Origin: Actinopolyspora lacussalsi subsp. righensis
Lineage (GTDB): Bacteria; Actinomycetota; Actinomycetes; Mycobacteriales; Pseudonocardiaceae
Direction of reading: 5' to 3'
Assembly (NCBI RefSeq): GCF_900116555.1
Contig: NZ_FPAT01000011.1
Coordinates: 1 to 64,000 of the forward strand
Length of the DNA: 64,000 nucleotides
Positions 1 to 64,000 of the stretch are shown piece by piece; the stretch's first letter is position 1; every line of letters starts with the position of its first letter. Both the position numbers and the translations under genes were made by a program. The notes beneath the pieces were generated by a model. That model did not search any database and had not been told where the DNA came from. It saw nothing but the letters and a program-made list of their open reading frames with translations.

Positions 1-356
1 CGTCGAAGGTGGACCGGTCGGCGGCTTATGCGACTCGGTGGGTGGCCAAGAACGCGGTGGCCGCGGGCTTGGCGAACCGGATCGAGGTGCAGACGGCGTA
101 CGCGATCGGTAAGGCGGCTCCGGTGGGGCTGTTCGTGGAGACGTTCGGCACCGAGAACGTGGATCCGGTCAAGATTCAGGCCGCGATCAACGAGGTGTTC
201 GATCTGCGTCCGGCGGCGATCATCCGGGATCTGGATCTGCTGCGGCCGATCTACGCGCCGACGGCGGCCTACGGGCACTTCGGGCGTACGGATGTGGACC
301 TGCCCTGGGAACGCACCGACCGTGTCGAGGCCCTGAAGAGCGCCGCGGGCCTCTGA
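1..356 (+). CDS. metK: S-adenosylmethionine synthetase, C-terminal part (5' end outside window)
   Basis: MetK makes S-adenosylmethionine from methionine and ATP in the cytoplasm. Only the last 117 residues or so are present; the reading frame is open from the window edge and ends in TGA at 354-356. The visible part matches the C-terminal domain of the family: [27 protein letters not shown], and the near-terminal AYGHFGRTD with the following PWE. It is the first gene of a methyl-cycle cluster with adenosine kinase, metH, sahH and metF downstream on the same strand. A strong palindrome follows, so metK probably ends its own transcript. The identity is secure from these motifs; start and full length cannot be judged. 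Confidence 0.95.
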
Positions 357-380
357 CAGCCGCATAGCGACGTTTCGTCG

Positions 381-418
381 ACGCCGCGGGGCGCGGAAGC
401 TTCCGCGCCCCGCGGCGT
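381..418 (+). terminator. Perfect 38-nt palindrome after metK, likely intrinsic terminator
   Basis: The 19-nt arms are exactly complementary and meet at an AAGCTT centre (positions 397-402). No T-tract follows, which is common in actinobacterial terminators. It lies 25 nt after the metK stop and separates metK from the adenosine kinase gene. Confidence 0.75.
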
Positions 419-502
419 GGCGAGCAATGTCAGGTTCGCTCATCCACGACCGCGGGCCGGTGCCGCGAGACGGTCACCGGCCCTGGTGAAGGAGTTTTCC
501 CA

Positions 503-1477
503 GTGCAAATTGCGGTGACCGGTTCAATCGCCACCGACCACCTGATGTCCTTCCCGGGCAAGATCGCCGATCAGCTCATCGCCGACCGGCTCGACCAGGT
601 TTCGCTTTCCTTCCTCGTGAACCAGCTCGAGGTGCGCCGCGGCGGTGTCGCGGGCAACATCACCTTCGGCCTCGGCCAGCTCGGTGTGACACCGCTGCTG
701 GTGGGCGCGGTCGGCGAGGACTTCGCCGAGTACCGTGCGTGGCTGGACCGGCACGGTGTCGACACCAGTGCGGTCCACACCTCCAAGACGGCTCACACCG
801 CTCGGTTCACCTGCACCACCGACGAGAGCCAGAACCAGATCGCCTCGTTCTACCCCGGCGCGATGTCCGAGGCCAGCGAGATCGAGCTCAAGCCCATCTC
901 CGACCGGGTGGGCGGCCTGGACCTCGTGATCGTCTCGGCCAACGATCCGGAAGCGATGGTGCGCCACAGCCAGGAGTGCCGCGATCGCGGATTCGAGTTC
1001 GTCGCGGACCCGGGCCAGCAGCTCGCCCTCATGGACGGGCCGCAGATCCGTAAGCTGGTGGAGGGTGCCAAGTACCTGTTCACCAACGAGTACGAGCACA
1101 GCCTGCTGCTGCAGAGCACCGGCATGTCGCATGCCGAGGTGCTCGACCAGGTCGGCATGTGGGTCACCTCGCTCGGTGAGAACGGTGTGCGCATCGAGTC
1201 CAAGTCGGCCGAGACGGTCGAGATCGCCCCGGTCAAGCCCAAGCAGGTCGGCGACCCCACCGGTGTGGGTGACGCGCTGCGCGCGGGCTTCCTGGCCGGT
1301 CTGGCCAACGGCCTGGGCCTCGAGCGTTCCATTCAGCTCGGGTGCACCCTGGCGACAACATCCCTGGAAACCGACGGACCGCAGGAATACGAGGTCGAGA
1401 AGGGCTCGTTCGTTTCGAGGTTCGCCGAGGCCTACGGCAAGCAGGCCGCGGGCGAGATCGAATCCGTGCTTCGCTGA
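503..1477 (+). CDS. adoK: Adenosine kinase (PfkB/ribokinase fold)
   Basis: This enzyme phosphorylates adenosine to AMP. The 324-residue product closely resembles the mycobacterial adenosine kinase, a bacterial-type PfkB enzyme distinct from the eukaryotic one: the N-terminus MQIAVTGSIATDHLM, RRGGVAGN near residue 46, HTARFTCTTD and ASFYPGAMSEA in the middle. The C-terminal PfkB signature DPTGVGDALRAG near residue 250 contains the catalytic Asp and the anion hole. The ATG start is preceded by GAAGGAG about 12 nt upstream. Its position between metK and metH/sahH fits a role in removing the adenosine released by SahH, which would otherwise inhibit SAH hydrolysis. Adenosine specificity is inferred from resemblance; other sugar or nucleoside kinases share the fold. 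Confidence 0.88.
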   Translation: MQIAVTGSIATDHLMSFPGKIADQLIADRLDQVSLSFLVNQLEVRRGGVAGNITFGLGQLGVTPLLVGAVGEDFAEYRAWLDRHGVDTSAVHTSKTAHTARFTCTTDESQNQIASFYPGAMSEASEIELKPISDRVGGLDLVIVSANDPEAMVRHSQECRDRGFEFVADPGQQLALMDGPQIRKLVEGAKYLFTNEYEHSLLLQSTGMSHAEVLDQVGMWVTSLGENGVRIESKSAETVEIAPVKPKQVGDPTGVGDALRAGFLAGLANGLGLERSIQLGCTLATTSLETDGPQEYEVEKGSFVSRFAEAYGKQAAGEIESVLR

Positions 1478-1498
1478 AGCGTTCGGGAAGGCAGCGTG

Positions 1499-4400
1499 AT
1501 GACGAAACAGGAAGAATCGGGCCGTCGGGACAACGACCCGAGCGGGTTTCTCACGGCCATCGCCGAACGTGTGCTCGTCGGGGACGGCGGCATGGGTACG
1601 GCGCTGCAGGAGCACGACCTGACCCTGGAGGACTTCAACAACCTCGAAGGTTGCAACGAGATCCTCAACGAGACGCGCCCCGACGTCGTGCGCTCGGTCT
1701 ACCGGGGCTTCCTGAAGAACGGCTCGGACGCCATCGAGTCGAACACGTTCGGCTGCAACCTGCCGAACCTCGGTGAGTACGGGATCGAGGACAGGATCCG
1801 GGACCTCTCCGAGAAGGGTGTGGCGCTGGCCCGGGAGTGCTGTGACGAGTACTCCACGCCGGAGAAGCCGCGTTTCATTCTGGGGTCGATGGGTCCCGGA
1901 ACCAAGCTGCCCACTCTGGGACACGCCCCGTACGCCGACCTGCGGGACGCCTACTACGAGCAGGTACTGGGCATGCTCGACGGCGGCGTCGACGTGATCC
2001 TGGTCGAGACCTCGCAGGACCTGCTGCAGACCAAGGCGTCCATCGTCGCGGCCAAGCGCGCGATGGCCACGCAGCGGAAGTGGGTTCCGATCATCGCCCA
2101 CGTCACCGTGGAGCAGACCGGCACCATGCTGGTCGGGTCCGAGATCGGTGCGGCGCTGACGGCGTTGGAGCCGCTCGGCATCGACATGATCGGCATGAAC
2201 TGCGCGACCGGGCCCGCCGAGATGAGCGAGCACCTGCGGGTGCTGGCCGATCACGCGCGGGTGCCGATCTCGGTCATGCCCAACGCCGGGCTGCCCGAGC
2301 TGGGCCCCAACGGGGCGGTGTACCCGCTGCAGCCCGCCGAACTGGCCGATGCGTTGGTCGACTTCGCCAACAACTACGGTGCTCGGCTGGTCGGTGGCTG
2401 CTGTGGTGTGACCGGCGAACACGTTCGCCAGGTCGCCGAGGCGGTATCCGAGCTGAGTCCGGCGGAGCGGGAGCCGGAGATCGTTCCGTCGATCTCCTCG
2501 ATGTACCAGGCGATCCCGTTCGAGCAGGAAGCCTCGATCCTCAACGTCGGCGAGCGCACCAACGCCAACGGCTCCAAGGCGTTCCGCGAGGCGATGTTGG
2601 AGGAGCGCTACGAGGACTGCGTCGAGATCGCGAAGGGGCAGACCCGCGAGGGCGCCCACATGCTCGACCTGTGCGTGGACTACGTGGGCCGCGACGGCAC
2701 CCACGACATGCGCGAGCTGGCCTCCCGGCTGGCCACCGCCTCGACGCTGCCGGTCATGGTGGACTCCACCGAGGCCGACGTCATCGAGGTCGGCCTGGAG
2801 CACCTCGGCGGTCGGTGCGCGATCAACTCGATCAACTACGAGGACGGCACCGAGGAGGGCGGTCGTTACGACCGGGTCATGAAGATGGCCGTCGAGCACG
2901 GTGCCACCGTGGTGTGCACCTGCATCGACGAGGAGGGCCAGGCCCGCACCGCCGAGTGGAAGCTGCGGGTGGCCGAGCGGATCATCGAGGATCTGACCGG
3001 GAACTGGGGTCTGGACAAGTCCGCGATCATCATCGACCTCCTGGTATTCCCGATCACCACCGGTCAGGAGGAGGTCCGGCAGGACGCCATCGAGACGATC
3101 AACGCCATCCGGGAGCTCAAGACGCGGCACCCGGAGGTGCAGACCACGCTGGGTCTGTCCAACGTCTCGTTCGGTCTCAACGCCGCGGCCCGTCAGGTGC
3201 TCAACTCGGTCTTCCTCAACGAGTGCCGGGAAGCCGGTCTGGACAGTGCCATCCTGCACGCGTCCAAGATCCTGCCGATGAACAAGATCGACGAGGAATC
3301 TCGCCAGGTCGCGCTGGATCTCGTCTACGACCGGCGGACCGAGGCCACCGAGACCGAGGACGCCTACGACCCGCTGCAGAAGCTGATGGCCCTGTTCGAG
3401 GGCAAGTCGGCCGAGACCACCGGTTCGTCCAAGGCCGAGGAGCTGGCGGCCCTGCCGCTGTTCGAGCGGTTGGAGCAGCGCATCGTCGACGGCGAGAAGA
3501 ACGGTCTGAACGCCGATCTCGACGAGGCGATGCAGGAGAAGAAGCCGCTCGAGATCGTCAACGACACGTTGCTGTCGGGGATGAAGACGGTCGGTGACCT
3601 CTTCGGCGCGGGGCAGATGCAGCTGCCCTTCGTGCTGCAGGCCGCCGAGATCATGAAGACCGCGGTGGCCCACCTCGAGCCGCACATGGAGAAGGACGAC
3701 TCGGGTGGCAAGGGCAAGTTGCTGCTGGCCACGGTCAAGGGCGATGTGCACGACATCGGCAAGAACCTGGTCGACATCATCGTGTCCAACAACGGCTACG
3801 ATGTGGTCAACATCGGCATCAAGCAGCCGATCAACACCATTCTCGAAGAGGCCGAGAAGAACAACGTCGACGCGATCGGCATGTCCGGACTGCTGGTCAA
3901 GTCCACGGTCATCATGAAGGACAACCTGGAGGAGATGAACTCCAGGGGAATCGCGGAGAAGTACCCGGTTCTGCTGGGCGGTGCCGCTCTGACCAGGTCC
4001 TTCGTCGAGAACGACCTCGACGAGATGTACCAGGGCGACGTGCGCTACGCCAAGGACGCCTTCGAGGGACTCAAGCTCATGGACCGCATCATGCAGTCCA
4101 AGCGCGGCGAGAACCCCGAGGAGGACGAGGCGGAGCAGGCCAAGAAGGCCGAACGCAAGGCCAGGCGCGAGCGTTCCAACCGGATCGCGGAGAAGCGCAA
4201 GGCCGAGCAGGGGCCGGAACCGGACGAGCGCGACGACAGTGTCCGCTCCGACGTCGACGCCGACGTTCCCGTTCCCACGCCGCCGTTCTGGGGCTCCAAG
4301 GTCGTCAAGGGGCTTTCCAGCAACGAGTACCTCGCGCTGCTCGACGAACGTGCCACGTTCTTCGGACAGTGGGGGCTGCGCGGTGCCAAGAAGGGACAGG

Positions 4401-5104
4401 GACCCAGCTACGAGGAGCTCGTCGAGAGCGACGGCCGCCCCCGGCTGCGCGCGTGGATGGACGAGCTCGCGACCAAGGGCATCCTGCAGCACGCGGCGCT
4501 GGTCTACGGTTACTTCCCGTGCGTGTCCGAGGGCAACGACCTGATCGTGCTCGACAAGGACTCCCCGGACGCTCCGGAACGGTTCCGGTTCAACTTCCCG
4601 AGGCAGAAGCGGGACCGCAGGCTGTGCCTGGCCGACTTCTACCGCTCGAGGGAGAAGGCCGAGGCCACCGGCCAGGTGGACGTGCTGCCGCTGCAGCTGG
4701 TCACGATGGGGCAGCCCATCGCCGACTACGCCAACGAGCTGTTCGCCGCCGACGCCTACCGGGACTACCTGGAGATCCACGGTCTCGGTGTGCAGCTGAC
4801 AGAGGCGATGGCCGAGTACTGGCACCGTCGCATCCGCCGCGAGCTGCAGTGGTCCTCCGGCGAGACGGTCGCCTCCGAGGACCCGGACAACGTCGAGGAG
4901 TTCTTCAAGCTCGGCTACCGCGGTGCCCGCTTCTCGCTCGGCTACGGTGCTTGCCCCGATCTGGAGGACCGCGCCAAGATCGTCGAACTGCTCGGCGCGG
5001 AGAACATCGGCGTGGAACTCTCGGAGGAGTACCAGCTCCATCCGGAGCAGTCCACCGATGCCATCGTCGCGGTCCACCCCGAGGCCAAGTACTTCAACAC
5101 CTGA
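1499..5104 (+). CDS. metH: Cobalamin-dependent methionine synthase
   Basis: MetH transfers the methyl group of 5-methyltetrahydrofolate to homocysteine through cob(I)alamin. All modules are visible in about 1201 residues. The homocysteine domain has zinc cysteines in GMNCATG (about 233) and GGCCG (about 300). The pterin domain starts at LNVGERTNANGSKAF (about 348). The cap is followed by the B12 domain with the cobalt-binding DVHDIGKN (about 750). The C-terminal SAM-binding reactivation domain carries GYGACPD. A charged Lys/Glu/Arg-rich linker near 870-920 joins the B12 and reactivation domains. ATG at 1499 is preferred over GTG at 1496 because GGGAAGG lies 7 nt upstream of it. It follows adoK by 21 nt and precedes sahH by 61 nt. 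Confidence 0.97.
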   Translation: MTKQEESGRRDNDPSGFLTAIAERVLVGDGGMGTALQEHDLTLEDFNNLEGCNEILNETRPDVVRSVYRGFLKNGSDAIESNTFGCNLPNLGEYGIEDRIRDLSEKGVALARECCDEYSTPEKPRFILGSMGPGTKLPTLGHAPYADLRDAYYEQVLGMLDGGVDVILVETSQDLLQTKASIVAAKRAMATQRKWVPIIAHVTVEQTGTMLVGSEIGAALTALEPLGIDMIGMNCATGPAEMSEHLRVLADHARVPISVMPNAGLPELGPNGAVYPLQPAELADALVDFANNYGARLVGGCCGVTGEHVRQVAEAVSELSPAEREPEIVPSISSMYQAIPFEQEASILNVGERTNANGSKAFREAMLEERYEDCVEIAKGQTREGAHMLDLCVDYVGRDGTHDMRELASRLATASTLPVMVDSTEADVIEVGLEHLGGRCAINSINYEDGTEEGGRYDRVMKMAVEHGATVVCTCIDEEGQARTAEWKLRVAERIIEDLTGNWGLDKSAIIIDLLVFPITTGQEEVRQDAIETINAIRELKTRHPEVQTTLGLSNVSFGLNAAARQVLNSVFLNECREAGLDSAILHASKILPMNKIDEESRQVALDLVYDRRTEATETEDAYDPLQKLMALFEGKSAETTGSSKAEELAALPLFERLEQRIVDGEKNGLNADLDEAMQEKKPLEIVNDTLLSGMKTVGDLFGAGQMQLPFVLQAAEIMKTAVAHLEPHMEKDDSGGKGKLLLATVKGDVHDIGKNLVDIIVSNNGYDVVNIGIKQPINTILEEAEKNNVDAIGMSGLLVKSTVIMKDNLEEMNSRGIAEKYPVLLGGAALTRSFVENDLDEMYQGDVRYAKDAFEGLKLMDRIMQSKRGENPEEDEAEQAKKAERKARRERSNRIAEKRKAEQGPEPDERDDSVRSDVDADVPVPTPPFWGSKVVKGLSSNEYLALLDERATFFGQWGLRGAKKGQGPSYEELVESDGRPRLRAWMDELATKGILQHAALVYGYFPCVSEGNDLIVLDKDSPDAPERFRFNFPRQKRDRRLCLADFYRSREKAEATGQVDVLPLQLVTMGQPIADYANELFAADAYRDYLEIHGLGVQLTEAMAEYWHRRIRRELQWSSGETVASEDPDNVEEFFKLGYRGARFSLGYGACPDLEDRAKIVELLGAENIGVELSEEYQLHPEQSTDAIVAVHPEAKYFNT

Positions 5105-5165
5105 CAGGCGGCAGGCGCGACACTGGCCGAAAGCTGCCCGATAGAGAAAACGAGGAAGGGAAAAC

Positions 5166-6629
<1,464 letters not shown>

Positions 6630-6659
6630 TCCGGCTCGGCCAGCACACTGCTGCGGTTC

Positions 6660-6692
6660 GGGGCGGCCACTGCCCGAGGTGGTGGCCGCCCC
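6660..6692 (+). terminator. Hairpin after sahH
   Basis: Eleven-bp perfect arms (6660-6670 and 6682-6692, GGGGCGGCCAC type) with an 11-nt loop, 30 nt after the sahH stop. No T-tract. Likely terminates the adoK-metH-sahH transcript before metF. Confidence 0.7.
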
Positions 6693-6791
6693 GGCACACC
6701 GAGTGGAACCGGCCCTCGTCGCCTGTCGGCGAACCCGAATCCCGGCGGGGGCCGTTCCGAGCCGGTGAGGACAACACAAGGAGGCCAGAAC

Positions 6792-7685
6792 GTGACCCGG
6801 GTCGTGGACCGGCTACAGCCGGGCAGGACCGTGTTCTCGGTGGAATTCTTCCCGCCGCGCAACGACGACGAAGAGCGGATCCTCTGGAAAGCCGTGCGCG
6901 AGCTGGAACCGCTGGACCCCGCCTACGTGTCCGTCACGTACGGTGCGGGAGGCTCCAGCAGGGACCGCACGATTCGCACGGTCGGGCGTATCGCCCAGGA
7001 AACCACCATGCTGCCGATGGCGCACCTGACCGGTGTGGACCATTCCAAGGACGAGCTCCGGCACGTCGTCGGATCGCTGGCGAGCGAGGGTATCCAAAAC
7101 ATTCTGGCGATCCGGGGAGACCCGCCCGGTGATCCGATGGGGGAGTGGATTCCGCATCCGGACGGGATCCTCTACGCCGACGAGCTGGTTCGGCTGGTTC
7201 GTTCCTGCGGTGACTTCTCGGTCGGTGTAGCCGCCTTCCCGCACATGCACCCGCGTTCGACGGACATCGAGACCGAGACCGATCATCTGGTCAACAAGAT
7301 CAGGGCGGGCTCCGACTTCGCCGTGGCGCAGCTGTTCCTGCAGCCGGAGTACTTCCTGCGGTTGCGTGACCGGCTCGCTGCCCGCGACTGCCACGCCCCC
7401 CTCCTACCGGGTGTGATGCCGATAACCACGCCGAAGGTGCTGAGCAAGTTCCAGCATCTCGCCGGGGTTCCCGTACCCGCCGAGGTCTCCAACGTGCTGG
7501 ACCCGTTGGTCGACGACCCGAAGGCCTTCCGCGCGGCGGGAATCGAACTGAGTACCAAGCTGTGCGAGCGGTTGATCTCCGAAGGAGTCCCCGGCCTGCA
7601 CTTCTACAGCCTCAACCGGGCCAAGGCCACTCGTGAGGTGGTGGACAACCTCGGGCTGGCCGAGGGAGTGCTGCAACCCGCCTGA
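6792..7685 (+). CDS. metF: 5,10-methylenetetrahydrofolate reductase
   Basis: MetF reduces methylene-THF to methyl-THF, the methyl donor for MetH. The 297-residue protein has the family hallmarks: FSVEFFPPRND near the N-terminus, YVSVTYGAGGSSRDRT, HLTGVDHSKDEL, LAIRGDPPGD with the substrate and FAD region, and QLFLQPEYFLRLRD. GTG at 6792 is chosen because AGGAGG lies 7 nt upstream; a GTG at 6765 in the same frame has no such site and would add nine residues. It completes the methyl cycle encoded by the four preceding genes. An excellent terminator follows. Whether it uses NADH or another reductant cannot be read from the sequence. Confidence 0.95.
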   Translation: MTRVVDRLQPGRTVFSVEFFPPRNDDEERILWKAVRELEPLDPAYVSVTYGAGGSSRDRTIRTVGRIAQETTMLPMAHLTGVDHSKDELRHVVGSLASEGIQNILAIRGDPPGDPMGEWIPHPDGILYADELVRLVRSCGDFSVGVAAFPHMHPRSTDIETETDHLVNKIRAGSDFAVAQLFLQPEYFLRLRDRLAARDCHAPLLPGVMPITTPKVLSKFQHLAGVPVPAEVSNVLDPLVDDPKAFRAAGIELSTKLCERLISEGVPGLHFYSLNRAKATREVVDNLGLAEGVLQPA

Positions 7686-7716
7686 GTCGTGTCGCGGCGG
7701 TGTTTCCTTCCGCCAG

Positions 7717-7752
7717 GTGCCGTCGTCCCCACGCGGGGGCGACGGCACTTTT
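7717..7752 (+). terminator. Intrinsic terminator after metF
   Basis: Fourteen-bp stem (7717-7730 with 7735-7748, one G-T pair) closed by an ACGC loop and followed directly by TTTT. This is the most classical rho-independent terminator in the window. Confidence 0.85.
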
Positions 7753-7953
7753 CGTGCCACCAGGGGATATTCGTCGAGTGCGGCAGGCTCATCCGTCGGT
7801 CGCGGAATCGCTCGCCGTGGCGAAACGTGGTCGTTCGTGTGCCGTACGTGATCGCCGCTTCGCGGACAGTTCCCGTCGAGCCGGTGATCACGCCCCGGTT
7901 ACCTTCTCGCTGTTCCATCGATGAGTTCCCGGAAACCGACACGGGAGGATTCG

Positions 7954-9303
7954 ATGAACCGCGAGTCCGAACCAACCACGTCCCATCTCAACCGCCGCCG
8001 CTTCCTCGCCGCCACCGGTCTCGTCGGAGCCACCGGAGCTCTGCAGGCGCTGATGAGCAACACCGCCGCCGCTGCCGGCCCCGGTCGGGGTGACCGGAGC
8101 ATCCGTGCCGCGTCCAACGGTGGGTACGGTGCGCTGCGACCGGCTCCGCCCGACGGTGACCTCCTGCTGCCCGCGGGGTTCTCCTACGTCGCGTTCGGCG
8201 CGACGGGCAGCACCATGCGGGACGGCCTGCTCACGCCGTCGCGCCACGACGGTATGGCGGCGTTCGCCGGTGAGGACGGCACCGTCCGACTGGTCCGCAA
8301 CCACGAACAGAGCAGCGGCACGGCGTTCGCCCAGCCCAGTTACGACTCCTTCGGCGCGGGTGGTACCACCACGCTCGTCTTCGATCCGGCCGAGATGCGA
8401 CTCGTCGAGTCCTTCGCCACGCTGGCCGGTACGGTGCGCAACTGCGCGGGTGGTCCCACCCCCAACGGATCCTGGCTGTCCTGTGAGGAGACCTTCACCG
8501 GCCTCGGTGAGCACAATCCGCACGGTTACGTCTTCGAGGTTCCCGTGGACGCCGAGGGGCCGGTCGATCCGATTCCGTACCCGGCCATGGGAAGGTTCAC
8601 CCACGAGGCGGTGGCCGTGGACCCGGCCACCGGGATCGTCTACGAGACGGAGGACCGCGGCAGCGCCGGGTTCTACCGGTTCGTTCCCGAGGATCCCGCC
8701 GACCTGGCGGCGGGCGGCCGATTGCAGATGCTGGCGATCGTCGGCCAACCGCGCTACGACACCCGTAACGGACAACAACCCGGGCGGGCGCTGCCCGTGG
8801 AGTGGGTCGACATCGCCGATCCCGACCCGGACAGCGACGATTCACTGGCGGTGTTCTACCAGGGCAGGGAACAGGGTGCCGCGGTGTTCGCCCGACTGGA
8901 GGGGGCCTGGTTCGGCGACGGCTCGGTGTTCATCAACTCCACCAGCGGTGGTGACGCCGGTCTCGGCCAGGTCTGGCAGTACCGTCCCGACGATGGTTCC
9001 GGTGGCGAGCTCGTGCTGGTTTACGAGTCCACCGACCCGGATCTGCTGGAGAGCCCGGACAACCTCTGTGTCTCCCCGAACAGCGGTGGGTTGGTGCTCT
9101 GTGAGGACGGTCGTGGCACCGACATGCTGCGCGGAATTACCCCCGGCGGCGAGATCTTCGACCTCGCCGCGTTGAACAGCTCGAACACCAGCGAGCTGGC
9201 CGGGGCCACGTTCAGCCCGGACGGCAGCGTGCTGTTCTTCAACGTGCAGACCCCCGGGGTGACCTACGCCGTCACCGGGCCGTGGAGCAACGGAGCGCTC
9301 TGA
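7954..9303 (+). CDS. Tat-exported PhoX/DUF839-family protein, probable secreted phosphatase
   Basis: The N-terminus carries a twin-arginine signal (NRRRFLAATGLVGATGA, about residues 12-28) and a hydrophobic stretch ending near AAAA, so the protein is probably exported folded. The body resembles the DUF839/PhoX family of calcium- and iron-dependent alkaline phosphatases and related beta-propeller proteins: VRNHEQSSG, the NCAGGPTPNGSWLSCEET segment, FTHEAVAVDP, YETEDRGSAGFYRFVPE, and NLCVSPNSGGLVLCEDG. At about 449 residues it is shorter than classical PhoX. The ATG at 7954 has GGGAGG upstream; an ATG at 7921 in frame would put extra residues before the signal. A phosphate-starvation role is inferred from the family only; no Pho box was identified. 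Confidence 0.75.
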   Translation: MNRESEPTTSHLNRRRFLAATGLVGATGALQALMSNTAAAAGPGRGDRSIRAASNGGYGALRPAPPDGDLLLPAGFSYVAFGATGSTMRDGLLTPSRHDGMAAFAGEDGTVRLVRNHEQSSGTAFAQPSYDSFGAGGTTTLVFDPAEMRLVESFATLAGTVRNCAGGPTPNGSWLSCEETFTGLGEHNPHGYVFEVPVDAEGPVDPIPYPAMGRFTHEAVAVDPATGIVYETEDRGSAGFYRFVPEDPADLAAGGRLQMLAIVGQPRYDTRNGQQPGRALPVEWVDIADPDPDSDDSLAVFYQGREQGAAVFARLEGAWFGDGSVFINSTSGGDAGLGQVWQYRPDDGSGGELVLVYESTDPDLLESPDNLCVSPNSGGLVLCEDGRGTDMLRGITPGGEIFDLAALNSSNTSELAGATFSPDGSVLFFNVQTPGVTYAVTGPWSNGAL

Positions 9304-9333
9304 GCGAGCCGCCGTGCACCAGGCCGTTGGTCG

Positions 9334-9366
9334 CCTCACCGGGCCCGCTCGGCGGGTCCGGTGAGG
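9334..9366. terminator. Bidirectional hairpin between converging genes
   Basis: Fifteen-bp stem (9334-9348 with 9352-9366, one wobble pair) and a TCG loop. It lies between the PhoX-like gene and the converging E1 gene, so it may serve both. Confidence 0.6.
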
Positions 9367-9490
9367 AGCTGAACTCCTCGGAACGGTCCCTCAGCCATGC
9401 GGCCGCCTCATCGGGTGGGGACGGTCCGCACGGGCCCAGTACGGCAGAACCTCCCAGCCACGGGGCAACCGACCGGTTCGAGAAGGGGTG

Positions 9491-11710
9491 TCAGAGCATC
9501 TCCAGTGCCGTTCGTTCGATGCTCTCCTCGTCCAGCAGCACGTGATAGGCCGCCTCACCCAGTGGGATGAAACTGTCGGCGCTGCTGACTCGACGGACGG
9601 TGCCGGTGAACCCGGCGTCGATCAGTGCGGTGATCACACGCTCCGAGACGCCACCGGAGGCCCTGGTCTCGTCGGCCACCAGCACCTTGCCGGTCGCCTC
9701 GGCGGCCCGCGACAGCTGGTGCCGGGGCAGCGGAGCCAACCAGCGCAGGTCCAGTACGTGAATCCCCACTCCTCGCTGCCGCAGTCGCCGCGCCACCCGC
9801 AGACTCATCGCCAGCCCGTTGCCGGAGGTGACCAGCGTGAGGTCCGAACCGTACACGTACTCACCCGCGGAGCCGAGCGGTACGTGCCCCGACTCGCCGT
9901 CGGGGTAGCCGGCCGTCCAGCCACCGTCGCCGGGTTCGTGCAGATCGCGGGTGTGATAGAGCGCGATCGGTTCCAGGAACACGCACACCCGTCCGTCCAC
10001 CTCGGCCGCGGCGAGACAGCTCCGCAGCATCGCGGCCGCGTCGTCCGGTCTTGCCGGTGAGGCAACCACGACACCGGGAATGTCCAGCAGCGCGGCGACA
10101 CTGTTGTCGTTGTGGAAGTGCCCGCCGAATCCCCGCTGGTAGGCATAGCCCGGTACTCGCACCACCATGGGATTGCGGTACCTCCCGCTGGAGAAGAATC
10201 CCGTCGTGGCCGCTTCGCCGCGAATCTGGTCCGCGGCGTTGTGCAGGTAGGCCAGATACTGGATCTCCGGAACCGGGAGCAGTCCCGCCAGTCCCGCCCC
10301 GAGCGCGGTGCCGAGGATGCTCTGCTCGTCCAGCAGGGTGTCGAACACTCGTGCGCCGCCGAATTCGCGGTGCAGACCACGGGTTACCCCGTAGACTCCG
10401 CCCTTGCGGGCGACGTCCTGGCCGAAAACCAGCGATCCTTCGTTGTGCGCCAGCTCCTCGGCGAGCGCGCGGTTGATGCTCTGGGCCAGCGTCAACGGAG
10501 TCCCGTTCTTCGACGGAGCGATACCGGAGACCGTTGCCCGCCCCGTCGACGCGGCGGTGACCAGCCGCACCCGTTCGGCGATCCGCTCGGGGCTGTCGCA
10601 CGCGATCGAAGCGCGTACCTCGGCGGAACTGGTCAGCTTGCGCTGGTCGAGAGCCCGTTCCGCGGTCTCGGCGACCTCGGCGCGTTTGGCCTCGTAACGG
10701 TCGATCACCTGCCGCGCGTCCAGCACACCGTGGTTGACCAGTGCTTCGGCGGTACCCAGCAGCGGGTCCCGCCGGTACTCGGCGGTGATGTCCTCGGGGC
10801 TTCGGTACCCGGTTTCCACATCGGAACCCGCGTGTCCCATCAGACGAACCGTGCGCAGGTGCAGCAGTGCCGGACGGCGGTGGGTGCGGACCCAGTCCGC
10901 GGCGCGTTCGGCCACCGCCAGGCACTCCAGCGGATCACTGCCGTCCATCTCGAACCAGGTCAGTTCGGCGCGTGTGCTCAGCGACCGTCTTATCCAACCG
11001 TCCGGGGTGGACACGCTGATCCCGATGCCGTTGTCCTCGCACACCAACAGCAGGGGAAGGGGAATGTGCTGGTAGGAGCAGTGCGCCGCGGTGTTCAGGG
11101 CTCCGGCCGTGGTCGAGTGGTTCGCCGAGGCGTCCCCGAAGCTGCACACCACCACGGAGTCCCGTGGCCACTCGGTCCGCAGTCCCAGCTTCGCGGCACG
11201 TTCGATGCTGAAGGCGAGTCCCACCGCCCGGGGCAGGTGCGAGGCGATCGTCGAGGTCTGCGGCACGATACTCAGCTCGCCGCGTCCGAACACCTTGTGC
11301 CTGCCTCCGGCGATCGGTTCCGACGCGGCTGCCACGACCCCGAGCAGCACGTCCCACAGCGGTGCGACCCCCGACACTTCGGCGGCCCGGCGCAGGTAGA
11401 ACCCACCGGAACGGTAGTGCAGCAGCGCCGGATCCGTCGTGCGCAGCGCGGCGGCGACCGCGGCGTTGGACTCGTGCCCGGCTGAGCCGATGCTGTAGTA
11501 GCCCACGCCCCGAGCTCCCAGCTCACGTGCTGCCAGATCCAGGTGTCTGCTGCCGAGTTGACTGTCGAAGAGTTCGAGCAGTTCCCGTCCGGTCCGAACG
11601 TCGCCCTCCGCCGCGGGGCTCCGGGGAACGTGTCCTTCCGTCGACCACGCGGCCACCTCCCGCAGGAAGTTGTCGTCGACCGGTTCGGTTCGCGGTGTTC
11701 GCCGATTCAT
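9491..11710 (-). CDS. Fused alpha/beta thiamine-diphosphate-dependent 2-oxoacid dehydrogenase E1 component
   Basis: One 739-residue chain holds both halves of an E1 enzyme. The first half resembles E1 alpha: GYYSIGSAGHESNAAVA, HYRSGGFYLRR, and the thiamine-binding stretch GDASANHSTTAGALNTA with CEDNGIGISV. The second half resembles E1 beta: GQDVARKGGVYGVTRGL, FDTLLDEQSILGTALGAG, FHNDNSVAALLDIPGV, and a C-terminal transketolase domain with VADETRASGG. Such fused chains resemble branched-chain 2-oxoacid dehydrogenases. ATG at 11710 is preferred; the longer frame starts with TTG inside the LysR gene. It lies 58 nt downstream of that regulator on the same strand. No E2 or E3 gene is nearby, so the substrate is undetermined. 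Confidence 0.82.
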   Translation of the reverse strand: MNRRTPRTEPVDDNFLREVAAWSTEGHVPRSPAAEGDVRTGRELLELFDSQLGSRHLDLAARELGARGVGYYSIGSAGHESNAAVAAALRTTDPALLHYRSGGFYLRRAAEVSGVAPLWDVLLGVVAAASEPIAGGRHKVFGRGELSIVPQTSTIASHLPRAVGLAFSIERAAKLGLRTEWPRDSVVVCSFGDASANHSTTAGALNTAAHCSYQHIPLPLLLVCEDNGIGISVSTPDGWIRRSLSTRAELTWFEMDGSDPLECLAVAERAADWVRTHRRPALLHLRTVRLMGHAGSDVETGYRSPEDITAEYRRDPLLGTAEALVNHGVLDARQVIDRYEAKRAEVAETAERALDQRKLTSSAEVRASIACDSPERIAERVRLVTAASTGRATVSGIAPSKNGTPLTLAQSINRALAEELAHNEGSLVFGQDVARKGGVYGVTRGLHREFGGARVFDTLLDEQSILGTALGAGLAGLLPVPEIQYLAYLHNAADQIRGEAATTGFFSSGRYRNPMVVRVPGYAYQRGFGGHFHNDNSVAALLDIPGVVVASPARPDDAAAMLRSCLAAAEVDGRVCVFLEPIALYHTRDLHEPGDGGWTAGYPDGESGHVPLGSAGEYVYGSDLTLVTSGNGLAMSLRVARRLRQRGVGIHVLDLRWLAPLPRHQLSRAAEATGKVLVADETRASGGVSERVITALIDAGFTGTVRRVSSADSFIPLGEAAYHVLLDEESIERTALEML

Positions 11711-11768
11711 GTTCGTTTCCGATCCCGCCGTGAACTCCGATGTGGAAAACTCCGGTGCGAGCGGCTTC

Positions 11769-12686
11769 TCAGCCGGGTGCGGCCCACCTCTCGGCAAGTG
11801 CCGCGCAGGATTTCGCCAGTCGCTCCAGCGCCAACGGCAGCAGCGGGTTGGTGTTGTGCTGCCGGTAGATCACCTGGACCCGTCGGTGCGGTTGTCGTCC
11901 GGCGATCGGTTTTACCCCGACGTCCTCGTCACCAACCGCCATGGCGGGCAGCAGGGCGGGGCCGAGGCCACGGGCGACCAGATCGCGGATCACCTTGTAG
12001 TCGTTGCTGCGGAATACGATGTTCGGAACGAAACCCGCCGCGGCCGCCAGCCGGACCAGCACCCGTGCTCCGGCGGTGTCGTCCCGGGTGCAGGTCCACG
12101 AGTCCGCGGCGAGTTCGTCCAGGCGCACCGCTTCCCGCCCCGCCAACGGGTGTTTCGCCGGTAGGCAGAGCCGGAGCGGTTCGGCCAGCAGCTCCTCGAC
12201 GCGGAGTTCCGCGGGCCAACTGCGGGGATCGAGATCGTATTCGAACACCACGGCCGCGTCCACGTTCCCGTCGAGAACCTCCCCGATGACCTCGTCCGGC
12301 TCACCCTCGTCGAGCTGGACCCGGGCGTTCGGCCGCTCGGCCACCACGGCAGCCAGCACGTCCGGGAGCAACCGCGCGTTGGCGGTGGCGAAGCCTGCCA
12401 GCCGCAAGCTTCCGGTTTCCCCCACCGCCACTGATCGCATCTCGCGCTCGATGGCTTCCAACTCCCCGAGCACTTCCTTGCTGCGCTGGGCCAGCCGCTC
12501 GGCCAACGGAGTGCACCGGATGCTGCGCGCGGTCCGTTCGAACAGGCTCGCGCCGAGAGCACGTTCCAACAGCACCATCTGCTGTGACACGGCCGAGGAG
12601 GTGTAGCCGAGGACTCGACCGGCTTCGGCGAACGAGCCGGTTCGTACACATTCTCTTAGGGTCCGCAGGTGTATCGGATTGAGCAC
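11769..12686 (-). CDS. LysR-family transcriptional regulator
   Basis: The 305-residue protein begins with the LysR winged helix-turn-helix: HLRTLRECVRTGSFAEAGRVLGYTSSAVSQQMVLLE (about residues 6-41, given here as the region), followed by a linker helix and a periplasmic-binding-type effector domain from about residue 90. The GTG start has a GAAGG site upstream. It lies between the aldehyde dehydrogenase and the E1 gene, all on the minus strand, rather than divergent from its target as is usual. It may therefore be co-transcribed with one or both and regulate them. The effector is unknown. Family assignment is firm; target assignment is inference. Confidence 0.9.
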   Translation of the reverse strand: MLNPIHLRTLRECVRTGSFAEAGRVLGYTSSAVSQQMVLLERALGASLFERTARSIRCTPLAERLAQRSKEVLGELEAIEREMRSVAVGETGSLRLAGFATANARLLPDVLAAVVAERPNARVQLDEGEPDEVIGEVLDGNVDAAVVFEYDLDPRSWPAELRVEELLAEPLRLCLPAKHPLAGREAVRLDELAADSWTCTRDDTAGARVLVRLAAAAGFVPNIVFRSNDYKVIRDLVARGLGPALLPAMAVGDEDVGVKPIAGRQPHRRVQVIYRQHNTNPLLPLALERLAKSCAALAERWAAPG

Positions 12687-12797
12687 GTTGCCTTCTCGGT
12701 AGGACTGCGTCGGCTCGGCCCGCTCGACGGTGCGGGTGGCGGTAACCCCCGCCCGTTCCCACTCGTCGGTTCCGGTCCCGAGTAGCGGCCCGCGGGC

Positions 12798-14402
12798 TCA
12801 TCGGTGCCCGCGCAGCTCCGTGGGCAGGCGGTAGTCGAGCTGTGGTTCCACGGCCCCGACGTCCATCTGCGCCTTCTGCAGCTTGCCGGAGAAGTCCCAG
12901 TTCAGCGACTGCCATCGGGTGAACTGGTCGATGACCCACATGCCCGAGAGCCTGCTGCCGTTTCCGGACTTGCCGTTACCACCGAAGGGCAGGTGAGCCT
13001 CCGCGCCCGAGGTGGAGTTGTTGGCACTGACCATGCCCGCTCCGATTCCCTCCCGGAACCGGAACGCCGTCCCCGGGTCGGTGGTGTAGACGGCTGCGGA
13101 AAGCCCGTAACCGGGCATGTTGCCAAGCTCGATGGCTTCTTCCAGGGTGTCGAAGGTGGTGACCCCGACCATCGGGCCGAAGGTTTCCCGCTGGAACAGC
13201 GTGTCCTCGGCGCGCAGACCGTCGACCAGCACCGGGTGGTAGTACAACCCCGTGGAGTGGTCACCGCGGAACCCCTTCCGGGGGTTGGAGTCGGTGATGC
13301 GCCCCGTGGCTTCCGAGCCGAGTACCCGGTGGTGCGGCCCTATCTCCTCGAGGAAGCTCTCGAACCTGTCGGCGAACTTCCGGTCCAGCATGGGGCCGTA
13401 GAGCACTTCCTGGGTCGGGTTACCGATCGTGGCTTCCCGCAGCATCGCGTCCAGCCGCGAGACGAACTCGTCGTGTACGTCCCGGTGCACGATCAGATTG
13501 CCCAGCGAGGTGCAGCGTTGTCCTCCTGTCCCCCACCCGGAGAACAGCGCGCCCTCCACCGCGAGATCCAGCTCCGCGTCGGCGGCCACCACCATCGGGT
13601 TCTTGCCACCGAGCTCCAGGCAGGGGGTCTGCAGGTACCTGCCGCAGAGTTCGCCGATGTCCCGACCGACGTCACTGGAACCGGTGAAACCGACCTTGTC
13701 CACCGCACCGTCCTCCAACGCGGCCCGCAGGCCCTCGTAGGTCGGTTGTCCCTCCGCGTAGACCAGGTTCAGCACCCCTTCGGGGACTCCGGCGCGCCAT
13801 GCCAGCTCCGCCAGCGCGCGGGCGGTGGCCGCCGCGTATTCGGCCGGCTTCCACACCACCGCGTTGCCGCAGACGAGGGCGGGAGCCAGGTACCAGGAGG
13901 GAACCGCCACCGGGAAGTTGCCCGCCGTGACCACGGCGGCCACACCTACGGGCGCGCGGAACGTGAACAGCTGTTTGTCGGGCATTTCGGAAGGGACGGT
14001 CTGTCCGTACAGTCTGCGCCCCTCGCCGACGAAGTAGTCGCAGGTGTCGATGATCTCCTGCACTTCGCCGAGCGCTTCCGTGTAAGGCTTGCCGATCTCG
14101 CGGGTGACCAGACCGGCGAGGGTCTGCTTGTTGGACTCCACGAGCCTGCCGAAGCCGGCGACAACGCGGCCGCGGACCGGTGCGGGTACGCGTGACCATT
14201 CCCGCTGTGCGCGTTTCGCCCGCCTCGCGGCCGCGAGGAACGTCTCCGGGCCGTCCAGTTCGACGCGCGCCACCACGTCGTCGAGTTCCGCGGGGTTCCG
14301 CGAAAGGTATTGACCGTGTTCGCCTCGCGGCCTCGTGTGCTCAGCGGCGTCGCCTGCCTGTTCGGGAGAACCGATCACTGAGCGGCACGTCGTAGCCTCC
14401 AC
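12798..14402 (-). CDS. NAD(P)-dependent aldehyde dehydrogenase
   Basis: The protein (about 534 residues from GTG 14402; a GTG at 14459 would add 19) oxidises an aldehyde to an acid. Visible signatures are the nucleotide-binding and substrate region NFPVAVPSWYLAPALVCGNAVVWKP, quoted here only in part as NFPVAVPSWYLAP; FTGSSDVGRDI; the catalytic Glu in CLELGGKNPMVV; the catalytic Cys in GTGGQRCTSLGN; and ETFGPMVGV near the C-terminus. SANNSTSGAEAHLPFGG and the long tail after it resemble actinobacterial semialdehyde dehydrogenases, but I cannot assign the substrate. Its co-direction with LysR and the E1 suggests a shared catabolic pathway, possibly for an amino acid. Neither start has a strong ribosome-binding site, so the N-terminus is uncertain. 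Confidence 0.85.
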   Translation of the reverse strand: MEATTCRSVIGSPEQAGDAAEHTRPRGEHGQYLSRNPAELDDVVARVELDGPETFLAAARRAKRAQREWSRVPAPVRGRVVAGFGRLVESNKQTLAGLVTREIGKPYTEALGEVQEIIDTCDYFVGEGRRLYGQTVPSEMPDKQLFTFRAPVGVAAVVTAGNFPVAVPSWYLAPALVCGNAVVWKPAEYAAATARALAELAWRAGVPEGVLNLVYAEGQPTYEGLRAALEDGAVDKVGFTGSSDVGRDIGELCGRYLQTPCLELGGKNPMVVAADAELDLAVEGALFSGWGTGGQRCTSLGNLIVHRDVHDEFVSRLDAMLREATIGNPTQEVLYGPMLDRKFADRFESFLEEIGPHHRVLGSEATGRITDSNPRKGFRGDHSTGLYYHPVLVDGLRAEDTLFQRETFGPMVGVTTFDTLEEAIELGNMPGYGLSAAVYTTDPGTAFRFREGIGAGMVSANNSTSGAEAHLPFGGNGKSGNGSRLSGMWVIDQFTRWQSLNWDFSGKLQKAQMDVGAVEPQLDYRLPTELRGHR

Positions 14403-14771
14403 CTGCGCACCCCATTCCTGCCGGTGTGTTCCGCACGTTCGGGAGGGAGCAGTGTCCACGTCCCGGTACCGCCACCGTAGACCGTGTTCCCGGTGAGGTA
14501 GAGGACTTCAAGCACGATTCCTGTTCGTGTCGAGCGACAGCGGAGCTTGTGCTCCTCGGGGTGATGCAACAGTGAAGCTGGCGTGCCCTTGATTCGTCGC
14601 CCGGCTATCCGTCGTCGCCGGTGACGGACTCACAATAGCGACAATTCAATCTGTTATTTCAGTGTTAAATGAAATAAAGAGTTCATCGGAGACCTCCGCG
14701 AGAACGAGCGATTCGAAAGAAGAAACGGCACGAGGCGGTGGGGAAGACCCGCGCGAGGGGCGGTTTCGGAT
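14403..14771. other. Intergenic region upstream of the aldehyde dehydrogenase gene, with AT-rich tract
   Basis: No convincing gene. Positions 14640-14690 are unusually AT-rich for this genome and hold an 8-bp perfect inverted repeat (listed separately). The region should contain the promoter for the aldehyde dehydrogenase and the end of the amidohydrolase transcript. Confidence 0.6.
14654..14677. promoter_or_regulatory. AT-rich inverted repeat, candidate operator or terminator
   Basis: TTATTTCA (14654-14661) and TGAAATAA (14670-14677) are perfect complements separated by 8 nt. It lies 94 nt past the amidohydrolase stop and about 250 nt before the aldehyde dehydrogenase start. It could be a LysR-type operator or a weak terminator; the sequence alone does not decide. 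Confidence 0.35.
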
Positions 14772-16397
14772 TCACCCGCGGGCGTCGTGCACCACCCTGC
14801 CGTCGACCACGGTCATAGCCGCACCTACCTCACCGATCTCTCGGGCCGGCAGTTCGAACGGATTCGCGTCGAGCACGGTCAGGTCGGCGCGTTTGCCCAC
14901 CGTGATCGATCCGGTGTGCCGCTCCAACCGGTGAACCCGAGCGCTGCCGATCGTCGCGGCGGCCAGGGCGTCGGACAGCGTGATCGCCTCTCCGGGGAGC
15001 AGTGGTGGTTCACTGTCCGCGACGTCGCTGCGGTTGACGGCCACGTGTATCGCCCGCATGGGATCGATCGTCGAAACCGGCCAGTCGCTTCCGGTGGCCA
15101 GCAGTGTTCCCGCGGCCAGCAGCGATCCGAACGGGTACTGCCGGGCGTACCGCAGCGGACCGAGGTAGGGAGCGGTCAGCTCCGTCATCGCCGCGTCGTT
15201 GTGCGCCCACTCGGCCTGGATGTTGGCCGCTACGCCGAGTTCCGCGAAGCGCGCCAGGTCATCCGGGTGCACCACCTGCAGATGGGCGATCTGATGCCGG
15301 TTCCCGCTGTCGCCGTTCGTTCCGCGCGCCGTGGCAACGGCATCCAGCGCCTGCCGCACGGCGCGATCCCCGACCGCGTGGAAGTGCACCGCGAATCCCA
15401 CATCGTCGAGCACGCGGACCGCCTCGTTCAGCTCGGAGGAGTCGACATACGAGGTACCGCTGCCGTGCCCGTGCAGGTAAGGGTGCAGCATCGCGGCCGT
15501 GAAGTTCTCGCACACCCCGTCCAGCATGATCTTGACCGAACCGGTTCGCACGCCTTCACCGCGTGCTGCCTCGGCTCTTCCGACGAGTTCGGGAATCTGT
15601 TCGGTTCCGCGTCGCCTGTCCCACCACAGCGAACCGGTCACCCGGCCGCTCAACAGGCCTTCGCCGTGCAGCGCTCGATAGTGCTCGAGCGGATCCGGAT
15701 AGTTCAGATACCGACCGAGTATGGCGTCGTGCCAGGCCGTCACCCCGTGCGCGTGCAGCCTGCGCTGTCCCGCCAGCAGCGCGCGCAGGTATTCGTCCCG
15801 GTCGCCCTCCGGGACGTGCCGGCTGACCAGCTCCACCGCACTCTCGTGCAGCGTTCCCTGCGGAGTGCCGTCCCGTTCACGTTCGATGCGGCCCCCGGGA
15901 GGGTCGGCGGTGTCCCGTTCGATGCCCGCCGCACGCAGGGCCGCGCTGTTGGCCCAGCCGCCGTGCTGATCCTCGTTGATCAGCAGCGCCGGACGTCCGC
16001 CCGTCACCCGGTCCAGGCTTTCCCGGTCCGGACAACCGCCAGGGAACAGCGCCATCTCCCAGCCGCCCCCGAGTATCCACCCCGCCCCGGGGTTCGCGTC
16101 GGCGTACTCGGAGATCCGTCGCAGGCACTCCGCGCGTCCCCCGCTGTCGGTCAGGTCGCATCTGACCAGCTGCAGGCCCCCGTAGAGTGGATGCACGTGG
16201 GCGTCCTGCAGGCCGGGCAACAGCAGCCTGCCGCGCAGATCGACGATCTCGGTACTACCGCCGCGCAGCTCCTCGACATCGGCGCGCCCCAGAGCGAGGA
16301 TCCTCCCGTCGCCCACCGCCACCGCGTCGGTGAACGACCGCGTACGGTCCATGGTCGCCACCGGACCACCCAGGAACACGGTGTCGGCGGTGGTCAT
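14772..16397 (-). CDS. YtcJ-like amidohydrolase
   Basis: The 541-residue protein is a metal-dependent hydrolase of the amidohydrolase superfamily, YtcJ/composite-domain type. It begins with a beta-sandwich segment (ADTVFLGGPVATMD) and then LPGLQDAHVHPLYGG near residue 60, where the DxHxH metal ligands sit (DAHVH). Later come FHAVGDRAVRQALD, HLQVVHPDD with metal-binding His residues, a GSDWPVSTIDP segment with the catalytic Asp near 435, and a C-terminal GSITVGKRADLTVLDANPF. The ATG at 16397 overlaps the TGA of the upstream gene by four bases, so the two are translationally coupled. The substrate is unknown; members of this family hydrolyse N-acyl or amide compounds. A long open frame continues upstream but is not part of this gene. 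Confidence 0.82.
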   Translation of the reverse strand: MTTADTVFLGGPVATMDRTRSFTDAVAVGDGRILALGRADVEELRGGSTEIVDLRGRLLLPGLQDAHVHPLYGGLQLVRCDLTDSGGRAECLRRISEYADANPGAGWILGGGWEMALFPGGCPDRESLDRVTGGRPALLINEDQHGGWANSAALRAAGIERDTADPPGGRIERERDGTPQGTLHESAVELVSRHVPEGDRDEYLRALLAGQRRLHAHGVTAWHDAILGRYLNYPDPLEHYRALHGEGLLSGRVTGSLWWDRRRGTEQIPELVGRAEAARGEGVRTGSVKIMLDGVCENFTAAMLHPYLHGHGSGTSYVDSSELNEAVRVLDDVGFAVHFHAVGDRAVRQALDAVATARGTNGDSGNRHQIAHLQVVHPDDLARFAELGVAANIQAEWAHNDAAMTELTAPYLGPLRYARQYPFGSLLAAGTLLATGSDWPVSTIDPMRAIHVAVNRSDVADSEPPLLPGEAITLSDALAAATIGSARVHRLERHTGSITVGKRADLTVLDANPFELPAREIGEVGAAMTVVDGRVVHDARG

Positions 16398-17269
16398 GGG
16401 CGGTTCTGTTCCGCCGTGATCACCGAAACCGCCAGTTCGCGGGCCTCGTCGTCCACGTAGGGAAGCTGGAACTCGCGTTCGCGGATGTGTTCCACCAGTT
16501 CCGGTTGCGGAGCCAGTTCGTGGGTGCGCAGGTAGTAGCCGACGGCCCCCGGCCAGATCCAGCTCCCGTCGGTGTGAAACGTCATGGGTACGGCGGCCTT
16601 GCCGTACGGATCGAGCCGGTCGCTGTCGTAACCGCGTGCCGCGAGAACGACGGGTGCGCGTTCGAGGTACTCCAGAACTCGGTCCCGGTCCTCGGGGGTG
16701 AGCGCCTGACGGTTCGTCACCGGTCGCCCGACGGCGTCGGTGCCGTCGAACACGTCGGCCCTGTGCAGTTGTTCCGGGCTCGTGGCCGCCCCGGGGGTGC
16801 TCAGCCCGGCCCGTTCGGCGAGCCATCCGGGGATGTTGTGCGTGGCACGTGGGTACCGGCTCAGCTCCGCGGCGAACTCGGTGTACGGGGGTTCCTGTTC
16901 CCATTCGGGACTGTGGTCGCCGTTGAAGTCGACGCTGTAGCTGGCCGGACGGCTGAGCCGGTAGGTGGCGCTGACCCACGTGCCCCGCTGCGGCTGGTAC
17001 ATACCGTGCCGCAGCTCGGCGAACAGCTCGCCCACTTCGGATGTCATGGCGACCGGGATACCCGTACCGTTGGGTGCGATCAATTCCGCGGCCAGCTCGC
17101 GGTACGAACCGACGGCGCGGTACCGCACGCTCACTTCCTGCCAGCCGGGCGGCAACGCGTGCACGATTCCCCGACCGATTCGCTGGATCATCTCCTGCTG
17201 CTCGTGTTGATCCAACATCCCCGGCGCTTCGGTCTCGCCGGGTTCCCGCGGTGGTTCCGGTTGGCTCAT
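16394..17269 (-). CDS. Conserved hypothetical protein, possible YezG/DUF600-like, coupled to amidohydrolase
   Basis: The 291-residue product has no signal peptide or membrane segment. From ATG 17269 (AGGATGCAGG upstream) it has a helical start with LPPGWQEVSVRYRAVGSYREL, quoted only as GWQEVSVRYRAVGSY, then RGTWVSATYRLSRP, YSVDFNGDHSPEW, and a C-terminal module with TFHTDGSWIWPGAVGYYL. The first part recalls DUF600/YezG-type proteins (often immunity proteins for polymorphic toxins). The second recalls a C-terminal segment I associate with Streptomyces hypotheticals. Neither link is certain. Its stop overlaps the amidohydrolase start as ATGA. No adjacent toxin gene is visible. I do not know its function. 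Confidence 0.55.
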   Translation of the reverse strand: MSQPEPPREPGETEAPGMLDQHEQQEMIQRIGRGIVHALPPGWQEVSVRYRAVGSYRELAAELIAPNGTGIPVAMTSEVGELFAELRHGMYQPQRGTWVSATYRLSRPASYSVDFNGDHSPEWEQEPPYTEFAAELSRYPRATHNIPGWLAERAGLSTPGAATSPEQLHRADVFDGTDAVGRPVTNRQALTPEDRDRVLEYLERAPVVLAARGYDSDRLDPYGKAAVPMTFHTDGSWIWPGAVGYYLRTHELAPQPELVEHIREREFQLPYVDDEARELAVSVITAEQNRP

Positions 17270-17586
17270 ACCTGCATCCTCCCGGTCTGATGGCCGAACT
17301 TGGCCGCTCCCGCGATTTCGCGACTGGTACTCGGAGCGCGGTGGTGGGAGACGACTCCGACACAAGCCTAGTAGTGCGTTCTTCCGTCCTGGGGCGGTCG
17401 TTCGAGTGCGCAGCCCGGCAGGCGGGTGGTGTGGGCGTGATTAACGCGTCGCCTGGGAGGAGCGCGAGCCCGCCCCTGTTCCGAAGACTCTCAGTAGCCG
17501 AAATGGCCGTTCGAATTCACCCGTGTTGACGATGTTCGAAGCGGTAAGGTGCTGGGTGCTGCTGTCGATCGCGGTGCGAGGTCCCA
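17270..17586. other. Divergent intergenic region
   Basis: The 317 nt separate the minus-strand hypothetical gene from the plus-strand SDR gene and should hold two divergent promoters. A TTGACG hexamer lies at 17526-17531 but no well-spaced -10 element follows. Nothing else recognised. Confidence 0.5.
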
Positions 17587-18522
17587 GTGCCTTTGCGTGT
17601 GTTCGTAGCCGGAGCCACCGGTGTGATCGGGCGACATCTGTTGCCGATGTTGGCAGGACGCGGCCACCGAGTGACCGCTCTGGTCGACGAAGTCGAGGAA
17701 GCACCCCGTGAGGGGGCCGAGACAGTCGTGCTCGGTGACCTGTTCGACTATCCGACCCTGTGTCGCGCGTTACGAGCCGCTTCGCCCGATGTCGTGCTGC
17801 AACTGTCCGGCCTCGACGGAACGGACGGCGACGAGGCGCTGCGGCGTACTGCCAGGTTGCGCGAGCAGGGGACTCGGAACCTGGTGGACGCTTCCATCGA
17901 TGCGGGGGTGCGTCGCGTCGTGGTGCGCAGTTCCGCCACGGCGTACGCCCCGCAGGGGCGCGAAGTCGCGGACGAACAGAGCCCACTGTTCACCACCGCC
18001 CCGGACGAATGGGGGGTGGCCTGCCGTGCCGTCGAGGAGATGGAACGGATTCTGCTGCGGCAGTCGGCCGTCGAGGGTGTGGCCCTGCGGTTCGGTGCGC
18101 TCTACGGGGTCGAAACACCGTTCGCGGAAGCCGGGGAGTTTCATCGACGTGTGCTGGGCAGTTCTCTGCCGCTCGTCGAGTCGGGTGAGGGGATCACGTC
18201 GTTCACGCATGTGGAGGACGCGGCGGCGGCCGTGTTCGAGGCTTTGGACGATGTCGAACCGGCCGCGTACAACGTGGTGGACAACGAACCGGCCGAAAGC
18301 GGGGAATGGTTGCCCGCCTACGCACGTGTGATCGGAGGCCCCGAGCCGGTCTCGCTGACGTTGGAGCAGGCCAGGCAGCAGTTGGACTGGGCGACGGTGC
18401 ACTTGCTGAGCGAACAGCGCGGGGCCAGCAACTTCCGTTTCAGGGAGGTCTCGGGGTGGCGGCCCCGCTGGCCCAGCTGGCGCGAGGGTCTGGCCAGCCT
18501 CTTCGGACTCTGGCCCGTCTGA
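17587..18522 (+). CDS. NAD-dependent epimerase/dehydratase (extended SDR)
   Basis: The 311-residue protein starts with a Rossmann motif FVAGATGVIGRHLLP (GxxGxxG near residues 8-14). It continues with an Asp-containing second strand region, VVRSSATAYAPQG near residue 118, and a helix with a WGVACRAVEEMERIL segment. The usual YxxxK catalytic pair is not clear; the equivalent region reads EWGVACRAVEE, so the protein may be an atypical SDR of the NAD(P)-binding type that lacks classical catalysis. The later TSFTHVEDAAAAVFEAL and NVVDNEPAESGEWLP are typical of this family. GTG start. It stands alone, with no sugar-biosynthesis neighbours. The substrate is unknown. Confidence 0.75.
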   Translation: MPLRVFVAGATGVIGRHLLPMLAGRGHRVTALVDEVEEAPREGAETVVLGDLFDYPTLCRALRAASPDVVLQLSGLDGTDGDEALRRTARLREQGTRNLVDASIDAGVRRVVVRSSATAYAPQGREVADEQSPLFTTAPDEWGVACRAVEEMERILLRQSAVEGVALRFGALYGVETPFAEAGEFHRRVLGSSLPLVESGEGITSFTHVEDAAAAVFEALDDVEPAAYNVVDNEPAESGEWLPAYARVIGGPEPVSLTLEQARQQLDWATVHLLSEQRGASNFRFREVSGWRPRWPSWREGLASLFGLWPV

Positions 18523-18627
18523 TTGAGGTTTCCCGGTCGGGTTGTCGGGTTGCCCGCTCGGCGGAGCCTCTCGTACGGCCGGGCCGTTCGACCGTTCTGT
18601 GAGACTTGTTCCGAAATCGAACGTGGT

Positions 18628-18810
18628 TCAGCCGTGTTCGTACTCCTCGTCCTCGGGCACCACCATGTGCTGTTCGGCGAGATCGGCCGGATCGGCGTCG
18701 GACAGTGTCGTCCCGGCGAACGGCTCATCGGGTTCCGCGGGGCCCTCGGTCCCCTCCTCGTACTGTTCCGCCTGTTCGGCGGCGTCCCATTCCGGAGTCT
18801 CGAAATTCAT
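18628..18810 (-). CDS. Small acidic protein of unknown function
   Basis: From ATG 18810, with GAGGAGTG about 8 nt upstream, the frame encodes 60 residues that are very rich in Glu and Asp: NFETPEWDAAEQAEQYEEG and a tail with VVPEDEEYEHG. There is no Cys and no membrane segment. I do not recognise the family. The strong ribosome-binding site and low-complexity acidic composition support a real, probably soluble and partly disordered protein. It lies downstream of the enoyl-CoA hydratase gene on the same strand (154 nt away). Confidence 0.5.
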   Translation of the reverse strand: MNFETPEWDAAEQAEQYEEGTEGPAEPDEPFAGTTLSDADPADLAEQHMVVPEDEEYEHG

Positions 18811-18964
18811 CAACGTCACTCCTCGCCGATGGTGTGTCGCCTCACCAGTCACGTCCCGACCGTCGCGGCTCGAAACGGCGCCCCGTCGCGAACGGCGACT
18901 CCCGACCACGACCGACTGCCGGGGCCGCCCGGCAGTTCCACGACGCCCGACGTGATCTGTCGGA

Positions 18965-19741
18965 TCAGTCCAGCGGGGGGAAGTGCGGATCACGGTTTTG
19001 TCGCCGGTCACGGCCTCGGAACGAGCGGTTGCCGCCACGCAACGCCGTGATCATGCGAGTTCCGGCGTCGGAGGCGGCCGTTTCCAGCCCCGTGTCCAAC
19101 CCACTGTAGACCTGCTGCTTGATGGCTGCCATCGATTCCGGTGAGCACTCCCTGGCCAGGGTCGCGGCGTACTCCATCGCCTCCGACAACACCCGGTCGC
19201 TCGTGACGAGTCGGTCCGCCAGCCCCAGTTGTTGAGCCCGGTTACCGTCGAGTGTCCGTGCGGACAGCAACAGGTCCATGGCTGTACCGAGTCCGACCAG
19301 TTTCGGCAGCAACCACGCCAGGCCGTGTTCTGCAACGATCCCGTCCCGGCTGAACGCCGTGGTGAAGCCCGCCTCCGGAACCGTGAACCGGACGTCGGTG
19401 AACAGCGCCGCGGCGAGTCCGGCCCCCGAGGCCACCCCGTTGATCGCCGAGATCACCGGTTTGCGCAGCCGCATGCTCAGGCTCAACCGCCGATGTGTGT
19501 CGGCGGCCCCGATGTGCTCGTCGTTCGACAACGCCGTGATGTCGGAGCCGGCACAGAACCCGCTCCCGGAACCGGTGAGCACCACGACCCGCACCGAGGT
19601 GTCACGCTCGGCCCGCTCGAGCAGTTCGTAGTAACGTCGTTGCATCGTCGGTGTCCAGGCATTGAGCTGTTCCGGACGGTTCAACGTCAACAGCAGTACC
19701 GCGTCGTGCTGTTCGGCAAGGACCTCGTCGGTGTCTGACAT
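18965..19741 (-). CDS. Enoyl-CoA hydratase/isomerase family protein
   Basis: The 258-residue crotonase-fold protein shows LLLTLNRPEQLNAW near the N-terminus, GFCAGSDI (oxyanion hole region, about residue 63), INGVASGAGLAAALFTDVRF (second oxyanion-hole Gly and the family motif, about 103-122), and AEHGLAWLLPKLVG near residue 137. The Glu in the IVAEHGL region may serve as a catalytic acid/base. It probably acts on an acyl-CoA in fatty-acid or amino-acid breakdown, but substrate cannot be read from the sequence. The ATG start is preceded by GGAGGTGATCAC, an almost perfect complement to the 16S rRNA tail, suggesting strong translation. The basic C-terminal tail (FRGRDRRQNRD) is unusual. Confidence 0.88.
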   Translation of the reverse strand: MSDTDEVLAEQHDAVLLLTLNRPEQLNAWTPTMQRRYYELLERAERDTSVRVVVLTGSGSGFCAGSDITALSNDEHIGAADTHRRLSLSMRLRKPVISAINGVASGAGLAAALFTDVRFTVPEAGFTTAFSRDGIVAEHGLAWLLPKLVGLGTAMDLLLSARTLDGNRAQQLGLADRLVTSDRVLSEAMEYAATLARECSPESMAAIKQQVYSGLDTGLETAASDAGTRMITALRGGNRSFRGRDRRQNRDPHFPPLD

Positions 19742-19936
19742 GTGATCACCTCCGCCGGGACTGGCTGGAAGTTACCCAGCTATGCGAAGTATCACAAGTC
19801 CGTTACCTCCGGTCGGGTGAGTCGACGCCGTCACCTCTCGGAGAGCGAGACGCTCGCCGCGGGCACCCCGGTTGCTGACCGGATCAACCGACAGCGCGTC
19901 CGGCGTAGTCGGGGAGGGGTTCCAGAAGCTCGTCCG

Positions 19937-20380
19937 CTTTCGCAGCTGCCGCTGGGCACGATCGTGCTCGCGGCGTTCGTGCTGCTGGTGGTGTTGTTCC
20001 TGGCCACCACGCTGGATTCCTCGGCCTACACCATGGCCGCCGCGTCCTCCCGCGAACTCCCCCGCGGCGTCTATCCCGCCCGCTGGCACCGGGTCTTCTG
20101 GGCGGTGGTGCTGGCCGCGGTCTCGATCGCTCTGATGTACGCGGGCGGTCTCGAGGCCCTGCAAACACTGTCGATCATCACCGCCTTCCCGCTCATTTTC
20201 GTGCTGGCGCTGGTCGCGGAGTCGCTGCGGCGGTGGCTCAAGGCCGATCACGGAGGTGGCGGTGCCGCGGGCGTCGCCGTCGCCTCCGACAGCTCTTCCG
20301 AAGCCGTCCCGCGGTCCGAATCCCCGACCACGACCGAGGAGCCGCGCGACGATCGCCCCGTGGCAACCACCAGCGAGTGA
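19937..20380 (+). pseudogene. Remnant of a BCCT-family osmoprotectant transporter (C-terminal end only)
   Basis: From about residue PLSQLPLGTIVL onward the frame matches the last membrane segments of BCCT (betaine/carnitine/choline) transporters: LFLATTLDSSAYTMAAASS, PARWHRVFWAVVLAA, MYAGGLEALQTLSIITAFP, then a hydrophilic tail with TTTEEPRDD. A whole BCCT carrier has about 12 membrane segments and more than 500 residues; only the last two or three are here. The sequence just upstream is not BCCT-like and begins near the divergent enoyl-CoA hydratase gene, so the 5' three-quarters of the gene is gone. The frame is still open, so deletion is probably recent. It could also be a short expressed fragment, but that seems unlikely. 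Confidence 0.7.
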
Positions 20381-20496
20381 GCCTCCGCTCCGTCCCGGGA
20401 TCGGTTCGCCACCGGGGCGGAGCGGTTGGTTTTCCCGAACCCGTCGGGCGTGCCTCTCCTGGACGTGATGAGCTGGGACGGTCCGGCCAGCAGGCG

Positions 20497-21963
20497 ATGA
20501 TGAGGTGGGTAGTGAGTCGAGCCGAGTCCGGATCGTCCGCTACGACGGAAGAGACCGGGAAGTACCCGCATCGCTGGCGCGTCCTGGCGCTGTGCCTGCT
20601 GGCCGGTTTCATGACCCTGCTGGACGTCAGCATCGTCAACGTCGCCCTGCCGTCCATCCAGCAGGGGCTCGACGCGCCATCCGTGGCACTGTCCTGGGTG
20701 ATCTCCGGTTACGCGCTGGCCTTCGGCCTGGTGCTGGTTCCGCTGGGAAAGCTCGGGGATGCCCACGGGCGCGGCAGGATGTTCTTGATCTCGCTCGCGG
20801 CTTTCACGGTTGCCAGCGGACTGGCCGGAATCGCCCAGAACCCCGTTTGGCTGGTCGTGGCCCGACTGTTGCAGGGTGCCGCGGGCGGGATGCTCAATCC
20901 GCAGGTGCTCGGGCTCATCCAACAGCAGTTCCACGGGCGTGAACGAGGTACGGCCTTCGGACTGTTCGGGGCGGTCGTGGGAATCTCCACCGCGGTGGGA
21001 CCGTTGCTGGGTGGTTTGATCATCGAGTTGGCCGGTGCTCAGCACGGCTGGCGCTGGGTGTTCTTCGTCAACCTGCCCATCGGGCTGGCCGCGCTGGTTG
21101 TCGCGGCGCGGATCATGCCGCGCGGTGTGGGGGATCGGCGACTCCGCGGCGCCGATGTGCTCGGGGTGTCACTGCTGGGAGCGGCGCTGGTGTGTCTGCT
21201 GCTCCCACTGGTCGACCAGGAGGGGTTCGCGGGACGTCCGAGCTGGTTGCTGTGGGCCGCGGTGCCGGTGCTGCTGTCGCTGTTCGTCACGTGGGAACAC
21301 CGTTACTCCCGCCGGGGTGGTTCCCCGCTGGTGGATCTGCGACTGTTCCGCATCAGCAGCTATACTTTCGGCTCCACCCTGGGGATGCTGTACTTCGCCG
21401 GTTTCACCAGCATCTTCTTCGTGCTGGCCGTCTACTTCCAGCGCGGGCTCGACTACTCCGCCCTGCAGGCCGGGCTGTCACTGACTCCGTTCGCCCTTGG
21501 TTCGGCGGTCTCCTCCGCTCTGAGCGGCCGTGCCGTGCATCGACTCGGACGCAAGGTAGTCCTGCTCGGACTGGCCGGGGCCCTGCTCGGGGTGTTGACC
21601 ACCGAGATCCTGCTGGCCCGACATCAGGGCAGCGCCGCCGGGCTGGTCACCGCGCTACCGCTGCTGGTCGGAGGCGTGGGCAGCGGTCTGGTGATCTCAC
21701 CGAATCAGACCGTCACGCTCAGCGAGATCGATGTCACCAGAGGCGGTACAGCCGCCGGGATCCAGCAAACCGGCCAGCGGATCGGTACCGCCATCGGCAC
21801 CGCCGCCGCCTCCGGTCTGTTCTTCGCCACGTTGCCCCGCGGCTACGACACCGCCATCTCGCACGGTCTGCTTGTCGCTGTCTCGTTCGTCGCCGCCGCC
21901 ATGCTGGTCGGTCTGCTCGAACTCGTCGTCACCCGCCGTCGTGGCGGAACATCCGCCGGTTGA
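20497..21963 (+). CDS. MFS transporter, DHA2 (14-TM) drug exporter family
   Basis: The 488-residue membrane protein shows many hydrophobic segments and the DHA2 signatures: FMTLLDVSIVNVALPSIQQGL in the first segment (motif D1), quoted in part as LDVSIVNVALPS; GKLGDAHGRGRMF (motif A) near residue 90; LQGAAGGMLNPQVLGLI; and GAVVGISTAVGPLLGG (motif C, antiporter signature) near 165. It probably exports a small hydrophobic compound in exchange for protons. Two adjacent ATGs (20497, 20500) and a GTG at 20512 are possible starts. It precedes the malonyl-CoA synthetase gene by about 200 nt, with an inverted repeat between, so they may be separate units. Confidence 0.87.
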   Translation: MMRWVVSRAESGSSATTEETGKYPHRWRVLALCLLAGFMTLLDVSIVNVALPSIQQGLDAPSVALSWVISGYALAFGLVLVPLGKLGDAHGRGRMFLISLAAFTVASGLAGIAQNPVWLVVARLLQGAAGGMLNPQVLGLIQQQFHGRERGTAFGLFGAVVGISTAVGPLLGGLIIELAGAQHGWRWVFFVNLPIGLAALVVAARIMPRGVGDRRLRGADVLGVSLLGAALVCLLLPLVDQEGFAGRPSWLLWAAVPVLLSLFVTWEHRYSRRGGSPLVDLRLFRISSYTFGSTLGMLYFAGFTSIFFVLAVYFQRGLDYSALQAGLSLTPFALGSAVSSALSGRAVHRLGRKVVLLGLAGALLGVLTTEILLARHQGSAAGLVTALPLLVGGVGSGLVISPNQTVTLSEIDVTRGGTAAGIQQTGQRIGTAIGTAAASGLFFATLPRGYDTAISHGLLVAVSFVAAAMLVGLLELVVTRRRGGTSAG

Positions 21964-22091
21964 AGGTCCCGGCACAGGATCGCCCGCCACGGCGCACGGT
22001 AGTGGTGTCCGCGATCACGCGGAGTTCTCCGGCTCGACGCGTGGCTTGTGCCACTGGAAGAGATCCTGTGGTATTGATCGGTGATCGCCGA

Positions 22092-22135
22092 ACCGGCCAC
22101 GTTCCCCGGAGGTCGAATCCGGTTGTGTGGCCGGT
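22092..22135. repeat. Inverted repeat between MFS and matB genes
   Basis: ACCGGCCAC (22092-22100) and GTGGCCGGT (22127-22135) are perfect 9-bp complements with a 26-nt spacer, ending 31 nt before the matB-like start. It may be a terminator for the MFS gene or an operator. Confidence 0.4.
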
Positions 22136-22166
22136 CGTACCCTAGACGGAGCCTTCGGGGGCGAGT

Positions 22167-23639
22167 ATGTGTGCTGACCGCGCGGAGTTGTTGCCGAAAC
22201 TGCGCGAACCCGACGAGAGCGAGGCCGTGCGCTTCGGGGCGAGGGCACTGAGCTATTCGCGCCTCTCCCTGGTCGCGGGCGAGACAGCCGCTCTCGTGGG
22301 TCGGGCGAGCCGCGTCGCGGTGTGGGCCGACGCGGCTCCCGAGACCTGCGCGGGGCTGCTGGGGGCGTTGTCCGCCGGAGCCGCTGTCGTGCCGCTCAGC
22401 CCCAAGCTGGGCCGGCGGGAGCTGGAACACATCCTCGCCGACAGCCAACCGGAGCTGGTGCTCGGCGCACCCGGGTTCACACCACCGCCGGCCCTGTCCG
22501 GACTGCCCGTGCACGAGGTTTCCCTCGAGGTGGCCGGGCGTGCGCTGCCCGAGGAGCCGACCGGGGACTCCGATGCCCTGATCGTCTACACCTCCGGCAC
22601 CACCGGAATGCCCAAGGGCGTGGTGCTTACCCGGGAGGCGATCCGCAGCAATCTCGACGCGGTGGCGCGGGCCTGGGAATGGACCGACCGTGACGTTCTC
22701 GTCCACGCCCTGCCACTGTTCCACGTGCACGGCCTGATCCTCGGGCTGCTCGGACCACTGCGCGTCGGGGGAAGCCTGCGGCACCTGGTTCGCTTCGACA
22801 CCGCGCGGGTGGCCGAGGAGCTGTCGAGAGCGGGCACGATGCTGTTCGGCGTCCCCACGATGTACCGGCGACTGGCCGACGACGCGGAACGCGACCCCGG
22901 CATCGGGCGGGGACTGGCGCGGGCACGGCTGCTGGTGTCCGGTTCGGCCGCGCTGCCCGCCACCGAGCACCAGCGCATCGCGCGACTGACCGGTCAGCGG
23001 GTGGTGGAGCGCTACGGGATGAGCGAGACCATCATGAACTGTGGAGTACGCTCCTCCGGCGACCGCAGGCCCGGTTACGTGGGACTTCCGTTCGACGGGG
23101 TCGAGCTGATCCTGGTCGATGACGGGGGAAACCGGATCATCGCCTCCGACGACGAGACCGTGGGCGAGATCCTGGTTCGTGGGCCCAACCTGTTCCGGGA
23201 GTATCTCAACCGTCCGGAGGACACGCGGGCCGCTTTCACCGACGGATGGTTCCGAACCGGGGACATGGCCACCCGGTCACCGGACGGCTACGTTCGCATC
23301 GTCGGGCGCCGAGCCACCGACATGATCAGTAGCGGTGGTTTCCGGATCGGCGCGGGTGAGATCGAGAACGTGCTGCTGGAGCACGGCGCGGTTTCGGAAG
23401 CGGCGGTGACCGGTGAGCAGGACCCCGAGCTGGGGCAGCGCATCGTGGCCTGGGTGGTGCCGGGGGGCGCGGAAATCTCCGAGCGGGAACTCGTCGAGCA
23501 CGTGGCGGGGCTGCTCAGCTTCCACAAGCGTCCCAGGGAGGTGCGTTTCGTTCGGGAACTGCCGCGCAACGAGCTGGGCAAGATCCAGAAGGGCAAGTTG
23601 GGGACCGAGTGGGCCTCCCGGCACGTTTTCGCCGGCTGA
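22167..23639 (+). CDS. matB: Malonyl-CoA synthetase-like acyl-CoA ligase
   Basis: The 490-residue adenylate-forming enzyme has the ATP motif YTSGTTGMPKGVVLTREA near residue 140, VLVHALPLFHVHGLILG, the conserved RYGMSET near 280, and the hinge/C-domain GEIENVLLEHGAVSEAAVTG with the final catalytic Lys in GKIQKGKLG. Overall it strongly resembles Streptomyces MatB, which joins malonate (and methylmalonate) to CoA: LRVGGSLRHLVRF, TMLFGVPTMYRRLADD, RLLVSGSAALP. MatB supplies extender units or detoxifies malonate. There are no malonate transporter or decarboxylase genes beside it. Specificity is inferred from similarity; a general acyl-CoA synthetase is the alternative. Confidence 0.78.
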   Translation: MCADRAELLPKLREPDESEAVRFGARALSYSRLSLVAGETAALVGRASRVAVWADAAPETCAGLLGALSAGAAVVPLSPKLGRRELEHILADSQPELVLGAPGFTPPPALSGLPVHEVSLEVAGRALPEEPTGDSDALIVYTSGTTGMPKGVVLTREAIRSNLDAVARAWEWTDRDVLVHALPLFHVHGLILGLLGPLRVGGSLRHLVRFDTARVAEELSRAGTMLFGVPTMYRRLADDAERDPGIGRGLARARLLVSGSAALPATEHQRIARLTGQRVVERYGMSETIMNCGVRSSGDRRPGYVGLPFDGVELILVDDGGNRIIASDDETVGEILVRGPNLFREYLNRPEDTRAAFTDGWFRTGDMATRSPDGYVRIVGRRATDMISSGGFRIGAGEIENVLLEHGAVSEAAVTGEQDPELGQRIVAWVVPGGAEISERELVEHVAGLLSFHKRPREVRFVRELPRNELGKIQKGKLGTEWASRHVFAG

Positions 23640-23711
23640 GTTCCGGTGGCCGTCCGATCGTTGCCGAGGGCGTGCGGTCGGCAGCGGTCGGGGAGCGATC
23701 GGACGGCGAAG

Positions 23712-23747
23712 CCGGCACATCCCGGCGCTGCTGCCGGGATGTGCCGG
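23712..23747. terminator. Bidirectional terminator between matB and hexosaminidase genes
   Basis: Perfect 15-bp arms (23712-23726 and 23733-23747) with a 6-nt loop lie between two converging genes. It can serve both transcripts. Confidence 0.8.
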
Positions 23748-23779
23748 TGTTCAGTTCGCCGTTCGGCGCACGGTGGGGA

Positions 23780-25423
23780 TCACGGCCAGGGAATCTGTTC
23801 GGAGCGGTAGAAGTTGATTCCCTGCTCCTCCCAGCGAGGTCCCTGGTCGGCGACCCGCTGCCGGAACGAGGACCAGTCGAGCTTGTCCGACGAGGACCAG
23901 CCCAGTTCCGCGATGGCGGGCATCCGCGGGAAGGCCATGAACTCGATCTCGTCGGAGTTCGTCACCGTCTCGCTCCAGAGCGCGGCCTCCACCCCGGCGA
24001 TCGAGCTCTCGGGCACCGATTCCATGAAGCTGCCCGGGTTCCAGTCGTAGGCCTCCCGGACAGTGGTGGGGCCTGCCCAGTCCAGACCGAGTTCGGTGTC
24101 CTCGTTGTACTTCTGATCCACGTAGGACTTGTGGGCGGGTGACAGCAGGATGTCGTTGCCCCGGGCCGCTGCTTCGGCGACCATCGCGTTGGAGTTCGTG
24201 GTGCCCCAGTACTGCACCATGGCCGACTCGGAGGGCTCGGTCTTGGCGTACTCGTGCCAACCGAGCGGTGTCTTGCCGTGCTTCTCCACGATCGGCAACA
24301 CCTTGGACATGAACTTCCGGTAGTCCTCATCGGTGGTCGCGTGGGCTTCGTCGCCACCGATGTGCAGGTACTCGCCCGGCGTCATCGCGGCGACTTCCCG
24401 GATGACGTCGTCGACGAACTCGTAGGTGATGTCCTTGTCGATGCACAGCGAGCTGAAGCCGACCTCGATGCCGGTGTAGAGATCAGGTGCCTTGCCGTCG
24501 CAGTTGAGCTCGGCGTAGGACGACAGTGCGGCGTTGGTGTGCCCCGGCATGTCGATCTCCGGGACGATGGTGATGTTGCGTGCCGAGGCGTAGCGCACGA
24601 TCTCGGTGAACTCGCGTTTGGTGTAGTAGCCACCCTCGCCGCCGCCGACCTCGGTGCTGCCCCCGTGCGTGGTCAGGCGGGGCCAGCTGTCGATCTGGAT
24701 GCGCCAACCCTGGTCATCGCTCAGGTGCATGTGCAGATAGTTGACCTTGTACTGGGCCAGCTGATCGATGTAGGTCTTGACCTGACCGACCTCGAAGAAG
24801 TGCCGCGCCACGTCCAGCATCGCCGAACGACGTTCGAACCGGGGTTTGTCCACGATCTCGCCCCCACGGACCTTCCACGGGCCGTGTCGGGGGAAATCGC
24901 TCTCGGCCTTGGCGGGCAGCAGCTGGCGCAGGGTCTGCACGCCGTAGAACAGCCCGTCCGGATCGGTCGCGTGGATCGTGAGCCGATCCCGGTCGATGTC
25001 CATCCGATAACCGGAGTCACCCAGCTTGGCCCGCGAACCGTCCAGCCGCAGCACGATGTCGTTGCGGCCCGGCTGATCACGGTTGATCAGGAATCCGTAA
25101 CCGGTGGAGGGGCGCAGCTGTCGTTGCAGGTATCGCGCGACCTCCTCGGCCTCCGGGCTGTCCGCGGGAGTGTGGATGCCGGTGTTCCACCTGATGTGGA
25201 ACTTCGCACCCGATTCCTCGCTTACCCGGGTGGGCGCGGGAATGACGTCGTGCAGCGAAACGGTGTTGCCCGTCGAGGCCCGCTGGTTGTCCGGTGCGGC
25301 CCCGTCCTGCTGGGGACCGGCCACTGCCACTGTTCCGCCCGCCAGCATCGCGCTGGTGGCCAGCGCCAGCGCGGCGGGGAGTAGTCCGCGCGAATTTCGG
25401 GGTGCTTCCCGAGTTCGTTTCAT
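23780..25423 (-). CDS. Secreted beta-N-acetylhexosaminidase, glycoside hydrolase family 20
   Basis: The enzyme removes terminal N-acetylglucosamine or galactosamine from chitin oligomers or glycoproteins outside the cell. From ATG 25423 the 547-residue protein has a signal peptide (basic start, then LPAALALATSAMLAGGTVAVAG). A GH20b small domain with LHDVIPAPTRV follows, then the TIM barrel: GLFYGVQTLRQLLP, RRSAMLDVARHFF, YLHMHLSDDQGWR, IVPEIDMPGHTNA, and the catalytic pair in HIGGDEAH near residue 355. YWGTTNSNA and LWSETVT near the C-terminus complete the site. A TTG at 25471 would extend the protein but hides the signal peptide. A DasR-like site lies just upstream, implying control by N-acetylglucosamine supply. 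Confidence 0.93.
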   Translation of the reverse strand: MKRTREAPRNSRGLLPAALALATSAMLAGGTVAVAGPQQDGAAPDNQRASTGNTVSLHDVIPAPTRVSEESGAKFHIRWNTGIHTPADSPEAEEVARYLQRQLRPSTGYGFLINRDQPGRNDIVLRLDGSRAKLGDSGYRMDIDRDRLTIHATDPDGLFYGVQTLRQLLPAKAESDFPRHGPWKVRGGEIVDKPRFERRSAMLDVARHFFEVGQVKTYIDQLAQYKVNYLHMHLSDDQGWRIQIDSWPRLTTHGGSTEVGGGEGGYYTKREFTEIVRYASARNITIVPEIDMPGHTNAALSSYAELNCDGKAPDLYTGIEVGFSSLCIDKDITYEFVDDVIREVAAMTPGEYLHIGGDEAHATTDEDYRKFMSKVLPIVEKHGKTPLGWHEYAKTEPSESAMVQYWGTTNSNAMVAEAAARGNDILLSPAHKSYVDQKYNEDTELGLDWAGPTTVREAYDWNPGSFMESVPESSIAGVEAALWSETVTNSDEIEFMAFPRMPAIAELGWSSSDKLDWSSFRQRVADQGPRWEEQGINFYRSEQIPWP

Positions 25424-25458
25424 CCTGGTCTGTACCTCTCGTCGGAGACGGTTGGATA

Positions 25459-25470
25459 AGGTATAGACCA
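25459..25470. promoter_or_regulatory. Candidate DasR-responsive element (dre) upstream of the hexosaminidase gene
   Basis: AGGTATAGACCA matches 10 of 12 bases of the palindromic dre core TGGTCTAGACCA known from Streptomyces DasR (GntR family). It lies 36-47 nt upstream of the ATG, a position suited to repression. Chitin and GlcNAc genes are typical DasR targets. Confidence 0.55.
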
Positions 25471-25538
25471 AAGTCGCGGGGGAGGCATATAGCCCGTTCG
25501 GAGTAGAACTACTACTGCCGTCGCCGTGCCGGTGGACA

Positions 25539-25576
25539 CGTCGGCCCCGCCACGGTTCGCTGTGGCGGGGCCGACG
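25539..25576 (-). terminator. Terminator after the sodium symporter gene
   Basis: Perfect 15-bp arms (25539-25553 and 25562-25576) with an 8-nt loop, 34 nt past the symporter stop on the minus strand. Confidence 0.75.
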
Positions 25577-25609
25577 GTTCGCGGTGTGGTTGTCACGAGA
25601 CCGTGACGG

Positions 25610-27355
25610 TCAGACCTCCGCCTTGGCCGCGTCCTTCGGATCCCGGCCGGACTCCGAGTCCTCGGTGAGATCGTTGCCCCACCGCGCCCGTTCCGGAGTA
25701 TCGGGTTCCAACGCCGCCATCGGTACCGGCTCGCTCTTGCGTCGGGTGAGCGCGGAGACCACGATGATCGTGAGCAGTGCCGCCACCATCGTCACCGTGC
25801 GGAACGGGAACAGCACCGCGCCGTCCTCGTACCAGGGCCAGGGCAGCACCGGGGCGAGGCCGAAGGTGTCCTCGCCCGCGGAGAACCGCAGCAGGACGGC
25901 GACGGCGAAACCGGCCGTGGCGCCGATCCGGTTGGCGAACGGTACGAACAGCGCGCACACCAGCAGTGGGAACAACATGACGAAGATCAGGTCACTGGCC
26001 AGGTACCACAGGTCGTAGACGCTGCTGGCCTGCAGTGCCATCAGGGTGGCCGCGGCGCCGATGATGACGATCAGCCTACGGATCACCTTCTGCACCTGCT
26101 CCGGACCGGCCTTCGGCCGCACCAGGCGTCGGTAGACGTTCCAGCCGGTCAGCGACGAGGCGGAGAGCACCGAGGAGTCGACGCTGGACATCACCGCTGC
26201 CGCCAGGACGCCGAGTCCCAGCGCCGCCGCACCGGTGGGAAGCAGGTATCGCAGTACGTACGGCAGCACCATGGAGGGGCTTTCCAGCGGGGGAGCTCCC
26301 TCCGCCTGGAAGTTCGCCGCCGTGGCCACCACACCGATCAGCACCGGCGGAATGGCCGCCAGCACGCACATCACGCTGGCACCCACCGAGAGTCGGCGCG
26401 CGTTCTTCGGGCTGCTGGAGGACAGCACTCGCTGGAAGTAGACCTGCCAGGGGATGCCACCGAGCACGAGTGCGATTCCGGCGTCCCACCAGTTCCAGTA
26501 GGAGTGGCCCCAGGCGGGATCGTCCCAGCCGGTCAACGGCGGGAACAACGATGCGTAGGACTCGAAGTCGAAGTTCGACGGGTAGGCCGCCCACGCGTCG
26601 CCCAGGCCGCCGACCGCCGAGGCGGCGAACGGCACCGCCACGATCAGACCGATGAAGATGACCACGACCTGCACCACGTCGGTGATGGCCACCGACCACA
26701 TACCGCCGACCACGGTGTAGGCCACGGCGATCACCGCAGACAGGATGATGGAGATGGTGAAGTCCAGGCCGATGATCGTTCCGAAGGTGGTACCCAGTGC
26801 GGTCAGGATCGCCCCGGTCCAGAAGATCTCACCGAGGATCGCCGGTATCGCGCCGAGTCCGGCGACCTTCTTGCCGAACCGGATGTCGATCGGGTCGAGC
26901 ATGGTGGTGAACCGGCCACGACGCATCTTCTTGGCGAAGAACAGTCCGCCGATGAGCAGGCTCACCGCGTACCCCCACGGCGCCTGCGCCCAGGCCAGAC
27001 CGCTGCTGAAGGTGCTTTCGGCGGTACCGCTGATGTAGCCGCCACCGACCCAGGTCGCCGTCATGGTGAACACGCCGATCCAGAGCGGCATGTTGCGTCC
27101 CGCGACCATCGTGTCGCCCAGCCCGCCACCGCGTCGGGCGGCCACGAAAGCACCCAGCCAGTAGAACAGCGCGTAGAAAACCAGCATCGCGATCAGCCCA
27201 GGCCACGAAACGTTCGGTTCCGCGAGCGCCACATATGTCAGGGCGAATGCCAGAACGATCACGAAAATGCCGATCTTCACCATCCCTTTTTTGCCCTTGT
27301 GGGCGATGGGTGGTCGGGTGCTGTCGTCACCGTTCGTGCGTGTTTCGGCAGGCAC
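25610..27355 (-). CDS. Sodium:solute symporter, high-affinity choline transporter (CHT1)-like
   Basis: The 581-residue membrane protein belongs to the SSS family with about 13 membrane segments. TATWVGGGYISGTAE near residue 100 and IPWQVYFQRVLSSSSPKNARRLS, given here in part as IPWQVYFQRVL, resemble the eukaryotic and bacterial CHT1 choline carriers, as do VGGMWSVAITDVVQ and AAAVMSSVDSSVLSASSL. It probably imports choline with sodium. GTG at 27355 is chosen because GAAGGGA lies 5-6 nt upstream; an upstream ATG at 27397 lacks such a site. In a salt-adapted actinomycete choline would feed glycine-betaine synthesis, but no bet genes are in the window. A decayed BCCT carrier lies 5 kb away. Substrate is inferred. 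Confidence 0.82.
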   Translation of the reverse strand: MPAETRTNGDDSTRPPIAHKGKKGMVKIGIFVIVLAFALTYVALAEPNVSWPGLIAMLVFYALFYWLGAFVAARRGGGLGDTMVAGRNMPLWIGVFTMTATWVGGGYISGTAESTFSSGLAWAQAPWGYAVSLLIGGLFFAKKMRRGRFTTMLDPIDIRFGKKVAGLGAIPAILGEIFWTGAILTALGTTFGTIIGLDFTISIILSAVIAVAYTVVGGMWSVAITDVVQVVVIFIGLIVAVPFAASAVGGLGDAWAAYPSNFDFESYASLFPPLTGWDDPAWGHSYWNWWDAGIALVLGGIPWQVYFQRVLSSSSPKNARRLSVGASVMCVLAAIPPVLIGVVATAANFQAEGAPPLESPSMVLPYVLRYLLPTGAAALGLGVLAAAVMSSVDSSVLSASSLTGWNVYRRLVRPKAGPEQVQKVIRRLIVIIGAAATLMALQASSVYDLWYLASDLIFVMLFPLLVCALFVPFANRIGATAGFAVAVLLRFSAGEDTFGLAPVLPWPWYEDGAVLFPFRTVTMVAALLTIIVVSALTRRKSEPVPMAALEPDTPERARWGNDLTEDSESGRDPKDAAKAEV

Positions 27356-28160
27356 GTTCTTCCCTTCCGTGTCGCTGTCAGAACGGTTCGAGACCATAGC
27401 CAGAAACAGCGTGGATGTACAGATGTACTAGTTACGTCGAAGTAACGAATCGTCGTCGGGGCGGTTGGCTGTTTTCCGGTGGGCGCTCTTGTTGTCGAGT
27501 GGTTATTTGCTCCGAATATGCAGGTCAAAGTGCTGTCTGTTGGTCCCGTGGCTCCGCGGGTGATGTTGCCTGCGGCTCGAGAAGGTCTCGCCGTGTCGTG
27601 TTTTCGAGTGTTGTTCGACTCACGGTGCGATGAGATCCGTGACACAGATCGTCGTTGATCCCGCGCTTCGCTTTCGATCGACGTGCCGGGTTTCGTCCGC
27701 GCTCGGATTCCTACGCATGGTGTCATTCCGATTACCGAGTGTTTTTTGATTTTTCGTGTCGCGGACGAGCTCGATCGATCCGGCTCGGTGGGGATCGTTC
27801 GTCGGGATCCGGCGGGTTCGGTTCGAATTCTTTCCGTGCTATTTCGAGGGCTCGTTTCCCGGATGACCACCGAGTCGCTGAGGTGGTTCCGGCGTGAGGG
27901 AACGGCCCGAGGGGATCTCGGAACCGCTCGCCGTGTCCTCGGCTGCGCCGAGCGGTGTTCCGGAGCGCTCGGCCGGTCCGTGCGACGGATCGTCGTGCGG
28001 GGCGGCACGGTCGGCTCGGCGCTCCGCGAGGACCGTCCGGCGCAACAATGAGTGTGTGCCGCGACACACCCGCGAGTGGCGCGCACAATCGGATCCGAAA
28101 CCCCGGAGGCTAACGTTGGAGACGGTCAGGACGACGGTTCTGGCGGAGGTACTACGACAG
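27356..28160. other. About 800 nt without a supported gene
   Basis: The first part (27400-27900) is T-rich on the plus strand and lower in GC than its neighbours. Open frames exist on both strands but have no ribosome-binding site and arginine/serine-rich, family-less products. It should hold the symporter promoter. Nothing else recognised. Confidence 0.5.
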
Positions 28161-28394
28161 ATGCGCAGCGATACGTCATCGAAATCGGAGTCCGCTCCCG
28201 ACGACGCGGCGGGATGCGGGGGTGGCGGGCTCCCCACCACCCCCTGCAGCGTGGTTTGGAGCGGTGGTCACCCCTTCGTCCTCGAGGGGAGTGGCGGGAG
28301 GTCGCGCTGGGCCGGCGTCGACGACCGGGGGAGACCTCGGTTTCTCAGCGACGCCGAACTCAACCGCAGAGGCTGGTCGCTTCCCGTGCACTGA
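28161..28394 (+). CDS. Small hypothetical protein (77 residues)
   Basis: ATG 28161 is preceded by GGAGG 11 nt upstream. The product is polar at the N-terminus (SDTSSKSESAPDD), then has a Gly/Cys patch (AGCGGGG), and a more ordered C-terminal half: GGHPFVLEGSGGRSRWAGV and RPRFLSDAELNRRGW. The second half looks like a folded domain rather than random high-GC translation, and opposite-strand frames read less naturally. I do not recognise the family. It stands alone between two gene-poor stretches. Confidence 0.45.
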   Translation: MRSDTSSKSESAPDDAAGCGGGGLPTTPCSVVWSGGHPFVLEGSGGRSRWAGVDDRGRPRFLSDAELNRRGWSLPVH

Positions 28395-28844
28395 CCAGGC
28401 CGTTCATCATCGCGACTGCCGCTGGTCGGGCTGGTGTCGGCCGATCAGAGGTGTTCGTGATCGGGCACGCCACGTCGGGCGTCGCCGGTTCGGCACGTGT
28501 TGTCGGATGATGTCGCTCGATGCCCCACCGGAAGTGGCGAAGTGCACCGACGAACGCGGTTGTCCCGCGGAGTGCTCGAACATCGTGCTCCGGCGCTGTC
28601 CACGACCGCGACGCCGCTCGGCACGCGGCGCGAGCCGTATCGGAGTCCCCGCGCGAGTCGTATGGAATCTCCGCCGCCCACGGGAGCGCGCCGAACTGGT
28701 GCCGTCATCGGGTGAGGGGGACATATGGCACCCTGAACCAACAGGCACGATGACACGTCCGGCGTTGCCACGAGTGGATGTGTCACGGATCGCGGGCCGC
28801 CTCGTCCTGTCGAGTGGACCGGCCCGCTCGCAGGGGAGGGTCTC
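28395..28844. other. 450 nt without a supported gene
   Basis: Upstream region of the CDP-alcohol phosphatidyltransferase gene. Only family-less frames that are antisense or arginine-rich are seen. No clear promoter hexamers or hairpin were found. Confidence 0.45.
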
Positions 28845-29519
28845 GTGGTGCAAGACGCCGATGGCGCCACTACGGGATCGGCGCGGAACTCCGGCGGTCA
28901 GCCTTCGGAGCAGGGCATCGACCGCATCAGAGAAGTCGCCGCCGGTGTCTGGAGCGATCCGTGGTGGACGGTTCCCAACGCGCTGAGCCTGCTGCGGCTC
29001 GCCGGGGTTCCGGTGTTCTTGTGGTTGCTTCTCGGGCCGCAGTGGGATCTGTTCGCGTTGTTGGTGCTGGTCTTCAGCGGTGTCACCGATTGGCTGGACG
29101 GGAAACTCGCTCGCTGGCTGGATCAGTACAGCCGGGTTGGCCAGTTGTTGGATCCGGCTGCCGATCGGCTCTACATCGTGGCGACCCTGGTCGCCTTCGT
29201 GATTCGTGGAGTCGTGCCCTGGTGGGCCGCTTTCGCGCTCATCGCGCGCGACCTGTTGCTGACCCTGTGCCTGCCGGTGTTGCGGTACCACGGTTTCGAA
29301 CCGCCGGACGTGCATTATCTGGGCAAGGCGGCAACGTTCTGCCTGATGTACGCGTTTCCGCTGTTGCTGCTGGTGCAGGGGGACTTCGCGTTCGACTGGA
29401 TCGCCCGTCCGTTCGCCTACGCCTTCACCGGATGGGGAGCGGCGCTTTACCTGTGGGCGGGTCTGCTCTATCTCGGTCAGGTGTTCGGAGCCGTCCGCCT
29501 CGCTCGTGCGCGCGGTTGA
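28845..29519 (+). CDS. CDP-alcohol phosphatidyltransferase (PgsA-like membrane enzyme)
   Basis: This integral membrane enzyme transfers a phosphatidyl group from CDP-diacylglycerol to an alcohol, most likely glycerol-3-phosphate. In 224 residues it has about six membrane segments and the full family signature DG-x2-AR-x8-G-x3-D-x3-D, seen as DGKLARWLDQYSRVGQLLDPAADR near residue 82, given here as DGKLAR...LLDPAADR. PNALSLLRLAGVPVF at the first segment is also typical. GTG 28845 has GGGGAGGG just upstream. In mycobacteria a pgsA2-like gene lies in the same position relative to garA, supporting the assignment. The accepting alcohol (glycerol phosphate, inositol phosphate or other) cannot be read with certainty. 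Confidence 0.85.
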   Translation: MVQDADGATTGSARNSGGQPSEQGIDRIREVAAGVWSDPWWTVPNALSLLRLAGVPVFLWLLLGPQWDLFALLVLVFSGVTDWLDGKLARWLDQYSRVGQLLDPAADRLYIVATLVAFVIRGVVPWWAAFALIARDLLLTLCLPVLRYHGFEPPDVHYLGKAATFCLMYAFPLLLLVQGDFAFDWIARPFAYAFTGWGAALYLWAGLLYLGQVFGAVRLARARG

Positions 29520-29725
29520 ACGGCATCGTTCCGATGCGCCGGTGCTGTGTTCGGCACGGGCGATCAACCGTTGAACGAATGTGATCTTCACTGCGATGAT
29601 CCGGGGAACGCCCGGTTGGCGACCTGCCGAATCGGTTCGAATATCGGGACTCGCCGTCCGACGCCGTGTACGGCGCGGTACGTTGGGTGGTACTGGCACG
29701 ATCCATCCGCAGGAGGAGAGCTCAG

Positions 29726-30190
29726 GTGAGCACCAACGACGGGCCCGGCGACGTATCGCCGGAGCAGTCATCGGAGACCACCTCGGTCTTCAAGCCCTTC
29801 CTCTCCGAGCAGGAGAACGCAGAGAGTGCGCCTGCAGAGTCCACCGCGTCCGGTGTGGACGCGCTGCCCGCCGGATCCGCTCTCCTGGTGGTCAAGCGCG
29901 GCCCCAACGCGGGCTCGCGATTCCTGCTCGACCGGGAGACGACCAGCTCCGGTCGGCACCCCGACAGCGACATTTTCCTGGACGACGTGACCGTCTCACG
30001 CAGGCATGCCGAGTTTCGCCGGGAAGGCGCGGAGTACGTCGTCGTCGACGTGGGAAGCCTCAACGGAACCTATGTCAATCGTGAACCCGTGGACACCTCG
30101 GTGTTGGCCAACGGTGACGAGGTCCAGATCGGCAAGTTCCGTCTGGTGTTCCTGACCGGTCCGGCGGAAGGAACGCAGGGCAGCCGGTAA
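29726..30190 (+). CDS. garA: FHA-domain metabolic regulator GarA/OdhI
   Basis: GarA is a cytoplasmic switch that, when unphosphorylated, binds and inhibits 2-oxoglutarate dehydrogenase and adjusts glutamate metabolism. Here the N-terminal phosphorylation motif ETTSVF is at residues 17-22, where PknB and PknG phosphorylate the two threonines in mycobacteria. The FHA domain from about residue 50 shows SGRHPDSDIFLDDVTVSRRH with the phosphothreonine-binding Arg and Ser, and GSLNGTYVNREPVD, close to identical with the mycobacterial protein. GTG 29726 has AGGAGGAG 7-8 nt upstream. The 154-residue length fits. It lies in the conserved block ahead of the DUF151 protein, MerR and gcvP. Confidence 0.95.
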   Translation: MSTNDGPGDVSPEQSSETTSVFKPFLSEQENAESAPAESTASGVDALPAGSALLVVKRGPNAGSRFLLDRETTSSGRHPDSDIFLDDVTVSRRHAEFRREGAEYVVVDVGSLNGTYVNREPVDTSVLANGDEVQIGKFRLVFLTGPAEGTQGSR

Positions 30191-30537
30191 CGAGCGGGCG
30201 GTGCCGTGTTCGGTGGCATCCGGGGTGCCGTCGTTCGGCGAGGACAAGGTACTCCGATACGGCCGCCGAATCCGCGAGCCACGCTCGCTCGTGGACCTTT
30301 GGGAGCAGTCGAACCGGGTCCCCTCCGGTGAGATCGCGCCGCTGTGGGACATGCCCGATCACCCCGGTGGTCGGGGTACGGTGTGTACGTCCCATCGGGT
30401 GATCCACGGGACGAGGGAAGCGGTCGGCGCCTGTGTGGGCGGCGTCTTCGCCGTATCGCGGGTAGCGTCGAAGGCGTCGGTGCGCGATCCTCGAAGGAGA
30501 TGTCACGCTTCGGCGCGCTGGAGGAGGCGATTTGACG
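30191..30537. other. Intergenic region between garA and the DUF151 gene
   Basis: The 347 nt hold no supported gene. In mycobacteria a MerR-type regulator (Rv1828/FtsR) sits here; the space is too short for it. No hairpin with a T-tract or clear promoter seen. Confidence 0.5.
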
Positions 30538-31014
30538 ATGAGCAGCGAGATGCGCGTCGTCGGCGTGCGAGTGGAACTGCCGGCCAACCAGCCGATCCTG
30601 CTGTTGCGCGAGACCGACGGCGAGCGGTATCTGCCGATCTGGATAGGTTCGGTCGAGGCTACCGCGATCGCCCTGGAGCAACAGGGAGTGCGGCCGGCGC
30701 GGCCGCTCACCCACGATCTGCTCAAGGACGTGGTCGGTGCGCTCGGGCGAGAGTTGGAACAAGTACGGGTGACCGACCTCCAGGAAGGGACCTTCTACGC
30801 GGAGCTCGTCTTCGACGGCGATGTGCGGGTCTCGGCAAGGCCGAGTGATTCGGTGGCGCTGGCACTGCGCACCGGTGTTCCGATCCACGCCGAGCAGTCC
30901 GTGCTCGACGAGGCGGGGCTGCTGATTCCCGACGAGCAGGAGGACGAGGTCGAGAAGTTCAAGGAATTCCTGGACTCGGTTTCGCCGGAGGATTTCCGCG
31001 GCGCCGACACCTGA
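30538..31014 (+). CDS. DUF151 bifunctional-nuclease-family protein
   Basis: The 158-residue protein has the DUF151 pattern: an initial beta strand MRVVGVRVELPANQPILLLRE, given in part as VVGVRVELP, then YLPIWIGSVEATAIALEQQG, the RPLTHDLL segment near residue 60, and a central RVSARPSDSVALALRTGVPI near 100. An acidic tail (DEQEDEVEKF) closes it. Plant homologues were described as bifunctional nucleases; in bacteria the role is uncertain. It corresponds to mycobacterial Rv1829 in the same neighbourhood. ATG 30538 is chosen, with GAGGAGG upstream, rather than TTG at 30532. Confidence 0.88.
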   Translation: MSSEMRVVGVRVELPANQPILLLRETDGERYLPIWIGSVEATAIALEQQGVRPARPLTHDLLKDVVGALGRELEQVRVTDLQEGTFYAELVFDGDVRVSARPSDSVALALRTGVPIHAEQSVLDEAGLLIPDEQEDEVEKFKEFLDSVSPEDFRGADT

Positions 31015-31159
31015 GGTGTTCCAGCCGCGGTTGTGCTGTTCGCGCGACGGGTCGCGGGGAACGTCTCGAACGTGTGGGGGTCGAGGCGTCTCCCCGCGGG
31101 TGCGGAGCACCACGTGGTGCGGGGCACGGGACTTCCGGTACGGCGCTCCGCGAGTCGTG

Positions 31160-31188
31160 TTGACCGCCGTTTTCGGCGGGCATACTGT
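31160..31188 (+). promoter_or_regulatory. Sigma-70-type promoter upstream of the MerR gene
   Basis: TTGACC (31160-31165), a 17-nt spacer, and TACTGT (31183-31188) give near-consensus -35 and -10 elements. They lie 129 nt before the GTG start, so a leader of about 120 nt is implied. Confidence 0.55.
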
Positions 31189-31316
31189 TGAATGACACGG
31201 TGGGCGTGCGCGCGGTGATCGAGCGAATGGGGGCGTGACGAGATCGGATTCGGACATGTCGACGACTGCGGTTCCGGATCCGATGGCCGCCGTGGGTCGG
31301 CCGAGGGGAGGCGTGC

Positions 31317-31883
31317 GTGGTCGAAAACGCATCACGGCTGGATACGGACGTAGAACAAGCCGAGTTGTTCCCGGACGCGGCGCTTCCGGACGAGCTGGTC
31401 GGTTATCGAGGACGTGCGGCCTGTCAGATTGCCGGTATCACCTACCGACAGTTGGACTACTGGGCCCGTACCGAGCTGGTCGAACCCTCGATCAGACTCG
31501 CGGAAGGATCGGGTTCGCAGCGACTCTACTCGTTCAAGGACATGTTGGTTCTCAAGGTGGTGAAACGTCTGCTGGACGCGGGCGTGTCACTGCACAACAT
31601 CCGCATCGCCGTGGACCACCTGCGTGGTCGCGGCGTGCGTGATCTCGCCGGCGTCACTCTGTTCAGTGATGGGACAACCGTCTACGAATGCACTTCGGCG
31701 GAAGACGTGGTGGATCTGTTACGCGGTGGCCAGGGAGTTTTCGGGATCGCCGTCAGCGGAGCGATGCGCGAGATAACCGGCACGATCCACGATTTCCCGG
31801 CCGAACGCGCCGACGGGAGCGGTGTCCGGACACCGGACGAGGACGAGCTCTCCCGCAAGCGTCGTGACCGCCAGACCGGGTGA
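31317..31883 (+). CDS. MerR-family transcriptional regulator (Rv1830-type)
   Basis: The 188-residue protein carries a MerR-type winged helix at about residues 28-100: GRAACQIAGITYRQLDYWARTELVEPS, given in part as AGITYRQLDYWARTEL, then SQRLYSFKDMLVLKVVKRLLDAGVSLHNI as the second wing and helix (quoted in part as LYSFKDMLVLK). The C-terminal region VYECTSAEDVVDLLRGGQGVFG is an effector or dimerisation part. No metal-binding cysteine cluster is seen. It matches the mycobacterial regulator found between the DUF151 gene and gcvP. GTG 31317 has GGGGAGG upstream. It sits directly before the glycine riboswitch; whether it controls gcvP is unknown. Confidence 0.87.
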   Translation: MVENASRLDTDVEQAELFPDAALPDELVGYRGRAACQIAGITYRQLDYWARTELVEPSIRLAEGSGSQRLYSFKDMLVLKVVKRLLDAGVSLHNIRIAVDHLRGRGVRDLAGVTLFSDGTTVYECTSAEDVVDLLRGGQGVFGIAVSGAMREITGTIHDFPAERADGSGVRTPDEDELSRKRRDRQTG

Positions 31884-32030
31884 CCGGCAGGGTTTCACCG
31901 ACCGGATTCCCTCGAGCGGCCTCCGTGGCGAGTGGCGTGGTGCCGAGCTTTGGTGACTCACTCGGTGAGTGTGCGCCTTTCCACACACTCCCTGGACGGT
32001 GCGATATGAGGTACGCTCACACCTGTCGCC

Positions 32031-32245
32031 GACCCCGTACGGGAGAGACCGTGCCGAGTACTCGGTACGGCGCCGAAGGAGCAACCCCTCCCCGACAACC
32101 TCTCAGGCTATTGGGACCGTACGGGCGAGATACCTCTGGAAAGAGGGATTCGCCACAGCGTCGTGGTGACCCCGCCGACGGTGCAAGCCCGCCATACCGG
32201 GCGAAGCTCTCAGGCGCCCGCGTCGCGGGCATTGACAGAGGGGGA
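32031..32245 (+). promoter_or_regulatory. Tandem glycine riboswitch upstream of gcvP
   Basis: Two aptamers lie in series. The first has the conserved GGGAGAG (32041), GCCGAAGGAGCAA (32072-32084) and CTCTCAGG (32100-32107) followed by GGGACCG. The linker CGAGATACCTCTGG starts the second, which has GGTGCAAG and CTCTCAGG (32217-32224) and a closing stem CCTCTG / CAGAGG. The second carries GCCGACGGTGCAA, two bases off the usual GCCGAAGGAGCAA. Glycine binding by such tandem RNAs turns on glycine-cleavage genes. The gcvP start lies about 65 nt further on. Confidence 0.92.
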
Positions 32246-32309
32246 GGTCAGCAACTCAGCCGAGTGCTGTCTGCCCTGTCCGAGATGCCCGACGATTGAG
32301 GTTTTGGCG

Positions 32310-35204
<2,895 letters not shown>

Positions 35205-35277
35205 TCGAGCGTTCCACGACCTCGTCTAATACCGTGGGCTCGTTACGTGACCGACTCCGAGAGGGGTATAGGAGCAG

Positions 35278-35562
35278 ATGCTCACCATCAGCGAGAACGC
35301 GGCCGAGGTCATCAAGCTGATCTTGGTCGGTGGCGAGTCCCCGGAAGGGGCCGGTCTGCGTATCAGCTCGTCCGAGGGAGAGGCCTCGCCGGAGAGCCTG
35401 GAAGCGGCCGTCGCCAACGCCCCGGAGGACAGTGACCAGATTGTCGAGCAGTCCGGTGTGCGGGTCTTCCTGGACGAACAGGCCGCCACTGTGCTCGGCG
35501 ACAAGACACTGGACGCCGAGCGGGACGACAACGGGGAACTCGGTCTGACGGTCAGCGAGTGA
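35278..35562 (+). CDS. HesB/IscA-like small protein lacking cysteines
   Basis: The 94-residue product starts at ATG 35278 with AGGAGCAG upstream. Its start MLTISENAAEVIKLI and GLRISSSEGE and the segment DQIVEQSGVRVFLDE resemble the A-type Fe-S carrier fold (HesB/IscA). Classical A-type carriers need three Cys ligands; this protein contains no Cys at all, so it cannot bind a cluster in the usual way. Such cysteine-free members are common in actinobacteria, where their role is not established. It lies 73 nt after gcvP and may be in the same transcript. A terminator follows. Confidence 0.75.
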   Translation: MLTISENAAEVIKLILVGGESPEGAGLRISSSEGEASPESLEAAVANAPEDSDQIVEQSGVRVFLDEQAATVLGDKTLDAERDDNGELGLTVSE

Positions 35563-35581
35563 TCCGAGCGCAGTCGTGCTG

Positions 35582-35615
35582 ACGTGGGGTGGCCGCCGTC
35601 GCGGTCACCCCACGT
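35582..35615 (+). terminator. Terminator after the HesB-like gene
   Basis: Ten-bp perfect arms (35582-35591 and 35606-35615) followed by GCTTTTCC. It overlaps the end of the converging gene and probably ends plus-strand transcription. Confidence 0.7.
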
Positions 35616-36474
35616 GCTTTTCCGGCAGCTGCCGACACGTTTCGATCAGCCGCTGCCGCAGCACGCCCGCTCGTTCGGCGTACGCCCGCTGGTAGCGGAC
35701 GTACTCCGCACGACCCGCGGTGGTTTCGATCTCGACGGGGGAGTAGCCCAGTTCGCCGAGATCGTAGGGACTGGCGCGCATGTCCAGCTCGCGGATCTCG
35801 GCGGCGAGCTCGAAGGCGTCGGCCGTCAGCTCGGCGGGCACGAGCGGGTCGAGCTTGTAGCACCACTTGAAGATGTCCATGTTGTTGTGCAGACAGCCCG
35901 GCTGTTCGAGGTTCACCCGGTCCTGCTGGGTGGGCTGCAACGTGTTGCGCGGCCGGGCGGCCGTGCTGAAGAACCGGAACGCGTCGTAGTGGCTGCACTG
36001 GATGCGCATCGACTCCACGACTTCGTTCGTGCCCTGGACACCCAGGCGCAGCGGCCATTCCGAGTGCCGCAACTCGTCCTGGGTGAGTCGGTAGACCATG
36101 GCCCACTCGTGCAGCCCGAAGCATCCCAGCTGTGCCGGTCGTGATTCCGTGGCACTCAGCAGGCGGTGCACGAAATCGGCGGTGTCGAGCAGCCGCGGGG
36201 TCAGCGCTTCGGGGGACACCATCACGCCGTCCGGCGTCTCGGTGTAGCCGCTTCGGTCGAGGAACTTCGCGCCGCCCTCCAGCACCACGCCGAAACCCGG
36301 CTGCCAGCGCTCCAGCCTCGACGGGCGCTGGGTGTAATACGTGAAGAGGAAGTCCATCACCGGGTGCTTCTCGCCGCGCCGCTGCCGTTCGCGGTGCGGT
36401 TCGGTGTATAACCTCATGCGCTCCTGAAATACGCGTTCGCGTTCCTGCCATTCCTCTTGGGTGAGGACAACCAC
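35605..36474 (-). CDS. Conserved actinobacterial protein (often labelled 3-methyladenine DNA glycosylase), 5' end replaced by the island
   Basis: The 289-residue protein has the conserved core ERQRRGEKHPVMDFLFTYY, then LERWQPGFGVVLEGG, QLGCFGLHEWAMVYR, QCSHYDAFRFF, EQPGCLHNNMDIFKW, ELDMRASPYDLGELGY and IETTAGRAEYVRYQRAYAE. I recall this family being annotated as 3-methyladenine glycosylase, but no helix-hairpin-helix glycosylase motif is visible, so the function is unproven. The first 25 residues or so (VVLTQEEWQERERVFQERM) come from the integrated element: the direct repeat begins at 36399 and a second, host-type 5' end for the same gene lies 8 kb away at 44304-44576. The gene therefore seems to be kept intact by a substitute start and promoter supplied by the element. 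Confidence 0.8.
   Translation of the reverse strand: MVVLTQEEWQERERVFQERMRLYTEPHRERQRRGEKHPVMDFLFTYYTQRPSRLERWQPGFGVVLEGGAKFLDRSGYTETPDGVMVSPEALTPRLLDTADFVHRLLSATESRPAQLGCFGLHEWAMVYRLTQDELRHSEWPLRLGVQGTNEVVESMRIQCSHYDAFRFFSTAARPRNTLQPTQQDRVNLEQPGCLHNNMDIFKWCYKLDPLVPAELTADAFELAAEIRELDMRASPYDLGELGYSPVEIETTAGRAEYVRYQRAYAERAGVLRQRLIETCRQLPEKHVG
36333..36399. repeat. Left boundary direct repeat (attachment site) of the island
   Basis: Positions 36341-36399 (59 nt) are identical to 44419-44477 in the same orientation; allowing one mismatch at 36340 the match extends to 67 nt from 36333. It encodes the conserved core of the target gene (residues ERQRRGEKHPVMDFLFTYY on the minus strand). Confidence 0.9.
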
Positions 36475-36495
36475 CGCCCTGCTCCCTCCTTGAAG

Positions 36496-37002
36496 TCAGC
36501 ACGATGTCAGCACGGTGTCGGCGCGTGCTGACCAGTCTTCGATTGCGGCCTGCATGGTCTGCCTCATGCGTTCCGGTGCATTCTCCACCAGGTGTCCGTA
36601 GGTGTCGGCCGTAACGTGGATCGACCGTGCCCGAGCCACCGGGAGACTTCGTGTAGCGAGACACCGTCAGAGAGTGCGGTAGACGCGAACCAGTGCCGCA
36701 AGGCGTGCGGATTGTACGGCAGACCCAGCCCCTCCCGTACAGCTCTCTTCCGAACATGCTGAAAGTCGTTTCCGCTCACCACACGGCCAAGATCAGAGGG
36801 AAAGTACAGACCTTCGTGTCGTCGATCGTACGAGTGTCGTACTCACGGTATGTTCGCTCATCGCTTCCGCGAGGAACGAAGGCAGGGGGATGTCCCGGTA
36901 GTCTCCTTCGGCACGTGCTTCGAGGGGACGAGTCCTGCCTTCTTGTTGCCGTGCTCATCGATGACTTCTCCGGCCTGCCATCGGATACGTAACGTCTCGT
37001 CC
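36496..37002 (-). pseudogene. Tyrosine recombinase (integrase), truncated and frameshifted
   Basis: Reading the minus strand in three successive frames rebuilds the C-terminal half of a phage-type integrase: ETLRIRWQAGEV, then EGDYRDIPLPSFLAEAMSEH, then EGLYFPSDLGRVVSGNDF, PHALRHWFASTAL (the HxxR of the active site), LHEVSRWLGHG, and, after another frame change at about 36633, ADTYGHLVENAPERM with the nucleophilic Tyr. The stop is at 36496. At least three frame disruptions occur and the N-terminal half (arm-binding and core-binding domains) is missing. It must be non-functional. It was probably the enzyme that placed the element at the flanking repeats. Confidence 0.85.
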
Positions 37003-37023
37003 CGCTCGCAGTCCTCCGAGACT

Positions 37024-37240
37024 GCCAGAGCTTCCGAGGTGGGACGACATACCGCACGAGCTCTACACGCGAGAGTCCGGTGACTACCGGAAGGACTCGA
37101 TGGTCAAGCTGGAGCTGTTCGACCGGCACATCCGAGATGGCTACCGAGTTTGCTGCGTCTTGGACGATCGTGCCCACGTCGTAGAAGCGTGGCGGTCGAT
37201 CGGTCTGACCTGTCTACAGGCGGCCGAAGGCAATTTCTGA
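37024..37240 (+). pseudogene. Fragment of a HAD-type phosphatase (polynucleotide-kinase phosphatase-like), C-terminal end
   Basis: The frame reads ELPRWDDIPHELYTRESG, DYRKDSMVKLELFDRHI, YRVCCVLDDRAHVVEAW and GLTCLQAAEGNF before a stop at 37238-37240. These match the last third of the HAD phosphatase domain found in T4 Pnkp-like 3'-phosphatases: the DYRKDS with a Lys, and VLDDR with the final catalytic aspartates. No start codon with a ribosome site and no N-terminal DxDGT motif are present. The upstream sequence is the decayed integrase on the other strand, so the 5' part has been lost. It may be the remnant of a nucleic-acid end-processing enzyme. Confidence 0.7.
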
Positions 37241-37307
37241 CCCATGACTCAGCCACCCCGCTGGCGGGCGCGGAGTGGCTGTCAGAAGATCGTATCCATC
37301 ACCGCGG

Positions 37308-37667
37308 TTACACGGGGTGCTCCGTGGTGGCGGGTTCTCGTGGAACCGAGGTCCACGTGCGTGTCTCGTTGACGCGTTCCTTGGCCCGTAGGGCTTGGTC
37401 GAGGTCGGTGTCGAGGCGGTTGGCGATGGCACAGAGGTAGATGAAGATGTCGGCGAGTTCGTCGCCGACGTTGCTCGTCGCCGAACCGGCCTCTACCGCG
37501 AGGCCGGATCGCTTGCGGATGGCCTTGCACAGTTCCCCGTACTCCTCGCCGAGTTTGAGGGACTGCTCCAGCACGGTGCTGTCGGTGAAGCCGCGTTCGA
37601 GTTCCATCTCGGCGACGTAGCGCTGGATCTCGGCCAGTGTCGCCTCGGCCGGGAGTGGTCGCATCAT
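37308..37667 (-). CDS. MazG-like nucleotide pyrophosphohydrolase
   Basis: The 119-residue all-helical protein carries the MazG metal motif LGEEYGELCKAI (ExxE-type EEYGE) near residue 43 and GDELADIFIYLCAIANRL with ExxD near residue 75. These ligands bind Mg for hydrolysing nucleoside triphosphates to monophosphate and pyrophosphate. ATG 37667 is chosen because GAAGGA lies 3-8 nt upstream; the frame runs further up without one. It follows the winged-helix gene by 69 nt on the same strand and is probably the last gene of the operon. In this setting it could remove an abnormal nucleotide. Housekeeping sanitation of canonical nucleotides is the alternative. Confidence 0.82.
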   Translation of the reverse strand: MMRPLPAEATLAEIQRYVAEMELERGFTDSTVLEQSLKLGEEYGELCKAIRKRSGLAVEAGSATSNVGDELADIFIYLCAIANRLDTDLDQALRAKERVNETRTWTSVPREPATTEHPV

Positions 37668-37736
37668 GGTCCTTCGAGGGGTCGGGGCCGGATGAAGCAG
37701 CACTGTATCGGCCCGTGCTGCTGTGGCGGGGAGGGG

Positions 37737-38927
37737 CTAGAGCAGCGTCAACTGAGCGTCGGTCAGCCTGTGCGGGGTGCTGGACCATCCCAGTCGGAGA
37801 GCGTCGGTGATGGTCGTGGCGTGGTCCGCGATGGTGTTGCGTTGATGCGGGGTGGTTTGGCCTGTCAGTGAGTAGGTCACGGTCTTGTCGGGTTGCCATG
37901 ACCACGTACCGACGACGTGGCCGTCCCACACGATCGTGGGGAGAACTTCGCCGATCTGGTTGAATGCCTGGCCTGCGGGCAGGCTACCGAGGTAGCGGGA
38001 CCGGGTTTCGTAGTACGCCTTGAAAGCCACGTCTTCGTGGGCGAGGAAGTTGAGGCCGGTGCGCCCAGTGTCGGTGTGTGGGTCGTCTGCGAATTCTTCC
38101 CAGCGGCTCTGTGACATGTAGGCCGGTGAAGTGCTCCACGGGGTGTGGAGGCGGATCCACTCGTCGGAGGCTTCGTGCATCGCGGTGAGGACTGCGGTAC
38201 GGCTGAGCCCGGACCACCACATCGCGTCGTTGATCGTGGCGGGACCGTAACGATCGAAGTAGGTGGTGATCAGTTCGCGGGTGGCGGTATGACGATCAAC
38301 CGTGGTGTCCAGCTCTGGGTAACGGTGGGCGGTGACCGCGAAGGTGCGGTGTTCTTTGTTCCAGCAGGCGGTGTCGTTGATGTAGGTGAGGATGCCGCGT
38401 TCCCAGGCCAGCTTGAGTGCCAGGCGAATCACCATTACCGGTCGGTGTGGTGAGGCCAGACGTGTCTCGATCGTCCGGTGGTGCAGGTTGTCGTCGCCGA
38501 GCATGGTGGTGATCGCCTCGATGGTGGCGCTGATCGTGCTCATGTCCTGCCCGGCACGGGTGATCGCTCGCTGAGCATCGCGTTCCCGGAAGTGGCGGGT
38601 CGCTGCGTGCGCGGCAGTCGCGAGCTTCAGAGGAAGGGTATGCAGCGTTTTTCGCATACAGCGCACGGTGATTAGGTGTGCGCGTGTGTCCGCGGCGAAC
38701 AGGTGGGTGGCGAGGTGAGGGGGTTTCCCCCGAGCGACGACGGTCGTGTAGGGGGACGGCAAGCGCGCAGCGTGTAGACCGAGGGTGGCGTTGCTGATGT
38801 CCACGACCGAAGAGAATCTGGTGCTAGCGGCCAGACCTTGACGGGAGAGCAGCCAATTCCACAGGAGCGCGGACTCGATGATTCCGAGTTCGCGCTCCTG
38901 CGTAGCGTTCGGTTCGGCACGGGCCAT
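37737..38927 (-). CDS. Winged-helix DNA-binding protein of the AlkZ/YcaQ (HTH_42) family
   Basis: The 396-residue protein fits the HTH_42 family, which includes the AlkZ and YcaQ DNA glycosylases that remove bulky or cross-linked bases and often protect producers of DNA-damaging natural products. Seen are LLSRQGLAA near residue 28, LGLHAARLPSPYTTV near 50, a winged-helix segment ERGILTYIND, then ITTYFDRYGPATINDAMWWSGLSR near 225 (quoted in part as YFDRYGPATINDAMWW), and the C-terminal barrel motif EVLPTIVWDGHVVGTW. The catalytic Gln-x-Gln/Asp of AlkZ is not apparent; the aligned place reads LGLHAARL. It may bind DNA without being a glycosylase. It lies 47 nt after the radical SAM gene. Confidence 0.78.
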   Translation of the reverse strand: MARAEPNATQERELGIIESALLWNWLLSRQGLAASTRFSSVVDISNATLGLHAARLPSPYTTVVARGKPPHLATHLFAADTRAHLITVRCMRKTLHTLPLKLATAAHAATRHFRERDAQRAITRAGQDMSTISATIEAITTMLGDDNLHHRTIETRLASPHRPVMVIRLALKLAWERGILTYINDTACWNKEHRTFAVTAHRYPELDTTVDRHTATRELITTYFDRYGPATINDAMWWSGLSRTAVLTAMHEASDEWIRLHTPWSTSPAYMSQSRWEEFADDPHTDTGRTGLNFLAHEDVAFKAYYETRSRYLGSLPAGQAFNQIGEVLPTIVWDGHVVGTWSWQPDKTVTYSLTGQTTPHQRNTIADHATTITDALRLGWSSTPHRLTDAQLTLL

Positions 38928-38974
38928 AATTGTGATGCTATCAGGCTATTGTTGCCGTTGTAGCAACGCCAGCG

Positions 38975-40285
38975 CTAGGCTTGTTTGTTCCAGCGCTGCT
39001 CTATGAATTGTTTGAGTCGGTGGTATGATTCTTCGACTTCGTTCCATTGCTTGGATGTGCCCCACCAGTGGCGCTCGTTGTGGTGGATGTGGAACTTTTC
39101 CCATTCGCCGTCCCAGTCGGGCTGGTGGTGGGTCCCGTGGACCGTATAGAGGTCAGCTTGGTCGTAGACCTGAGTTCCAGGGAGGGGCACGAATCGGAAT
39201 AGGGAGACGCGGGAGAGGTCTGAGCCGAGTTCATCGAGCAAGGTGATCGTGTCGTCGGTGGTAGCGTTGTCCTCTCCCGGAAATCCGTGGATGATAAAAA
39301 CCTTGGCTTCGATGCCAGCATCGACTGTGGCGCGGATAGTGCGTCTGATCTGGTCGCGTGTGGTGTTTTTCCGCATGGCTTTCAGGAGTGGTTCGCTTCC
39401 CGACTCCATGCCGTATTTGACTTCGATGCATCCCGAAGCGGCCATCTTTTTGAGTAGTTTTTCGTCAACAGTATCGACGCGGGATAGGGCTGACCATTTC
39501 AGGTTGAGGTCAGTGATGTTGTCGCAGATATCGCCGACTTTGTTCTTGTTGACGATGAAGTTGTCATCGACGATGGAGAATCCTTCGATTCCGTAGGTGT
39601 CGATGAGGTGTGTGAGTTCGTGACGGGCGCTGTGTCCGCTGCGGTATTGAATGCGGGTCTGTCCGGCCGCGCAGAAACCGCACGGGAACGGGCAGCCTCG
39701 GGAGAACATGACATGGGCCATCCGATAGTCGCGGCCGGCCAACCGATCGGACATCAGAAAATCTTCTTGCGGAAGAAGATGTCGAGCGGGAAGGGGAAGT
39801 TGGTCGATATCCCGGATCAATGGACGTGATGTTTCCCGTGTCAGCCGTCCCTGCTTGTACCACCACACCCCGGCTACGCCGTCGAACTGTTTTGTATCCG
39901 CTCGATTTAGGATCTCCAACATCGATTCTTCGGACTCGCCGTCAGTGGCGACATGTGCCTGGAAGTCTCGAATGCTTTCCCTTGGGTAGAAGTTGCAGTG
40001 CACTCCTCCCACCATGATCAGTGCGTCGTCCCGGATCGTAGCGGTCTCCCTGGCATGCAGCATATATCCATAGGTGGCTGAGCTTGCCAGACTGAACCCT
40101 ACGGCATCGTAGTGCGAGAGATCCATTCCCTGCGAAAAAGGGGTTACTTTTTCGATGGCGGTGACATGACCGGTTTGTTCGAGCACCGCGGCAAGATATA
40201 GCACCCCGAACGGAGGGAACTCTTTCCGGTTCTCCTTGAATCGGGCCATGTCCGCGACTTCCGGGTAAAGAAGAATAACCTTCAT
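38975..40285 (-). CDS. B12-binding domain radical SAM enzyme of unknown substrate
   Basis: The 436-residue protein has two parts. Residues 1-150 form a cobalamin-binding Rossmann fold: KVILLYPEV, FPPFGVLYLAAVLEQTGH, MVGGVHCNFYPRES and TDGESEESM. Residues 185-380 form the radical SAM barrel with the cluster-binding SRGCPFPCGFCAAGQ (Cys 198, 202 and 205), FSIVDDNFIVNK, KYGMESGSEPLLKAM and FIIHGFPGED. Such class B enzymes often methylate unreactive carbon or phosphorus centres, or rearrange rings as in oxetanocin biosynthesis. The ATG overlaps the stop of the kinase gene as ATGA, so they are translated together. The tail (HIHHNERHWWGTSKQW) is rich in His and Trp. Substrate unknown. Confidence 0.85.
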   Translation of the reverse strand: MKVILLYPEVADMARFKENRKEFPPFGVLYLAAVLEQTGHVTAIEKVTPFSQGMDLSHYDAVGFSLASSATYGYMLHARETATIRDDALIMVGGVHCNFYPRESIRDFQAHVATDGESEESMLEILNRADTKQFDGVAGVWWYKQGRLTRETSRPLIRDIDQLPLPARHLLPQEDFLMSDRLAGRDYRMAHVMFSRGCPFPCGFCAAGQTRIQYRSGHSARHELTHLIDTYGIEGFSIVDDNFIVNKNKVGDICDNITDLNLKWSALSRVDTVDEKLLKKMAASGCIEVKYGMESGSEPLLKAMRKNTTRDQIRRTIRATVDAGIEAKVFIIHGFPGEDNATTDDTITLLDELGSDLSRVSLFRFVPLPGTQVYDQADLYTVHGTHHQPDWDGEWEKFHIHHNERHWWGTSKQWNEVEESYHRLKQFIEQRWNKQA

Positions 40286-41070
40286 GAAAGATCACTCCGA
40301 CTGATGTGACTGATGCAATGACGTTGCTGCGGATTCCAGTGGTATGCGGCGGAGGTGAGTATGTCCGGCTGTTCATTCAGCAGCGACGAAACCGCAGAAA
40401 ACATGACCGGCTCGAATTCCTTGATGCCTTGGTTTGCGGATTGTTGCGTTGGCTCCCGGATCAGATGCGTATTATCCAGGATCACATCGAAGATGTCTCT
40501 GCTGCCGAAAATATCGAAACCATGCCGCTTTAGGAACATATTTCTTGTAGAAATGTCCTTGCCTGAAACGAGTTCAGCGCACCCATAAAGGTCATACTGC
40601 GGGGGGTTTCCTTGGGAGACGTAGCATTTCCAGGTCCGCGAGGTGGCATCCGAATCCAGCCACACGCGCACCATAGGAGCCTGACATGTCCACGCTATTC
40701 CCCAACTATCAATCACCAGTCCTTCGTTCTCGGCGGCAAGTTGAACCAGCCGCCTATCCAACTCATCATCTACTTCGCCACTCTCCCGTGCTTCCTGAAG
40801 ACGCTCGTGCTCATCGAACCACGCCCGATCTCTGGTAGAAGACACCCCAGTCAGCTCCAGAAGTACTTCTGTGGCGGATACATATCGATACCCCAAGGAC
40901 TGTGCCAGCAGGATGGCGTGGGTCGTTTTTCCTGCGGCGGTTAATCCCGAAATAGCTACATTTGGATACCTCTTGAACGAAAATTCGCTTTTGGTGTTCG
41001 GGTTAGAAGACAGCAGATAACTCACCTCTCCGTGTTGGCAATCGTCGCTGTGTTTCCGATCTCTCTTCAT
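40282..41070 (-). CDS. P-loop kinase, cytidylate-kinase-like
   Basis: The 262-residue protein begins with a polar stretch of about 35 residues and then the Walker A motif ISGLTAAGKTT (residues 40-50), followed by YRYVSATEVLLELTG, a DRAWFDEHERLQEARES helix, LVIDSWGIAW, WLDSDATSR (a lid-like region) and LKRHGFDIFGSRDIFDVILDN, quoted in part as FDVILDNTHL. The pattern resembles small nucleotide kinases such as CMP or adenylate kinase-type enzymes. It may phosphorylate a nucleotide or a related small molecule. ATG 41070 has no good ribosome site; a GTG at about residue 16 follows GGAGAG too closely. First gene of the operon and coupled to the radical SAM gene. Confidence 0.72.
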   Translation of the reverse strand: MKRDRKHSDDCQHGEVSYLLSSNPNTKSEFSFKRYPNVAISGLTAAGKTTHAILLAQSLGYRYVSATEVLLELTGVSSTRDRAWFDEHERLQEARESGEVDDELDRRLVQLAAENEGLVIDSWGIAWTCQAPMVRVWLDSDATSRTWKCYVSQGNPPQYDLYGCAELVSGKDISTRNMFLKRHGFDIFGSRDIFDVILDNTHLIREPTQQSANQGIKEFEPVMFSAVSSLLNEQPDILTSAAYHWNPQQRHCISHISRSDLS

Positions 41071-41252
41071 TAGGAGACCAGAGGTGATCGATGACGTGCA
41101 TCCTCTATTTGGGTGTCGTCAACGATGAAATAATCATCGAATTTCGACATTTTAAACATGACGACGTGACACCGAGCTTCGGTGCGAATTCGGTGTTCGG
41201 TGTGGATGGAATGCAGCCGGTTCCGACGGTGGCATTCCGGGCGGTTTTCCTA

Positions 41253-41576
41253 TTAGGCGTAGTGGCCTATCACCCCCACGGCGATCATCTTGATCGTGGA
41301 GATGGCGATGAGTGCCAGACCGATAGCTACGGGCCATGTCGGTCGCCATCCGGCCAGGCGCAGTCCGCCCACGCCTGCCCACCAGGTGAGGCAGTCCAGG
41401 GCGGCGAGGAAAGCGTGGAGCTTGAACCGGATTTCTTCGGGGTGGGTGAGATGTGACAGGAGGTCGGCGATGGTGACTGTGGTGATCCAGCCGCTGTAGG
41501 CGAAGGCCGATACCGCGAGGCCGGTTCCGACGCATTCGCGCAGCAGGATGGTGGTGACCGGGGAACGGCGACTCAT
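41253..41576 (-). CDS. Small membrane protein of unknown function
   Basis: The 107-residue protein starts at ATG 41576 with GAGGAGCG upstream. Three hydrophobic stretches are visible: GLAVSAFAYSGWITTVTIADLL near residues 19-40 (quoted in part as AVSAFAYSGWITTV), FLAALDCLTWWAGVGGLRLAG near 56-76, and AIGLALIAISTIKMIAVGVIG near 84-104. It therefore probably crosses the membrane three times. Small membrane proteins are frequent in actinomycete integrative elements, but I do not recognise this family. It lies 182 nt upstream of the kinase gene on the same strand. Confidence 0.6.
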   Translation of the reverse strand: MSRRSPVTTILLRECVGTGLAVSAFAYSGWITTVTIADLLSHLTHPEEIRFKLHAFLAALDCLTWWAGVGGLRLAGWRPTWPVAIGLALIAISTIKMIAVGVIGHYA

Positions 41577-41828
41577 CGTGATTCGCTCCTCATGAGGCGG
41601 TTGCGAGGGCTGGCTGCGTGCCGGACTTCTGTGGAAGTAGCCCAGGCCGAGTGGCAACAGGAGCGATCTGGGCCACCCGGCCGGGGTGGTGCCGTACGCG
41701 GAGTGGGGAAGGGAGAACTCCCGGCACGGCACCGGCTGGGGTGGCCCCCGACACGTCGTTGTGAAGGGGGCCGCGACGAACACGCGCCGGAGGTCTCTGG
41801 AGTTCGGCGGCGCGCGTTCGTGGTCTGG

Positions 41829-42215
41829 TCACGCGGCAGGTCGGGTATCGTGGTGGCCGGTCCCCGGTAGGTGAGAGCTACCGGGGGCTTCGTGTCCGCT
41901 GGGGTTGTCGGGATCGGTGGCGGGCCAGGCCGGATCGGAATCGCTGTCTTCGACACGCACCGGCCGCAGCCGCGGTAAGCGGGGCGGTAGATACCCGATG
42001 ACGTGCAGGCAGGCGTCGCAGACCGAGCGTTCGTCGTCATCGGGAGGGCCGCTACTCGCCCGACTGCGGAACGGACCATGCCGGGCCAGGTGCCCGCACA
42101 GTGCTCGCAGTCCCTCTCGGGCTTCGGTGTTGGCGGGGCAGGCGTGCCATTTCGACTCGAACACGCTGGCAAACCACCCGTGGCGGCCGGGCTTGCTCAG
42201 CGGGTCGGTCCCCAC
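41829..42215 (-). CDS. Cys-rich zinc-ribbon-like protein
   Basis: The 128-residue frame contains HGWFASVFESKWHACPANTEAREG, quoted in part as FASVFESKWHAC, then RALCGHLARHG and a CxxC in RSVCDACLHVIGYLPP. The arrangement CG...CxxC with a preceding His/Trp region recurs in other small proteins of this window (45059-45307, 61233-61454). The C-terminal part is proline-, serine- and histidine-rich and probably disordered. GTG 42215 overlaps the end of a short membrane-peptide frame and has no strong ribosome site, which suggests coupling. I do not know its function; a zinc-binding regulator or transfer-related factor of the island is possible. Confidence 0.5.
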   Translation of the reverse strand: MGTDPLSKPGRHGWFASVFESKWHACPANTEAREGLRALCGHLARHGPFRSRASSGPPDDDERSVCDACLHVIGYLPPRLPRLRPVRVEDSDSDPAWPATDPDNPSGHEAPGSSHLPGTGHHDTRPAA

Positions 42216-42280
42216 GCCAGCCGTGCCAGCACTAGGGCGAGCAGTACCACTAGTAGGATCGCGATCTCGGACTCTGACAC
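42197..42280 (-). CDS. 27-residue single-pass membrane peptide
   Basis: GTG 42280 follows GGAGGTGTG closely and opens a 27-residue frame: a short acidic start (SESE), a hydrophobic run of about 18 residues (AILLVVLLALVLARLAW), and a basic end (GPTR). This is the pattern of a one-segment membrane peptide. Its last 19 bases overlap the start of the Cys-rich gene in another frame. It is too short for usual gene callers, and a chance hydrophobic frame is possible. Confidence 0.42.
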   Translation of the reverse strand: MSESEIAILLVVLLALVLARLAWGPTR

Positions 42281-42313
42281 CACACCTCCCGAGCACCAGT
42301 CGCAGGATTGCCA

Positions 42314-42865
42314 CTAAGAAGGGCAAGAGCACGACTCGTCCTCCGTTTCCCTCGTAGCGATGGCTCCGTCCAACGCATCGCGGAGCTGCCGCGCTTCGGC
42401 GAGGCTCAACAGTGAGGCCACAGCCGGGGCGGGAGCCAGGATCGCGATGCCCTGAGCGGTGGGTTTCAGCCGCAGTTCCGCTCGGCCGTGACGCTGCTGG
42501 CGGCACGGCACGATGAACCATTCCGACGTGCTGGCCGTAGGACTCGGAGCCTCCAGGGAGGCGAGTTCGAGGAGCCAGGATTCGTAGGAGTTGAGCGGGC
42601 TCGGTGGGCGGTCGCTGCCCGCGATCAGATGTTGGAAACACACTGGGCAGTAGTGGTGCCGGTTGCCCACCACCCGCTCCGGCGGGTGCGGGGCGAGTTC
42701 GATCGTTTCGCCGCAGAAGCACGCCACCTTCCCGCGCCCCGCCTTCGCGCTGGCCTCGCCCTTGTAGGGCGCGGTGGCATGAATCGTCCACGAGTCCTTG
42801 CCGGTTACGAACCGGGGATGAGGTGCGGGGCGTTCAGTGTCATCAAGAGACTCAGAGACTCTCAT
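42314..42865 (-). CDS. Hypothetical protein with two Cys pairs
   Basis: The 183-residue protein (ATG 42865 with AGGTG upstream; a GTG at 42874 adds three residues) has an N-terminal ACFCGETIELAPHPPERV and HHYCPVCFQHLIAG, i.e. CxC and CxxC that could bind zinc, near residues 48-80. The second half has WFIVPCRQQRHGRAEL and a LLSLAEARQLRDALDGAI helix. I do not recognise the family. It is divergent from the XRE gene, with a shared 142-nt region holding repeated TGAGA half-sites, so both may be regulated together. Confidence 0.6.
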   Translation of the reverse strand: MRVSESLDDTERPAPHPRFVTGKDSWTIHATAPYKGEASAKAGRGKVACFCGETIELAPHPPERVVGNRHHYCPVCFQHLIAGSDRPPSPLNSYESWLLELASLEAPSPTASTSEWFIVPCRQQRHGRAELRLKPTAQGIAILAPAPAVASLLSLAEARQLRDALDGAIATRETEDESCSCPS

Positions 42866-42929
42866 TAGGTTCACCTAAACTTGTTACAGTCCATGACTGA
42901 GTGAATCTTCACTGTCGTGATCTGTAATG

Positions 42930-43004
42930 TCTCATGGTCATGTGAGATGTTCCAATACCCCGTTTGGGGGAATCACGTGAGATGTCTCAGCTCATATCCT
43001 GAGA
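42930..43004. promoter_or_regulatory. Cluster of TGAGA/TCTCA half-sites between divergent genes, candidate operators
   Basis: TCTCA at 42930, TGAGA at 42943, the pair TGAGA-TG-TCTCA at 42978-42989, CTCA-TATCC-TGAG at 42991-43003, with another TCTCA at 42860-42864. GTGAGATGT occurs twice, 35 nt apart. They lie just ahead of the XRE start codon and probably form its own operator. Confidence 0.5.
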
Positions 43005-43007
43005 ACT

Positions 43008-43847
43008 ATGCCGACATCCCCGCGCGCTCAGGCGCTCTCGAAGGAACTCAAGCAAGCCAGGACGGAACGAGGGCTGACCGTTCGTGCTCTGGCGGACAGG
43101 CTGGGTTGGAGTCACGCGCGTGTGAGCAGGATCGAAAATGCCAAGCAGGGGATTACGGTTGAGGATGTCAGTACGCTGCTGGGCTATCTACGGCTGGCGT
43201 CTCATGACCGTGATCGGCTGATCAAGATGACTCGGGATTTGAACGAGCCTGCCTGGTGGGAAGTTCACAAGGGAGTGAACTCACAGCTGGCATCACTGAT
43301 CGACGCTGAACAGCGTGCGCTCCGCATCACGTACGTAACACCAACCCTCGTGCCGGGGCTGCTACAGACACGCGCCTACAGCAGAGCTGTGTATGAAGCT
43401 GCTGGCTTTGCCGACCAGGAAATCGACGATGCGGTAGCGGTGCGGCAACATCGCCAAGGCATCATCGAACGGTCATCACCCACTGAGCTGGTCACGTACA
43501 TGGATGAGTCAGTCCTACAACGGCCAACCGGGAGTCGAGACACCGCAGCAGAGCAGCTTCGTTACCTCACCAAAGTCAACGAACGTGACAACGTTTTGAT
43601 CAGGGTTCTGCCGCTGACCGTTGGTGTTCATGTGGGGCTCGACGGCATGTTTTCGATCATCGCCATGCCGAATGGCAGTTCCACCGTGCACATCGAGGCA
43701 CCCAATGCAGGCGTGCTGCTGTCTGAGCATGAGGATGTGCAACCCTACGAAAGTATGCTCACCAAGGTCGAGGAATCAGCACTGTCTGCTGCTGATTCAA
43801 TGAAGCTGTTGAGCGAGTACGTTCGATACCACGAGGGCCTATCATGA
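43008..43847 (+). CDS. XRE-family regulator with DUF5753 sensor-like domain
   Basis: The 279-residue protein has an N-terminal XRE helix-turn-helix (LSKELKQARTERGLTVRALADRLGWSHARVSRIEN region, quoted as ALADRLGWSHARVSRIEN, about residues 10-45). The DUF5753 domain from about 95 shows TPTLVPGLLQTRAYSRAV, DEIDDAVAVRQHRQ-like text (EIDDAVAVRQHRQG), and VRVLPLTVGVHVGLDGMF-like text (RVLPLTVGVHVGLDG). Such genes are typically paired with a DUF397 gene in actinomycetes, as in the whiJ and bldB-related systems. It overlaps that gene by ATGA. TGAGA half-sites in front suggest self-control. Confidence 0.92.
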   Translation: MPTSPRAQALSKELKQARTERGLTVRALADRLGWSHARVSRIENAKQGITVEDVSTLLGYLRLASHDRDRLIKMTRDLNEPAWWEVHKGVNSQLASLIDAEQRALRITYVTPTLVPGLLQTRAYSRAVYEAAGFADQEIDDAVAVRQHRQGIIERSSPTELVTYMDESVLQRPTGSRDTAAEQLRYLTKVNERDNVLIRVLPLTVGVHVGLDGMFSIIAMPNGSSTVHIEAPNAGVLLSEHEDVQPYESMLTKVEESALSAADSMKLLSEYVRYHEGLS

Positions 43848-44026
43848 TCGAGTTCACCGCATGGCGGAAGAGTAGCCGCAGCAGCGCTTCCGGCAACTGC
43901 ATCGAAGTCGGGTTCGCTACCAACCTGGTTGGTGTGCGGGACACCAAAGACCGCGACCACGGAATATTAGCTTTTCCGGAGGCGCAGTGGCAGCGCTTCA
44001 TCGACGACGTGAAGCGTAGCTACTGA
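43844..44026 (+). CDS. DUF397-family small protein, partner of the XRE regulator
   Basis: The 60-residue protein has the DUF397 pattern: FTAWRKSSRSSASGNCIEVGF near residues 4-24 (quoted in part as WRKSSRSSASGNCIEV), VGVRDTKDRDHGILAFPEAQWQRFIDDVK with the usual VRDTKD and F..W..F (quoted in part). It begins inside the stop of the XRE gene (ATGA). In well-studied Streptomyces pairs the small protein modulates the regulator and acts in development or antibiotic control, and some pairs behave as toxin-antitoxin systems. Two hairpins follow, so the pair is a closed two-gene unit. Confidence 0.92.
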   Translation: MIEFTAWRKSSRSSASGNCIEVGFATNLVGVRDTKDRDHGILAFPEAQWQRFIDDVKRSY

Positions 44027-44030
44027 CGGA

Positions 44031-44073
44031 GACCACCGGACGCGGTTAGTCTTGGTAACCGCGTCCGATGGTC
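44031..44073 (+). terminator. First hairpin after the XRE-DUF397 unit
   Basis: GGACGCGGTTA (44038-44048) pairs with TAACCGCGTCC (44056-44066); outer GACCA/TGGTC extends it. No T-tract. Confidence 0.6.
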
Positions 44074-44096
44074 CATAACTGAGCATAGAGCACAGC

Positions 44097-44138
44097 AAAA
44101 CGTCTCGATGCCGCTCAGGCGCGGTGTCGGGACGTTTT
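44097..44138 (+). terminator. Second hairpin with A and T tracts, bidirectional terminator
   Basis: Arms 44097-44114 and 44121-44138 pair at about 15 of 18 positions (AAAACGTC...GACGTTTT at the base) with a TCAGGC loop. The terminal A and T runs allow use from either side. Confidence 0.7.
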
Positions 44139-44303
44139 CTTGGTTTGGTGAAGCCCTTGCGTCTCTCAGTGGTGTCGGAAGAAGCGGGCTGCGAGCCAGC
44201 TGCTGAGTAGCGGGATGCAGCGCCCCCGTCGTCCGGGGACGCTGTTTTGTGTCCGCTTCATGAGTGCTGAATCAGCACAATCCCTAGTAACGACGGGAAC
44301 CCG

Positions 44304-44576
44304 CTATGACAGACTGGGTATGTCATAACAAGGTGTCACATATTGCGCTGCGGGTTTGACTTCAGTTACTAGGGCTAGGGCTTCTGTGAGAAGCTGGTTT
44401 TGGTCCAGTCTGTAATAGGTGAAGAGGAAGTCCATCACCGGGTGCTTCTCGCCGCGCCGCTGCCGTTCGCGGTGCGGCAGCGTCCAGTGCCGCATCCGTT
44501 CCAGGTGAGCCTGTTCCCTGGCACGCCACGTTCGTTCGGACAGTACTTCGGGTGGCACGTGGGAAGGATAGGCCAC
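44304..44576 (-). pseudogene. Displaced 5' fragment of the gene at 35605-36474
   Basis: This frame contains VLSERTWRAREQAHLERMRHW followed by the same core ERQRRGEKHPVMDFLFTYY as the gene at 35605-36474, then runs into unrelated element sequence (RLDQNQLLTEALALV) and stops at 44304. It is the original start of the target gene, cut off by integration. The likely native start is GTG 44576 or 44558; no clear ribosome site is visible. Joining it to the left copy at the direct repeat would rebuild one continuous gene. The product would be a short truncated peptide. Confidence 0.82.
44411..44477. repeat. Right boundary direct repeat (attachment site) of the island
   Basis: Positions 44419-44477 are identical over 59 nt to 36341-36399, same orientation. 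With one mismatch (G at 44418) the match reaches 44411. Confidence 0.9.
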
Positions 44577-45058
44577 GTGCGCGACATCGCCCCGGGGGGC
44601 GGGGACACGGAAGTGAAGCCGTTCAGGATCGTTCGGTCGGTGAAACCGGGCCGCGCTCGTCGCCCTGTGCGGCGTTCGTGCCCGGCCTGTTCGCGGCGCG
44701 TGCGGGGTGCTCTCGAACCTGTCGTCGGCCATCGTTCCGGCCACCAGTACGAGAAATCCCCAGGAGCTGGCACCGAGTGTCTCAGCCCAACTCCCGCTGA
44801 GAGCCGCAGTAGGCAGGGGATTTCCGTGAGTTCGTTGTTGAGGACAACGGCGATCGACGTTTGGTTCCGTTTCCCGATTTCATCTCGAACCGCTAGAGGT
44901 TACGCCCTCGCGTACCGATTCGTGCGAAAACGGTCGCAATTGCGATGGGCTGCCGGATCTGTCCAAGTGCTGTTGTGAACCCTTCTGGATTCGTTCAAGT
45001 CGCCGGAGAAGGCCGGAATGTGCCCGCGTGGTCGATACGGACTCACGGTTCCGCCCGG
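44577..45058. other. Region right of the island without a supported gene
   Basis: Holds the native upstream region of the disrupted gene. Open frames are arginine/proline-rich and family-less. No tRNA or promoter hexamers recognised. Confidence 0.45.
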
Positions 45059-45307
45059 TCATTCTTCCTCCGCAGTGCTCCCGGCGCTCGACTGCTCGGC
45101 GATCAGGAGTTCCGTGCAGTCCGAACAGGTAGGGGACTGGAACCAGTCCAGCTCGCTGGGTTTCGCCATCGGGTACTGAAACCCGCACACCGACGTATCG
45201 GCCGGTCGGCCGTCCCAGTGTTTGCCCCGGAAGGCGTGCCGGTGCCATTTGAACCCGGTTCGATCCGGTACGGGCAGCCAGTAGTGCTGTCGCTCGGTGG
45301 TTTCCAT
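45059..45307 (-). CDS. Small Cys-rich (zinc-ribbon-like) protein
   Basis: The 82-residue protein starts at ATG 45307, with AAGGGAGA 6-9 nt upstream. It has HYWLPVPDRTGFKWHRHAF, then SVCGFQYPMAKPSELDWFQSPTCSDC with CG and CxxC (quoted as SVCGFQYPM and SPTCSDC), and an acidic tail. The layout (His-x-Trp start, CG, ...W...CxxC) matches the 73-residue protein at 61233-61454, so the two are paralogues. A zinc-ribbon is inferred from the cysteine spacing. Function unknown. It is divergent from the XRE gene at 45434. Confidence 0.65.
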   Translation of the reverse strand: METTERQHYWLPVPDRTGFKWHRHAFRGKHWDGRPADTSVCGFQYPMAKPSELDWFQSPTCSDCTELLIAEQSSAGSTAEEE

Positions 45308-45433
45308 CGATTTCTCTCCCTTATTGCCTCGATCAGGTGGGTACTCCACCGAATTCGGGGGTTACCCGACGAAGTGCCCTACCGCTATCGTCGTCAGTAC
45401 TGATCACTATGTGAAGCGGTTAGGTGTCTGCAC

Positions 45434-46132
45434 GTGTCTGCAATTGAGGACGTAGGGCCGCTCATGCGAACGGCTAGGCTGGATGCTGGCCTATCCCTGT
45501 CCCGGATGGCTGAGCTGACGCACTTCTCGAAGCCCTACCTCGGGCAAGTCGAGACCGGGGCACGTACGGCAACGATGGACGTAGTAGACGCCTATGAGCG
45601 CGTGTTAGGGGCCGGTATGTGGCGTAAGGAGATCACTCACCCAGGACTAGCCAGGATCAAGGGAGAACAGCGGCTTTCCGCTCTCGTTCAGTCGATTCGT
45701 TCGGGTAGTCCGGACGTATTCAGCAAGCGCCCTACGGCTCACGCCACGGATGTAGCGGTCGGAACCCGGATGGACCCTGACGGTATCCGGCAGTTCCGTC
45801 AGTGGATGACCGAAGGCGAGACGGCAACGCTGCGGACGAACTCCCTCAGCGTGTTGGCCAAGCTTCCCGGTCGTGATAACGCGGAATTGGTCGTTCAGGT
45901 ACTCGAAGAGGACCCGAAGGTTCGGCGGTTGTGCCTCGCCTCGGACATTTCCCGGTTGACTCAGGTGGATTGGAAGACAGCTCTACGGGTAGCCGATGAC
46001 CTTCCGTCGCACCCGGATCCGAGGAAGCTCGCGCGGAAGGCAGCGAAGGAAGCCGTGGACCCGAAGGACACAGAGAGTCGTTGGTGCGGTTCGTACATGC
46101 TGCGGCACCTTGCCCCGGTGGTAGGCCGCTGA
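45434..46132 (+). CDS. XRE-family regulator
   Basis: The 232-residue protein has an N-terminal helix-turn-helix: LMRTARLDAGLSLSRMAELTHFSKPYLGQVETGAR (about residues 9-43), quoted as SLSRMAELTHFSKPYLG. The rest has no DUF5753 signature; it contains TRMDPDGIRQFRQWM, SVLAKLPGRDNAELVVQVLEEDPKVR, quoted as LAKLPGRDNAELVVQ, and a W-rich end with ESRWCGSYMLRHLAP. The long C-terminal part recalls HEAT-like or regulatory modules seen in actinomycete XRE proteins, but I cannot name it. It lacks a DUF397 partner. GTG start. The repeat GTGTCTGCA occurs twice around the start. Confidence 0.8.
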   Translation: MSAIEDVGPLMRTARLDAGLSLSRMAELTHFSKPYLGQVETGARTATMDVVDAYERVLGAGMWRKEITHPGLARIKGEQRLSALVQSIRSGSPDVFSKRPTAHATDVAVGTRMDPDGIRQFRQWMTEGETATLRTNSLSVLAKLPGRDNAELVVQVLEEDPKVRRLCLASDISRLTQVDWKTALRVADDLPSHPDPRKLARKAAKEAVDPKDTESRWCGSYMLRHLAPVVGR

Positions 46133-46204
46133 ATTCTTGCAACAGCTCTCGAAGAGCTACGAGTTAGCCACAGACGGCCGATTTGAACCTTCGGTGGATA
46201 CGAA

Positions 46205-46232
46205 TCAACCCCCGGCCGAAACCGGGGGTTGA
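46205..46232 (+). terminator. Terminator after the XRE gene
   Basis: Perfect 11-bp arms around TCAACCCCCGG (46205-46215) and CCGGGGGTTGA (46222-46232) with a CCGAAA loop. Confidence 0.75.
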
Positions 46233-46576
46233 CCGTGCTACATTCCAAACTGCCAAGGATGAAATTAGCAGGGCTGAGTGTACGCCAGGAAGTCACTCCC
46301 GCTCCAGCCGCCCCGGCAAGCTGTGAGGTACGGACAGAGACCGGGCCGACGTTCACAGCGCCGAGTATCCCCGTTAGATGGGGTGAAGTCCGCGCGTCAG
46401 GCAACGCACGATCTAGGCGAACCCGGCCGTGTACTTGGTAAGCCCTGACGCTCATGCTCGGGCACTCCGCCCATCACCGTGGCTCTGCCCGTAACCCCCG
46501 GCTCGGCGCGGGTGTAACACCCCGCGCGGGGTGAAGCTCCGAAGTCACAATTCCGGTATACCGAGAAGCTTCACCT

Positions 46577-46631
46577 CCCCCTCGATCCGGGAGAACTGTG
46601 TCGAACACGCGACGTACCCGGATCAGGGGGG
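46577..46631. other. Long stem-loop of unknown role
   Basis: CCCCCTCGATCCGGG (46577-46591) pairs with CCCGGATCAGGGGGG (46617-46631) with one bulged base; 25-nt loop. It is far from either gene end, so it may be a structured RNA or a second terminator. Confidence 0.35.
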
Positions 46632-46890
46632 GCTCGCAGCCTTACGGGTCCACGCGGTACCCGAGCCCCCGCCAAAACCGACCCGCGGTCCCGGTGGCTT
46701 CAAAACCTCACGGCGAAAACGGACGGCGACCCGGCACCGGGGTCACCAAAGGCTGTCGGGGGTTGCCGTTCAAAGTAAGGCCGAACCGAGCGACACGAAC
46801 GAGCGCGGGGTGTACGAACCCGGATTCCATCACCGGGTGTTCTGGACCCGTTCCGTGCTCTGGCCCTGCTCCCACGAATCGCCCACGGGT

Positions 46891-46922
46891 CTCCGGGCGC
46901 TCCCCGAGGAAAGCGCCCGGAG
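46891..46922 (-). terminator. Terminator after the CBS membrane protein genes
   Basis: Perfect 11-bp arms (46891-46901 and 46912-46922), 10-nt loop, beginning 6 nt past the minus-strand stop at 46928. Confidence 0.75.
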
Positions 46923-46927
46923 CCTGG

Positions 46928-47968
46928 TCAGGCCACGTGGGTGCCGTCGCGGACGGTGCCGACGTACTCCTCGACGAGGTCCTCCAGCGCCACCACGCCG
47001 AGCGGTTTCCCGCCGTCGTCGATGGCGGTGGCCAGATGACTGCCGGTTCGGCGCAGCGCCGTCAGCGCGTCGTCCAGCCTCGCCCGTGCCCGCACGGTGG
47101 GCAGCGTGCGGATCCGCGAGCTCGGGACCAAGGTGCGCGGAGAACTTCCCGCCTGGTCCAGCACGTCCTTGACGTGCAGGTACCCCACGAGCTTGCCGCG
47201 CTCGCCGCGAACGGGGAAACGGGAGAAGCCCGTGGACGAGACGGCGTTCTCCACGTCCGTCAGCGTGGGGTCGCCGGGCAGCGTGGTCAGGTCGTGCAGC
47301 GGAACGAGGACGTCACCGACGGTGCTTTCCACCGAGGAGAGCGTTTGGGCCAGCCTGCGGTGCTCGGACTGGTCCAGCAGCCCCTCGCGTCGGGACTCCA
47401 CCAACAGCTCCGCCAGCTCGGAGGAGGTGTAGGCGGTCTCCAGGTCTTCCTTGGGCTGTATCCGAAGCACACGCAGCACCAGGTTGGCCAGCATGTTGAA
47501 CAGCGCGATCAACGGCCGGGCAACCTTGACGAAGCCCACCAGGGCGGGAACCAGCCACAGCGCCAACCGTTCCGGATCGGCGATCGCGAGGTTCTTCGGA
47601 ACCATCTCGCCGACCAGCACGTGCAGCACGACCACGAGCGCGAGCGCGATCGCGAAGGAGACCGCGTGTATCAGCACCGAGGGCACCGGAATCGGGCCCA
47701 GCAGCCGGTCGAGCTGGTGTGCCACGGCCGGCTCGCCCAACCTGCCCAGTCCCAGCGAGCAGAGCGTGATGCCGAGCTGGGCGCTGGTCAACATCAGCGA
47801 GCCTTCCTGGCTGGCTCTGATGACGGTGTTCGCCCGTTGTATTCCCTGCTCGCGAAGTGCTTCCAAGCGGTCCCTGCGCGAGGAGAGCAGGGAGAACTCC
47901 GCTCCCACGAACAGCGCGTTGAGCAGCAGGAGCAGCACGGTGAGTCCGATGGCCGTGCCGTCGCTCAT
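46928..47968 (-). CDS. CNNM/CorC-type (hemolysin-family) CBS membrane protein
   Basis: The 346-residue protein has an N-terminal DUF21 membrane domain (about 1-180) with LLLLLNALFVGAEFSLLSSRR, quoted as LNALFVGAEFSLLSS, SLMLTSAQLGITLCSLGLG, and LVGEMVPKNLAI, then a CBS pair (about 200-340): STGFSRFPVRGE, GYLHVKDVLD, and GVVALEDLVEEYVG. Such proteins are linked to magnesium or cobalt efflux or to membrane stress; the name hemolysin is historical. It lacks a CorC_HlyC C-terminal domain, unlike its partner. ATG overlaps the partner's stop (ATGA). In mycobacteria two similar genes sit together in the same general region as gcvB and garA. Confidence 0.87.
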   Translation of the reverse strand: MSDGTAIGLTVLLLLLNALFVGAEFSLLSSRRDRLEALREQGIQRANTVIRASQEGSLMLTSAQLGITLCSLGLGRLGEPAVAHQLDRLLGPIPVPSVLIHAVSFAIALALVVVLHVLVGEMVPKNLAIADPERLALWLVPALVGFVKVARPLIALFNMLANLVLRVLRIQPKEDLETAYTSSELAELLVESRREGLLDQSEHRRLAQTLSSVESTVGDVLVPLHDLTTLPGDPTLTDVENAVSSTGFSRFPVRGERGKLVGYLHVKDVLDQAGSSPRTLVPSSRIRTLPTVRARARLDDALTALRRTGSHLATAIDDGGKPLGVVALEDLVEEYVGTVRDGTHVA

Positions 47969-49335
47969 CGTGACACCTCCCGTTGCGGTTCTGCGTTCGA
48001 GGACGGCTGTCTGGAGCCGAGGTCAGGGGAACGATGCTGCAGCCGCAGTTCGGCGATGCGGTGCCGGTCCATGCCGGTGACCGTCAGGGTCCAGTCGTCC
48101 TGCTGGATCCGGTCGCCCGGTGTGGGGATGCGGCCCAGCCGGTACAGCACGAAACCCGCCACCGTCTCGTAGTCACCTTCCGGCATGGTGAAGCCGGTGG
48201 CCTCTTCGAGTTCGTCCGACCGCAGCAGTCCGGAGATGTTCCAACTGGAACCTCCGGTGCGTCGCACGGCGGACACTTCACGTCGGTCGTGCTCGTCGCG
48301 TACGTCACCGATGATCTCCTCGACGACGTCCTCCAGGCTCACGATTCCCGCCGTGCCGCCGTACTCGTCGACCACCAGCGCCATCTGCAATCCGGAACCG
48401 CGCAGCCGCTCCAGCAGCGCGTCACCGTCCAGGCTCTCCGGCACCGTGGGCACCGGTCGTGTCAGCGAACCCACCGAGGTTCCGGCGCGCTCTTCCAGCG
48501 GCACCCCGAAAGCCTGTTTGACGTGTACGACACCGTGTACCTCGTCGAGGTCGTCGCCGTGTACCGGAAACCGGGAGAAGCCGGTTCGTCGTGCGGTGTC
48601 GATCAGTTCGAGCACGCTGTCCCGCGCCTCCAGTGACTCGACCCGCACCCGAGGGGTCATCAGTTCCTGGGCCGTACGTTCCCCGAACCGCAGCGAGCGG
48701 TCCATCAGCTCGGCAGTGGCCTCGTCGAGCGTGCCGTGCTCGGCGCTGGAGCGCACGATCGAACCGAGTTCGTCGGGGGAGCGGGCCGAACGCAGTTCCT
48801 CCTGCGGCTCGACGCCGAACTTCCGGATCACCCAGTTGGCGCTGTTGTTCATACTGTTGATCAACAGGCTGAACACCCGGGAGAACGTGGCGTGGTAACC
48901 CGAGACCGCCCGGGCGGTGGGCAGTGGTCGTGCGATCGCGAGGTTCTTCGGAACCATCTCGCCGAAAACCATCGACAGCGTGGTCGCCAGAAAGATCGCG
49001 AGCACGAGGGCCAGGGGAACGGCCACACCCATCGGTATCCCGATCGCGGTGATGACCGGGCGTAGCAGGTCACCGATCAGTGGCTCTGCCACATAACCGG
49101 TCACCAGGGTGGTCAGCGTGATCGCCACCTGTGCGCCGGAAAGCTGGAACGAGAGTGTGCTGTGCGCACGGCGTACCGATCTGGAACGCCGATCGCCGAC
49201 CTCGGCGACATGGGTGTCGATGGTGCTGCGTTCCAGGGTGGTCAGCGAGAACTCGGCGGCCACGGCCAGCGCCGTGCCCAACGTGAGCATCCCGACGAAC
49301 AACAGCCCCAGGATCGCGAGTAAAACGTCCATCAT
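47965..49335 (-). CDS. CNNM/CorC-type CBS membrane protein with CorC_HlyC domain
   Basis: The 456-residue protein has a DUF21 domain (about 1-195: LAVAAEFSLTTLERSTI, QLSGAQVAITLTTLVTGYV, VFGEMVPKNLAIARP), CBS repeats (about 220-345: TPRVRVESLEARD, RRTGFSRFPVHGDD, VVDEYGGTAGIVSLEDVVEEIIGD, quoted in part), and a C-terminal CorC_HlyC ligand domain (GDYETVAGFVLYRLGRIP). Together these suggest a divalent-cation transport or regulation role. First gene of the pair; the second begins within its stop. Start ATG 49335, with another ATG one codon later. Confidence 0.88.
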   Translation of the reverse strand: MMDVLLAILGLLFVGMLTLGTALAVAAEFSLTTLERSTIDTHVAEVGDRRSRSVRRAHSTLSFQLSGAQVAITLTTLVTGYVAEPLIGDLLRPVITAIGIPMGVAVPLALVLAIFLATTLSMVFGEMVPKNLAIARPLPTARAVSGYHATFSRVFSLLINSMNNSANWVIRKFGVEPQEELRSARSPDELGSIVRSSAEHGTLDEATAELMDRSLRFGERTAQELMTPRVRVESLEARDSVLELIDTARRTGFSRFPVHGDDLDEVHGVVHVKQAFGVPLEERAGTSVGSLTRPVPTVPESLDGDALLERLRGSGLQMALVVDEYGGTAGIVSLEDVVEEIIGDVRDEHDRREVSAVRRTGGSSWNISGLLRSDELEEATGFTMPEGDYETVAGFVLYRLGRIPTPGDRIQQDDWTLTVTGMDRHRIAELRLQHRSPDLGSRQPSSNAEPQREVSR

Positions 49336-49639
49336 CCACCGCCCCGCGACTGGCTGTTACGGCGCCGCAGCCGATGGTGAGTAGCAAAGCAGCCGGGTCT
49401 TCGACCCGGCCCGGTACTGCCGTCGGTCGAGTGTGCCTCGGGCACTGACGCTGTCACTCCTTTTGCGTCGTGTCGTGATCGTCGACTACCGGGGCCGCGT
49501 TCTCCCAGCGGAGGCGGTGCTCCCGGTTTCGGTGCGTACATCCTACCGTGCGGGAAGCCGTGATGGCTTCCACTGTGGCGCGGATATCCCAACCGGGGCC
49601 CGTTCCCACCGTTTCCGGTGTGGCATCAGCCGCGGACTC
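49336..49639. other. Intergenic region (304 nt)
   Basis: Upstream of the CBS protein pair and downstream of the isomerase-like gene, both on the minus strand. A small hairpin, CCGGGTC-TTC-GACCCGG, at 49393-49409 is the only structure seen. Confidence 0.45.
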
Positions 49640-50200
49640 TCAGGGTTGCCTGCCCAGCATCGCCAACAGACGGCTCTGCGGGGCCGCCGAGACGCTCACG
49701 GGTTTCGCCGGTGCGAAGAGTCCGGAATCGGCGAGCGCCGCCAAGTGCGGTTCGAACACCGTGCGCACGGCTTCGACCAGTTCCGGGTCGAGCCCGGTGT
49801 CGGCTCCGATGCCCTTCGCGAGGTCCCAGGCGTGTACCGCGAGGTCCATCGTCATCTGCCAGCCGTAGTCCTCGACGGGGATCTTTCCGCCGGTGACGTG
49901 TACCCGGCCGGACAGCTTCGCGTTGTCCCAGGCCGCTCGTGCCGCGGAACTGGCCCTGTCCCATGCCGCTTGCGGGTCCTCGCCCACCAGGTCACCGTCG
50001 AACCGGTCGCCGACCTGTTCCAGCGTGTGTCCCTCCAGCAGCCAGGGCGCCCACAGCTGCTCGCTGACCAGATGGTTGAGCAGATCGCGTACTCGCCATT
50101 CGCCGCACGGGGTCGCGTTGTCCAGTTGATCGATTCCGGTGCGACGAACACGGTTGTCGAATTCGCGCATCGCCGCCCGGTGCGCGGGCAACAGTTCCAT
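49640..50200 (-). CDS. TIGR03086-family protein (mycothiol-dependent maleylpyruvate isomerase-like, DinB fold)
   Basis: The 186-residue protein shows the family pattern: MELLPAHRAAMREFDNRVR, DNATPCGEWRVRDLLNHLV near residue 32 with a metal-binding His, WDRASSAARAAWDN, a second part GKIPVEDYGWQMTMDLAVHAWDLAKGIG (quoted in part as MTMDLAVHAWDLAKG) with another His near 130, and PQSRLLAMLGRQP at the end. Such DinB-fold proteins bind a metal and often use mycothiol. ATG 50200 has GGAGCGGAG upstream; the frame before it is not similar. Its substrate is unknown. Confidence 0.78.
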   Translation of the reverse strand: MELLPAHRAAMREFDNRVRRTGIDQLDNATPCGEWRVRDLLNHLVSEQLWAPWLLEGHTLEQVGDRFDGDLVGEDPQAAWDRASSAARAAWDNAKLSGRVHVTGGKIPVEDYGWQMTMDLAVHAWDLAKGIGADTGLDPELVEAVRTVFEPHLAALADSGLFAPAKPVSVSAAPQSRLLAMLGRQP

Positions 50201-50645
50201 CTCCGCTCCATGGCTCTGCGTCGTCCAGGGTGCCGCTGATATGCGATTCGAAGGCTCGCACAATGGTCCTCGGGGTGCGAAGTCGGGACAGCGTGGGTCG
50301 ACCGGGGCCCGGCGTTCCGTGTCTCCCGCGCGCGGGACCGCGGGCCGCCGCGTCCCGCGGCGGTCGTCGAGAGCCCCGGTGAGTTCGGTCACATAGCGTG
50401 AGTATATCCGTTGCGTGGCAGTCACGGTCGGTACCGAGAGTGCGGCTCCCGGAACGTGCCACATCCCTCGCACGAACAGGGGTGGATCCCGGTTTCCCGG
50501 GATTGTCCACCTGTGAAACATCTGCTCATCCAGACGTCACACCTTTGATGGACCCGGTACTCGTGGCCTGCGAAGAAGTGCGTATCCTGCCGCAAGTTGT
50601 CAGGTGGCCACAGCCGCCTCGCCACGCGTACGAGAGGACGTGATC
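50201..50645. other. Divergent intergenic region (445 nt)
   Basis: Separates the isomerase-like gene (minus) from the peptide transporter (plus). Open frames read as low-complexity Arg-rich peptides. Both promoters should lie here; none is clear enough to name. Confidence 0.45.
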
Positions 50646-52121
50646 GTGAACACCTCCACGGTTACGAGCGAGTCGCACGGGAAAGGGTTCTTCGGACAGC
50701 CCCCCGGTTTGTCCACATTGTTCTTCGTCGAGATGTGGGAGCGCTTTTCCTACTACGGGATGCGCGCCATACTCGCTCTCTACCTCTATACGGCGGTCAC
50801 CCAGGGCGGCCTCGGCATGGCCGAGTCGATCGCCGCGTCGTTGGTGTTGACGTACGGTTCTTCGGTCTATCTGACCGGCGTCGCCGGTGGTTGGCTCGCG
50901 GACCGCGTTCTCGGCGCGCAGCGTGCCATCTTCTACGGCGGCGTGCTCATCATGCTCGGCCACATCTGCATGGCCTTCCCGGGCGGTTACTACACCCTCG
51001 GTGCGGGGCTCGCGCTGATCGTTCTCGGCACCGGTCTGCTCAAGCCCAACGTCTCCAACGTCGTCGGTGGTCTCTACTCCAAGGACGACGCGCGACGGGA
51101 CGCGGGCTTCTCCATCTTCTACACCGGAATCAACATCGGGGCCTTCGCCAGCCAACTGATCACTCCGGCTCTGGCCGCTGGGCCCGGGTTCCACTGGGGC
51201 TTCGGCGCGGCAGCCGTCGGAATGGCACTCGGCCTGGCCCAGTACGTACTCGGTCGGGGCCGTCTCGCCGGCGTGGGAAGTCAGCCGGTCAACCCGCTTC
51301 CGGCACACCGTCGCAACCAGGTTCTCGGCCGAGTGGCGCTCATCGCGGTCGCCGCGCTGTTACTGCTAGGCGGCGCGTTGGCCCTGTTCGGCGTGACCGG
51401 CCTCATCAACACCATCACCCTGGTCTCGATCCTGCTTCCCGTCGCCTACTTCCTGGTGATGTTCCGCAGCAAGCAGGTGACCAAGATGGAACGGGACCGG
51501 TTGCTTTCCTACATCCCGTTGTTCATTGCCACGGCGATCTTCTTTTTGCTCTTCGAACAACAGGCGGCAACGCTGGTCATCGTGACCGACCAGCAGACGG
51601 ACACCACGCTGTTCGGCTTCGACTTCCCAGTGGGTTGGTTCCAGTCGATCAATCCGTTGGCCATCATCGTGCTGGCACCGCTGTTCGCATGGATGTGGAC
51701 CAGACTGGGCAGTCGCCAACCGAGCACGCCGATCAAGTTCACCGGCGGACTCTTCTTCGTCGCACTCGGTTTCCTCTGGGTGGTCTTCGCCGGGCTGTTC
51801 CGCGACGAACAGGGCCTGTTGAACCCGTTGATGATCGCCTTCGTGTTCGTGCTGTTCACCGTCGGTGAGCTCATGCTCTCTCCCGTGGGTCTGTCGGCCA
51901 CCACCAAACTGGCTCCGGACGCGTTCTCCTCACAGACCATGGGGCTGTACTTTCTGGCTCCTGCGCTGGGGCAGGGAGTAGCGGCGCAGATCGCGAAGCT
52001 CTACTCGGAACAGCACCAGGACATGTACTTCGGCGGTGTGGCCCTGGCCACATTCGCTCTGGCGGTGTTGCTCGCGCTGTTGTCTCCGCGTGTCAAGCGC
52101 TACATGCACGGGGTGAACTGA
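50646..52121 (+). CDS. POT/PTR2-family proton-dependent di/tripeptide transporter
   Basis: The 491-residue membrane protein has about 12-14 membrane segments. The POT proton-coupling motif ExxERFxYYG is present as EMWERFSYYG at residues 29-38, and GLLKPNVSNVVGGLY and FSIFYTGINIGAF, hallmark segments of this family, follow near 135-165. GELMLSPVGLSATTKLAP near the C-terminus is also typical. It probably imports small peptides with protons. GTG 50646 is chosen because GAGAGG lies 8 nt upstream; other in-frame GTGs are closer or earlier. A strong hairpin follows. Confidence 0.92.
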   Translation: MNTSTVTSESHGKGFFGQPPGLSTLFFVEMWERFSYYGMRAILALYLYTAVTQGGLGMAESIAASLVLTYGSSVYLTGVAGGWLADRVLGAQRAIFYGGVLIMLGHICMAFPGGYYTLGAGLALIVLGTGLLKPNVSNVVGGLYSKDDARRDAGFSIFYTGINIGAFASQLITPALAAGPGFHWGFGAAAVGMALGLAQYVLGRGRLAGVGSQPVNPLPAHRRNQVLGRVALIAVAALLLLGGALALFGVTGLINTITLVSILLPVAYFLVMFRSKQVTKMERDRLLSYIPLFIATAIFFLLFEQQAATLVIVTDQQTDTTLFGFDFPVGWFQSINPLAIIVLAPLFAWMWTRLGSRQPSTPIKFTGGLFFVALGFLWVVFAGLFRDEQGLLNPLMIAFVFVLFTVGELMLSPVGLSATTKLAPDAFSSQTMGLYFLAPALGQGVAAQIAKLYSEQHQDMYFGGVALATFALAVLLALLSPRVKRYMHGVN

Positions 52122-52151
52122 CCGGCCCTCGCTGCCACACCCCGGTGCTTC

Positions 52152-52190
52152 CCGCGCCGCGCACCTCCTCGGAAGGGGTGCGCGGCGCGG
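52152..52190 (+). terminator. Terminator after the peptide transporter gene
   Basis: Perfect 14-bp GC-rich arms (52152-52165 and 52177-52190) with an 11-nt loop, 31 nt past the stop; no T-tract. Confidence 0.7.
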
Positions 52191-52284
52191 TTCTCGTCAC
52201 GCGCGGGTGGTTTCCTTCGCGGGGCCGTTCCGTTCCACCGACCGGTGGGATCGACCGCACTCCGTCCCGTCCGCCCCGACCGGG

Positions 52285-53361
52285 TCAGGGCAAGTCGAAT
52301 ACGTCGCCCAGCACGGTGTGCTCGGCGGTCAACCGGTGTTCGGCCGGACTGTCGTAGACCACGAACAGTTTCTCGCCGTCCGACTCCGAGACGACCGAGA
52401 TCCCCTCGGCGTGATCGTGACCGACCCCGTGGGGCAGTTCCAGTTCCACCGGCAGTTGCTCGGAACGCACCACCTCGGGAGCCTCGCTCTTCGCCGCCTC
52501 GTGCCAGCGATGCACCCGGATCGGTCCGTCGAGGTCCATGGACGGCCCCGCCAGCACGAGCAGGTCGTCACCGTGCGGGCACAGGTCTCGGATCCCCAGC
52601 CCGTCGAGGTCGAGGAAGTGCTTGCGATAGCGGGAGCCGCCGAAGCGACCCAGGGTGAGCTCACCGGCCTCCGAGCCCTCGCTCGGCGCGATCTCCAGCA
52701 GCACGGCCCAGCCCCGAAGCACCGGTCCCCGCAGCCCGAGGAACAACCCGTCGCCCTTCACGGCGACCCCCTCGACATCGAACCCGTTGTCCTTGGCGGG
52801 TATCCGCAGGAACGGGCTCAGGTGCGGATCCTCCGCCAGCGCTTCGGTCAGGCTGTCCTTGCGGCGCGCGCCGAGCACCGCGGAGCGCCTGCCGTCCGAT
52901 GCCTCCCGCACCAGTCGTGGCGGCCCGTCGCCGTCACGTTCCACGGCCAGCCTGGCCACGACGTGCCGGTTCATCTCGTCCCGCACCTTGGCCAGTCGTT
53001 TGGCGGCCTTGGTGTCGTCGTGTTTGGGTTTGATCTTCTTGCGCACCAGGCTGTGCGAGCCCACCGCCCAGAGCCAGTCCCCGTTCAGACCGAGTCCTTC
53101 GATGTCGGCCTCCTCCTCGGCGGGACCGGGCAGCGGCACGAGATCGGCGAGCCGGAAGGTTCGCTGCTCACCGTAGGAGTCCGGGTGCTCCCCCTCCGCG
53201 AGCCGCATTCGTTCCACGGTCGCGGTCTCGTCACCGGCCAACCACAGACACCCGTCGTCACCCCGGATCGCGGAGATGTTGACATGCGTTTCCGCGTCCA
53301 CCGACCCCTCGTGGAACCGCAGCGCCATACGTCGTTCGATTTCGTGGTGCATGGTCCGCAT
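52285..53361 (-). CDS. DUF3616-family protein
   Basis: The 358-residue protein is probably cytoplasmic (no signal). Its sequence is typical of DUF3616: NISAIRGDDGCLWLAGDE near the start, EADIEGLGLNGDWLWAVGSHS, KKIKPKHDDTKAAKR, DVEGVAVKGDGLFLGLRGP, and DDLLVLAGPSMDLDGP near the end. The repeated strand-rich units suggest a beta-propeller. The function of the family is unknown. Start ATG 53361; ATG 53352 is an alternative. It follows the FUSC gene on the same strand by 61 nt and may be in its operon. Confidence 0.8.
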   Translation of the reverse strand: MRTMHHEIERRMALRFHEGSVDAETHVNISAIRGDDGCLWLAGDETATVERMRLAEGEHPDSYGEQRTFRLADLVPLPGPAEEEADIEGLGLNGDWLWAVGSHSLVRKKIKPKHDDTKAAKRLAKVRDEMNRHVVARLAVERDGDGPPRLVREASDGRRSAVLGARRKDSLTEALAEDPHLSPFLRIPAKDNGFDVEGVAVKGDGLFLGLRGPVLRGWAVLLEIAPSEGSEAGELTLGRFGGSRYRKHFLDLDGLGIRDLCPHGDDLLVLAGPSMDLDGPIRVHRWHEAAKSEAPEVVRSEQLPVELELPHGVGHDHAEGISVVSESDGEKLFVVYDSPAEHRLTAEHTVLGDVFDLP

Positions 53362-53422
53362 TATGCGGCCCTCCCGGTGTTCCGCTCCGGCAGTGGGAGG
53401 CGTTCGTCCGCGAGGACACGCC

Positions 53423-55534
53423 TCACCGGGCCGGTTCGGTTTCCCGGCGTTCGACGAATCCGAACTCCCGTCCGAGGTCGTGCAGGATCCGGCCGACCCG
53501 GTCGAGCAGGTAGACCGTGCGGTGCAGCGAGGTGGGCCCGGACGGCAGGGTCTCCGCGATGTCGTGCAGCTCCTCCGCTCGTTCCCGCATGTCCTCGACG
53601 ATCTCGTCGAAGTTCCGCGTTCCTCGACCGGTCAGCGCCGCCGCGGCTTCCGCCATGCACCGGAGCAGTTCGACCAGCCTGCTCCGGGTGTCCGCGTCGA
53701 TCATCTCGACGCTGTTGCCCAGCACCACGGTGAGGTTGCGGACGTAGTAGGCACAACCGGATGCCATGGTCAGCTCGCGCTCCAGGCGGCTGCCCTGGGA
53801 ACGCATCCGCAGCCCCGTCAGCGGCCGCGCGCTGTCACGCAGTCGGTGGAACCGGTCGTCCAGTTCCCGCACGTCCTCGCGCAGCCCGGAGACGGTCCCC
53901 TCGGCCTCGACGTCCCCCGCTGCCCGGCGAAGCAGGTCCCGCAGCCGCAACAGGAAGTCCTCCGAACGCGAACGCACCACCGAGCGGGTGCTCGTCGGCA
54001 GCACCAGCACGGCGGCGAGGACTCCCGCGGCGGCCCCCACCGCCGTTTCCACCAGTCGGGTCTCCAGCACAGCCACGGAGAAGCTGCCCAGGATTCCGTA
54101 GAGGAGACCGAGTGCGGTCGTGATGAAGAACGTCAGGGCGGCGTAGGAGTATCCGATGAAGTAGAACGCGAGGAAAAGACACAGCAGGATCAGCACCAGT
54201 TCGGTGGCCAGATATCCCGTCACCTGCGAGGCCACCAGAATCCCGGCCAGCACCCCCAACAGCGTGCCCGCGGTGCGTTGCCAGGCACGTACCAGCAGCT
54301 CACCGCGGCTGTTGACGCTGATGAACACCACGAACGCCGTTATCACGGCCCAGTACCAGCGGTTCGGCGACACCAGCTGCCCCCCGACGATGGCCAGCGC
54401 CGCTGCCGTGGTCACCTGAACCGCCGTCCGCACCTCGGGGCGTCGGAGTCCGGTCTCGGAGTCCGACGGTTCGTCCTGCTCGTCGGTGTCCCGTTCGGTC
54501 TCGGCGCCCTCGGGCTGTTCGGAGGTCGACTCGTCCGCGGTGTAGTCGCTGCCGAGCTCGGAGGTCGCCTCGGCCAGTTCGGCCATCGCCGATCCGAGTC
54601 TGCGCACCGTCATGGCCAGTTCGGCCGACCCCTGCCGTTCCAGCTCCTCGGCGACACGCTTGGCCGCTTTCCGGAACTCGGTGGGGTCCGTGCGCAGCAC
54701 GTGCAGCAACGGCGTCAGTGCCGGAACGGCTCCGGAAGGGTGATCGATCGCTCTGGTCAGTGGTGTGAGCAGGTTCTCCGCGGCCAGCTCGACATTGAGC
54801 AGGCGTTGTCGAAGCCGGTTTCTGCCCACCTCGTCGATACCGTTCAGCTGCTCCACCGTGCCCTCGAGCATCAGCGCGGTTTCGTTCAGCCGGGTCGAGC
54901 GGTTCTGCAGCTCGCGGCGCCGTTTCGTCGAGTCGGGGTGTTCGGCCAGATCGCGCACCGTGTGCAGCAGAGCGTGTACCTGCGCCCGCATGGTTCGCCT
55001 ACCCCGTTCGAGAACTCCCTGCGGATCGTCACGCAGCACTACGAAGCGCAACAGGCAGGCCGCCAGCGCACCGCAAACCGCGGCCAGCCCCATCGCCGGG
55101 ATCTGGGAGAGGGTCGGCCGCAGGAACATCGCGAAGAAGTAGCCGAAGAACCCCACGAAGCCCAGTGCGAAGTACCGCACGCCGAAGCGGCGGACATAGG
55201 TGGCCGCGAAGATGACCACCAGAAAGATCAGCACCGTCAGGAACGGGACGTGCCGACTGACGGTGGCGATGCCCAGGCTGATCGTGGCCGGGATCGGCAT
55301 CAACAGCGTGGTGATCAGTCTGCCCCGCTCGGTGGGATCGTTGACCGCCACCGAGGACTGGATGGCCACGATCGCACCGATCAGCGCGCTGGGCAGCGCC
55401 AGCCCCAGCCACGCGAGCGTGGGCAGCATGACCAGCAGTGTCAGGGCGACCGAGGAGACCACCCGAACGGCGGTCCGGAACCTGCGCAGTGCGGGGTCCG
55501 AGGCGACGAAGCGATTCCACCACTCGCTCCACAT
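53423..55534 (-). CDS. FUSC-family membrane protein (aromatic-acid exporter-like)
   Basis: The 703-residue protein has two membrane blocks (about residues 20-165 and 375-520), each with several segments, joined and followed by soluble helical parts. VVSSVALTLLVMLPTLAWLGLALPSALIGAIVA marks the first, quoted as LPTLAWLGLALPSALIG; NRWYWAVITAFVVFISVNSRGE (quoted as RWYWAVITAFVVFIS) and RTAGTLLGVLAGILVASQ mark the second, matching the FUSC_2 domain. A Glu/Asp-rich linker (ESTSEQPEGAETERDTDEQDE region) precedes it. The family includes efflux proteins such as AaeB/YccS; a role in exporting acids or in envelope stress is inferred. ATG 55534 has GGAGG upstream. Confidence 0.87.
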   Translation of the reverse strand: MWSEWWNRFVASDPALRRFRTAVRVVSSVALTLLVMLPTLAWLGLALPSALIGAIVAIQSSVAVNDPTERGRLITTLLMPIPATISLGIATVSRHVPFLTVLIFLVVIFAATYVRRFGVRYFALGFVGFFGYFFAMFLRPTLSQIPAMGLAAVCGALAACLLRFVVLRDDPQGVLERGRRTMRAQVHALLHTVRDLAEHPDSTKRRRELQNRSTRLNETALMLEGTVEQLNGIDEVGRNRLRQRLLNVELAAENLLTPLTRAIDHPSGAVPALTPLLHVLRTDPTEFRKAAKRVAEELERQGSAELAMTVRRLGSAMAELAEATSELGSDYTADESTSEQPEGAETERDTDEQDEPSDSETGLRRPEVRTAVQVTTAAALAIVGGQLVSPNRWYWAVITAFVVFISVNSRGELLVRAWQRTAGTLLGVLAGILVASQVTGYLATELVLILLCLFLAFYFIGYSYAALTFFITTALGLLYGILGSFSVAVLETRLVETAVGAAAGVLAAVLVLPTSTRSVVRSRSEDFLLRLRDLLRRAAGDVEAEGTVSGLREDVRELDDRFHRLRDSARPLTGLRMRSQGSRLERELTMASGCAYYVRNLTVVLGNSVEMIDADTRSRLVELLRCMAEAAAALTGRGTRNFDEIVEDMRERAEELHDIAETLPSGPTSLHRTVYLLDRVGRILHDLGREFGFVERRETEPAR

Positions 55535-55672
55535 GCGTGCCTCCGGCTGCCGTCACTGACCGACTTCTTCCCGTCGGCTCGCGGTTGTCGATCGGGCCGG
55601 GGGCGAGATTACGCCCGCGGGCGGTTCGGGGCATCGCACACGCCGTGCCGGCCCGGGCAGGGGAGCGCCGGA

Positions 55673-56269
55673 TCACACCCCGCCGCCGCGGTGGCGACGT
55701 ACGCTCTCCTCCACCAGATCAAGCACCGGGTCCATGTCGTCAGCGGGAAACCCCATGGCCAGGTGCGAGACGAGTCCTTCCAGAACCAGCTCCAGGTACG
55801 CGGTGAGCACGTCCACATCGACGTCGTCGCGCAGATTGCCCGAGCGGTGCTGCCGGTTGAGTCGTTCCCTGGTCGCGGCGGTGAGCTGTTCGGAGCGTCG
55901 TGCCCACCTGCCGCGGAACTCCTCGTCGGTCCGCAGCCTGCGGGACACCTCCAGCCGGGTGCCCAGCCAGTCCGCCCCGGGAACACTTCCGCTGCCGTGC
56001 GGATCGGAAAGCAGGTCGCGCATCACTTGCACCAGCCCCTGCTCGGCCACGACGTCGGCCATCCGGCCCGCGTCGTCCTCGGCCAGCGCCAGGAACAGCG
56101 ACTCCTTGTCCTTGAAGTGGTGAAAGATCGCGCCGCGGGAGAGCCCGGTGGCTTCTTCGAGTCTGCGCACGGTCGCACCTTCGTAGCCGTACCTGGCGAA
56201 ACAGGCACGGGCGCCGTCCAGAATCTGACGGCGTCGCGCCTGCAGGTGGTCCGAGCTCACGCGGGGCAT
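55673..56269 (-). CDS. acnR: TetR-family regulator, AcnR-like repressor of aconitase
   Basis: The 198-residue protein has a TetR helix-turn-helix at about residues 10-55: RRRQILDGARACFARYGYEGATVRRLEEATGLSRGAIFHHFKDKESL, quoted as FARYGYEGATVRRLEE and LSRGAIFHHFKDKESLF. The following EQGLVQVMRDLLSD resembles AcnR of mycobacteria and corynebacteria, which represses acn (aconitase) and senses citrate. ATG 56269 fits the family start MPRVSSDHLQARR. In those organisms acnR is beside acn; here acn is 5.4 kb away on the same strand, with the ergothioneine operon between. The link to acn is thus by resemblance and partial synteny. Confidence 0.8.
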   Translation of the reverse strand: MPRVSSDHLQARRRQILDGARACFARYGYEGATVRRLEEATGLSRGAIFHHFKDKESLFLALAEDDAGRMADVVAEQGLVQVMRDLLSDPHGSGSVPGADWLGTRLEVSRRLRTDEEFRGRWARRSEQLTAATRERLNRQHRSGNLRDDVDVDVLTAYLELVLEGLVSHLAMGFPADDMDPVLDLVEESVRRHRGGGV

Positions 56270-56452
56270 GGACTGATCGTCGCAGCTCGCCGGTGTTCTC
56301 GCAATCCGTACGTACGTTTTGTGAACTCGCCTCCCCACGCGGCGGAACGCGGGGTTTCATAGCAGTCGCCGCTCGCGGACCGCAAGTGGTGCGTATCCCC
56401 TCGAACGACGGTAATGTCAACGTGAACACCAGAACACAGGTGGTGATGGAAC

Positions 56453-57757
56453 GTGGCCATGCCCATCGATCGGGATGAACCCGTCGACCCGGCGGTCCAC
56501 GAGGTACCAAAGTCGCGCTTGCGGAGCCGTGCTGACGCGGAGGCCTACGTTGCCTCGGTGTGTTTCAAACACGGCCCACCCCGCTTGCTCGGCATCGAAC
56601 TCGAATGGACTGTCCACCATGCCGAAAATCCCCGAAAGCCTCTGGAACCCGAACGCCTCAGACAGGCACTCGGATCCCACACTCCCAGTTCACTGGCCCC
56701 GGAAAGCCCGAACGACGGACTGCCGAACGGATCGGCACTGACTCTCGAACCGGGCGGCCAGATCGAAATCTCCAGTGCCGCGCACGAATCGATGAGCGCA
56801 CTGCTGGAATCACTGACAGGCGACATCGCCTACGTCCGCGAACTGTGCGCCCGCGCCGGCCTGGTGCTCGGCGCTCGCGGTATCGATCCCTGGCGCCCAC
56901 CGCGTCGACTGCTCCCGGTGGCGCGTTACGCGGCCATGGAGCACGCGTTCGACCGCATCGGAAGTGGCGGCAAGCGGATGATGTGCAGCACAGCCGGCAT
57001 TCAGGTGTGCCTGGACATCGGCGAGCGGGATCGCCTCGGAACGCGCTGGGCGGCGCTGCACGCCCTCGGCCCGGTCCTGACCGCGACGTTCGCCAATTCG
57101 TCCACCGTGCTGGGAGGCGACACCGGATGGGCCTCGGCCCGGGCACGGTCCCTGCTGCACACCGATCCACCCCGCACGCGCCCCGCGCCGATCACAGCGG
57201 ATCCGGCCGCGGACTGGGCACGGCACGTGTTGGACGTTCCGGTGGTGTGCCTGCGACGCGACAACGGCGACTGGACAGCTCCGAACGGGATCAGCTTCGC
57301 CGAATGGATCGGTGGTTCACTCGAAGAGGCTCCCACACGTGACGACCTCGACTATCACCTGACCACCATGTTCTCCCCCATACGTCCCCGCGGCTACTTC
57401 GAGGTGCGCTACATCGACGCGCAGGAGGGGGACGAGTGGATGCTGCCCGCCGCTGCTCTGATCGCCCTGTTCCGCAGCGAGACCGCCGTGGACAAGGTTA
57501 TCGAGGAGACCGCCGCGGTCGCTGACAGCTGGGTGGACGCCGCGCGCCACGGACTCGCCGATCCCGAACTCGCCCGGGCGGCCGAGGCCGTTTTCGACCT
57601 GGCCTGTCGTTGTTTGGAAGCTCTTCCCGACAGTCCCGCCGGACTGGCCGAGCGGGTGGCCGAAACCGTACGACGGCGCCTCGAAACAGCCCGTGCGGCG
57701 AACGAGCCATCCACCACAGGAGGACGACGTGAGCACCATCGGCCCCGAATCGGCTGA
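56453..57757 (+). CDS. egtA: Ergothioneine biosynthesis glutamate-cysteine ligase EgtA
   Basis: EgtA makes gamma-glutamylcysteine, the sulfur donor for EgtB. The 434-residue protein is a GCS2-type ligase: LLGIELEWTVHH near residue 46, LEPGGQIEISSAAH near 97, GIDPWRPP and RRLLPVARYAAMEHAF, MMCSTAGIQVCLDIG, and ARGYFEVRYIDAQEGDEW-like text (PRGYFEVRYIDAQEG). GTG 56453 is the apparent start, with ATG 56459 as an alternative. Its 3' end overlaps egtB by 29 nt, indicating coupled translation. The next genes are egtB, egtC and egtD in order. Confidence 0.93.
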   Translation: MAMPIDRDEPVDPAVHEVPKSRLRSRADAEAYVASVCFKHGPPRLLGIELEWTVHHAENPRKPLEPERLRQALGSHTPSSLAPESPNDGLPNGSALTLEPGGQIEISSAAHESMSALLESLTGDIAYVRELCARAGLVLGARGIDPWRPPRRLLPVARYAAMEHAFDRIGSGGKRMMCSTAGIQVCLDIGERDRLGTRWAALHALGPVLTATFANSSTVLGGDTGWASARARSLLHTDPPRTRPAPITADPAADWARHVLDVPVVCLRRDNGDWTAPNGISFAEWIGGSLEEAPTRDDLDYHLTTMFSPIRPRGYFEVRYIDAQEGDEWMLPAAALIALFRSETAVDKVIEETAAVADSWVDAARHGLADPELARAAEAVFDLACRCLEALPDSPAGLAERVAETVRRRLETARAANEPSTTGGRREHHRPRIG

Positions 57758-59075
57758 ACTTACCCCGGACGACCTCAAGAACCGCGTCGCCGTTGAGCTG
57801 GAGCGAACCAGACAGCGCAGCATCGCCCTCACCGACGCGGTCGACGACGACGATCTCGTCGCACAGCACTCCCCGCTGATGTCGCCACTGGTCTGGGACC
57901 TGGCCCACGTCGGCAGCCAGGAGGAGCTCTGGCTGGTGCGGGACGTAGGTGGCCGCGCCGCACTGCGACCGGACATCGACGATCTCTACGACGCCTTCCA
58001 GCACTCGCGGTGTGACCGCCCCGAACTGCCACTGCTCGGTCCCGACGAGTCACGCGACTACATCGCCACCGTCCGTGACAAGGCCCAGGACGTGCTGCAC
58101 CGGGTGCGGCTGGACGGCAGGCCTCTGGTGGAGCGGGCCTTCGCGTTCGGAATGATCGTGCAGCACGAGCAGCAGCACGACGAGACCATGCTGGCCACTC
58201 ACCAGTTGCGACGCGGCGATCCCGTGCTGCACGCTCCGGATCCACCCTCGGTGGCCGAAACCCCGCTGCCGTCGACGGAAGTGTTCGTCCCGGCGGGCAC
58301 CTTCACGATGGGAACATCCAGCGAGCCCTGGGCACTGGACAACGAACGCCCCGCTCACCCCGTGCACGTGCCCGACTTCCACATCGACGCCCACCCGGTC
58401 ACCAACGCGGACTTCTTCCGCTTCATCGAAAGCGGCGGGTACCAGCACCCCCGCTGGTGGAGCGAGGAGGGGTGGCGACACCGTGAACACGCACGACTGA
58501 GCGCCCCGCTGTTCTGGCGGCGCAGCGGGGACACCTGGTGGCGCCGCAGGTTCGGCAGGATAGAACCGGTTCCCCCCGAGGAACCCGTGGTGCACGTCAG
58601 CTTTCACGAGGCGCAGGCCTACGCGAACTGGGCGGGCAAACGTCTTCCCACCGAAGCGGAATGGGAGAAGGCGGCGCGGTTCGACCCCGCCACGGGGAAC
58701 TCCACGCGCTATCCGTGGGGCGACCGCGAACCCACTCCCGAACGGGCCAACCTCGGCCAGCGGCACCTGCGTCCCGCTCCGGCCGGTGCCTATGCCGCCG
58801 GGCGGTCGCCGTGCGGCGTCGGACAGCTGATCGGTGACGTCTGGGAGTGGACGTCCTCCGATTTCGCCGCTTACCCGGGTTTCGAGGCCTTTCCCTACCG
58901 CGAGTACTCGGAAGTCTTCTTCGGTACCTCGCAGAAGGTGCTGCGGGGCGGATCGTTCGGCACCGACGCCGCGGCCTGCAGGGCCACCTTCCGCAACTGG
59001 GACTTCCCGGTTCGTCGGCAGATCTTCGCCGGATTTCGCTGTGCACGCACCCCCTCGCGGGACGAACTCGACTGA
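57729..59075 (+). CDS. egtB: Hercynylcysteine sulfoxide synthase EgtB
   Basis: EgtB is a non-heme iron oxygenase that joins gamma-glutamylcysteine to hercynine with O2. The 448-residue protein has a DinB-type N-domain with one metal His in VWDLAHVGSQEEL (near 60) and the HEQQHDETM motif (near 145-153) giving the other two. A formylglycine-generating-enzyme-like domain begins near 185 with PAGTFTMGTSSEPWALDNE, then FHIDAHPVTNADFFRFI, AYANWAGKRLPTEAEWE, and GDVWEWTSSDF near 367. GTG 57729 has AGGAGG 5 nt upstream and lies inside the end of egtA. Confidence 0.95.
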   Translation: MSTIGPESAELTPDDLKNRVAVELERTRQRSIALTDAVDDDDLVAQHSPLMSPLVWDLAHVGSQEELWLVRDVGGRAALRPDIDDLYDAFQHSRCDRPELPLLGPDESRDYIATVRDKAQDVLHRVRLDGRPLVERAFAFGMIVQHEQQHDETMLATHQLRRGDPVLHAPDPPSVAETPLPSTEVFVPAGTFTMGTSSEPWALDNERPAHPVHVPDFHIDAHPVTNADFFRFIESGGYQHPRWWSEEGWRHREHARLSAPLFWRRSGDTWWRRRFGRIEPVPPEEPVVHVSFHEAQAYANWAGKRLPTEAEWEKAARFDPATGNSTRYPWGDREPTPERANLGQRHLRPAPAGAYAAGRSPCGVGQLIGDVWEWTSSDFAAYPGFEAFPYREYSEVFFGTSQKVLRGGSFGTDAAACRATFRNWDFPVRRQIFAGFRCARTPSRDELD

Positions 59076-59087
59076 GCGGACGTGGCC

Positions 59088-59912
59088 ATGTGCAGACATG
59101 TCGGTTATCTGGGGCCGCCGGTGCGGTTGGACGAGCTGCTGCTGCGTCCGTCCCACGGCCTGCTCGAACAAACCTGGGCGCCGAACGACATGCGCCGGGG
59201 TGGGACGATCAACGTGGACGGTTTCGGTGTCGGCTGGTACGGCGCCGAACGCGTCGAGCCCAGCAGATACCGTGCGGCCGGGCCGATGTGGGCGGACGAG
59301 AACTTCGCCGCGCTGGCCCCCGAGGTGTCGGCGGACTCCCTCGTCGGCGCGATTCGTTCCGCCACCAGATCGACTTCGGCCGAGCGGACGGCCTGCGCCC
59401 CGTTCCAATCGGGGCGTTGGCTGTTCAGCCACAACGGATCCGTGCCCGGCTGGCCGGACTCGCTGGCCGAACTGGCCGAAAAGCTCGACCCGGTGCGGTT
59501 GCTGGCCTCGGAAGCACCGGTGGACTCCGCGGCCGTCTGGGCGCTGTTGTCGCAACGGCTCTCCGATGGGCAAGCCCCCGCCGACGCGGTGCGCGACACG
59601 CTGGTCGAAGTGGTCCGTGCCGTTCCCGACGCACGGATGAACATGCTGTTGTCCGACGGGAATCTGTTGATCGCCACCACCTGGACGCACTCGCTGTCGG
59701 TGTGCCGGACCGACAGCGCTGTGGTCATCGCGTCCGAACCCTTCGAACTACCAGCCGCCGCACGGGGGCACCGCGATGGTTCGGCCACGGCGGACTCGCC
59801 GTGGCACGCCGTGCCGGACGGCCACCTCGTCGTCGCCGACCGCGAGGAGACCAGTCTGACCCCGTTGCCGGACATCGAACTACGAGACAGCCCGACCACC
59901 GAGAGCAGGTAA
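59088..59912 (+). CDS. egtC: Gamma-glutamyl-hercynylcysteine sulfoxide hydrolase EgtC
   Basis: EgtC removes the glutamyl group. It is a class II glutamine amidotransferase-like Ntn hydrolase, so Cys must follow the initiator Met. ATG 59088 gives MCRHVGYLGPP with Cys2; the GTG at 59082 would bury it and is rejected. The 274-residue protein also shows NVDGFGVGWYG near 46, GAIRSATRSTSAERTACAPF with a substrate Arg, WLFSHNGSVPGWP near 116, and the C-terminal region PDGHLVVADREE. It begins 12 nt after egtB and ends 4 nt before egtD. Confidence 0.93.
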   Translation: MCRHVGYLGPPVRLDELLLRPSHGLLEQTWAPNDMRRGGTINVDGFGVGWYGAERVEPSRYRAAGPMWADENFAALAPEVSADSLVGAIRSATRSTSAERTACAPFQSGRWLFSHNGSVPGWPDSLAELAEKLDPVRLLASEAPVDSAAVWALLSQRLSDGQAPADAVRDTLVEVVRAVPDARMNMLLSDGNLLIATTWTHSLSVCRTDSAVVIASEPFELPAAARGHRDGSATADSPWHAVPDGHLVVADREETSLTPLPDIELRDSPTTESR

Positions 59913-59916
59913 CCGG

Positions 59917-60888
59917 ATGAACGCCGTCGAACTGATCAACCACCGTTCCGAGGCCGACGTGGCGCGTGAACTACGCGCCGACGCCAGGGACGGACTCACC
60001 GCCGAGCCGAAACGCCTGCCACCCAAGTGGTTCTACGACGCCCACGGCAGTGAGCTCTTCGAGCGCATCACCGAACTTCCCGAGTACTACCAGACCAGGG
60101 CCGAGTACGAGATTCTCGAGACACACGCACTGGACATCGTGGAGCGTACGGGCTTGGACACGCTCGTCGAGCTCGGTTCCGGATCCTCCTACAAGACCAG
60201 ACTGCTGCTCGACGCGATGCGCAAGAACGAGACACTGCGTCGCTTCGTTCCACTCGACGTGTCGGCCGCCGCCCTGCGTGGCGCGCTCGAAGCCATCGCG
60301 GCGGACTACCCGGAACCGGCGCTGTACGGGATCGTGGGGGACTTCGACACCGCACTGGCCGCACTGCCCGAGGAGGGGACGCGGTTGGTGGCGTTGCTCG
60401 GCGGGACGATCGGCAACATGCGTCACCACCAGCGGGTGCGATTCCTGCGCACCGTTCGGGAGGCGTTGTCGACGGGGGAGTGGCTGTTGCTCGGCACCGA
60501 TCTCGTCAAGGACCCCGCACGGTTGCGGCGTGCCTACGACGACAGCGCCGGAATCACCGCCGAGTTCAACCGCAACGTGTTGCGCGTGCTCAATCGTGAG
60601 CTCGACGCGGACTTCCCGGTGAACGAGTTCGAGCACCTCGCCGACTGGAACGAGGAACGGGAACGGATCGAGATCGGACTGCGCGCTCCCCGCCCCATGC
60701 GGGTGCGGCTGGCCGAACTGGATTCCACGATCGAGCTGGCCGCCGGTGAAGTGATCGAGACCGAGATCTCGGCGAAGTTCCGGAGGGAACGTGTCGACTC
60801 CGAACTGGCCGAAGCGGGGTTCGAACCGGTCGAGTGGTGGACCGATCGGGCCGGGGACTTCGCGGTGTCGTTGGCCCGTGTCCGTTGA
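59917..60888 (+). CDS. egtD: L-histidine N-alpha-methyltransferase EgtD
   Basis: EgtD makes hercynine by trimethylating histidine with three SAM. The 323-residue protein has LPPKWFYDAHGSELFERITELPEYY (near 33-57, quoted as KWFYDAHGSELFERIT), the SAM-binding LVELGSGSSYKTRLLL near 85, VPLDVSAAALRGAL, LLGGTIGNM near 158, and FNRNVLRVLNRELDADF near 215, all typical. Its SAM demand connects it with the methyl-cycle genes at the window start. It is the last recognised egt gene here; EgtE (the C-S lyase) is not present. Confidence 0.95.
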   Translation: MNAVELINHRSEADVARELRADARDGLTAEPKRLPPKWFYDAHGSELFERITELPEYYQTRAEYEILETHALDIVERTGLDTLVELGSGSSYKTRLLLDAMRKNETLRRFVPLDVSAAALRGALEAIAADYPEPALYGIVGDFDTALAALPEEGTRLVALLGGTIGNMRHHQRVRFLRTVREALSTGEWLLLGTDLVKDPARLRRAYDDSAGITAEFNRNVLRVLNRELDADFPVNEFEHLADWNEERERIEIGLRAPRPMRVRLAELDSTIELAAGEVIETEISAKFRRERVDSELAEAGFEPVEWWTDRAGDFAVSLARVR

Positions 60889-60939
60889 GGACGTCGTCCT
60901 CGCGGTGCCCATGCCCTCGTATCGTGGTCGAGCACGATT

Positions 60940-61236
60940 TCACTCGGCCGGTCGGTCCGGTGCGTCGGAATCGTGTGACAGACCGGGAACGATACTCGTC
61001 GCGGCTTCCCGCGGTGACGCGGTGAGCATCAGGCACGGCAGACATGGCATGCCCGCCGGTCGGTCCGCCGTCTCGGCCACCGTGTCCGGGATGCGCAGTC
61101 CACAGTGGGTTGCCCAGTGCTCCGGGAGCTCGCCGTGCCCCGTCGCTTCATCGTCGTCGAGGGTGCAGAGATGGACCTGTCGCTGCGATTCACCAACGAG
61201 CCCCGCCCGGTACCGGACGGCTATCGTTCTGCTCAT
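60940..61236 (-). CDS. Small Cys-rich protein of unknown function
   Basis: The 98-residue product begins at ATG 61236, which overlaps the stop of the upstream small gene (ATGA). It has VHLCTLDDDEATGHG, HCGLRIP and PAGMPCLPCLM, i.e. CG and CxxC spaced as in its neighbours, and a Ser/Pro-rich end. It probably binds zinc. No family name can be given. The two genes form a small operon converging on egtD. Confidence 0.6.
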   Translation of the reverse strand: MSRTIAVRYRAGLVGESQRQVHLCTLDDDEATGHGELPEHWATHCGLRIPDTVAETADRPAGMPCLPCLMLTASPREAATSIVPGLSHDSDAPDRPAE

Positions 61237-61454
61237 GCGGTCGCTCCGACGCGTTCCTTGGCCACGTCCATGCACGCGTCGCAGGTGGGCCACAGCCAGT
61301 TGAGCTCGTTCGAGGCAGCCGCCACGACCCGCTTTCCGCACAACGTGTCGAGCCTTTCCCCCTCGTCGTGCTGCTTACCCCCGGGGAGCGGGCCGGCGAT
61401 GGCGTGCCGTTGTTTCTCGGCGGGTTGCCAGTGATGTTTGAGTTCACTTGTCAT
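61233..61454 (-). CDS. Small Cys-rich (zinc-ribbon-like) protein
   Basis: The 73-residue protein has a very good ribosome site (GGAGGTGTG before ATG 61454). Features are KHHWQPAEKQRHAI at the start, DTLCGKRVVAAASNELNWLW with CG, and WPTCDACMDVAKE with CxxC. It is clearly related to the protein at 45059-45307 (His-x-Trp-x-Pro, CG, Trp, CxxC). Zinc binding is inferred. Function unknown; these look like a lineage-specific family. Its stop overlaps the start of the next small gene. Confidence 0.7.
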   Translation of the reverse strand: MTSELKHHWQPAEKQRHAIAGPLPGGKQHDEGERLDTLCGKRVVAAASNELNWLWPTCDACMDVAKERVGATA

Positions 61455-61598
61455 GATCACACCTCCATGACGGGAGACGCACGAGCCCGTTGACGGTGAT
61501 GCGCGCGGACGTATTCTGTGACCGTTTTCACCCGTCGGAATGAGTCGGGATTCCGAAGACGGAAACTCCCCGTGTGATCCTAATCCTTCTCGAAAGAG

Positions 61599-61640
61599 CT
61601 CGGCGCCGTGGTCCCGTCCGAACGGGACCACGGCGCCGAG
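61599..61640 (-). terminator. Terminator after aconitase
   Basis: Perfect 19-bp arms (61599-61617 and 61622-61640) closed by a CCGA loop, just past the acn stop at 61659 on the minus strand. One of the strongest hairpins in the window. Confidence 0.85.
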
Positions 61641-61658
61641 GACGAACTCCGCGACCTG

Positions 61659-64000
<2,342 letters not shown>

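Follow-up and report, generated by a model that had tools for sequence, protein, structure and literature searches.

An island of 8.08 kb interrupts the 5' part of a conserved protein gene in the window (the whole 64,000-nt stretch of DNA analysed, from Actinopolyspora lacussalsi subsp. righensis), and the gene has received a new start from it. The explanation that we favour, with a probability of about 90%, is that a site-specific island with a tyrosine integrase entered the 5' part of this target gene and supplied the new start, that the integrase then decayed and that the hybrid gene was kept under selection. In the proposed mechanism, the integrase would have recombined the attP of the island with an attB lying within codons 26-45 of the gene. 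The attP would have carried a 59-nt copy of this coding stretch and, ahead of it, 25 codons of the island itself with their start codon and ribosome-binding site, all placed immediately after the integrase gene (int). Integration would have severed the native start, which now lies at attR, and would have provided the gene with a homologous start, leaving it immediately after int and codirectional with it. The integrase would have decayed afterwards, with the hybrid gene retained under purifying selection and transcribed from a promoter that lies within the int remnant or upstream of it.

Island ends, cargo and empty site

Comparison within the window sequence identified a direct repeat of 67 nt with one mismatch, of which the left copy (attL core, 36333-36399, minus strand) encodes PHRERQRRGEKHPVMDFLFTYY and the right copy (attR core, minus strand) lies at 44411-44477; an exact block of 59 nt spans 36341-36399 and 44419-44477. 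The expected chance count of a 24-nt part of the repeat was 0.00 in shuffled sequences, and the 67-mer has two copies in the 4.92-Mb genome, both at the island ends, which rules out a dispersed repeat. The GC content is 59.7% inside the island versus 67.0% on each flank, in agreement with the sequence-only reading, which had placed some 8.1 kb of lower-GC DNA between these repeats. Part of the low-GC DNA (45.0-46.3 kb) lies outside the element and represents a distinct allelic segment that surrounds a gene for an XRE-type regulator. No tRNA gene was found in the 64-kb window, and the attachment site lies in a protein gene. At the mismatch position, the base is C in attR and G in both attL and the empty site of G105, the second genome of the window strain's species in the comparison set (the window genome being G000); the 3' side of attR is thus element-derived and the crossover falls inside the 59-nt block, within CCGCACCGCGAACGGCAGCGGCGCGGCGAGAAGCACCCGGTGATGGACTTCCTCTTCAC. 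Motifs that may be arm-type integrase sites adjoin both cores, namely three copies of GTGCTGAC at 36495, 36506 and 36525 (span 36495-36532) beside attL and GTGCTGAT at 44271 beside attR. An identity of 59 nt is long for a tyrosine-integrase core, as would be expected had the repeats arisen by homologous recombination between two copies of the gene rather than by site-specific integration; this origin is very improbable, given that all relatives of the genus have one copy of the gene, that the integrase remnant abuts the repeat and that lower-GC cargo lies between the copies.

The cargo on the minus strand consists of genes for a MazG-like nucleotide pyrophosphohydrolase (37308-37703), an AlkZ-like DNA glycosylase (PF06224; 37737-38927), a B12-binding radical SAM protein (38975-40285) and a P-loop kinase (Cytidylate_kin2; 40282-41070), followed by two open frames without a family match (41253-41783, whose status as a gene is uncertain, and 42314-42874). 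An XRE-type regulator with DUF5753 (43008-43847) and its DUF397 partner (43844-44026) lie on the plus strand. The order of the radical SAM gene followed by the AlkZ gene also occurs in another actinomycete (G414). Family searches found no replication or DNA-transfer genes among the cargo, and a defence library gave weak superfamily matches alone. PHROGs revealed no phage structural or packaging genes in the island; its matches were to regulator, MazG and integrase types, with weak ones to families of unknown function. On the host side, the native upstream neighbour of the target gene encodes a CBS-domain (hemolysin-type) transporter (46928-47968, minus strand), and gcvP (32163-35204) is the neighbour on the downstream side.

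In G105, the left part of the window (20.7-36.4 kb) continues straight into the right part (from 44.4 kb), the two overlapping by the 67 nt of the repeat. The same empty-site join, from window position 36399 to 44411, was found in G004, G008 and G003 (87-88% over the gene), and the target gene starts with VLSERTW in all four insert-free genomes, the state for which a search of relatives had been suggested from the sequence alone. When the window flanks were joined at the repeat and compared with G105, no mismatch was counted over a span beginning at least 80 nt upstream of the start of the repeat or block and extending 130 nt downstream of it, and 6 were counted over 500 nt, so that the two halves do rebuild one gene, that of the empty site. 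The two element-side arms matched G105 at 27/60 and 20/60 positions, approximately the chance level. Given that the flanks meet exactly at the repeat in G105 and that the gene there begins with VLSERTW, the left copy is the host gene body from codon 26 onward with the first 25 codons and the ribosome-binding site supplied by the element, and the right copy holds the native gene start in its displaced position. The N-terminus of the left gene is unlike that of all genus relatives except A. alba, which could suggest that the island had brought a foreign full-length homologue and that the right fragment is the remainder of the host gene. This is hardly credible and is refuted by the G105 alignment, in which the left gene from codon 26, together with everything past it, proves to be host DNA, matching at 98.5% identity along an unbroken 15.7 kb. 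The locus therefore combines direct-repeat attachment sites and a joining empty site with an in-frame homologous N-terminus and a displaced native 5' end, as in a gene-restoring 5' replacement.

New 5' end, integrase remnant and hybrid gene

On the minus strand, the left junction runs from the int remnant through its stop, AAGGAGG, GTG, 25 element codons and the repeat into the host gene body. The hybrid gene (35605-36474, minus strand, 289 aa) is full-length, with codons 1-25 (36400-36474) from the element. The element-supplied leader and new 5' end (36400-36495, minus strand) comprise AAGGAGG at 36485-36491, a GTG start at 36472-36474 and the codons for VVVLTQEEWQERERVFQERMRLYTE; the integrase stop ends 21 nt before this GTG, with AAGGAGG in between. 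The native start of the target gene, now displaced (44304-44558, minus strand), has its GTG at 44556-44558 (VPPEVLSERTWRAREQAHLERM) and reads on from the repeat into element sequence, where it meets a stop. The earlier description of a left copy continuing into the gene body behind an element-supplied N-terminus, and of a right copy with a host-type N-terminus that ends in element sequence, is borne out on both counts. Its further claim, that start and promoter had been replaced, stands as observed for the ribosome-binding site, the start codon and the first 25 codons, while replacement of the promoter is a prediction.

The gene beside attL, at the end where an integrase remnant had been proposed, is indeed a decayed tyrosine-recombinase gene (36496-37000, minus strand; Pfam Phage_integrase match), the C-terminal half of which is recognisable to approximately 36992, with several frameshifts and a stop at 36496-36498. 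A site-specific integrase is thus present beside the attachment site, but solely as a frameshifted remnant; judged by these lesions, it is evidently dead, its activity lost, and the island is now apparently immobile. No close relatives of the integrase were found beyond the window genome and A. alba among 100 relatives and 399 genomes of the order, and none were found in plasmids or phages. Two distant relatives occur in viral contigs (53% and 45%); the contig of the nearer one stops at the int stop codon and shows no att site. No intact relative was found beside the target gene in the loci compared, and the specificity of attP is accordingly presumed. A frameshift at approximately 36905 that had seemed common to the window genome and A. 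alba was dropped after comparison with the intact integrase of L146, against which A. alba is in frame there.

The hybrid gene carries no stop or frameshift in either the window genome or A. alba, whereas int carries several lesions in both. In the host-derived body, 12 synonymous changes at 195 sites and 7 nonsynonymous changes at 597 sites separate the two genomes (Fisher p = 0.0003), corresponding to a dN/dS of about 0.2, below 1. Furthermore, an 81-nt run (36452-36532) is identical in A. alba within DNA that is otherwise approximately 91% identical (permutation p = 0.02). These sequence comparisons provide good but indirect evidence that the leader and the hybrid gene have been kept under purifying selection while the adjoining integrase decays.

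The insertion could instead be neutral or silencing, the hybrid frame being open by accident and the gene no longer expressed. A consensus scan of 36300-37800 found no sigma-70-like promoter, although such scans are weak for actinomycetes, and SpyCI islands at the 5' end of streptococcal mutL block its transcription, normally silencing the gene as a growth-phase switch (PMC4129442). In SpyCIM5 of the same system, however, the integrase pseudogene holds a promoter that keeps mutL expressed (PMC4129442). The hybrid gene retains a strong ribosome-binding site, and its low dN/dS and freedom from lesions since the A. alba split, while the adjoining int was frameshifted or stopped in both genomes, make silencing or neutrality improbable. 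Retention of an expressed hybrid gene, transcribed from within or upstream of the int remnant, is accordingly the reading that we retain as a prediction.

In an alignment of 42 homologues, W9 and R19, both invariant, are retained in the new N-terminus, whereas position 16, a His in 38/42, is occupied by Phe; given this Phe, the hybrid may not be fully equivalent to the native protein. The exchanged residues form strand 2-4 and most of helix 6-32 in the AlphaFold model, with pLDDT above 90, and as modelled the element-supplied residues fit a confident structure.

Insertion history

Among named relatives, A. alba DSM 45004 is nearest to the window strain (97% over the gene), and outside the window genome the LTQEEW start occurs only there. 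Since it is preceded in A. alba by the same integrase remnant, island DNA is present there too; neither an LTQEEW start free of the island nor dispersed copies of the repeat, the two findings that would have spoken against the earlier reading, was encountered. The A. alba cargo differs, with a DddA-like deaminase and Imm1, and the right end is absent. The int remnants of the two genomes are approximately 91% identical, with many indels, and the synonymous divergence of the neighbouring host genes is 0.09 for gcvP and 0.11 for the CBS gene. These divergence figures fit a single old insertion in the common ancestor of the window strain, G105 and A. alba that was later lost from G105. Related islands may instead have been inserted separately in the lineages of the window strain and A. 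alba: the int lesions are mostly different between the two genomes, as is the cargo, the mismatch position in attL of A. alba is taken by the attP-type base, and a single ancestral insertion would require a precise loss in G105. Against this, the element DNA common to both genomes shows 8.6% substitutions, close to the neutral divergence given by gcvP and the CBS gene, as one old insertion predicts. We regard separate insertions as a real possibility, somewhat short of even odds, and any timing of the insertion is correspondingly provisional.

Target gene, second integration site and related systems

The target gene was found in 353/390 genomes of the family and in 205/395 genomes sampled from the class, as a rule in single copy. 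A 51% relative carries the RefSeq label '3-methyladenine DNA glycosylase' and, as in the window, its gene adjoins one for a 'hemolysin family protein'. The target protein matched no Pfam or NCBIfam family and had no convincing sequence match in the PDB; comparison of its AlphaFold model (pLDDT 93.6) with PDB and viral folds yielded nothing at E below 0.4. As naming by fold and sequence gave no match, 'DNA glycosylase' is used here as a RefSeq label alone.

Secondary matches in the gene surveys pointed to another hotspot, in the region of codon 200 (ATGGACCTCTACAAG; NMDL|FKW in the protein). The gene is split there by elements of 11-29 kb with large serine recombinases in G111, G183, G270 and G346, the core in G270 being an exact repeat of 18 bp. 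A 2.8-kb insert with no recognised integrase is present in G390. In G783, the gene is complete with an element-supplied C-terminal part, and the native C-terminal fragment lies approximately 48 kb away beside a recombinase that, by inspection, has a serine-integrase-type start. G945 (5 kb) and G863 (0.3 kb) resemble smaller versions. An occupied 5' site was found only in the window genome and, in remnant form, in A. alba. By these comparisons, the target gene is a landing site at both ends, with elements bringing replacement ends at both. The codon-200 prophages (G111, G183, G270, G346 and G783) share their target gene family with the window island, and that of G783 likewise restores the gene, via the C-terminus; they differ in the gene end used and in the class of integrase, and the gene is merely split in 4/5.

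Islands in dusA (IMEVchUSA3 and relatives) likewise use a tyrosine integrase and an attB in the 5' coding end, supply a promoter and start together with a homologous N-terminus (61% identity across 35 residues) and displace the native 5' end to the other junction, with expression shown by lacZ fusions (PMC8409611, PMC4482086). The window island shares the integrase type, the 5' coding attB, the element-supplied start and N-terminus and the native 5' end at the other junction; it differs in target gene and phylum, in its dead integrase, in its 8 kb without transfer genes and in that expression is predicted. With another gene as its target, it falls outside the family of dusA-specific integrases. 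ICE SXT, as cited in PMC8409611, replaces the promoter and N-terminus of prfC, but is a large active conjugative element in Vibrio, whereas nothing conjugative is present in the window island. The present state, a dead integrase ahead of a repair-labelled gene, is most closely paralleled by SpyCIM5, where the island likewise adjoins the 5' end of a DNA-repair gene (mutL); unlike for SpyCI islands generally, the dead int of the window island gives no ground for inferring a switch. Actinomycete integrative and conjugative elements (AICEs) with tyrosine integrases lie nearly always in tRNA 3' ends (PMC3218068); the window island resembles them in its actinobacterial host, tyrosine integrase and direct-repeat att sites, and differs in lacking tRNA 3'-end integration and replication or DNA-transfer genes. 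The sequence-only reading had called insertion into a 5' coding region unusual, which holds for actinomycete conjugative elements with tyrosine integrases (PMC3218068) but not elsewhere, where it is established for dusA and prfC (PMC8409611, PMC4482086). The mechanism is therefore already known, and what is new is the target gene, the actinobacterial setting and the second integration site near codon 200; no paper naming the target gene as an attachment site was found in the open-access literature.

The finding extends front-end replacement of a protein gene from Proteobacteria and streptococci to an actinobacterial gene, and the empty site within the same species makes the case testable. It is doubtful, though conceivable, that the N- and C-terminus have been exchanged repeatedly to the elements' benefit, in control or activity, in which case elements would have captured a host function and the gene would not be a neutral landing pad. 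Both conserved att stretches could also be of use to actinomycete vectors as places of integration. Unrelated prophages also enter the gene at another position, sometimes restoring it and sometimes not, so that it lends itself to studies of target choice by mobile elements and of the neutrality of replaced protein ends; this two-ended hotspot is the most interesting extension of the finding.

Fold of the target family and second integration site

The structure of the family of the interrupted gene (35605-36474, minus strand; RefSeq label '3-methyladenine DNA glycosylase') was modelled with very high confidence (pLDDT 93.6, pTM 0.91), and comparison of the model with solved structures and viral models returned no match. 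Judged from this model, the family may have an undescribed fold. Integration also takes place at another point of the interrupted gene, around codon 200; this second site is used by serine-integrase prophages and was observed in G111, G183, G270, G346, G390, G783, G945 and G863 (loci L150-L155 and L179-L182). Occupation of this site splits the gene in some genomes, whereas in G783, G945 and G863 the gene receives its C-terminus from the element and the native C-terminus is displaced downstream.

Divergent sequence outside the island

A short low-GC region (45000-46330) lies outside the element, upstream of the displaced start of the target gene. The XRE-type regulator within it (45434-46132) has diverged strongly or been replaced among the window strain, the same-species genome G105 and A. 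alba; past the regulator region, identity among the three is mostly 94-99%. At 50500-52050, identity to G105 falls to 76-85% across approximately 1.5 kb and that to A. alba is still 97-98%; this divergence is likely a recombination tract in G105.

Cargo of the element

Cargo has been exchanged at the attL site common to the window and A. alba, because in A. alba the place of the window's cargo is taken by a gene for a DddA-like double-stranded DNA deaminase, with an Imm1 immunity gene after it (L003 7926-9115). The window's cargo includes a B12-radical-SAM gene and, behind it, a gene for an AlkZ-like DNA glycosylase (37737-40285), an order also found in the distant actinomycete G414 (L162 8257-10721; 58% and 30% identity). 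In this pair, the first gene may serve biosynthesis and the glycosylase self-protection.

What the first reader, a model, noticed from the sequence alone, without database searches (positions are those of the whole stretch)
37308..41070. Four-gene operon: P-loop kinase, B12 radical SAM enzyme, AlkZ-like protein, MazG-like pyrophosphohydrolase
The genes run the same way with an ATGA overlap and 47- and 69-nt gaps, inside a lower-GC island. A nucleotide-type kinase with a cobalamin radical SAM enzyme suggests modification of a nucleotide-like molecule (compare OxsB in oxetanocin synthesis). A MazG-like enzyme that destroys abnormal NTPs and an AlkZ-family protein linked to repair of damaged bases could give self-protection. 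I know of no described system with this set. It may be a mini-pathway for a nucleoside antimetabolite, or a defence system that makes one.
Basis: inference. Interest (0 to 1): 0.8.

Follow-up and report, generated by a model that had tools for sequence, protein, structure and literature searches.

The report
Mobile four-gene nucleotide-modifying cassette
Four bacterial genes that travel together as one block look like a small assembly line for making and clearing an unusual DNA or RNA building block, most likely a chemical weapon against viruses, but nobody has yet tested what they do.

Summary
The four genes are real and form a conserved unit. Among 23 non-redundant loci with an orthologue of the B12 radical SAM (rSAM) gene, 22 have the AlkZ-like gene, 17 a nucleotide kinase and 16 the MazG gene; in five more a Nudix hydrolase takes MazG's place. 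In several pairs of loci the DNA similarity stops at the kinase start and the MazG stop. The kinase comes in two unrelated types, Tmk-like in most loci and Cmk-like here. Interchangeable kinases and NTP hydrolases point to a nucleotide product. In the window the cassette is cargo of an 8-kb island with a 67-bp direct repeat and an integrase remnant; a sister genome has a DddA-like toxin and Imm1 in that slot. In one Streptomyces the rSAM-AlkZ-Nudix trio lies between BREX pglX and pglY. Best reading: a viperin-like antimetabolite cassette, probably antiphage, on a different enzyme architecture. A secreted nucleoside antibiotic is the main rival. Substrate and product are unknown.

The parts
40282..41070 (-). 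P-loop NMP kinase, Cmk-like type (262 aa)
   Evidence: Cytidylate_kin2 3.1e-10; relatives at 44-49% identity in L029 and L050-L054 in the same position; other loci carry a Tmk-like kinase here
38975..40285 (-). B12-binding radical SAM enzyme (436 aa), CxxxCxxC at C198/C202/C205
   Evidence: Radical_SAM 2.9e-16 and B12-binding 2.3e-9; invariant cysteines in 15 of 15 aligned rows; model pLDDT 87.5, Z 29.4 to MgmA, 29.0 to AprD4, 26.3 to OxsB
37737..38927 (-). AlkZ-like (HTH_42) protein with H-A-A-R in place of the catalytic Q/H-x-Q or Q-x-D motif
   Evidence: PF06224 2.6e-29; model pLDDT 91.2, Z 30.9 to AlkZ 5uuj; motif alignment
37308..37703 (-). MazG-like NTP pyrophosphohydrolase; more likely ATG start at 37667
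   Evidence: PF03819 6.5e-5; EExxE...ExxD kept in 16 of 16 sequences; nearest solved structures include YpjD and dCTP pyrophosphatase 1
36333..36399 (.). left copy of the 67-bp direct repeat (probable att site); 59 bp exact from 36341
   Evidence: the same-species genome G005 has one copy in an uninterrupted stretch
44411..44477 (.). right copy of the 67-bp direct repeat; island is about 36400-44410
36564..36782 (-). tyrosine recombinase (phage integrase) C-terminal remnant, frameshifted
   Evidence: PF00589 1.2e-6; frames read
41253..41783 (-). small ORF of unknown family, part of the island chassis, not of the conserved cassette
   Evidence: no Pfam hit; paralogue beside the second MazG copy on contig C5
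42314..42874 (-). ORF of unknown family, island chassis
   Evidence: no Pfam hit; paralogue on C5
43008..43847 (+). XRE-type regulator (HTH_31 + DUF5753), island chassis
   Evidence: DUF5753 2.3e-50
43844..44026 (+). DUF397 protein, island chassis
   Evidence: PF04149 1.8e-19

Best explanation
A self-contained, horizontally moving cassette that makes, activates and clears a modified nucleotide, most likely to block phage replication. Proposed working: the MazG-type hydrolase turns (d)NTPs into (d)NMPs and destroys the end product when it builds up; the B12 radical SAM enzyme alters the base or sugar; the NMP kinase, coupled to it by overlapping codons, lifts the modified monophosphate towards the triphosphate; a polymerase of the invader takes it up; the AlkZ-like winged-helix protein binds DNA that carries it, either to protect the host or to act on the invader's DNA. 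SHOWN: the unit, its gene content and edges, the two kinase types, the MazG/Nudix exchange, purifying selection, and the mobile island. INFERRED: that the substrate is a nucleotide (about 0.7), that the purpose is phage defence (about 0.5), the order of steps, and the role of the AlkZ-like protein.
For: Unit: 16 of 23 non-redundant rSAM-orthologue loci have all four genes, 22 of 23 AlkZ, 17 a kinase, 16 MazG, 5 a Nudix gene instead (Nudix 5.7e-22, checked). DNA similarity runs from kinase start to MazG stop and no further in L018/L020, L020/L021, L050/L051 and L050/L054. Nucleotide theme: two unrelated NMP kinases in one position, placed on the rSAM tree as two separate Cmk groups, the window grouping with Tmk-type loci L030 and L016 (100/98 support); MazG near dCTP pyrophosphatase 1. 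rSAM never seen without AlkZ and MazG in the class sample, whereas MazG occurs alone in 7 of 15 places, as an antidote might. Conflict setting: same attachment site, with the shared left arm (95% over 2281 bp), carries DddA-like toxin + Imm1 in G001; type III CRISPR-Cas in the same interval in G008; trio between PglX (1664 bits) and BrxC/PglY (1332 bits) in L025; PADLOC candidate PDC-M51, named as an A and a B part, matches both the rSAM (2.6e-11 window, 1e-14 L031) and the Tmk-like kinase (2.1e-11 L031). Patchy presence: 2 of 397 genomes of the order and 7 of 394 of the class at 1e-50 and 1e-40; absent from the same-species genome G005.
Against: No activity, substrate or phage phenotype is known. 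117 of 164 flanking ORFs scanned against PADLOC gave no recurrent defence system; the BREX case is one lineage (L025 and L026 are 99.2% identical). The AlkZ-like proteins lack the second catalytic residue. Five Streptomyces-type loci and L023 have no kinase found nearby. The rSAM is no closer to viperin or OxsB than to MgmA, a protein methylase, or AprD4, which acts on an aminoglycoside. PDC-M51 scores are far below what true members of those models would give.
Confidence: 0.45

Rival explanations
1. A minimal nucleoside-antibiotic cluster, in the manner of oxetanocin (two genes, oxsA and oxsB): the rSAM makes a modified nucleotide that leaves the cell as a nucleoside; kinase, MazG or Nudix and the AlkZ-like protein are biosynthesis and self-resistance.
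For: B12-rSAM OxsB acts on dAMP, dADP and dATP (passage in PMC7074753) and is among the fold relatives. AlkZ-like genes are often self-resistance genes in antibiotic clusters (PMC9040887). L023 has an MFS transporter just upstream of the rSAM and MazG-like and HD hydrolases nearby. Most carriers are actinomycetes.
Against: No transporter or phosphatase recurs: the L023 arrangement is 1 of 23 loci. Pfam on 117 of 164 flanking ORFs showed no PKS or NRPS among the 25 families listed of 95. A kinase, not a phosphatase, is the conserved partner. The L023 HD protein resembles YpgQ/YedJ-type proteins in the hit list, not OxsA.
Confidence: 0.22
2. A DNA-modification or DNA-damage pathway: the rSAM and kinase build or process an unusual base, read or removed by the AlkZ-like protein, as in phage hypermodification or Z-genome pathways where MazG-like enzymes and dNMP kinases work together.
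For: Constant rSAM-AlkZ pairing, 22 of 23 loci and into the AT-rich L031; MazZ is among the weak MazG matches (0.0067); a sister locus, L103, joins the same Cmk-like kinase type with a deaminase, Ham1 and MazG.
Against: No DNA polymerase, synthetase or incorporation factor travels with the cassette. No orthologue in the phage or plasmid collections or viral contigs. The host genome as a whole is unlikely to be modified by so rare a cassette.
Confidence: 0.15
3. A stress or scavenging pathway for a non-nucleotide substrate (for example a peptide, sugar or cofactor), the kinase and MazG-like enzyme being side activities.
For: Nearest fold matches are a protein-glutamine methylase and an aminoglycoside dehydratase; best NCBIfam hit ApyD is a RiPP enzyme.
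Against: Two unrelated NMP-kinase families and two unrelated NTP-hydrolase families fill the same slots, which is hard to explain without nucleotides.
Confidence: 0.1

Closest known systems
Viperin (SAND) with CMPK2; prokaryotic viperins, pVips
   Same: Radical SAM enzyme with a nucleotide kinase in an antiviral setting; about 15% of bacterial viperin genes lie beside a CMPK2-like kinase (passage in PMC11249213)
   Different: The window rSAM has an N-terminal B12-binding domain and no pVip hit at E up to 0.1; AlkZ-like and MazG partners; fold match to viperin is only that of the rSAM core (Z 13.8 over 195 residues)
PADLOC candidate PDC-M51 (parts A and B)
   Same: A radical SAM protein and a Tmk-like kinase named together as a phage-defence candidate
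   Different: Weak, partial scores (rSAM core only, 41-52 bits); the two PDC-M51 part names seen in these calls (A and B) match neither AlkZ nor MazG; no paper in the held library names it
OxsB/OxsA, oxetanocin biosynthesis
   Same: B12-rSAM working on a phosphorylated nucleoside with a separate nucleotide hydrolase (PMC7074753 passage)
   Different: OxsB chains of about 740 residues against 436; 17% identity by fold alignment; kinase and MazG here instead of an HD phosphohydrolase
AlkZ / AlkX (YcaQ) glycosylases, HTH_42 family
   Same: Same fold over 353 residues (Z 30.9) and same Pfam family
   Different: Second catalytic residue replaced by Ala and followed by Arg; outside YQL (QxD), AZL ((Q/H)xQ) and AZL2 (Hx(S/T)(D/E)) as defined in PMC9040887
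T4-like and Z-genome dNTP remodelling (gp56/gp42/gp1; MazZ/PurZ), recalled
   Same: MazG-type or dCTPase enzyme plus base modifier plus dNMP kinase
   Different: Cellular cassette with a radical SAM modifier; no polymerase-side genes

Membership tests
Viperin / pVip | match of the rSAM to PADLOC pVip models | tested here: not met
   only PDC-M51A and PDC-S35 at E up to 0.1
Viperin / pVip | conversion of CTP, UTP or GTP to ddh-nucleotide | not testable with these tools
   needs enzymology
PDC-M51 | match of rSAM and kinase to parts A and B | tested here: inconclusive
   significant but partial and low-scoring; the window's own Cmk-like kinase does not hit part B
OxsB family | overall sequence and architecture of OxsB | tested here: not met
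   OxsB ranks behind MgmA and AprD4, 17% identity, much longer chain
B12-dependent radical SAM superfamily | B12-binding domain followed by CxxxCxxC radical SAM domain | tested here: met
B12-dependent radical SAM superfamily | cobalamin actually bound | not testable with these tools
   that AprD4, a close fold match, does without cobalamin is recalled
AlkZ/AlkX DNA glycosylases | HTH_42 fold | tested here: met
AlkZ/AlkX DNA glycosylases | catalytic QxQ, HxQ or QxD motif | tested here: not met
   H-A-A-R in 21 of 22 rows, H-S-A-R in L031; both motif residues are needed in AlkX (PMC13303869 passage)
MazG-type pyrophosphohydrolases | EExxE...ExxD metal-binding motif | tested here: met
   16 of 16 aligned sequences
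(d)CMP kinase | NCBIfam or Pfam cut-offs | tested here: inconclusive
   Pfam Cytidylate_kin2 above cut-off (40.9 vs 28); NCBIfam cyt_kin_arch below (42.2 vs 102.1)
Anti-phage defence system | protection against phage | not testable with these tools
   needs plaque assays
Anti-phage defence system | recurrent placement among defence genes | tested here: inconclusive
   BREX around L025/L026 and a shared hotspot with CRISPR or toxin cargo; nothing recurrent in 117 flank ORFs

The most novel reading that the evidence does not exclude
A B12-dependent analogue of viperin: kinase and cobalamin radical SAM enzyme make a modified nucleotide that poisons phage DNA or RNA synthesis, with a built-in antidote (MazG or Nudix) and a new, catalytically altered AlkZ-like protein that recognises DNA carrying the product. 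It would be a mobile immune system assembled from exchangeable nucleotide enzymes, convergent with viperin and CMPK2.
Probability: 0.33. Interest if true: 0.87.

Novelty: new variant of a known kind. Interest (0 to 1): 0.66.

Why it matters
If true, viperin is not a lone case: nature would have built small-molecule antiviral nucleotide systems more than once, here with cobalamin chemistry, which can put methyl groups or ring changes on unactivated carbons. That would give a source of new chain terminators or DNA poisons with matched resistance genes. It would also give a job to an AlkZ-like subfamily that lacks the known active site. Even if it turns out to be an antibiotic cluster, it would be among the smallest known and would predict a new nucleoside.

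Tried and rejected
Chance neighbours: rejected, because the order recurs and similarity stops at the cassette edges. A part of a larger biosynthetic cluster: rejected, because clustering of neighbours across 22 loci found no further gene shared by most of them. Phage or plasmid origin: no orthologue in plasmids (25 records, all under 60% identity), phages (only phage SF3, 28.6%) or viral contigs (114 stretches matched a pattern, none a relative). Riboswitch or other Rfam RNA next to seven cassettes: none near them (four hits elsewhere in 7 loci). Albucidin cluster as a precedent: PMC7074753 was read as outline, abstract and passages; its minimal genes albA and albB are two radical SAM genes, so it differs. 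Viperin as a family: not met.

Rows dropped before counting: L026 (99.2% identical to L025), L048, L049 and L055 (same contigs as L018, L020, L029); L033-L037 and L056-L065 as distant rSAMs; L033-L037 showed no kinase, AlkZ or MazG by tblastn, and L056-L065 are held only as about 3-4 kb pieces. Weak rows kept: L016 has a shortened kinase (137 aa), L029's rSAM is broken by an insertion and its kinase is partial, L030's MazG is on the opposite strand, L028's contig starts inside the rSAM so that a kinase could be missing from view. MazG was also found without rSAM in 7 of 15 places and AlkZ without this rSAM in 1 of 9 places (G717). Order and class tallies cover samples, not all genomes.

A statement that the system is not in print rests in an open-access library without preprints; it is weak evidence. 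PMC9040887, PMC13303869, PMC13092281 and PMC11249213 were seen as search listings and passages only.
Full report
1. The observation. The four ORFs exist as described, all on the minus strand. Their families are confirmed by Pfam: Cytidylate_kin2 (3.1e-10), Radical_SAM (2.9e-16) with B12-binding (2.3e-9), AlkZ-like (2.6e-29) and MazG (6.5e-5). The ATGA overlap and the 47-nt gap are right; the 69-nt gap holds for the ATG start of MazG. The composition is mosaic: kinase 51.8% and rSAM 55.1% GC, AlkZ 63.5% and MazG 65.2%, against 66.0% for the window.

2. It is a unit. A scan of genome contigs with the rSAM found 22 loci; samples of the order, class and phylum added more. After removing duplicates and distant rSAMs (listed in Tried and rejected), 23 loci remain including the window: AlkZ in 22, a kinase in 17 (10 Tmk-like, 7 Cmk-like), MazG in 16, Nudix in 5, all four genes in 16. 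The order kinase-rSAM-AlkZ-MazG is the same in the actinobacterial loci, except that MazG is reversed in L030; in L031, an AT-rich contig titled Bacterium 1XD42-1, the order is rSAM-AlkZ-Tmk. DNA similarity between cassettes stops within about 175 bp of the kinase start and about 85 bp of the MazG stop in L018/L020, L020/L021, L050/L051 and L050/L054; other pairs share more flank, for example L018/L021, L051/L053 and L053/L054. L024 and L028, two strains named Streptomyces griseocarneus, share only the cassette at that sensitivity. All 28 gene comparisons gave dN/dS between 0.12 and 0.52. The unit is rare and patchy: 2 of 397 genomes of the order, 7 of 394 of the class, and of 10 genus genomes only the window's own has the orthologue; 7 of the other 9 have only rSAMs at 27% identity or less.

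3. Exchangeable parts. Most loci carry a kinase that hits thymidylate kinases (L018 Thymidylate_kin 1.8e-20; L030 to solved thymidylate kinases 3.7e-14). The window, L029 and L050-L054 carry the Cmk-like kind instead. On the rSAM tree the window groups with the Tmk-type loci L030 and L016 (97/89 and 100/98), apart from the other Cmk-type loci (L029 was left out of the tree), so two changes of kinase type are needed. In both types the kinase stop can overlap the rSAM start (window ATGA; several Tmk loci), although L050-L054 have gaps of about 50 nt. In the Streptomyces-type branch a Nudix protein follows AlkZ where MazG would be. Two unrelated kinases and two unrelated NTP hydrolases in the same slots are best explained by a nucleotide intermediate (inference).

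4. The enzymes. The rSAM model (pLDDT 87.5) matches MgmA (Z 29.4, 3.0 A, 365 residues), AprD4 (29.0), CysS (26.6), OxsB (26.3) and TsrM (25.0), and viperin only over the rSAM core (13.8, 195 residues). So the chemistry cannot be read from the fold. MazG keeps its metal motif in 16 of 16 sequences and is nearest to small MazG-type proteins including YpjD and dCTP pyrophosphatase 1. The AlkZ-like model (pLDDT 91.2) matches AlkZ 5uuj (Z 30.9, 3.7 A, 353 residues) and AlkX (27.4). Its active site differs: AlkZ's Q-A-Q aligns with H-A-A, and H-A-A-R is present in 21 of 22 rows, H-S-A-R in L031. PMC9040887 defines YQL as QxD, AZL as (Q/H)xQ and AZL2 as Hx(S/T)(D/E) (passages), and PMC13303869 states that both residues of QxD are essential in AlkX (passage). 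This subgroup fits none of these, so glycosylase activity must be shown, not assumed.

5. Where it sits. The cassette is cargo of an island at about 36400-44410, flanked by a 67-bp direct repeat (59 bp exact), with a frameshifted integrase remnant at its left end; the same-species genome G005 has a single copy of the repeat. The interval between gcvP and a CorC/hemolysin-like gene (these two names are recalled) is variable in the genus, from about 1.4 to 18 kb in the 9 other genomes. G001 has the same left arm (95% over 2281 bp) but a DddA-like toxin and Imm1 where the cassette would be. G008 has Csm3-like, Cas10, RT-Cas1 and Cas2 genes in the interval, though not at the same exact point. In L025 the rSAM-AlkZ-Nudix trio lies between PglX and BrxC/PglY. 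Against this, 117 of 164 flank ORFs of the other loci show no recurrent defence system. They also show no PKS or NRPS among the 25 Pfam families listed of 95.

6. Pattern of dependence. In the class sample every rSAM orthologue locus has AlkZ and MazG beside it. AlkZ orthologues lie with it in 8 of 9 places. MazG orthologues lie with it in only 8 of 15 places; one of the 7 others is on contig C5 of the window's own genome, 85% identical in DNA over the gene alone, next to paralogues of the two chassis ORFs of the window island but without kinase, rSAM and AlkZ. A hydrolase that is always present with the rSAM but can persist alone is what an antidote would look like; it is also what a recruited housekeeping enzyme would look like.

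7. Comparison with the known. It works like viperin with CMPK2 (radical SAM plus nucleotide kinase; PMC11249213 passage), but is not a viperin. PADLOC's candidate PDC-M51, with an rSAM-like part A and a Tmk-like part B, is the nearest catalogued pair, with partial scores. DefensePredictor (PMC13092281 passages) lists MazG and other nucleotide-modifying domains as predicted but unvalidated defence parts. I found no paper describing this set in the searches named in Tried and rejected.

8. Verdict. A real, new, mobile nucleotide-centred cassette. Defence by a modified nucleotide is the best reading at about even odds; a tiny nucleoside-antibiotic pathway is the chief rival. The chemistry is open and directly testable.

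Noticed in passing
window 36333-44477; L066-L074: An integrative-element attachment hotspot between gcvP and a CorC-like gene: 67-bp direct repeat, integrase remnant, and different cargo in most genus members.
   Followed up: partly
L067:3229-4418: Same island chassis in sister genome G001 carries a DddA-like double-stranded DNA deaminase toxin and Imm1 in place of the cassette.
   Followed up: partly
L071:2933-14422: Type III CRISPR-Cas with a reverse transcriptase-Cas1 fusion and Cas2 in the same chromosomal interval in G008; a partial copy with an IS110-type transposase in G009 (L070).
   Followed up: partly
L096:6363-10188 (own genome, contig C5): Second MazG copy next to paralogues of window ORFs 41253-41783 and 42314-42874 and an XRE regulator, without kinase, rSAM and AlkZ: a natural minus-three-genes version.
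   Followed up: yes
L097:6467-12419 (G717): An H-A-A-R AlkZ relative (51%) about 3 kb from a damaged SPASM-type radical SAM gene (nearest solved: cytosylglucuronate decarboxylase; partial pVip hit) and a frameshifted Tmk-like kinase: perhaps a variant with another rSAM.
   Followed up: partly
L103:5299-11526 (G580, contig C7): The same Cmk-like kinase type (46%) beside an adenosine-deaminase-like protein, Ham1, MazG and a flavoprotein: possibly a sister nucleotide-modification system.
   Followed up: partly
L023:6626-10505: Only rSAM orthologue without AlkZ: MFS transporter upstream, MazG-like and HD phosphohydrolase genes downstream on the other strand.
   Followed up: partly
L053, L054 (G521) and L050, L052 (G580): Two cassette copies in one genome, in different places.
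   Followed up: no
L029:7299-9486: Frankia sp. CIT1 locus: kinase and rSAM read in one frame, with a 0.27-kb interruption of the rSAM; fusion or decay.
   Followed up: no
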